IMG/VR virus record: IMGVR_UViG_3300003324_000667
Coordinates: 18,328 to 38,445 of that record
Source: a virus
Reading direction: 5' to 3' (one strand)
DNA length: 20,118 bases
Within the stretch, counting starts at the first letter, position 1. Every line of letters begins with the position of its first letter. The position numbers were made by a program, and so were the translations under genes. A model generated the notes under the pieces. The model was not told where the DNA came from, did not search any database, and saw nothing but the letters and a program-made list of their open reading frames with translations. Shown one piece after another: positions 1-20,118 of the stretch.

Positions 1-530
1 TTCGCAATGTATTTTTCAATGCGATCCGGATAATAAAGCGTTAAATAGATGTCCTTGCCGACGGTCCATCGTTTCGCCGCTTTTTCGATCTCGCCGGTGT
101 CCGCGTTTTTCCAGACGGCGATGTTCGCGGCCGGCTGCGTGTGGATCCTCGCGACGCCCTGCATGTCCGGCCAGACGATGGCGAACGCGTCGCCGGTCTT
201 GAATGCTTCACGGTGGGCTTTGCCGGAGTTGAGCGGCATGTTGTTTAGCTTCCAGATCGCCCAGGCCTTTTTCTGAATGTCCTCGGTCTCGCTTTGGAAA
301 CCGATCACCTCGAGGCGCGACGCAGGAGCCTTGACCACGGTGCGGCAGAGGTTTTCGCGAAGCTTTTGCAGACGCTTACCGAATTTGTTCTTGAATTTCT
401 CGGACGAAAAATTAAGCCGGTGACGGCCTTCGAAATAATCGTAAAAATCCTTGTACGCTGCCGCTTTGAGGTCGATCCGCTCGACTGCGGCCCGGATATC
501 TTCTTGTGAGGTTGTAACTTGATCTGCCAT
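1..530 (-). CDS. Phage portal protein, SPP1 gp6-like (partial)
   Basis: The N-terminal 176 residues or so of a portal protein; the C-terminal part lies beyond the left edge. Portal proteins form the dodecameric ring at one capsid vertex through which TerL pumps DNA. The reading frame starts at the ATG at 530 (MADQVTTSQEDIRAAVE). It then gives an early Y-x-D-F-Y-D-Y-F-E-G-R-H segment followed by an N-x-C-R-T-V-V stretch and repeated short beta-rich segments such as GDAFAIVWPD. This is the usual start of the SPP1 gp6 portal family. It lies directly downstream of the TerL gene on the same strand, the standard packaging-to-portal order. The leader between the two genes carries the CATAAT motif. 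I recognise the family from sequence pattern, not from a search. Confidence 0.82.
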   Translation of the reverse strand, partial: MADQVTTSQEDIRAAVERIDLKAAAYKDFYDYFEGRHRLNFSSEKFKNKFGKRLQKLRENLCRTVVKAPASRLEVIGFQSETEDIQKKAWAIWKLNNMPLNSGKAHREAFKTGDAFAIVWPDMQGVARIHTQPAANIAVWKNADTGEIEKAAKRWTVGKDIYLTLYYPDRIEKYIA

Positions 531-565
531 TTTCGATGAGGAGACCTGGGAAGGCCCTAAAAGGA

Positions 566-588
566 ATTATGAAGAAATATGGAAAAGC
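566..588 (-). promoter_or_regulatory. CATAAT leader motif, copy 1 (putative promoter)
   Basis: On the minus strand, GCTTTT and CATAAT are arranged so that 17 bases (572-588, beginning with GCTTTT) precede CATAAT, which is followed by TCCTTTT. It lies in the 63-base gap between the TerL stop and the portal start, 35 bases upstream of the portal ATG. Similar sequence with the same internal spacing occurs at 4658-4680 and 2680-2702. CATAAT resembles a -10 element; no good TTGACA-like -35 is visible, so an activator-dependent or phage-specific promoter is inferred. Confidence 0.45.
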
Positions 589-593
589 GTTAA

Positions 594-1802
594 TTAAAAG
601 ATGCTGTAACCCCCGGATTTCATTCTGCCCGAGACGCCCTGCCAGGCCATAGCGAGACTCATAACGCAGTCGTCGTGCATCCCGTCCGGCGCCGAGTATC
701 GAACCAGCCCGGACGGCAGGATCTCGGCTTCGAATGATTTCAATTCACCGATCAGGATGTCGTTTCGCAGTATCTTCAGATCGCCGCGCTCGAAAGCCAG
801 GCTAAGGTCCTCGACGGCGTTAGCCTTTGAGAGATTCGTTGTCGTGAATGACTTTACGCGCAGGCCGTCCTTGCGCAGCATTTCGATATTCGGTTCTCCG
901 ATCGAATTGCTTTCGGCAATGATCGCCGTCGGCCGAAACTTCTCATAAAGAACTTTGAGCCGGTTGCGCTGGATCGTGTAATCGATGCCGTTGTGACGAT
1001 CGATATAAACGAGCTCCTTCGTTTTCTCATCGATGACCGTAAAAACGGAAAAGTCCGTATGCTTCGCCCAGTCCACGCCGATAACGTAGCTGTGGCCGCT
1101 TACGCGTTCATTTTGAGGAGTCGCGATCGCCTGCTGATCTACAAAACGAAAAAACGCTCCGTCTGCGAGAAACTCCGCCAGATATTCCTGCTGGAACACT
1201 CTTTCCGGAAGGCCCAGCCGGGCCGCTTCGATCTCGGCCGGCTTTATATACGGATTTGTGGAAGTCGGCATCTTCCAGGACTTCCATTCCGAATTGAGAG
1301 GGTCCTGGCCGAGCTGGTAGAGATCGTGGAAGTAATTGAGTCCTTTCGGCGTCGAGAGGAAAAAAGCATCGCCGACATAATCGGAAAGAGTCGCGCGGAT
1401 CGATTCCGTCCATGCGATTTTCAGATGTCGGGCTTTCGCCGCCTCGTCGATGATGACGCGTTTATATTTTCGAGATCTGCCGGCATCAGGATCTTCGAGG
1501 GACCAGAAATCTATTACTCCGCCAGTTACGAGCTGAATACGCTTTTCTGAGGCGTTCTTTTCGGCGATGACGGGCCTTAGCAGCCTGATCACTTCCCTCC
1601 ACACCTCGATCAGATATTTGTACGACGGTGCGAACCATCCGACAGGGTAACCTTTGAGCGCCGGCTCGAGCTCGAGACTGGTACCGATCAGCGTCTTGCC
1701 GAAGCGCCGGCCGCAATCGACAACATTAAATCGCTTTGTCTCACGGAGTATTCGCTGTTGGCCGGCGTGAGGTTTAGGAAGGATCAGCCGGATCGTTTGC
1801 AT
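594..1802 (-). CDS. terL: Terminase large subunit (packaging ATPase/nuclease)
   Basis: The motor that cuts concatemeric phage DNA and pumps it into the prohead through the portal. About 402 residues, typical for the family. An adenine-binding-like N-terminus is followed by a Walker A variant CGRRFGKT (about residues 30-37) and a Walker B VIIDEAAK (about 116-123). The nuclease half has VIGVDWAKHTD (first acidic residue about 244), IIAESN (about 293-298) and HDDCVMSLAMA (about 375), matching the RNase H-fold catalytic acids. The ATG at 1802 is chosen because AAGGTG lies 10 bases upstream. A TTG at 1811 would sit almost on top of that site. The start overlaps the end of the small-subunit gene by 29 bases, suggesting translational coupling. 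Confidence 0.93.
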   Translation of the reverse strand: MQTIRLILPKPHAGQQRILRETKRFNVVDCGRRFGKTLIGTSLELEPALKGYPVGWFAPSYKYLIEVWREVIRLLRPVIAEKNASEKRIQLVTGGVIDFWSLEDPDAGRSRKYKRVIIDEAAKARHLKIAWTESIRATLSDYVGDAFFLSTPKGLNYFHDLYQLGQDPLNSEWKSWKMPTSTNPYIKPAEIEAARLGLPERVFQQEYLAEFLADGAFFRFVDQQAIATPQNERVSGHSYVIGVDWAKHTDFSVFTVIDEKTKELVYIDRHNGIDYTIQRNRLKVLYEKFRPTAIIAESNSIGEPNIEMLRKDGLRVKSFTTTNLSKANAVEDLSLAFERGDLKILRNDILIGELKSFEAEILPSGLVRYSAPDGMHDDCVMSLAMAWQGVSGRMKSGGYSIF

Positions 1803-2187
1803 ATTCGACAATCACCTTGAGCGGTTCGCCGTCTTTTCCCTCATGGGCAAGTTTCGTCGGCGCGTAATTGCCCTGGAGTAGATTTATTTCGCGGAGAAGA
1901 TTGCGGATCTCGCGCGAGACCATGATGGACTTGCTTACGCGGAATTTCTCGCGAAGCTCGAAGATCTGGTCCTCGAGTATCGCGATCGATTCCGCACGCG
2001 AATCGGCGACGATCTTGACCTGGTTTCTTTTGAGGAAACCGGCGACGGCCTTCTGACAGGCCTGTATGGATTTCCAGTGACCGAGCTTCGCAATTATTTC
2101 ATCGTACGGGGTTTTCGCCAGACGAAGCCTGACCGCTTTTGTGAGCAGCTCCTGATACTCGATATCTTTGTGCGAGGTCTTACTCAT
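1774..2187 (-). CDS. Putative terminase small subunit
   Basis: A 137-residue protein. Its N-terminal region (residues 10-55) looks like a helix-turn-helix: YQELLTKAVRLRLAKTPYDEI, then a Q-A-C-Q-K-A-V segment. A charged coiled-coil stretch follows (about 65-105), then a tail with GKDGEPLKVIVEY. Small terminase subunits recognise the packaging site through an N-terminal HTH and oligomerise through a central helical region, which fits. The GEPLKVIV tail is common in phage TerS-like proteins. Position supports the call: it is immediately upstream of and overlapping TerL, and its ATG overlaps the stop of the metallopeptidase gene by 8 bases. Assignment is by context and layout; sequence motifs alone are weak. 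Confidence 0.7.
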   Translation of the reverse strand: MSKTSHKDIEYQELLTKAVRLRLAKTPYDEIIAKLGHWKSIQACQKAVAGFLKRNQVKIVADSRAESIAILEDQIFELREKFRVSKSIMVSREIRNLLREINLLQGNYAPTKLAHEGKDGEPLKVIVEYANDPADPS

Positions 2188-2662
2188 TTAGAATGCGGTC
2201 GAGGATCTCCTGCCGCGTCGAATCGTCTTCCTCCCCGCGTTCCAGAGCTTCGTAAAAATGCTCGAGGGCCGGGTGATACGCGCCATGCCGTTCGACGACT
2301 TCGGGGAACTCTTCGACGCTGTGCGGCCGCAGCCGAAGGTTGTCGGTTTCGTCGTTGTAATCGATATGGCAGATCTCGTGATCGAGAATTGCGACGTGTG
2401 CGCGGGCTTCGTGAGTTTCCCAGTTGGGAACGACGATCTGGATCAAAAACCAAGGCTCCTGTTCGCCGGCTGCTCGTGACCAAAGCCAGGCTTTTATACC
2501 CGATATCTTTTCGATCCTTGCGACCGTGTAGGGCGAATCAGGAAAACGTGTCGATCGGTAAACAGCGCGGACAGTCGTGCCTTGCAGAAGCGGATAGAAA
2601 TGCTCGATCAGGCGGTCAATGTATGGCTGGAGATCGTCAGCGGCCCGGAATTCGAGTGCCAT
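2180..2662 (-). CDS. Putative phage metallopeptidase (HExxH)
   Basis: 160 residues with a clear zinc-peptidase motif HEICH at about 95-99, followed closely by IDY and a conserved-looking acidic segment. The N-terminus (FRAADDLQPYIDRLIEHFYPLL) and the QIVVPNWETHEARAHVAILDHE run match the putative phage metallopeptidase-like family often found next to terminase genes. The substrate is unknown; family members are named from the motif alone. It heads a three-gene packaging unit (metallopeptidase, TerS, TerL) and its leader carries a CATAAT motif 17 bases before the ATG. An anti-restriction or host-protein-processing role would be speculation. Confidence 0.75.
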   Translation of the reverse strand: MALEFRAADDLQPYIDRLIEHFYPLLQGTTVRAVYRSTRFPDSPYTVARIEKISGIKAWLWSRAAGEQEPWFLIQIVVPNWETHEARAHVAILDHEICHIDYNDETDNLRLRPHSVEEFPEVVERHGAYHPALEHFYEALERGEEDDSTRQEILDRILNE

Positions 2663-2679
2663 TGGATTTTTTAAGAAAA

Positions 2680-2702
2680 ATTATGCGGAACAAACGCACA
2701 GC
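2680..2702 (-). promoter_or_regulatory. CATAAT leader motif, copy 3 (putative promoter)
   Basis: On the minus strand, 17 bases beginning GCTGTG precede CATAAT, which is followed by TTTTCTT. It starts only 17 bases before the metallopeptidase ATG, so a transcript from it would have a very short leader. This copy matches the other two less well upstream of CATAAT. It lies in the short gap downstream of the holin-like gene. Confidence 0.35.
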
Positions 2703-2733
2703 TTTTCCACAGGTGCAAAACTCGCTAAACCGC

Positions 2734-2916
2734 CTATTTCTTGCGTTTGAAATAAAGCTGCAAAAGCACATCGACGGTTTTCGAAATGACAAAGAACGCG
2801 CACGGCAGAACGATCGACGCGACGATCGTGATATTGCTCGGTTTGTCGATTAGTGCAAGGAACGCCGGCGAGCTCGAGACCGCGGCAATGATGTGAGATT
2901 TGAAATCGTGGAACAT
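2734..2916 (-). CDS. Small membrane protein, holin-like by position
   Basis: 60 residues. The N-terminal half is mildly amphipathic (FKSHIIAAVSSSPAFLALID). A strong hydrophobic segment of about 25 residues (ITIVASIVLPCAFFVISKTV) follows, and the protein ends in a basic tail YFKRKK. One clear transmembrane helix, possibly two. It is the last gene of the lysis cassette, starting 4 bases after the preceding stop. Small size, basic C-terminus and position fit a holin or holin accessory protein, but no family is recognised. The alternative is a generic small phage membrane protein. Confidence 0.6.
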   Translation of the reverse strand: MFHDFKSHIIAAVSSSPAFLALIDKPSNITIVASIVLPCAFFVISKTVDVLLQLYFKRKK

Positions 2917-2920
2917 AAAT

Positions 2921-3364
2921 TTACGGGATGAGGAATTTGAGTGCGATCACGCCGGCGGCGACGATGTAGGCCTTGTATTTGCCCATCTTTTCTTTATGGG
3001 CTTTGTCCTTCCAATGATCGCGGTCAGCCTGGAGCGCGGCGATCGTCTGCTCATTCAGGACGATGACTTTGTGCAGGGCTTCGTTGGCAGCTCGCAAGGA
3101 ATCGATCTCGCGTTTCGCGGAATCATAGGAACGCGTGACGGACTGTGAGTTTTCCTTTTCGGCCGCAATTTCCGTCTCGAGATCTGCGATCCGCTTTTCC
3201 TGCGCGGCTATGAGATCTCGGGCTTTTTCGTTCTGGTCGAGAAGAAAGGAGACCGTCTGATCAGTCGTTACAGTACTCGAAGGCTGTATCTGGGAAATCG
3301 CGCTTGAGGCGCAAACAATTATCAGCGCGAGAACTATTGAGATTTTGAGGATCGGTTTTTTCAT
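2921..3364 (-). CDS. Spanin-like protein: signal segment, coiled coil, C-terminal TM
   Basis: 147 residues from the ATG at 3364 (MKKPILKIS). Basic N-terminus, then a hydrophobic segment (about 5-19) ending VCASSAIS, a signal-peptide-like start; Cys18 is in a poor lipobox context (IIVC). The middle (about 45-120) is a long charged heptad-like helix, including QEKRIADLETEIAAEKE and NEQTIAALQADRDH. It ends in a short hydrophobic C-terminus (YIVAAGVIALKFLIP). Its start lies 104 bases inside the upstream gene in another frame, an arrangement typical of nested spanin pairs. The layout (exported or anchored N-terminus, coiled coil, C-terminal membrane segment) recalls unimolecular spanins, but the lipobox is not convincing. 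A longer frame reaching to 3628 is rejected because it is arginine-rich shadow sequence. Confidence 0.65.
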   Translation of the reverse strand: MKKPILKISIVLALIIVCASSAISQIQPSSTVTTDQTVSFLLDQNEKARDLIAAQEKRIADLETEIAAEKENSQSVTRSYDSAKREIDSLRAANEALHKVIVLNEQTIAALQADRDHWKDKAHKEKMGKYKAYIVAAGVIALKFLIP

Positions 3365-3707
3365 TGTATTTGCGTTTTGCTTCGTCCAAAGCGGTTTTTG
3401 AGGATCGTGAGTTTCGCCGGGCAGTGTCGAGTTTCGGAGCGATCGTCTTTTCGCGGATAGCATCCTCCGTCTTTCGCTCGACGGACGCATCAGCGGCGTT
3501 GGATTCGCTTTGTACGGCCTGATTGACGGCGTTCGCCGCCTGCGTCTGGGTCGATTTGATATCACGATCCGTTCCGGCCTGTTTGAAATAGCCCAAACCG
3601 GCCGCGATCGCCCACAAAACGACGACAACTACGATCAGCGTGATCGCCCATGAGAGACGATCGCCTTTCCAGAGGCTATTTAAAAATCCTTTTATGAAGT
3701 CTTTCAT
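3261..3707 (-). CDS. Membrane-anchored coiled-coil protein, i-spanin (Rz)-like
   Basis: 148 residues. A short amphipathic N-terminus (MKDFIKGFLNSLW) is followed by one strong membrane helix (about 19-41, ITLIVVVVVLWAIAAGLGYF). A long polar helical region rich in A, Q, K, E (about 45-125) follows, then a C-terminal tail with two cysteines (NCLRLKRDFPDTAFEYCND). N-terminal anchor plus periplasmic coiled coil is the layout of inner-membrane spanins, which fuse the membranes at the end of lysis in Gram-negative hosts. The start overlaps the endolysin stop (ATGA). The end overlaps the next gene by 104 bases in a different frame. No specific family is recognised, so the role is inferred from topology and neighbours. 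Confidence 0.65.
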   Translation of the reverse strand: MKDFIKGFLNSLWKGDRLSWAITLIVVVVVLWAIAAGLGYFKQAGTDRDIKSTQTQAANAVNQAVQSESNAADASVERKTEDAIREKTIAPKLDTARRNSRSSKTALDEAKRKYNEKTDPQNLNSSRADNCLRLKRDFPDTAFEYCND

Positions 3708-4621
3708 TGCGTGAATTTTCCTTTGAGTTTGTCGATCAGCTTTGCGATATCGGCTCGGTGCCAGTAAAGCAGCAAACCGACGATCAGGATCAAAACGACG
3801 ACGCCGAGCCAGGCGGCAATGTTGCCGGCCTCGAGAGCTGCGTAAATAAGCCCGATCGGCCTGATAAGGAACGCCCAGGCCTTTTGGCCAGCGGTCCGTG
3901 AAGCATTCGTTATCTGGTCCTTTGAAACGTTCTTGTCGAACGCATCGGCGATAAATGAAGTGTCCGGAATAGCCAGGCTTTCAGCCGAATTATCATTTGA
4001 TTGCAAACCGGTTTGAGGCTGCTCGGTTTCCACGAGAGGGCGTATTTGCGGAGTTTCCTTATTTGTAAGCAAATCGCGAAACACGGCCGCGCGTGCCGTC
4101 ACGTCTCCGGAGTAATCGCGGCCGGTCGTGTAGGTATCAACATCCCTGCCTTTCGAAACGGCGTAATGGGCCCACCGGCCGGCATTGTACGACGCGATCG
4201 TTACGGCCTGGGCTTCGGCACCTTCAACCTTTTTTGCGATGAATGATGTCGAGACGCCGGTCTTTGAGGATTTAACGGAAATGCGCTTACCGCCCGATGT
4301 AAGCACGTCGGCGTATTTCGTCATCAGGACGTCCGCTCCCTTCAAGACGCATTCGCGCGGATCTCGCCACTTGCCGGATCTCACCCATTCGGGATCGAAC
4401 CGTACATCGACCTGCATCAGTCCGTGACCGTGACCGCCGTCGCCGGCCTTGGTGAGCCATTTCGGATCGAGATTGGTCTCGCGCGAGGCGATGGCCATCA
4501 GGTCAGCGGTATCAAAAACGCCGACCGTATGAGCTTTGACCGCCTCGTCGAAAAAGGCGATCCAGCCGTTTGCCTTGGCGCGGTTGAACTCCCTGATCAA
4601 TTCTTTTCTGGTTGCATTCAT
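3704..4621 (-). CDS. Lysozyme-like endolysin with C-terminal membrane anchor
   Basis: 305 residues from the ATG at 4621. The N-terminal two thirds have the lytic transglycosylase/goose-type lysozyme pattern: catalytic Glu in IASRETNLDP (about E48), GDGGHGHGLMQVDVR (about 61-75) and IASYNAGRW. Such enzymes cleave the glycan strands of peptidoglycan. A low-complexity linker (TEQPQTGLQSNDNSAES) leads to a C-terminal region with one strong membrane helix (about 268-288, WLGVVVLILIVGLLLYW) and a basic tail. A membrane anchor at the C-terminus is unusual for an endolysin. ATG 4621 is preferred over an upstream TTG at 4711, because a Rho-independent terminator lies between them. First gene of the lysis cassette, preceded by CATAAT motif copy 2. 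Confidence 0.85.
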   Translation of the reverse strand: MNATRKELIREFNRAKANGWIAFFDEAVKAHTVGVFDTADLMAIASRETNLDPKWLTKAGDGGHGHGLMQVDVRFDPEWVRSGKWRDPRECVLKGADVLMTKYADVLTSGGKRISVKSSKTGVSTSFIAKKVEGAEAQAVTIASYNAGRWAHYAVSKGRDVDTYTTGRDYSGDVTARAAVFRDLLTNKETPQIRPLVETEQPQTGLQSNDNSAESLAIPDTSFIADAFDKNVSKDQITNASRTAGQKAWAFLIRPIGLIYAALEAGNIAAWLGVVVLILIVGLLLYWHRADIAKLIDKLKGKFTQ

Positions 4622-4657
4622 ACGTGAGGAAGCTGCGAGGGGTGCGGCTTGAAAGAA

Positions 4658-4680
4658 ATTATGAAGCAAAACGAAAAAGC
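4658..4680 (-). promoter_or_regulatory. CATAAT leader motif, copy 2 (putative promoter)
   Basis: On the minus strand, GCTTTTT at the start of a 17-base stretch precedes CATAAT, followed by TTCTTTC, 36 bases upstream of the endolysin ATG. Spacing to the gene is nearly identical to copy 1 (35 bases). Its upstream GCTTTTT overlaps the tail of the terminator at 4671-4702, so that part of the resemblance may be incidental. It sits just after the terminator, where a new transcription start would be needed. Confidence 0.45.
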
Positions 4681-4702
4681 GGTTAGTCGCTAAACTAACC
4701 GC
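4671..4702 (-). terminator. Rho-independent terminator
   Basis: Perfect 9-bp stem on the minus strand: GCGGTTAGT (4702-4694) and ACTAACCGC (4687-4679) with a 6-base loop, followed by TTTTTCGTTTT. It lies 32 bases beyond the stop of the winged-helix gene at 4734 and before the endolysin, ending that upstream transcript. Confidence 0.85.
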
Positions 4703-4733
4703 CGTTGCCAAAAACTAAATTGAAAGGATCAAT

Positions 4734-5153
4734 TTACGAAAGTATATCAGAAACAGGCATATTCGCGAGTTCAAATATTTCATTGAAGTGCTTGCCCATT
4801 TCCTGCCACCGGCGACGTCGGCCGACGGTTATCGCTCCTTCGGCTGCGAGCTCGGCCAGGGCCGCTCTTATTTCGCTTTCCGCTATCCCGGTCTCGTCGA
4901 TAAAATCGTCGATCTCGCAAATGTGAAATTCGGCTATCAGCTTGAGGATCTTGCGTTTCGTCGTTTGGCGGTTGTAGCCGAACGCCTTTTCGCGGATCTC
5001 GTCGGCTGCCTTACGCAGCGTCGCTCGATATTTTTGGTTCTCGGGCCGGCGGGAAAGCATCAGGAGGAGATTTTTTAATTGATCTCCGGTGTCAAAAATT
5101 GGAAGTGGCGCAAAGTCAGAGTTCGAGTTAACGGAAGGATTTAATGTAGGCAT
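4734..5153 (-). CDS. Winged-helix-like DNA-binding protein, unknown target
   Basis: 139 residues from the ATG at 5153. The N-terminal third is low complexity (PSVNSNSDFAPLPIFDTGDQ). A helical segment with a basic patch follows (about 40-65). Then comes a winged-helix-like module: KRKILKLIAEFHICEIDDFI, a turn, TGIAESEIRAALAELAAEG and a wing-like AITVGRRRRWQ. Such modules bind DNA, but no family is recognised. It is a single-gene unit: a palindrome lies in its leader and a strong terminator follows. Directly upstream of the lysis/packaging block, it is a reasonable candidate for the late-gene activator acting on the CATAAT leaders. That is inference from position only. A TTG at 5186 is a weaker alternative start. 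Confidence 0.65.
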   Translation of the reverse strand: MPTLNPSVNSNSDFAPLPIFDTGDQLKNLLLMLSRRPENQKYRATLRKAADEIREKAFGYNRQTTKRKILKLIAEFHICEIDDFIDETGIAESEIRAALAELAAEGAITVGRRRRWQEMGKHFNEIFELANMPVSDILS

Positions 5154-5166
5154 TTGTAACCGGATT

Positions 5167-5186
5167 TTGCTGTGTAAATTCAGCAA
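5167..5186. promoter_or_regulatory. Inverted repeat, possible operator of the winged-helix gene
   Basis: Perfect 6-bp inverted repeat TTGCTG/CAGCAA with an 8-base AT-rich spacer, starting 14 bases upstream of the ATG at 5153. Size and place fit a regulator operator, perhaps autoregulatory. The rest of the 158-base gap up to 5311 holds AT-rich runs and no gene that I can support. Confidence 0.4.
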
Positions 5187-5311
5187 GTTTTACAGGCATG
5201 AAACTCATACTGGGAGCCACTTCCTGAATTAATTAAAACAGAAAAAAAAGTAGCGGTGATCGATTGTGTTTTTCTAGGTGAACGGACGGTGAACGACACC
5301 GATTGAAAAGA

Positions 5312-6130
5312 CTATAAACAAGCGTCCGGCATTGCGTCAAGTGAAATCTGAGCGGTGACCGACGGCGATAGCCAAAGAGATTCGGTACGCTTAGATCCGC
5401 TCAACGTAACGGCCTGTTTGTCGGTGCGTTTCCAGCCGCGCGATTCGAAAAGATCCTCATAAATTTTTGACGGATAACCACTGATCACAACAAGACCTTT
5501 CAACCGGTGAACCGCGTCCGCGAATTTTCGGTGATCGTCATCGGTCATCTCATGCGAGTAGCCTTTTTTCACCGTCCGCGTAGAAAAAACGTAGGGCGGA
5601 TCGAGATAAAAAAGCGTGTCTGCAGAGTCCAGGTCTTCCATCAGGCGGAATGCATCGCGGCTTTCGATCTGGACCTTTAGAAAACGTTCCGATGCGTCGA
5701 ACAGGTTTTGCGGCTTTATATCGTTTAGCACCGATCGCCGGCCGTGAGTGTGGCGCCGCCAGTTTCCTTTCGATAAGAGGGCATTGCTTTGATAGCTTTG
5801 CCACAGACGGCAGAACAGCCGCCGGGCACGTTCGAGCGGTTCATCCGTCGGCACCAGGCATGCAGTGAATTCGTCACGGGCCCAGGGCGTGAGTTTTATC
5901 TTCTCGACCAGATCGTCGGGCCGATCGCGCAGAGTTTGAAAGAAATTGACAAGGTCTCCGTTCAGATCGTTGTAGGTTTCGAGCTTCGAAGGCTCTTTTA
6001 CGAGCAAGACGTTTGCAGCTCCTCCGAACGGCTCGACGTAATGCCGGTGCGCGGGAAAGTGCTGGATGATCCATTTGGCGATACGGAATTTGCTCCCGTA
6101 ATACTTCAGAACAGGGTGAGGTACGTTCAT
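5312..6130 (-). CDS. dam: DNA adenine methylase, D12 class (Dam-like)
   Basis: 272 residues. Transfers a methyl group from S-adenosylmethionine to N6 of adenine in a short DNA target. Visible motifs: the N-terminal KYYGSKFRIAKWI, which together with VEPFGGAANVLL (about 32-43) forms the cofactor-binding motif; TYNDLNGDLVNFF (about 52-64); and the catalytic DPPYVFSTR (DPPY at about 177-180). These define the D12 class, whose best-known member methylates GATC. Start at ATG 6130, because homologues begin close to the YYGSK motif; the leader has no clear ribosome binding site. Phages use such enzymes against host restriction or to mark DNA for packaging and replication. It has no paired restriction enzyme here. 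The window is very rich in GATC, which would suit a GATC target, but specificity cannot be read from the sequence. Confidence 0.9.
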   Translation of the reverse strand: MNVPHPVLKYYGSKFRIAKWIIQHFPAHRHYVEPFGGAANVLLVKEPSKLETYNDLNGDLVNFFQTLRDRPDDLVEKIKLTPWARDEFTACLVPTDEPLERARRLFCRLWQSYQSNALLSKGNWRRHTHGRRSVLNDIKPQNLFDASERFLKVQIESRDAFRLMEDLDSADTLFYLDPPYVFSTRTVKKGYSHEMTDDDHRKFADAVHRLKGLVVISGYPSKIYEDLFESRGWKRTDKQAVTLSGSKRTESLWLSPSVTAQISLDAMPDACL

Positions 6131-6244
6131 TTTATTATTTTGTAAGGATTGGATTTTGCGGCGTGAGGGCCGCTGGCATTTGGACCTTAGCAATAAAAAC
6201 GAACGCAAACAATTCCGCTTCAGACAGTGACAAAACCGGCATAC

Positions 6245-6258
6245 TGTCAGATGTGACA
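6245..6258. promoter_or_regulatory. TGTCA/TGACA inverted repeat in divergent control region
   Basis: TGTCA-GATG-TGACA, a perfect 5-bp inverted repeat, with a further TGACA at 6228-6232. It lies in the 180-base region between the divergent methylase and XRE genes, and could be a binding site controlling either. Short enough that chance is possible. Confidence 0.3.
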
Positions 6259-6290
6259 CTGTACGACGTGACGTTATTTGTCCGGCGCGG

Positions 6291-6310
6291 ATTCGCTAGA
6301 TTTAGCGAAT
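6291..6310. promoter_or_regulatory. Operator palindrome abutting the XRE start codon
   Basis: Perfect 8-bp inverted repeat ATTCGCTA-GATT-TAGCGAAT that ends on the base before the ATG of the XRE gene at 6311. It takes the place where a ribosome binding site would be, and none is visible. Best read as the autoregulatory operator of the XRE protein. The mRNA may be leaderless, or the hairpin may affect translation. Confidence 0.6.
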
Positions 6311-6523
6311 ATGATCGTTGTCAACATCAAGGAAGCCGCGAAACGGAAAGGAATAACATCAAGCTACAAACTGCAAAAGGTGACCGGATTCGATATCTCG
6401 ATGGCCGCAAGGCTCTGGCGGGGGCAATGGGTCCAGATCCACCTCCGAACTTTGAATACTCTGTGCAATTCGCTCGAATGCACGCCTAACGATATACTTC
6501 AATTCGTCCAGGATCCCGACTAG
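6311..6523 (+). CDS. Small XRE/Cro-type HTH regulator
   Basis: 70 residues from the ATG at 6311: IKEAAKRKGITSSYKLQKVTG, then a recognition-helix-like MAARLWRGQW, then LRTLNTLCNSLECTPNDILQF. This is the compact Cro/C1-type HTH, a DNA-binding domain with no other domain. The final part (few-residue helix, then TPNDILQF) is characteristic of the family. It is transcribed away from the methylase gene and followed on the same strand by a small acidic protein and Nth. A perfect palindrome sits at its start, so autoregulation is likely. It may repress the divergent methylase gene. An upstream TTG at 6278 would run through the palindrome and is rejected. Confidence 0.82.
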   Translation: MIVVNIKEAAKRKGITSSYKLQKVTGFDISMAARLWRGQWVQIHLRTLNTLCNSLECTPNDILQFVQDPD

Positions 6524-6532
6524 ATCATATTT

Positions 6533-6775
6533 ATGGCCGAACAAAGTCGAAACATGCTTCTTTATGATGATGACGGTGACGAGCTCCGTCCGGGCGATAA
6601 GGTCCGTGTAAACATGGACGAGATCAGGACGATCATCGAGGTGAATGGCCGCAATGTTCTTGAAAATTGGCCCGATGACGAGATCATTTACAATCTCGAA
6701 CTGGTATGGCCTCCGAGTCGTCCACCAAAAGATGAGGATGAGGAAAATCACTGGCCGGATAAAATAGAATCGTAG
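6533..6775 (+). CDS. Small acidic protein of unknown function
   Basis: 80 residues, strongly acidic, not recognised. The middle (LRPGDKVRVNMDEIRTIIEVNGRNVL) reads like a small beta-barrel or KOW/SH3-like fold: PGDKVRV followed by alternating strands. The C-terminus is proline-rich and charged (PPSRPPKDEDEENHWPDK). Co-directional with the XRE regulator (9-base gap) and Nth (3-base gap), so probably one transcript. No convincing ribosome binding site. The gene tightness supports it being real; the function is unknown. Confidence 0.6.
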   Translation: MAEQSRNMLLYDDDGDELRPGDKVRVNMDEIRTIIEVNGRNVLENWPDDEIIYNLELVWPPSRPPKDEDEENHWPDKIES

Positions 6776-6778
6776 GTT

Positions 6779-7417
6779 ATGATCGCCGATAAGAAAAAAC
6801 ACGTTGCCGAGATCAGCAAGCGACTCAAGAAGCTTTACCCAGACGCGCACGTCGAGCTGAATTATTCGAATGCATTCGAGTTGATGATCGCGTCGATCCT
6901 CGCCGCTCAGAACACGGACGTAAACGTCAACAAAGTTACTGCGGATCTGTTTCGCAAATACCGGCAGCCGGCGGATTACTTAACGGTCCCGATCGAAGAG
7001 CTCGAGCAAGACATTCACACAACCGGTTTCTTTCGCCAGAAAACGAAAAGCGTCCGGGGTGTTTGCCAAATGTTGATCGACAAATTCAACGGGAAAATGC
7101 CGGAGACAATGGACGAACTCTTACAGCTTCCCGGAGTCGGCCGCAAAACTGCAAACGTTATTCTCGGAAACGCCTTCGGCGTCGCATCAGGAATCGTTGT
7201 CGATACCCACAACATCAGGCTCGCCGGTTTGCTCGGGCTATCGGAACAAAAGACGGCCGACAAGATCGAAAAAGATCTTATGGAGATCGTGCCCAAAAAG
7301 GACTGGATCATGTTCTCGCATTGGATCACCTGGCACGGCCGACGCGTTTGCAATGCGAAGAGGCCAAAATGCGAAGAATGCGTTTTATCAGATATATGCC
7401 CATCGAGCAGGGTTTAA
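6779..7417 (+). CDS. nth: Endonuclease III (bifunctional DNA glycosylase/AP lyase)
   Basis: 212 residues, the family's usual length. Removes oxidised pyrimidines from DNA and cleaves the resulting abasic site, the first steps of base-excision repair. Visible: SILAAQNTDVNVNKV (the usual family Q-T-D), helix-hairpin-helix LPGVGRKTANVIL (about 117-129) with the catalytic lysine at about 123, and VVDTHNIRL with the catalytic aspartate at about 142. The C-terminal 4Fe-4S loop has cysteines at about 191, 198, 201 and 207 in the C-x6-C-x2-C-x5-C pattern. All key residues are present, so it should be active. It starts 3 bases after the acidic-protein gene. A complete host-type repair gene inside a phage gene set is unusual; it is probably a cargo gene taken from a bacterium. 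Confidence 0.95.
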   Translation: MIADKKKHVAEISKRLKKLYPDAHVELNYSNAFELMIASILAAQNTDVNVNKVTADLFRKYRQPADYLTVPIEELEQDIHTTGFFRQKTKSVRGVCQMLIDKFNGKMPETMDELLQLPGVGRKTANVILGNAFGVASGIVVDTHNIRLAGLLGLSEQKTADKIEKDLMEIVPKKDWIMFSHWITWHGRRVCNAKRPKCEECVLSDICPSSRV

Positions 7418-7421
7418 TAAT

Positions 7422-7886
7422 TTATTTCGGATAAACCGGAACCTTGATCCCCAAATGCTCGTTGACGATCAGTGCCGCGTCGTACCATGTCCGACAAACC
7501 TCCGCCCGAGATCCCAGATCTGAAAAAAACTTGATAAAGAATTTCTGCTCTTTGGTGAGCTCACCGGTTTCATTCTTGAACTCGATCAGCAACGCGTTGT
7601 ATTTGCCGTCGGACGAAGGAGCGAGACAGATGATGTCCGGGATGCCGGCGGTCATTCCTTGGGCTACCATCGCCGCGGCGACGGCCTTGAACGTCCAGAT
7701 GCCGTTCGGCACGGCGAAGACGGAATTGAGGATCATATATTCGCGCCGGAACATGTTTCGCCAGGCTATAAATTTGCCCTGGATCTTCTTTTCCGGAGTG
7801 ATCTCTTTCTTGGCTTTCTCGCGCAGGGCAAGAGGCTGCGGTTTGCCGCGGCCGTCGAAGAGTCCTCCTTTGAGATTCCTGTCCAC
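7422..7886 (-). CDS. VRR-NUC domain nuclease
   Basis: 154 residues with the VRR-NUC (PD-(D/E)xK-fold) pattern: PEKKIQGKFIAW at the start of the domain, then GMTAGIPDIICLAP with the catalytic aspartate (about D84), ALLIEFKNETGELTKEQ with E-x-K (about E102 and K104) and a conserved glutamine (about Q114). Stand-alone VRR-NUC proteins are common in phage replication modules and are thought to act on branched DNA. Start is a GTG at 7886, the only in-frame start before a stop upstream. AAAGGAGG lies inside the coding region without a usable start after it. Last gene of the long minus operon, converging on nth with a 4-base gap. Confidence 0.88.
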   Translation of the reverse strand: MDRNLKGGLFDGRGKPQPLALREKAKKEITPEKKIQGKFIAWRNMFRREYMILNSVFAVPNGIWTFKAVAAAMVAQGMTAGIPDIICLAPSSDGKYNALLIEFKNETGELTKEQKFFIKFFSDLGSRAEVCRTWYDAALIVNEHLGIKVPVYPK

Positions 7887-7916
7887 AAAATAAGATTAAC
7901 GATTTGATCTTAAGCG

Positions 7917-8156
7917 TTATGGCGCGACGTATTCCCTGCTCTTGTCGCCGCCCGGCCGGCGCCGCATATCGGGAATGCTGCGGATCCAGCCCTCGGGCTC
8001 ATCGATCGTTGGGTCGTCACTTAAGCGTAAATACTCGCTCACGGCGAGTTCGACGTTGTCGTATCAGTAGCCGCGATCGACGCCGACGCCGTCGGTCCAA
8101 ATGATCCGGACGCGGCCGAAGGTAAGTGGGATCAATTCCCAGTGCATTTCACTCAT
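7917..8156 (-). pseudogene. Small phage protein interrupted by an in-frame TGA
   Basis: From the ATG at 8156 the frame encodes 30 residues (MSEMHWELIPLTFGRVRIIW, then TDGVGVDRGY), then TGA at 8066-8064. It then continues in the same frame for 48 more codons (YDNVELAVSEYLRLSDDPT, IDEPEGWIR, SREYVAP) to TAA at 7919-7917. Both halves look like one small phage protein, with WTDG before and EPEGWIR after the stop. The start overlaps the previous stop (ATGA), as for a coupled gene. Either a recent nonsense mutation, readthrough of TGA, or a sequencing error. TGA serves as a normal stop in neighbouring genes, so general recoding is unlikely. Function unknown. Confidence 0.6.
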
Positions 8157-8434
8157 AATTTTTCTTCCAAAATTCGATGTTCTGATATATAGTCGGGGCG
8201 CCCGATCCCTTGAAGACGATCGGCCGGTGCAGGAGGGTCGAGTCCGCCGGGGACGTCGGATAGCACCTCCTGCCCTACGCCGCCAATATGCCAATGCCTG
8301 CCCAGAAAGCAGCGGTACTCGCGGACCTGACGGCCTCCGCGATCGTTTACGTGCTGTGCAACGCGTTGAGCGACACGGCGGCTGTAACGCTTTTTGCGAT
8401 AGCAGATCTTGTAGGCCAGGGAGCGTTTCATCAT
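8153..8434 (-). CDS. Small basic phage protein, unknown
   Basis: 93 residues from the ATG at 8434. The N-terminal half (SLAYKICYRKKRYSRRVAQRVAQHVNDRGGRQVREYRCFLGRHWHI) is strongly basic. It has the layout of small proteins where C-x-K-x-x-Y and Y-x-C-x-x-G-x-W-H bracket a helix with an R-A-R pattern. In relatives of this layout the cysteines form a zinc knuckle; here only two cysteines remain, so zinc binding is doubtful. It overlaps both neighbours by 1 and 4 bases (TGATG, ATGA), placing it firmly in the operon. The function is unknown; nucleic-acid binding is plausible from charge. A longer frame over 8064-8450 is a shadow. Confidence 0.7.
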   Translation of the reverse strand: MMKRSLAYKICYRKKRYSRRVAQRVAQHVNDRGGRQVREYRCFLGRHWHIGGVGQEVLSDVPGGLDPPAPADRLQGIGRPDYISEHRILEEKL

Positions 8435-8742
8435 CAATACGCCGATCCAAGTTTCACGCGCGGTCCGTAATATTCCTGAACCTCTTTCTCATACGCGTCG
8501 GCCTCTTCTTTCATTCCGTTAACCAGAGCCTGTAAATATTCCTCTTCGGTAATAATTCCCTTTTCAACCAAAAGTTTTCCGAGACTGGCATGATCGCGTT
8601 GGGCCGCGTTGACGCCAACACGCAAATGTTTAGGTGTCGTCGAAAGATCGCCCGGCACCTCCATTTGAAAGGCAACACCCGCCTGCATTCGGTGGGCTTG
8701 CCGCATATATTCTTGTAAAAGTTCCTCTTTACTTTTTTCCAT
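8434..8742 (-). CDS. Conserved-looking phage protein, unknown
   Basis: 102 residues from the ATG at 8742, chosen because GGAGAG lies 9 bases upstream; a TTG at 8751 would touch that site. Contents: an N-terminal helix (KEELLQEYMRQAHRMQAGVAF), a central segment (STTPKHLRVGVNAAQRDHASL), then LLVEKGIITEEEYLQAL and an acidic helix (EEADAYEKEVQEYYG). The pattern PKHLRVGVN followed by L-x-E-K-G-I-I-T-E-E-E-Y recurs in phage proteins of unknown function. Its stop overlaps the next start by 1 base. Its ribosome binding site lies inside the end of the upstream reading frame. Confidence 0.75.
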   Translation of the reverse strand: MEKSKEELLQEYMRQAHRMQAGVAFQMEVPGDLSTTPKHLRVGVNAAQRDHASLGKLLVEKGIITEEEYLQALVNGMKEEADAYEKEVQEYYGPRVKLGSAY

Positions 8743-8747
8743 AGTTT

Positions 8748-8933
8748 TCAACTCTCCTGTTCAACCAAATTGTTTAAGGCCCAGATTCTGACTTCCCTAT
8801 ACCGATTCATTCCTACTGGCGAGATAGGAAGGCCGAAGCTGCTCGTTTCGCTCACTCTGCAAGCTCTCCAGCCTTCCGGACCTCTAACGATCCGCGATTT
8901 CTGCCCCCCCCCATTTGAATTTGTGTGTTGCAT
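8748..8933 (-). CDS. Small ORF spanning a G9 tract, frame uncertain
   Basis: As it stands, 61 residues from the ATG at 8933 (MQHTNSNGGGQKS) to TGA at 8748, without a ribosome binding site. The C-terminal part (NRYREVRIWALNNLVEQES) ends on the ribosome binding site of the next gene, which supports it as real. Nine G residues (8904-8912, minus strand) encode GGG. A second frame starts upstream at 8956 or 8947 (MEKMNTKQCNTQIQMGGG), only 11 bases after the previous stop. It would run straight into this frame if the tract had ten G residues. So the true gene may be 8748-8956 with slippage, phase variation or a homopolymer error. Function unknown. Confidence 0.4.
   Translation of the reverse strand: MQHTNSNGGGQKSRIVRGPEGWRACRVSETSSFGLPISPVGMNRYREVRIWALNNLVEQES
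8827..8877. repeat. 51-base imperfect palindrome inside the small ORF
   Basis: Outer arms GGAAGGC (8827-8833) and GCCTTCC (8871-8877) are perfect inverted repeats. Inner arms AGCTGC (8837-8842) and GCAAGCT (8859-8865) pair with one bulged A. The result is a long hairpin with a 16-base top loop. It lies within the small ORF at 8748-8933, not at a transcript end, and has no T run. It could be an RNA structure or a protein-binding site. Confidence 0.4.
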
Positions 8934-8967
8934 TGCTTCGTATTCATTTTCTCCATGCCGGCAAAGA

Positions 8968-9231
8968 TCAGCGATTGTTGTTTCCGGCGATTCTTAACTG
9001 CGGTTTGATATCAACCTGCTTAGTGCCGTCATCGATGAAACCTGACCCTGGGCCTCCTCCTACGTGTTTCTGGAATTCGACCTCCACCTTTGCGGAATCG
9101 ACCAGTACGCGGCCGATATCGGCGATCGTCTTTGCTTTCTGTACATCCATCTCCGATTCCGGATCCTTGAGCAATTCGATCGTTTCAAACAAATGATCCC
9201 GAAGATCTTCCATTCTGTTTTTGCGTGGCAT
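8968..9231 (-). CDS. Conserved-looking phage protein, unknown
   Basis: 87 residues beginning PRKNRMEDLRDHLFETIELLKDPE, then MDVQKAKTIADIGRVLVDSAKVEVEFQKHVGG, then a glycine-rich loop and a short tail. The opening K-N-R-x-x-D-L-R-x-H-L-F-E-T plus A-K-x-I-x-x-x-x-x-x-x-x-x-S-A-K-V-E pattern is a familiar short helical protein of prophage early regions; its function is not known to me. A good AGGAG lies 7 bases before the ATG. The start overlaps the end of the HNH gene by 47 bases in another frame. Confidence 0.78.
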   Translation of the reverse strand: MPRKNRMEDLRDHLFETIELLKDPESEMDVQKAKTIADIGRVLVDSAKVEVEFQKHVGGGPGSGFIDDGTKQVDIKPQLRIAGNNNR

Positions 9232-10009
9232 TTCTTATCTCCTTATTTAGTTCTGACAAAACGACCATGGTTGGAACGACCTCGGCCGGGTATTTGTGGA
9301 TGGAATTTCGAAGCATGTTTTCCGCTTGAGGGATCAGCTTCAGGTTTGAGTATTCGCAGTTTTGCTTATCGCCGTCCTTGAAAGTGACGCAAAAGCCTTT
9401 CGGCTGCCGGCCGTGGTGAAGCCGCCAGACGTCCTGGTGAAGAAACCGCCATTGGAATAATCCAGTCTCTGCAACTTTTACCAGGATGTATCCTTCAGTA
9501 TCGATCCTGGTCGATCCGGGCGGTTTCCAGTTTATTGATCGCTGGCCTTTCTTGAACTGCGTTTCAGCCATTCGCCCGACGGTAAATCCTGGACGTCGCA
9601 GCCCCTTGTTCGCCGGAACGTGGCCCTTGGGAAAACGATGAGCGACGCCACTGGCTGATAACCGCTCACGCTCAAGGCGTCTCTTTTCGGCGGTATAAGC
9701 TTCGCTCTTTTTTATGCCGAGCTTGGTTGCCTTCTTGTAGATCGAATCGATATCCCGGCCAATGAGGTTCGCGAGTTCGCCGGTCTGTATATCGGCGTAA
9801 TTCTCGTTTAGCAGACGGAGCTGCTCGGGTGTCCATTTACGAGACTGGTATAAACCTAATACGCCGGCCTTTGCCTTGATCGCGCTTTCGGTTTTTCCAA
9901 GTTCTTCGGCAATAACTTGATTGGAGACTTTTCTGTAATTCTCACGAAGGAAATCAAGATCCTGTTCGGTCCATTTTCCCGCTCGTGGAGCTTCTACGCG
10001 ATGTCGCAT
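9185..10009 (-). CDS. HNH endonuclease with two SANT/Myb-like repeats
   Basis: 274 residues. Two N-terminal SANT/Myb-like modules in tandem: KWTEQDLDFLRENY onward (about 12-53) and KWTPEQLRLLNENY onward (about 58-100). Each is a three-helix DNA-binding unit starting with K-W-T. A basic linker (FPKGHVPANKGL) follows. The HNH-type domain is GYILVKVAETGLFQWRFLHQ, VWRLHHG, then VTFKDGDKQNCEYSNLKLI, with likely metal/catalytic residues His191 and Asn222. Such proteins are free-standing phage endonucleases, either selfish homing enzymes or helpers in DNA processing. Start at ATG 10009 with an AGGAGGAAGG site. It lies directly after the iteron field. Confidence 0.88.
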   Translation of the reverse strand: MRHRVEAPRAGKWTEQDLDFLRENYRKVSNQVIAEELGKTESAIKAKAGVLGLYQSRKWTPEQLRLLNENYADIQTGELANLIGRDIDSIYKKATKLGIKKSEAYTAEKRRLERERLSASGVAHRFPKGHVPANKGLRRPGFTVGRMAETQFKKGQRSINWKPPGSTRIDTEGYILVKVAETGLFQWRFLHQDVWRLHHGRQPKGFCVTFKDGDKQNCEYSNLKLIPQAENMLRNSIHKYPAEVVPTMVVLSELNKEIRNATQKQNGRSSGSFV

Positions 10010-10066
10010 GTTTGATCCTTCCTCCTTAGTTTTTGGTTTTTCTTTTCCTTTACTCTTTCTTTAAAC

Positions 10067-10290
10067 AACACTTTGAACACTTCCTGAACACTTCTTTAAA
10101 AAAAGAATCTCTTAAGAGCCAATAAAAATAGACGTTTGAACACTTTGAACACTTTGAACACTTCTTTTCGCACTTTTAGATTTAAATACGGAAAGTCCAA
10201 AACAAGTGTTGGAAGTGTTCAAGTGTATAAAACCCTTTGTTCGCAAACGTTTGCATTTTTCAGAAGTGTTCAGGAAGTGTTCAAAGTGTT
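10067..10290. repeat. GAACACTT iteron field with 29-bp perfect inverted repeat; candidate replication origin
   Basis: The 280-base gap between the helicase and HNH genes holds about ten copies of an 8-mer. GAACACTT (top strand) is at 10075, 10086, 10138, 10147 and 10156, the last three spaced exactly 9 bases. AAGTGTTC is at 10213, 10264, 10275 and 10284, with a variant at 10204. The outermost copies form a 29-bp perfect inverted repeat: 10067-10095 matches the reverse complement of 10262-10290, 166 bases apart. Between them lie an A-rich stretch and the palindrome CTCTTAAGAG (10109-10118). The helicase stop codon lies at the inner edge (10290-10292). Iterons plus an AT-rich core beside a replicative helicase fit a phage origin. 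The alternative is an operator array. Confidence 0.6.
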
Positions 10291-11780
10291 CAGAATCGTA
10301 ATTCCCCCGAATCCAAAAGGCGCACTCCCTCCCAGTACCGGCCCCCCGAATTGGCCTGGTGGAAACCGCGTTCACGCATGTTTTGCGTAAGTTTCCGGTG
10401 CGATCGCAAATATTCCCCGTTATCCTCGCAGAATTTTTTATAAGCCTTGTAGAGGTCCGAGTTAGCGATCCGGTAATGGGCCGGGATAACGTAAGTATCC
10501 GGGGCCCTGGCTCTGGCCTGCTCGTAAGTCTCGCAGGCTTCGTGTATGAACTGGCCGATCGAATCCTGTTCCCACCGGTACGCATCGATCTCGGCCTGAA
10601 TTGCCGGCGGAACGTCGAGTCCGTTCAGATCTAAATAATCGCGACATCCCTGGACCGCCCAGGCGAGTATTCCCGGAGCCTCGGCCATGAGCTGCGACAT
10701 TAGATCGTCGGATTTGATAAGCCTGTCGGCGGGAATACTCGTCGAGAAGGGGATCAGCTTGAGGCGGTCCCAAAATCCTTTGCTGTGATCCGTGATCGTC
10801 GGTTTGTGGTTTGTCGCGATCCACAATTTGCCGGTGAAGTAGAAATCGAAAAATTCACCGAAAAGAAACCGCGCGGTCATTTGATCACCAGACGAAAGAG
10901 CCTTAACGAGCGCGGAATTGAGCCGTTCGTTCTCCTCGGTTTCTGGAATGATGATGAACCGCTTGCCTCGAAGACGAGCAATATCGTTAGGGATCGACGA
11001 CTGGCGGCTGGCTAGGATGCTTGCCGTCGTCGTGCCGGACGAATAATCGCCAAGCAAGTTGTTGAAGAGATTTACAAAGATCGATTTTCCGTTATTGCCG
11101 GTGCCGTAAAGGATCCAGAAGCTTCGCTCGCGCACCGTGCCGAGGAGCGAATAGCCGATCGACCGCTGCAGGAATGCCCTGACGCTCGGATCGGGCTGGA
11201 TCGTTTCGAGGAATGTGTCAAAGACCGGACATTTTGCATCAGCGTCAAAATCGCAAGCGACAACCTTTGTGATCCGCATCGACCTGTCGTGCTGCAGCAA
11301 TCCTCCCGTTCGAAGATCCAGCGTTCCGTTACCGCAATTCAAAAGAAACGGTTCGGTGTCCAGTCCGGTTGTCGAAACGGTCTTCGCTCGAGCAGCGAGC
11401 TGCAGGAACGCGTCCAGGCCGGCTCGGCTGTTTACGCGTTGCGCGTACTTCAAACCGTCGGCGGTAGAGAGATTTTCAGGCGAGTAAAGGTTTTTTGCGA
11501 ACTCGACGGCGAGCTGGAAAACAAAATCCTCGGTGTCGACATTCCATCTTGTCTTATCCCAGATGAGCCATTTTCGGGCCTCAGCGAGATAGAGCAGATC
11601 TTCGCCGGCGAATGCGAGAAAACGCTCGGCGGTCGCGACGTCATTGAAACGCCATTTCGGTTCCGGGGGTAACACCTGATGGCCGTTCGACCGGGCAAGG
11701 TTTTTTTGTTTTGCCTGCATCGCGGCCGCGATCTCGTCAAGCTCGGCGTCGGTCACTTCTTTCATTTTGGGAGAAGTCAT
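10290..11780 (-). CDS. D5-type phage/plasmid primase-helicase, SF3 ATPase
   Basis: 496 residues. The N-terminal part (about 40-200) matches the D5_N region: FLAFAGEDLLYL, KWLIWDKTRW, FLLNCGNGTLDLRTG. The SF3 ATPase follows: Walker A GTGNNGKS (226-233), a Walker B-like FIIIPETEE (275-283) and motif C LWIATNHKP (319-327). The C-terminal part has the FWDRLKLIPF segment and a helical tail (SDLYKAYKKFCED) typical of the winged-helix end. It unwinds DNA at the phage origin. No Toprim or AEP primase motif is visible in this chain, so priming would need another protein, perhaps the gene upstream. Its ATG overlaps that gene's stop (ATGA), and its own stop lies in the iteron field. Confidence 0.93.
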   Translation of the reverse strand: MTSPKMKEVTDAELDEIAAAMQAKQKNLARSNGHQVLPPEPKWRFNDVATAERFLAFAGEDLLYLAEARKWLIWDKTRWNVDTEDFVFQLAVEFAKNLYSPENLSTADGLKYAQRVNSRAGLDAFLQLAARAKTVSTTGLDTEPFLLNCGNGTLDLRTGGLLQHDRSMRITKVVACDFDADAKCPVFDTFLETIQPDPSVRAFLQRSIGYSLLGTVRERSFWILYGTGNNGKSIFVNLFNNLLGDYSSGTTTASILASRQSSIPNDIARLRGKRFIIIPETEENERLNSALVKALSSGDQMTARFLFGEFFDFYFTGKLWIATNHKPTITDHSKGFWDRLKLIPFSTSIPADRLIKSDDLMSQLMAEAPGILAWAVQGCRDYLDLNGLDVPPAIQAEIDAYRWEQDSIGQFIHEACETYEQARARAPDTYVIPAHYRIANSDLYKAYKKFCEDNGEYLRSHRKLTQNMRERGFHQANSGGRYWEGVRLLDSGELRF

Positions 11781-12325
11781 ATTCGGGCCGCCCTCCCGTG
11801 TGTAACGCGCCGCGGAGCCGCGTACGTGATCAGACCGGCCTCGAACAAAGCACTGTCGTGATCCAACATCCTGATCGCCCTGGGCCCACCGAATTTCGCA
11901 CTCGAGAGTAAAAAGAACTTATCGATCTGGCCGAGCGGCTGGCAGAAAATTCCGTTATAGAAACCGAGGCGCGATCGATAGCCGTAAAGGACGCAGCCCG
12001 AAGGCAGCGTCCAGCAAAGCCGGCCGCGTACGTCGCGGTAGAACCCGGCGATCAGGGACAAACGGTTACCGTATTTTTCATCGAGATATTCGAGGATGTT
12101 TGCCGGCCGCGTTCCGCGATACGCGGTTTCCGCGAGCTCGGGCGAGACGCGAAGCAAAAGAAATTTCGAAAGCGTCTCTTTCGGCAGTCTCAGATTGGCC
12201 ATGAACACCTGCGTCTGCGGTGCGGACGCCGGCGGCAGCAGCGCGATCAGGTCTTCAAAGACGCAGTGTCTCAGGCTGTTGATCGCCTCGGGTGATAGTT
12301 GTTTCGATAAGCCGTTTTGCGGCAT
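11777..12325 (-). CDS. Unknown protein of the replication module
   Basis: 182 residues, not recognised. The N-terminal half is helical (INSLRHCVFEDLIALLPPAS). The C-terminal half has a beta-rich stretch: LIAGFYRDVRGRLCWTLPSG, CVLYGYRSRLGFYNGIFCQP, LGQIDKFFLLSS. The G-x-R-G-x-L-x-W-x-L-P-S-G and RLGFYNGI phrases recall the N-terminal zinc/Toprim-like parts of phage primases. No cysteine cluster or acidic Toprim motif is present, so that is only a resemblance. It is coupled to the helicase by an ATGA overlap, so a role in initiation or priming is the natural guess. Confidence 0.7.
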   Translation of the reverse strand: MPQNGLSKQLSPEAINSLRHCVFEDLIALLPPASAPQTQVFMANLRLPKETLSKFLLLRVSPELAETAYRGTRPANILEYLDEKYGNRLSLIAGFYRDVRGRLCWTLPSGCVLYGYRSRLGFYNGIFCQPLGQIDKFFLLSSAKFGGPRAIRMLDHDSALFEAGLITYAAPRRVTHGRAARI

Positions 12326-12358
12326 AAATTGAGAGATCCTTCCCTTTTGGTATTCGAA

Positions 12359-12694
12359 TTAAGAGTCTGAGTTTTTCAGTCCGGACGCCGATCGGACGCC
12401 GGCGATAAAGGCTTCTTCATTCGTCGGAGGCCCTTTCTCGGCAATCGAGCCGAAAATCGGATGCTCACAGGTGAAAAGCTTCTCGACGCGCCGCCTGGCT
12501 TCGGAATCGTAATAGCCGGCGAAATAGCCAAGATTTTGGCGCTTGACGTTTTCCGCTTCTTCGCGTGTTTTTCCGAACGCCGACATGCTGTGTTCGACCA
12601 GATCTTTGAAATAGGCGTCGGCCTCCTCCTGGTCAACGGTCTTAATTGCCGGTCCGTATTTGTCCCTGAGCGTTACTTCCTTTGGAAATTTCAT
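12359..12694 (-). CDS. Conserved-looking phage protein, unknown
   Basis: 111 residues. Recognisable phrases: LRDKYGPAIKTVDQEEADAY, then VEHSMSAFGKTREEAENVKR, then QNLGYFAGYYDSEARRRVEKLF and CEHPIFGSI. The run N-L-G-Y-F-A-G-Y-Y-D-x-E-x-R-x-R-V-E-x-L-F-x-C-x-H-P-x-F-G is familiar from prophage early operons; its function is not known to me. Strong AGGAGG site 5 bases before the ATG. The short gap to the replication-module gene downstream supports co-transcription. Confidence 0.8.
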   Translation of the reverse strand: MKFPKEVTLRDKYGPAIKTVDQEEADAYFKDLVEHSMSAFGKTREEAENVKRQNLGYFAGYYDSEARRRVEKLFTCEHPIFGSIAEKGPPTNEEAFIAGVRSASGLKNSDS

Positions 12695-12703
12695 AGTTCC
12701 TCC

Positions 12704-13111
12704 TTAAACAACATCTGCCTCAATGAATCTCGGGTGTTTGTTTGCTATGTGCCTTTTCAGATTTTGGAAAGATCTGTGGCAACACGGGCAAACTCCGTTT
12801 TCTATCCGCTTGACCATCTTTGTAAGGCTTCCCTTTGCCGCGGCAGTTTTCCGTTTCTCCGACTCGACGCGGTTGCGCTCGTATGCGACGCTGCTTTGTA
12901 GCTGAGCGATCTCGCTGCGCAATTTATCGTTTACCGACTTGCTGTCCTTCTTGTCCCAGCCGATGTGATGGCCATTCGGGCAATACCAATAACCGCCGTT
13001 TCTATTGCAGTTTTCCCACATCACTTGCGGGATAGCATGGACGACGCCGCAAACGCAGCAATCGTCAATGTGAAGCTGGACGTTTCGATTAAGGTCTTTT
13101 ACGTCACTCAT
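12704..13111 (-). CDS. Two-zinc-site protein with coiled coil and C2H2 finger
   Basis: 135 residues. The N-terminal part has CCVCG (about 18-22) and YCPNGHHIGW (about 43-52), a likely zinc ribbon. A charged coiled coil (about 60-95: NDKLRSEIAQLQSSVAYERN) follows. The C-terminal part is CPCCHRSFQNLKRHIANKHP, a classical C-x2-C...H-x4-H type finger. This arrangement recurs in prophage proteins of unknown role; a nucleic-acid-binding or scaffolding role is plausible. Starts at ATG 13111 after AGGAGGTTAATT. The tRNA-like element lies 20 bases upstream. Confidence 0.82.
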   Translation of the reverse strand: MSDVKDLNRNVQLHIDDCCVCGVVHAIPQVMWENCNRNGGYWYCPNGHHIGWDKKDSKSVNDKLRSEIAQLQSSVAYERNRVESEKRKTAAAKGSLTKMVKRIENGVCPCCHRSFQNLKRHIANKHPRFIEADVV

Positions 13112-13131
13112 AATTAACCTCCTAAATTGGC

Positions 13132-13213
13132 TGGCGTGAAGGCGGGATTCGAACCCGCAAATTCGGTCGTTACCATGGCCGCCGACGGTTTTCCGTTGAG
13201 CCTACTTCCCGCC
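13132..13213 (-). tRNA. tRNA-like element with extended acceptor helix, anticodon unclear
   Basis: On the minus strand the 3' half has a perfect T arm, GCGGG-TTCGAAT-CCCGC (13158-13142), the hallmark of a tRNA. The 5' end GGCGGGAAG (13213-13205) pairs with CTTCACGCC (13141-13133) with one G:A mismatch. One further T:A pair at the outside (13214 with 13132) gives a 9-10 bp acceptor instead of 7, and G then CCA is encoded next (13131-13128). TA follows the acceptor as in position 8-9. The D and anticodon regions do not fold normally: ACGG-AAAA-CCGT forms a tight hairpin, and the next stem (about 6 bp with one mismatch) has a 13-base loop. So it is a degenerate tRNA or another tRNA-like RNA. Confidence 0.4.
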
Positions 13214-13218
13214 ATAAA

Positions 13219-13404
13219 TCACCGATGATTGAAAAGAAAGATCGTTAAACCGATCACAGCGATCGCGGCCGCGCAAAACAAAAGAAAGTGCGGAACGTCG
13301 TGCTTCCAGAAACACTCGTCGCAGGTGATCTTTCCGGCGAAACAGTTGAGCGCCTGGTCACAGACAAATACTCTTTCGCAATATCGACACGTGTGCTGAT
13401 GCAT
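13219..13404 (-). CDS. Small zinc-binding, single-TM protein
   Basis: 61 residues. The N-terminal half has CRYCERVFVC (about 6-15) and CFAGKITCDEC (about 21-31): two C-x2-C pairs able to hold a zinc ion. The C-terminal half is one membrane helix (FLLFCAAAIAVIGLTIFLF). Cytoplasmic zinc knuckle plus anchor is seen in small phage and bacterial proteins; no function is known to me. Part of the early operon, with AGGAGG upstream of the start and the tRNA-like element immediately after the stop. Confidence 0.65.
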   Translation of the reverse strand: MHQHTCRYCERVFVCDQALNCFAGKITCDECFWKHDVPHFLLFCAAAIAVIGLTIFLFNHR

Positions 13405-13417
13405 TCAGGAAACCTCC

Positions 13418-13720
13418 TTATTTCGTGATCCTTTCCCCCGTCTGAAAATCGACATCAAACGAGATCGTCCTTTTGACCTTTTTAACGTTCCTGATCGCCG
13501 GGATCATATCGAGCAGAGCTTCGCCGCCGATCGGGGATTCCCACCAACACCGGTGCTCTTTCGACATCCCTCTTTCCCTCGGCACCTGTCGATCGCGTGG
13601 GACCAGCGTCACGTTGACCGTTTTCCCGTCCGGGTTGTCGGCAAGCCGGACGAAAGCTCCGCGTTTCTCACTTATCCGGTACCCCAGACGGTACGCCCTC
13701 AATGTTGCGCCAAAGCTCAC
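13418..13720 (-). CDS. Small basic protein, unknown
   Basis: 100 residues, basic, not recognised. Contains LRAYRLGYRISEKRGAFVRLAD, PDGKTVNVTLVPRD and a C-terminal KRTISFDVDFQTGERITK that looks beta-stranded. The ATG overlaps the stop of the GIY-YIG-like gene (ATGA), and AGGAGG precedes the start inside that gene's end. These features support it as a real, coupled gene. No function can be given. Confidence 0.65.
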   Translation of the reverse strand: MSFGATLRAYRLGYRISEKRGAFVRLADNPDGKTVNVTLVPRDRQVPRERGMSKEHRCWWESPIGGEALLDMIPAIRNVKKVKRTISFDVDFQTGERITK

Positions 13721-13986
13721 ATCACCTCCTTACCGGTACAGATCGGGCAAAGCCCGGTCACGTTCTTTCGCTTGACCTTCAAATGCCGCTCGAATTCCCG
13801 GCCTGCATCTTCCCAAACCCGCGCGACGACGAAATCGATCCGGCGGTTAAAAAACTCCGAAACTAACCTGGCGCCGCTGCGACCATTGTGGTGCTGCTGA
13901 ATGCGAAGCTTGAGATTGTCCGTGAAGCCGACGTAATGCTGCGCGTGTGCGATCGGTCGATCAAAATGAAGGAGGTAAACGGCCAT
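13717..13986 (-). CDS. GIY-YIG-like nuclease domain protein
   Basis: 89 residues. The opening VYLLHFDRPI, then AQHYVGFTDNLKLRIQQHHNG, then SGARLVSEFFNRRIDFVVARVW and FERHLKVKRK fit the GIY-YIG fold: first strand with Y, a Y-V-G strand, an R in the next helix and a late E. The first GIY motif is degenerate (VYLLHF), a pattern seen in a phage subgroup. The C-terminus carries LCPICTG, one C-x2-C pair. Catalytic activity is likely but not certain. It begins in a TAATG overlap with the upstream coiled-coil gene and has AAGGAGG before the ATG. Confidence 0.75.
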   Translation of the reverse strand: MAVYLLHFDRPIAHAQHYVGFTDNLKLRIQQHHNGRSGARLVSEFFNRRIDFVVARVWEDAGREFERHLKVKRKNVTGLCPICTGKEVM

Positions 13987-14225
13987 TATTTTTGCGCCTC
14001 CAGCTTTTCGATATGATCCGAAAGAACCTTTATGGTCCGTTCGAAACCATCTACCCTGCGCGCGAGAGCGTCACGCTCAAATGACGTTTGCCGGTGATCG
14101 CGTTTTTCCTGAGCCAGATCTAACTTAAGCATTTCTATTTGCTTCTCGAAGCGTTGCTGAATTTGGTATTCACGAATTGCTGGGTGATCCGACAATGAAA
14201 GATTTTTAGCAGTTGATCCGTTCAT
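13986..14225 (-). CDS. Coiled-coil protein, unknown
   Basis: 79 residues, almost all predicted helix. A short N-terminal segment (STAKNLSLSDHPAIREY) leads into a heptad-patterned coil from about 25 to the end (RFEKQIEMLKLDLAQEKRDH, then RVDGFERTIKVLSDHIEKLE). Not recognised. AAGG lies 8 bases before the ATG, and the gene begins only 12 bases after a terminator hairpin. It is therefore the first gene downstream of that possible attenuator. Its stop overlaps the GIY-YIG-like start (TAATG). Confidence 0.65.
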   Translation of the reverse strand: MNGSTAKNLSLSDHPAIREYQIQQRFEKQIEMLKLDLAQEKRDHRQTSFERDALARRVDGFERTIKVLSDHIEKLEAQK

Positions 14226-14237
14226 ATTTTTGGCCTT

Positions 14238-14262
14238 AAAAAGGGCGGATGCTCACCGCCCT
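14238..14262 (-). terminator. Rho-independent terminator or attenuator
   Basis: Perfect 7-bp GC-rich stem AGGGCGG/CCGCCCT with a 7-base loop, followed on the minus strand by TTTT. It lies 21 bases past the stop of the recombinase-like gene and only 12 bases before the next minus-strand ATG. No obvious new promoter fits in that space, so some readthrough or antitermination into the downstream replication genes is expected. Confidence 0.8.
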
Positions 14263-14283
14263 GTACCTTCCCCGACTCGAAAA

Positions 14284-15267
14284 TTATTTGAGGTACCCGT
14301 CCTTGCGAAACGCGTTGACACATGCCTCGATCTGCGACGGGTCGGCATCACTGATAACCGTGATGCCGAATTTTTCATCAAGCAGAATGCTTGTCGCATC
14401 CTCGGAATAGCTCCATTTGTCGGAGGCAATGACGAATCTGATCGCCTCCTTTCGGATCTCGTTTATCGCTGCCTCGCGCTTATCGGGCGTAAAATCGAAC
14501 TTGTTAAGGATGTTCTTCCGGACAGCATCGCCCTTGCCGATATCGGAAAGAATGTTTTCGATCTCAACGCGCCAGGCGTAATGTTCAGGCGACATTTCGT
14601 TGAGGGCCCTAGAACGCGCAGCTCTTGCGTCGGCGGGTGAGATAAGTTCCTTTTCCTCAGGTTGTGCCGATTCTTTCACCTGCTCGACAAGCTGGCCCTT
14701 CGACGGCGGCGAAACGAATTCTACGCGTTCGCGCGGGATCGTTTCGATCTCCGATTCGTCTAGGAACCCGAGGCCGCAATAGCAAAGCGTTGCACGACGC
14801 TTGGCCTTCGTCTCGGCCTTCATCAATGCGTTCGCGAGCTTGTCGCCATTTAGGTTTCCGATCGCTACAGCTCCGGTCGAAATATCGAAACGGCCGTCCG
14901 GGCCGGATACACGAGCGGTTGCGATGTAAACGTCCTCGATACGCTCGGTTTTGAGAATCTCGCGGGTGAGTTTGTGAACCGACGCGAGCTGGTCCGTCGC
15001 CCCGCGCGTCGCGTATAAGACCTGCTTTCCGTTGAGGATGAGGGGAAGGAACGGCTGTGTCAGATGATTTAAGCCGAGCGATTCGCATAAACGCCTCATG
15101 TATGAAGTTTTCTCGTCAGAGGAAAGGTTGGAAATATCGCCTTTTTCCGCGAGTGATTGATAAAGGCTCTTGTCGAGAATGTCCGAAAGGACCTCGCTAC
15201 CGCTCTTAGCCTCGGCAGTTTGGGCAGCGGCCACCCCGTTCGTTTTTTCCAAAGTTTTTGTTGTCAT
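14284..15267 (-). CDS. Putative phage single-strand annealing recombinase-type protein
   Basis: 327 residues. Residues about 55-180 hold the recognisable core: YMRRLCESLGLNHLTQPFLP, LNGKQVLYATRGATDQLA, VYIATARVSGPDGRFDISTG, then ALMKAETKAKRRATLCYCG and LGFLDESEIE. The E-T-K-A-K-R-R-A-T-L-x-x-C-G-L-G-x-L-D-E motif and the C-E-x-L-G-L-N-x-x-T-x-P-F phrase occur in prophage proteins near recombination genes and resemble the RecT/ERF type in layout. The C-terminal half (about 200-327) is separate and helical. A role in annealing or presynaptic recombination is a reasonable but unproven reading. Starts at ATG 15267 after AGGAG; a terminator hairpin follows. Confidence 0.65.
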   Translation of the reverse strand: MTTKTLEKTNGVAAAQTAEAKSGSEVLSDILDKSLYQSLAEKGDISNLSSDEKTSYMRRLCESLGLNHLTQPFLPLILNGKQVLYATRGATDQLASVHKLTREILKTERIEDVYIATARVSGPDGRFDISTGAVAIGNLNGDKLANALMKAETKAKRRATLCYCGLGFLDESEIETIPRERVEFVSPPSKGQLVEQVKESAQPEEKELISPADARAARSRALNEMSPEHYAWRVEIENILSDIGKGDAVRKNILNKFDFTPDKREAAINEIRKEAIRFVIASDKWSYSEDATSILLDEKFGITVISDADPSQIEACVNAFRKDGYLK

Positions 15268-15286
15268 GAATAATTCTCCTTAAAAA

Positions 15287-15604
15287 TTAACCGGCTAAAA
15301 ATTCCTCTATATGCCGCCTGGTAAAAACGGCTTGTCCGCCCGGCAAACGTTTGAACTTGATCTTGCCGTCGCGGCGTTTCCGCTGGATCGAAAGCACCGA
15401 GCATTCGAATTTGTCCGCAAGCTGCTGCTCCGTCCAAAAAAACTGTTCGCCGGCAAGAGCGGTTTCGATACGGCCGGCGTAACTTTTAACTTCGTCCCGA
15501 AGATCCTCGAGCCGGCTGAGCAGTTCTTCGAGGTCCGGCCGCACATCGTCGATCGGCAGATGAAAGACAATTTCCTTTTGCGTGGATTGAACTGCGGCCG
15601 GCAT
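15287..15604 (-). CDS. Helix-turn-helix protein with coiled coil, excisionase-like domain
   Basis: 105 residues. The first half is a charged coiled coil (about 22-50: PDLEELLSRLEDLRDEVKSY). The second half is a MerR/excisionase-type helix-turn-helix: FFWTEQQLADKFECSVLSIQ, then RRDGKIKFKRLPGG and VFTRRHIEEFL. The W-x-x-x-x-x-A-x-x-x-x-V-x-x-x-x-x-R-R-x-G-x-I-x-x-x-x-x-G pattern is the helix-turn-helix_17 style. In phages such domains serve as excisionases or small regulators. The integrase is about 3 kb away on the opposite strand, so an excisionase role is possible but unproven. The coiled coil probably dimerises it. Confidence 0.78.
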   Translation of the reverse strand: MPAAVQSTQKEIVFHLPIDDVRPDLEELLSRLEDLRDEVKSYAGRIETALAGEQFFWTEQQLADKFECSVLSIQRKRRDGKIKFKRLPGGQAVFTRRHIEEFLAG

Positions 15605-15607
15605 GAT

Positions 15608-16072
15608 TTATTTCCCCTCAAGATTCTTTGAAATGACCGCGGTTACCGCTTCTTCGACTGCTACAAAATCAAGAGTCGGAGTACTTGGCAAAGATTCGAA
15701 GATCTGTCTGTTCACCGTTTTTTCGATCATGAAAGGGGCGTTTACTTCGGCCCATTTGACCGCATCCGGAACGCCATACCTGAGCTTCACGTTGACACGG
15801 ACGCTCAGGCCGGGAGCGAGCTGTTTTTCGCCATACCGCTTATAGGTTTCAACCATGGCAAGACGGATGTTCTCTTCGGTGTCGAGAAGGCGTTGCGTCG
15901 CGGATTCCAGTTCGTTAAAAACTTCTGCATTAGCGGTCCGATGGGCTTCTTTAAGAGCCTTGATCTGTGCTTCAAGATCGGCCTGTAATGGGTCCGCCAG
16001 AGTGCTGAACGTAACAACGTCTTTTCGAGCGGAAACAAGTTGTTCTCTAAGTTGCAAAATTTCGGGTGTCAT
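15608..16072 (-). CDS. Phage early protein with coiled coil, unknown
   Basis: 154 residues. Helical N-terminal two thirds (about 1-80, heptad-rich: EILQLREQLVSARKDVVTFS, LEAQIKALKEAHRTANAEV). The C-terminal part has VRVNVKLRYGVPDAVKWAEV, NAPFMIEKTVNRQIFESL and DFVAVEEAVTAVISKNL. The strand phrase followed by A-x-x-W-A-x-x-x-x-P-F and F-E is familiar from prophage early regions, where its job is unknown to me. It starts 3 bases after the HTH gene region on the same strand and sits upstream of the recombinase-like gene, so a helper role in recombination is conceivable. Confidence 0.72.
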   Translation of the reverse strand: MTPEILQLREQLVSARKDVVTFSTLADPLQADLEAQIKALKEAHRTANAEVFNELESATQRLLDTEENIRLAMVETYKRYGEKQLAPGLSVRVNVKLRYGVPDAVKWAEVNAPFMIEKTVNRQIFESLPSTPTLDFVAVEEAVTAVISKNLEGK

Positions 16073-16077
16073 AAGTT

Positions 16078-16245
16078 TTATTTGGAAAAGTGCCCAATGA
16101 AAAATCCGAGGGCGTAAGTGATCAGGAACATAAAGGACAGCCAGCCGATAAAGCTTGCGTCCGTTCTTTTGCGTCGCTCTACAACCGCCAGCCGTGCCGG
16201 CATTCGTTTTGGCTCTTTCTCTCGAAACGGAAAAACGTTATTCAT
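16078..16245 (-). CDS. Small single-TM protein
   Basis: 55 residues from the ATG at 16245 (MNNVFPFREKEPKRMPARLA), with GGAG 7 bases upstream. The N-terminal 35 residues are basic and polar; the C-terminus is one membrane helix (FIGWLSFMFLITYALGFFIG) plus HFSK. A longer frame reaching 16332 is a shadow. Not recognised. Positive-inside rule suggests the basic N-terminus is cytoplasmic. It lies between two unknown early genes. Confidence 0.65.
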   Translation of the reverse strand: MNNVFPFREKEPKRMPARLAVVERRKRTDASFIGWLSFMFLITYALGFFIGHFSK

Positions 16246-16256
16246 GGCGGTCTCCT

Positions 16257-16538
16257 TTATGCGATATCCGAAAGCATGTCGGCAGAGCGGCGTTTGCGAT
16301 CGTTGAATTCCGCAACCTTGCGTTTTCCCCAATCCGAAAGTTTGCGGACGTCCGCTGGCCGGGCAGCAGACTCCCGAAGGTGCAGCTCCGCATCAAGCGT
16401 TTCAGCGAGAGCGGTTCCTTGCTGAACAATCGAGGCGCTGCCGATGAAATCGACGTAGCTGTTGCCTTGATCATTCAGGCCGTAGGACGTGATGTTTTCG
16501 GTATTGATCCGAAAGCGATTGAACTTGATCCACTTCAT
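16257..16538 (-). CDS. Small protein, unknown
   Basis: 93 residues: a beta-like N-terminus (MKWIKFNRFRINTENITSYG, then SYVDFIGSASIVQQGTA) followed by helices with many R, K and D (LRESAARPADVRKLSDWGKR, KVAEFNDRKRRSADML). Not recognised. AGGAG lies 9 bases before the ATG, a strong start. A 10-bp hairpin stands 33 bases upstream. The N-terminal W-I-K-F-x-R-x-x-I-N-T-x-x-I-x-S-Y pattern resembles small phage proteins with an OB- or PH-like strand order, but that is only an impression. Confidence 0.7.
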   Translation of the reverse strand: MKWIKFNRFRINTENITSYGLNDQGNSYVDFIGSASIVQQGTALAETLDAELHLRESAARPADVRKLSDWGKRKVAEFNDRKRRSADMLSDIA

Positions 16539-16571
16539 AGTTTTGGCTCCTAAAATTAACGATTTAATAAT

Positions 16572-16599
16572 TGAGGCATAGGCCCATTTCTATGCCTCA
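16572..16599. promoter_or_regulatory. Strong 10-bp hairpin, leader or weak terminator
   Basis: TGAGGCATAG (16572-16581) and CTATGCCTCA (16590-16599) form a perfect 10-bp stem with an 8-base loop. Neither strand has a proper T run after it. It lies between the 30-residue membrane peptide gene and the 16538 gene, so it may be a transcript-stabilising, processing or weak termination structure. Confidence 0.5.
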
Positions 16600-16653
16600 G
16601 CTTGTGACCCGCCTGCCCCGATTTCCCATTATCAAAACGGCGGATCGCAAGAT

Positions 16654-16746
16654 TCAGACAAGCCGCAAGATCACAAGCGCGGCCTCGTAAACCATGAACA
16701 CGACGAACGCTAAAGCGATGTAACTAACTAATTTGCTGCTTCTCAT
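16654..16746 (-). CDS. 30-residue membrane peptide
   Basis: MRSSKLVSYIALAFVVFMVY followed by ten residues EAALVILRLV, then TGA. It has a good AGGAG site 9 bases before the ATG, a basic N-terminus and one hydrophobic helix. Too short to judge by similarity, but the start signal, membrane pattern and placement in the operon support it. Such mini-membrane peptides in phage early operons often have unknown functions; toxins of this size also look like this. Confidence 0.55.
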   Translation of the reverse strand: MRSSKLVSYIALAFVVFMVYEAALVILRLV

Positions 16747-16837
16747 AGGTGAAAACTCCTCAAAAATCCTGATTTTTGGGCTAAGAAGCCCTGCCCAAGA
16801 ACGCGTTGGGACGTTTTTGGGAAATGAAAACGATTGG

Positions 16838-17032
16838 TTATTTACTTAAAGCAATTTGCTCCGAATCTGCCGTGACGTCTGAGCGCTTTTGGTTGAAGTG
16901 TCGCTCCAGAATGACGGCTACTTGATTGTTCTTGCTTCTTTTTTCCTGTTGGGCTTCCAATTGAATTGCATCGTCCAATTCCTTGGGGATTCTCACGGAA
17001 AACTGAACTAAAGCCGTTTCTTGTGTGCTCAT
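16838..17032 (-). CDS. Ribbon-helix-helix (Arc/CopG-like) regulator
   Basis: 64 residues from the ATG at 17032: TALVQFSVRIPKELDDAIQL (strand then helix A) then EAQQEKRSKNNQVAVILERH (helix B), the ribbon-helix-helix layout, with V-Q-F-S-V-R-I-P as the DNA-contacting strand. A short polar tail follows. Homodimers bind palindromic operators. It is divergent from another ribbon-helix-helix gene at 17155, sharing a 122-base control region with a repeated GTACAAT motif and a TGTACGTACA palindrome. First gene of the long minus operon. Likely autoregulated. An alternative start at 17101 is rejected: it would read through the control region. Confidence 0.82.
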   Translation of the reverse strand: MSTQETALVQFSVRIPKELDDAIQLEAQQEKRSKNNQVAVILERHFNQKRSDVTADSEQIALSK

Positions 17033-17058
17033 AAAATATCTCGTTTGTCCGCCTTTTG

Positions 17059-17096
17059 TGCGTACAATAACCATATTGCACCAATGTACGTACAAT
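17059..17096. promoter_or_regulatory. Divergent control region with repeated GTACAAT sites
   Basis: TGCGTACAAT (17059-17068) and TACGTACAAT (17087-17096) are near-identical direct repeats exactly 28 bases apart. ATTGCAC (17075-17081) lies between them in inverse orientation. TGTACGTACA (17085-17094) is a perfect 10-bp palindrome. This is the operator region between the two divergent ribbon-helix-helix genes. Confidence 0.6.
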
Positions 17097-17154
17097 GTCA
17101 ACTATTATTTTTCAAAATAGTGGAAATCGGTTGAAAGTAAGTGAGGGCTGTTGT

Positions 17155-17472
17155 ATGACTGTTGTTAGTACAATGGCAACCACGAAGAACGACCGAATTT
17201 ACATCCGCGTCAGTTCGCAAATAAAAGAGGAGTTTGAGAAGGTAGCGAACTATCGCGGCCTAACACCGTCAACTCTTCTACATTCTTTGGTTGTAAAGAC
17301 GATTCACGAGGCGCGCCAATTCGAGCCCCAAGCATTTCGGGTTATTGAACCGGAAGATCGACTTGAGCCTTCGGATTCGGTAATCGTTCATCAAAAGCCC
17401 GAAGAAATGACTGATGAAACGGAAGGTATTCGGAAGAAAAAAACTGGCAAGGGCGGAGGATCAATCTTCTAG
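17155..17472 (+). CDS. Ribbon-helix-helix-like protein with basic tail
   Basis: 105 residues from the ATG at 17155, chosen because GAGG lies about 8 bases upstream; ATG 17173 and ATG 17095 are alternatives. The core is TKNDRIYIRVSSQIKEEFEK then VANYRGLTPSTLLHSLVVK, the strand-helix-helix layout of ribbon-helix-helix proteins. An acidic middle region follows (about 60-90), and the end is basic (RKKKTGKGGG). Divergent from the other ribbon-helix-helix gene, so the pair probably shares and controls the intervening operators, perhaps as the lysogeny switch. Function beyond DNA binding is inferred from layout. Confidence 0.7.
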   Translation: MTVVSTMATTKNDRIYIRVSSQIKEEFEKVANYRGLTPSTLLHSLVVKTIHEARQFEPQAFRVIEPEDRLEPSDSVIVHQKPEEMTDETEGIRKKKTGKGGGSIF

Positions 17473-17526
17473 TCTCACAAGGCGCGCAAAAAGAAAAAAG
17501 AGACCGCTTAGGCCTCCCGATTTGAC

Positions 17527-17766
17527 ATGTTAAAGGTAAAAATTACGACCGACGATATTAAACGGCATGGGCAGGTAATTACCGGCCGCGCCAATCTTGA
17601 AGTTTTGGACAACGGGCTAAGGGTTCTTTCAGGAAATGTTGGCTTACATTCGGATGATCCAAATATCTCGATATTTAATCTCGAAAGACAAGCGGCTGAC
17701 CTGTTTATAAAGCAGTTCTCTGAGGTCGCTAAAAAACTGGAAGCAGAATATCGAAAGACAGACTAG
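17527..17766 (+). CDS. Small protein, unknown
   Basis: 79 residues: MLKVKITTDDIKRHGQVITG, then RANLEVLDNGLRVLSGNVGL (beta-like), then ERQAADLFIKQFSEVAKKLE (helix). Not recognised. No clear ribosome binding site. Same strand as and 54 bases after the ribbon-helix-helix gene. The stop codon overlaps the end of the interrupted reading frame on the other strand (17763-17939). Confidence 0.55.
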   Translation: MLKVKITTDDIKRHGQVITGRANLEVLDNGLRVLSGNVGLHSDDPNISIFNLERQAADLFIKQFSEVAKKLEAEYRKTD

Positions 17767-17939
17767 CGATCTTGGGATCTCAGTCCATTGACCGTTTCAA
17801 GTGCCGCTTGTTCTATTTCCGCTCCCTCAAGGTGCTTTACGATTGTAACCGTTGCTTTGTTTGTTTAACGCAATATCGAAATAACTTCCGATCTGATTTC
17901 TTTATCGCGTAGCAATTCCAGAATTTGATTCTTGTCCAT
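17763..17939 (-). pseudogene. Small minus-strand frame interrupted by TAA
   Basis: From ATG 17939: MDKNQILELLRDKEIRSEVI, SILR, then TAA at 17867-17865, then 33 further codons in the same frame (TNKATVTIVKHLEGAEIEQA, then ALETVNGLRSQDR) to TAG at 17765-17763. Both halves have plausible protein composition, and no other stop occurs in 59 codons. The open stretches are short enough for chance, and no ribosome binding site is visible. So this is a weak pseudogene call. It fills the otherwise empty 205 bases between the neighbouring plus-strand genes. Confidence 0.3.
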
Positions 17940-17971
17940 TTTTGAATTTTATCGAATCTACAACAACCGAT

Positions 17972-18475
17972 ATGCTCTCAAAATTATTAAAACCTCAGCC
18001 ACTTGAAACCGTTCTTGTTCCTCATTACGGCGAGATCGGCGCCGGCTCCGTTGTTCCCTTTATTCCTCAAAGCGAGCTCGTGCCGGTTGCAGTCCCTAGA
18101 GATCTCGCCGCCGCCGGCAGCGTGATCACGTTAACGGTCCGAGGGATTTCTCTCGAGGACGAAGAAATTTATAACGGCGATCTTCTCATCTGCAACACGA
18201 AATTCAGATGGAGCCAGATCACGCCGGAAACCATTTGCGCCGTCTTTATACACGCAACGGCCGAGCTCGTCGCAAAAAAGATAATACGCGAAGCACACAT
18301 GCTAACGCTTAGAGCGTCCGGCGGCGGGATCAAGGACAAACAGTTCTCGCCCGACGATATCGAGATCCGCGGCATCGCGATCGGCTTCCAACGTATGTTC
18401 AAGAATATCCGCCGGTCAAAAAAATTTGGCAACGGTGTTTCACAGATGAAACTAATAAAAAAATATGAAAGATAA
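17972..18475 (+). CDS. LexA/UmuD-like S24 peptidase without HTH domain
   Basis: 167 residues from ATG 17972 (a TTG at 17942 is in frame). The C-terminal catalytic domain of LexA-type repressors is visible: HYGEIGAGSVVPF with an Ala-Gly (24-25) that fits the self-cleavage site; TLTVRGISLEDEEIYNGDLL with Ser60 as the nucleophile position (G-x-S-L replaces the usual G-x-S-M); and TAELVAKKIIREAHMLTLRA with the catalytic lysine (about 102-103). There is no N-terminal HTH; only about 20 residues precede the cleavage site, as in UmuD. It may be cleaved on RecA activation and act as a partner protein in the lysogenic state or SOS response. Followed closely by two more plus-strand genes. Confidence 0.8.
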   Translation: MLSKLLKPQPLETVLVPHYGEIGAGSVVPFIPQSELVPVAVPRDLAAAGSVITLTVRGISLEDEEIYNGDLLICNTKFRWSQITPETICAVFIHATAELVAKKIIREAHMLTLRASGGGIKDKQFSPDDIEIRGIAIGFQRMFKNIRRSKKFGNGVSQMKLIKKYER

Positions 18476-18665
18476 GATATTGAAAATTTTGGAAGAAGAA
18501 GGCCTCAATATGGACGACGGTTTTAGCTGTCTGACCTGCGGTACGGGTTTCCGCACATATCGCGAGCGAATATCGGACGGTCTGGATTTCCTGGCCGAAC
18601 AAGGTATGCTATCGCCTGAAAATAATGACCTCGTTTACGAGATCTTCGATGAAGAGGAGAGTTAA
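18465..18665 (+). CDS. Small acidic protein, unknown
   Basis: 66 residues: DKILKILEEEGLNMDDGFSC, then LTCGTGFRTYRERISDGLDF, LAEQGMLSPENND, and an acidic end (FDEEES). One C-x2-C pair (SCLTCG). Not recognised. The ATG lies 11 bases inside the end of the S24 gene, and the stop is 2 bases before the integrase start, so all three are translated from one transcript. The GAAGAGGAGAG near its end supplies the integrase ribosome binding site. Confidence 0.65.
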   Translation: MKDKILKILEEEGLNMDDGFSCLTCGTGFRTYRERISDGLDFLAEQGMLSPENNDLVYEIFDEEES

Positions 18666-18667
18666 TT

Positions 18668-20026
18668 ATGTCCGGCGATCACAGATCAGACCGTAAGCCT
18701 ACTCGCGATGCCGAAGGCTCGATATTTAAGCGTATCGAAGAGCGGTCGTCTGCAAACGGCCGTAAAAAGAAAATCACTGTCTATTACGCCCGCGTCAGAA
18801 AGAACGAATATGACGACGATGGCAATCTGATCAGGTGTCACGAACTAAAACGGCAGTGCGATACCTATGACGATGCGAAGATCGAGCGCCGCAAGCTGCG
18901 CGCGGAAATCGATAAAAAAATTGAAGAGTCCAAACATCCTGTTCAGAAAAAGGCCGTCCGATTTTTTGATCTCCTCGACTTCTTTGAAAAGCATTACGTT
19001 AAAGAAGCTGTCTGGGCGGGCAAAAAGAAAATTGCCGGGCAAAAGGATCCCCTGCAGAACACAAAGCGGATGCTGGACAGTTATCGTGAGTTTTTTGGAA
19101 ATCTGCCGGTAAACAGGATCGACTACACGCGAATTTTCGAATACAAAGCCGTGATGCTCGCAACCGAGTATCCGGTTAAGCGCAGGATCGACAAAGGGCC
19201 GCGGCGCAGACCCGAGGAGCAGCGTGAATACGATATCGAGTGGAAAACTCGAAAACCGGCAACGGTCCACCGATACCTTTCGAAGCTTCGACGTATCTTT
19301 TCGGTCGGTGTAAGTCACGGCATGTTGAAATCGAACCCGTTCAAGGACGGCGATCCCCTCATCGAGACCTCGATCGAAGAGACCCGCGTCAGGATATGCA
19401 CATACGAAGAGGAGCTGCTGCTCTATTCCGTCTGCGTTCCGCCGCGGGAGCACTTGAAGGATATAATTTCAATCGCGATCGATTTATTCCCGCGCGAAAA
19501 CGAACTCTTTGCTCTCAAAGGGTCTGACATCGATCTTGAGAACCGTTTTGCCGTCATCCAGGAGTACAACGCTAAGACACAAAAAGAAAGAACCGTTCCG
19601 CTCTCGAATCGAGCCTTTGAAGCCCTCCAGCGCATTCGGGCAGGTAAGACGCTCGAGGAATGGATGTCCGATCGCATCTTCGGCGTGAATAACGTTTATC
19701 GATCCTGGTATACCGCTCTTGATAAAACGGAAATCAAGGATCTTCATTTTCACGATCTCCGCGGTACCGGGATCACTCGGATGCTGGATGCCGGACTTCC
19801 CGAATCGATAGTCATGAAGTTTTCCGGTCATGACAAATACGAGACCTTTATGAAGTATGTAAAGAAAGATCTCGGTATAATCCGAAACGCCGGCGCTGCC
19901 ATCAGTGAGCTCTACGAAAAACGGATAAGAGAATTATCTAAGGGGCAGAATCCCCTTAGCGGAGCCCTCCAAAAGTCGTCGGGAGATATCACAGAGGCAA
20001 CCGAGCTCGGCGATGCGATTAACTAA
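18668..20026 (+). CDS. int: Tyrosine recombinase (phage integrase)
   Basis: 452 residues. Catalyses site-specific integration and excision of the phage genome. N-terminal Arm/basic domain (about 1-90), core-binding domain (about 95-225: FFDLLDFFEKHYVKEA, TVHRYLSKLRRIFSVGVSHG) and catalytic domain (about 240-405). Catalytic residues visible: first Arg in DLFPRENELFAL (R276), Lys in NAKTQKERTVPL (about K303), HDLRGTGI (H362 and R365), GHDKYETFMKY (H388) and the nucleophile Tyr about 397. All are present, so it should be active. It starts 2 bases after the small acidic gene, with GAGGAGAG as its site. Position at the end of the gene set, reading outward, is typical of a prophage end. Confidence 0.94.
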   Translation: MSGDHRSDRKPTRDAEGSIFKRIEERSSANGRKKKITVYYARVRKNEYDDDGNLIRCHELKRQCDTYDDAKIERRKLRAEIDKKIEESKHPVQKKAVRFFDLLDFFEKHYVKEAVWAGKKKIAGQKDPLQNTKRMLDSYREFFGNLPVNRIDYTRIFEYKAVMLATEYPVKRRIDKGPRRRPEEQREYDIEWKTRKPATVHRYLSKLRRIFSVGVSHGMLKSNPFKDGDPLIETSIEETRVRICTYEEELLLYSVCVPPREHLKDIISIAIDLFPRENELFALKGSDIDLENRFAVIQEYNAKTQKERTVPLSNRAFEALQRIRAGKTLEEWMSDRIFGVNNVYRSWYTALDKTEIKDLHFHDLRGTGITRMLDAGLPESIVMKFSGHDKYETFMKYVKKDLGIIRNAGAAISELYEKRIRELSKGQNPLSGALQKSSGDITEATELGDAIN

Positions 20027-20118
20027 AGCCTGAAAACAAGGGCGAAATTCGTCAAAAGTAACTTTCAGGAAACTTCCGGATAATGCGCATGCTCGGACTG
20101 AAAATCCGCGTGTCGGCG
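20027..20118. other. Possible attachment-site side, nothing certain
   Basis: After the integrase stop lies a 7-bp inverted repeat CCTGAAA (20029-20035) and TTTCAGG (20063-20069), 27 bases apart. No tRNA gene, terminator with a T run or other gene is visible. This is where an attachment site and the phage-host junction would be expected, but a core cannot be named without the other end. Confidence 0.25.

Follow-up and report, generated by a model that had tools for sequence, protein, structure and literature searches.

Introduction

The origins of PICIs lie immediately 3' of the initiator gene, where two sets of iterons flank an AT-rich region, a layout that the paper describing it called unique to PICIs (PMC6092414). 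In SaPIs, Rep uses its C-terminal domain to recognize iterons that follow its gene directly, and it apparently does so in the form of two hexamers (PMC7581432). The record of Lactobacillus phage A2 (AJ251789) annotates a rep_origin at 32208-32717, starting from the 3' end of the primase gene. In the annotation of P4, the crr element lies directly 3' of alpha and carries type I iterons (TGTTCACC) in both orientations, while the replication origin (9086-9809) is about 4.5 kb from crr. Finally, a 100-bp stem-loop that lies 54 bp downstream of the helicase-primase gene is required in the Sulfolobus plasmid pRN1; the authors found no iterons there and read the origin as a stem-loop (PMC4234260).

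Here we describe an iteron field behind a P4-family helicase gene, together with the predicted fold of the helicase and the conservation of the arrangement in other phages. The window, that is, the whole stretch of 20,118 nt that we analyzed, corresponds to positions 18328-38445 of the 38,445-base viral record IMGVR_UViG_3300003324_000667. We consider it very probable (roughly 87%) that a temperate phage starts its replication at this field, next to the helicase gene, and that the helicase binds the iterons with its C-terminus and loads as a pair of opposed hexamers. The position, the bipartite iterons and the AT-rich centre are already known from PICIs (PMC6092414), SaPIs and A2; the locus provides a precise, compact origin candidate for an uncharacterised phage.

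Layout of the iteron field

The window contains a Terminase_6C match, and by inspection the rest of the record holds portal-, capsid- and tail-type ORFs. These genes point to a full-size temperate phage and not a satellite of the SaPI/PICI kind, which would be without a large terminase or virion genes of its own. The field is intergenic, between the helicase gene and an HNH gene on the same strand (Table 1). Read in the direction of the helicase gene, which is on the minus strand, the field begins at the stop codon, as the initial annotation had stated for what it called a D5-type helicase; the TGA (10290-10292) belongs to the first iteron (TGAACACTT) and makes up its first three bases.

That annotation had also counted about ten units, three of them in tandem at nine bases, and our scan agrees. 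There are nine exact GAACACTT units, five one way (10075, 10086, 10138, 10147 and 10156, plus strand) and four in the opposite orientation (10213, 10264, 10275 and 10284, minus strand), with one-mismatch units (CAACACTT) at 10066 (plus) and 10204 (minus) and a spacing of 9 bp in the tandem run 10138/10147/10156. Allowing up to two mismatches to TGAACACTT gives 12 units, six per orientation, in four blocks (A-D) of three units each, degenerate ones included, which are arranged as mirror images. The outer blocks account for the exact 29-bp inverted repeat with a 166-bp gap that had been noticed at the outset, and its arms extend to 35 nt at 94%. Blocks A and D mirror each other exactly, with start positions summing to 215 in all three pairs, while B and C have a mirror centre that lies about 5 bp away from the outer dyad. 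The inverted-repeat score was 29, compared with a maximum of 14 in 200 dinucleotide shuffles of the region. The most frequent 8-mer, on the other hand, occurred nine times versus up to 12 times in some shuffles, presumably because of poly-A/T words, and we do not use its count as support.

The A-rich stretch and the palindrome reported inside the field are both present, and the array as a whole is 66.5% AT, which places it among the 0.2% of 224-bp windows with the highest AT content in the record; the richest of all starts at about window position 10008. Between the outer arms the AT content is 68%, versus 49% for the window. A second, perfect 12-bp palindrome, GCAAACGTTTGC, occurs between blocks A and B (10243-10254) as a single copy in the record, and is a possible regulator site.

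Table 1. Features of the iteron field and its surroundings. Positions refer to the window; unit starts are given in the helicase sense, counted from the stop codon.
Feature	Position	Strand	Unit starts	Remarks
Terminase_6C match	594-1811			
HNH gene	9185-10009	-		downstream of the helicase gene
Iteron block D, helicase-distal	10065-10093	+	197, 208, 217 (reverse)	units 10085-10093, 10074-10082 and degenerate 10065-10073
Left arm of exact 29-bp inverted repeat	10067-10095	+		
A-rich spacer	10094-10136			includes palindrome CTCTTAAGAG at 10109-10118
Iteron block C	10137-10163	+	127, 136, 145 (reverse)	three tandem TGAACACTT units, 9-bp spacing
Central AT-rich spacer	10164-10203			40 bp between opposed half-sites; candidate melting region
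Iteron block B	10204-10229	-	61, 69, 78 (forward)	exact unit 10213-10221 and two degenerate units
Right arm of exact 29-bp inverted repeat	10262-10290	-		
Iteron block A, helicase-proximal	10264-10292	-	-2, 7, 18 (forward)	three TGAACACTT units: 10284-10292 (holds the TGA stop), 10275-10283, 10264-10272
P4-family (D5-type, SF3) helicase, presumed initiator	10290-11780	-		496 aa; D5_N, DUF5906, Pox_D5; TIGR01613
182-aa ORF	11777-12325			upstream of the helicase; four-base overlap between its end and the helicase start

The place of the field between two same-strand genes would also suit an operator or terminator array that regulates the helicase/HNH operon and has no role in replication. However, the field has an AT-rich centre between opposed sets of units, an Rfam scan was empty, and comparable arrays follow the helicase gene in phages that are unrelated and differ in their hosts and in the genes downstream (see below). 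Given this broad association with helicase genes, we regard a purely regulatory array as extremely unlikely.

The field also does not resemble an origin of the DnaA/oriC type, as DnaA boxes (TTWTNCACA) are absent from it and only one is found in the window, at 2703. A scan for tRNAs was empty. Cumulative GC skew of the full record, which had been proposed as a check, was uninformative: it shows no turn at the field (near record position 28505) and has its extremes at record positions 9888 and 25107.

Comparison with P4 and pRN1

The field shares several features with P4 crr: the position 3' of the helicase gene (alpha in P4), iterons in both orientations, a 9-bp spacing of adjacent units, and the six-base core TGTTCA, contained in both the window unit AAGTGTTCA and P4 TGTTCACC. 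It differs in that the 8-mer is AAGTGTTC in the window, so that only TGTTCA is common to the two and the units do not qualify as type I iterons. Since P4 has a separate ori, the field might, like crr, be an accessory cis element for helicase loading, copy-number or replication control, with the true start elsewhere in the phage. Yet the 38-kb record has no second iteron array, which leaves the field as the only candidate site for the same binder; all exact GAACACTT copies in the 38,445-base record are confined to 10066-10292. Moreover, descriptions of A2 and of PICIs name only the site next to the helicase gene as the origin (for PICIs, PMC6092414). Because no second array exists in the record, we consider a crr-like element unlikely here.

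The long inverted repeat invites comparison with pRN1, whose stem-loop region sits at the same position relative to the helicase-primase gene (PMC4234260), and the repeat could conceivably work through a stem-loop or cruciform in the DNA, the kind of structure proposed for that origin, instead of through protein-binding iterons. In some relatives (loci L167 and L188 of the survey below) the match between the arms does run past the iterons. In contrast to this archaeal plasmid, for which a stem-loop without iterons was proposed, the arms in the window are built of 9-bp units, the inner blocks are offset from the outer dyad, and relatives retain unit repetition and orientation despite sequence change. 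A stem-loop is thus a very unlikely explanation, and it too would give a helicase-driven origin.

The predicted helicase fold and a proposal for initiation

The helicase scores 258 bits against TIGR01613 (phage/plasmid primase, P4 family), but is without the N-terminal primase part carried by its relatives. P4 alpha has this part, and in the much longer A2 protein it is contained in the same chain. Because the helicase is without it, the upstream 182-aa ORF could hold a divergent primase function. Its product, which the initial annotation had named besides the helicase as a possible binder of the field, found no counterpart in Pfam, PHROGs, NCBIfam or the phage records.

An AlphaFold2 model of the helicase, built from 69 sequences, had a mean pLDDT of 92. 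It matched the SaPI5 primase-helicase 7om0 over residues 37-492 (VIA Z 30.2) and also 7ola, as well as relatives from African swine fever virus and poxviruses. The C-terminal domain (about residues 405-490), modelled alone, is predicted to be a winged helix, and its best structural matches were RFX domains, the tail of viral C962R and the P4 origin-binding domain 1ka8. The latter ranked fourth (Z 7.6, 2.9 A, 78 residues, 20% identity), above unrelated winged helices at Z 5-6; a sequence search of the PDB gave no match. A Z below 8 is weak alone, and we consider the predicted resemblance to the P4 origin-binding domain credible because the two proteins belong to a common family and their genes have a common position. 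The locus thus combines an SF3 helicase of the D5/P4 type that has a C-terminal DNA-binding-type domain with the position 3' of the initiator gene and the two opposed iteron sets around an AT-rich region that are seen in SaPI, PICI and A2 origins, here in a full-size phage instead of a satellite.

By analogy with P4, SaPIs and A2, we can present a proposal for initiation at the field. The helicase would bind the 9-bp iterons in double-stranded DNA via its C-terminal winged helix. With six units each way around the AT-rich centre, two opposed hexamers could assemble, and these may then open the DNA at this centre, from which two forks would start. Having six units in each orientation would suit a pair of hexamers, but this agreement is no more than suggestive because fewer units can be recognised in relatives.

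Conservation of the layout behind P4-family helicase genes

The initial annotation had proposed looking for the repeats at the same place in relatives. No close relative of the helicase was found in the viral_contigs or genome_contigs collections, where the best hit had about 40% identity, and the iteron sequence itself can therefore not be traced across relatives. DNA searches with an iteron pair returned 119+ and 7 contigs, mostly with single matches that are probably due to chance; none of these contigs had a relative of the window helicase detectable by tblastn. What is conserved, as judged from sequence comparison, is the layout, with iteron sequences that differ from phage to phage.

We inspected eight phages singly whose P4-family primases share 31-35% identity with the window helicase across the part that aligns. 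In all eight, iterons in both orientations follow the primase stop codon, and their sequence differs from phage to phage: phi105 (GTTACTTTT), A2 (ACGGGAGGA), AcaML1 (GTCTGACGG), BPP-1 (TTTGCCTCG), Aminay (AGTGTCGGA), a Listeria phage (AGGGCAGGT), A9Y (GGGTTAATG) and GMA4 (GGTGCCGCA), the last with a less regular array than the other seven. A2 comes with the annotated origin at exactly this place. Its blocks at +9/+21, +85, +160 and +224/+236 from the stop have a constant sum of 245, so that, as in the window, four mirrored blocks surround AT-rich DNA immediately 3' of a P4-family gene, although the iteron is ACGGGAGGA in A2 and TGAACACTT in the window.

For a broader survey, we combined the window and the inspected phages with 80 loci from IMG/VR and 80 from bacterial genomes of many phyla, which gave 62 clusters at 60% helicase identity, that of the window among them. 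Ungapped inverted repeats no more than 420 bp from the helicase stop codon were scored, and the best one was judged against a cut-off of 12 or more. This score was reached in 28 of the 62 clusters, compared with 4 of 248 control windows, which came from the same loci and were unmatched for intergenic position (Mann-Whitney p ~6e-15). In 27 of the 28, the gap of the inverted repeat was richer in AT than the locus mean. More than half of the clusters gave no long ungapped inverted repeat with this detector, which misses compact, degenerate or gapped arrays, and this accounts for some of the negatives.

The window had the highest inverted-repeat score of all, closely followed by L140, which has a 27-bp perfect inverted repeat, L294 and L188. 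In L167, blocks starting at 1/13, 56/65, 153/162 and 205/217 have a constant sum of 218. The idea of an origin is therefore strengthened by similar structures behind P4-family helicases and by the A2 rep_origin, but the suggestion of an unusual symmetrical architecture is not: mirrored blocks recur in A2, L167 and others, and on sequence grounds the symmetry of the window is the extreme of a family trait. The iterons nearest to that of the window, CGGACACTT/GGGACACTT, were seen in the viral contigs L167, L169, L176 and L187, and the first of these has the four-block layout as well.

Judged by these arrays, the helicase-adjacent mirrored-iteron layout is widespread among phages and prophages, and full-size phages share what had been called unique to PICIs. 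The survey itself may have been anticipated in subscription literature. It suggests a simple rule for the origins of P4-helicase phages, namely mirrored iterons at the helicase stop codon. With such a rule, tests of origin specificity, of phage-satellite interference and of the helicase recognition code come within reach for a large number of phages.

An oriented core in divergent iterons

Although the iterons vary between phages, sequence comparison points to an oriented core of the TGAC/TGAAC type that is common to them. On the helicase-sense strand, left arms had GAC in 13 cases versus GTC in one, and further words were equally one-sided (TGAC 8:0, GGAC 5:0, GTGA 8:0). In a six-base motif search on 27 arms selected by inverted-repeat score, the true orientation gave a log-likelihood of 32.8, versus a maximum of 27.7 in 40 random orientation flips. 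The TGAAC of the window agrees with the orientation of the shared core. Iteron sequence and C-terminal domain covaried no more than marginally (partial r 0.10, permutation p 0.05), and we do not use this as support.

More tentatively, P4-family initiators in phages of many bacterial phyla may follow one origin plan, in which mirrored blocks of iterons of about 9 bp, with a TGAC/TGAAC-like core pointing to the AT-rich centre, would let the winged helix place two opposed hexamers while the sequence drifts. If so, the iteron differences would make origins specific to each phage.

Two further arrays were seen beside other ATPases. In L126 (IMGVR_UViG_3300017989_004419), two arrays of TGAACACTT at about 3066-3420 point inwards to an AT-rich stretch that lies between them. 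They begin directly behind the stop codon of a 458-aa ORF (1684-3060) and are followed by a topoisomerase-family gene. The ORF has Walker-like motifs and no Pfam (above noise) or PHROG family match, and the locus possibly follows the origin plan described above, but with an ATPase that is unrelated. In L089, a TGAACACTT/TGAACG array at about 2120-2390 neighbours a RepA/DnaB-like ATPase that has a helix-turn-helix at its C-terminus.
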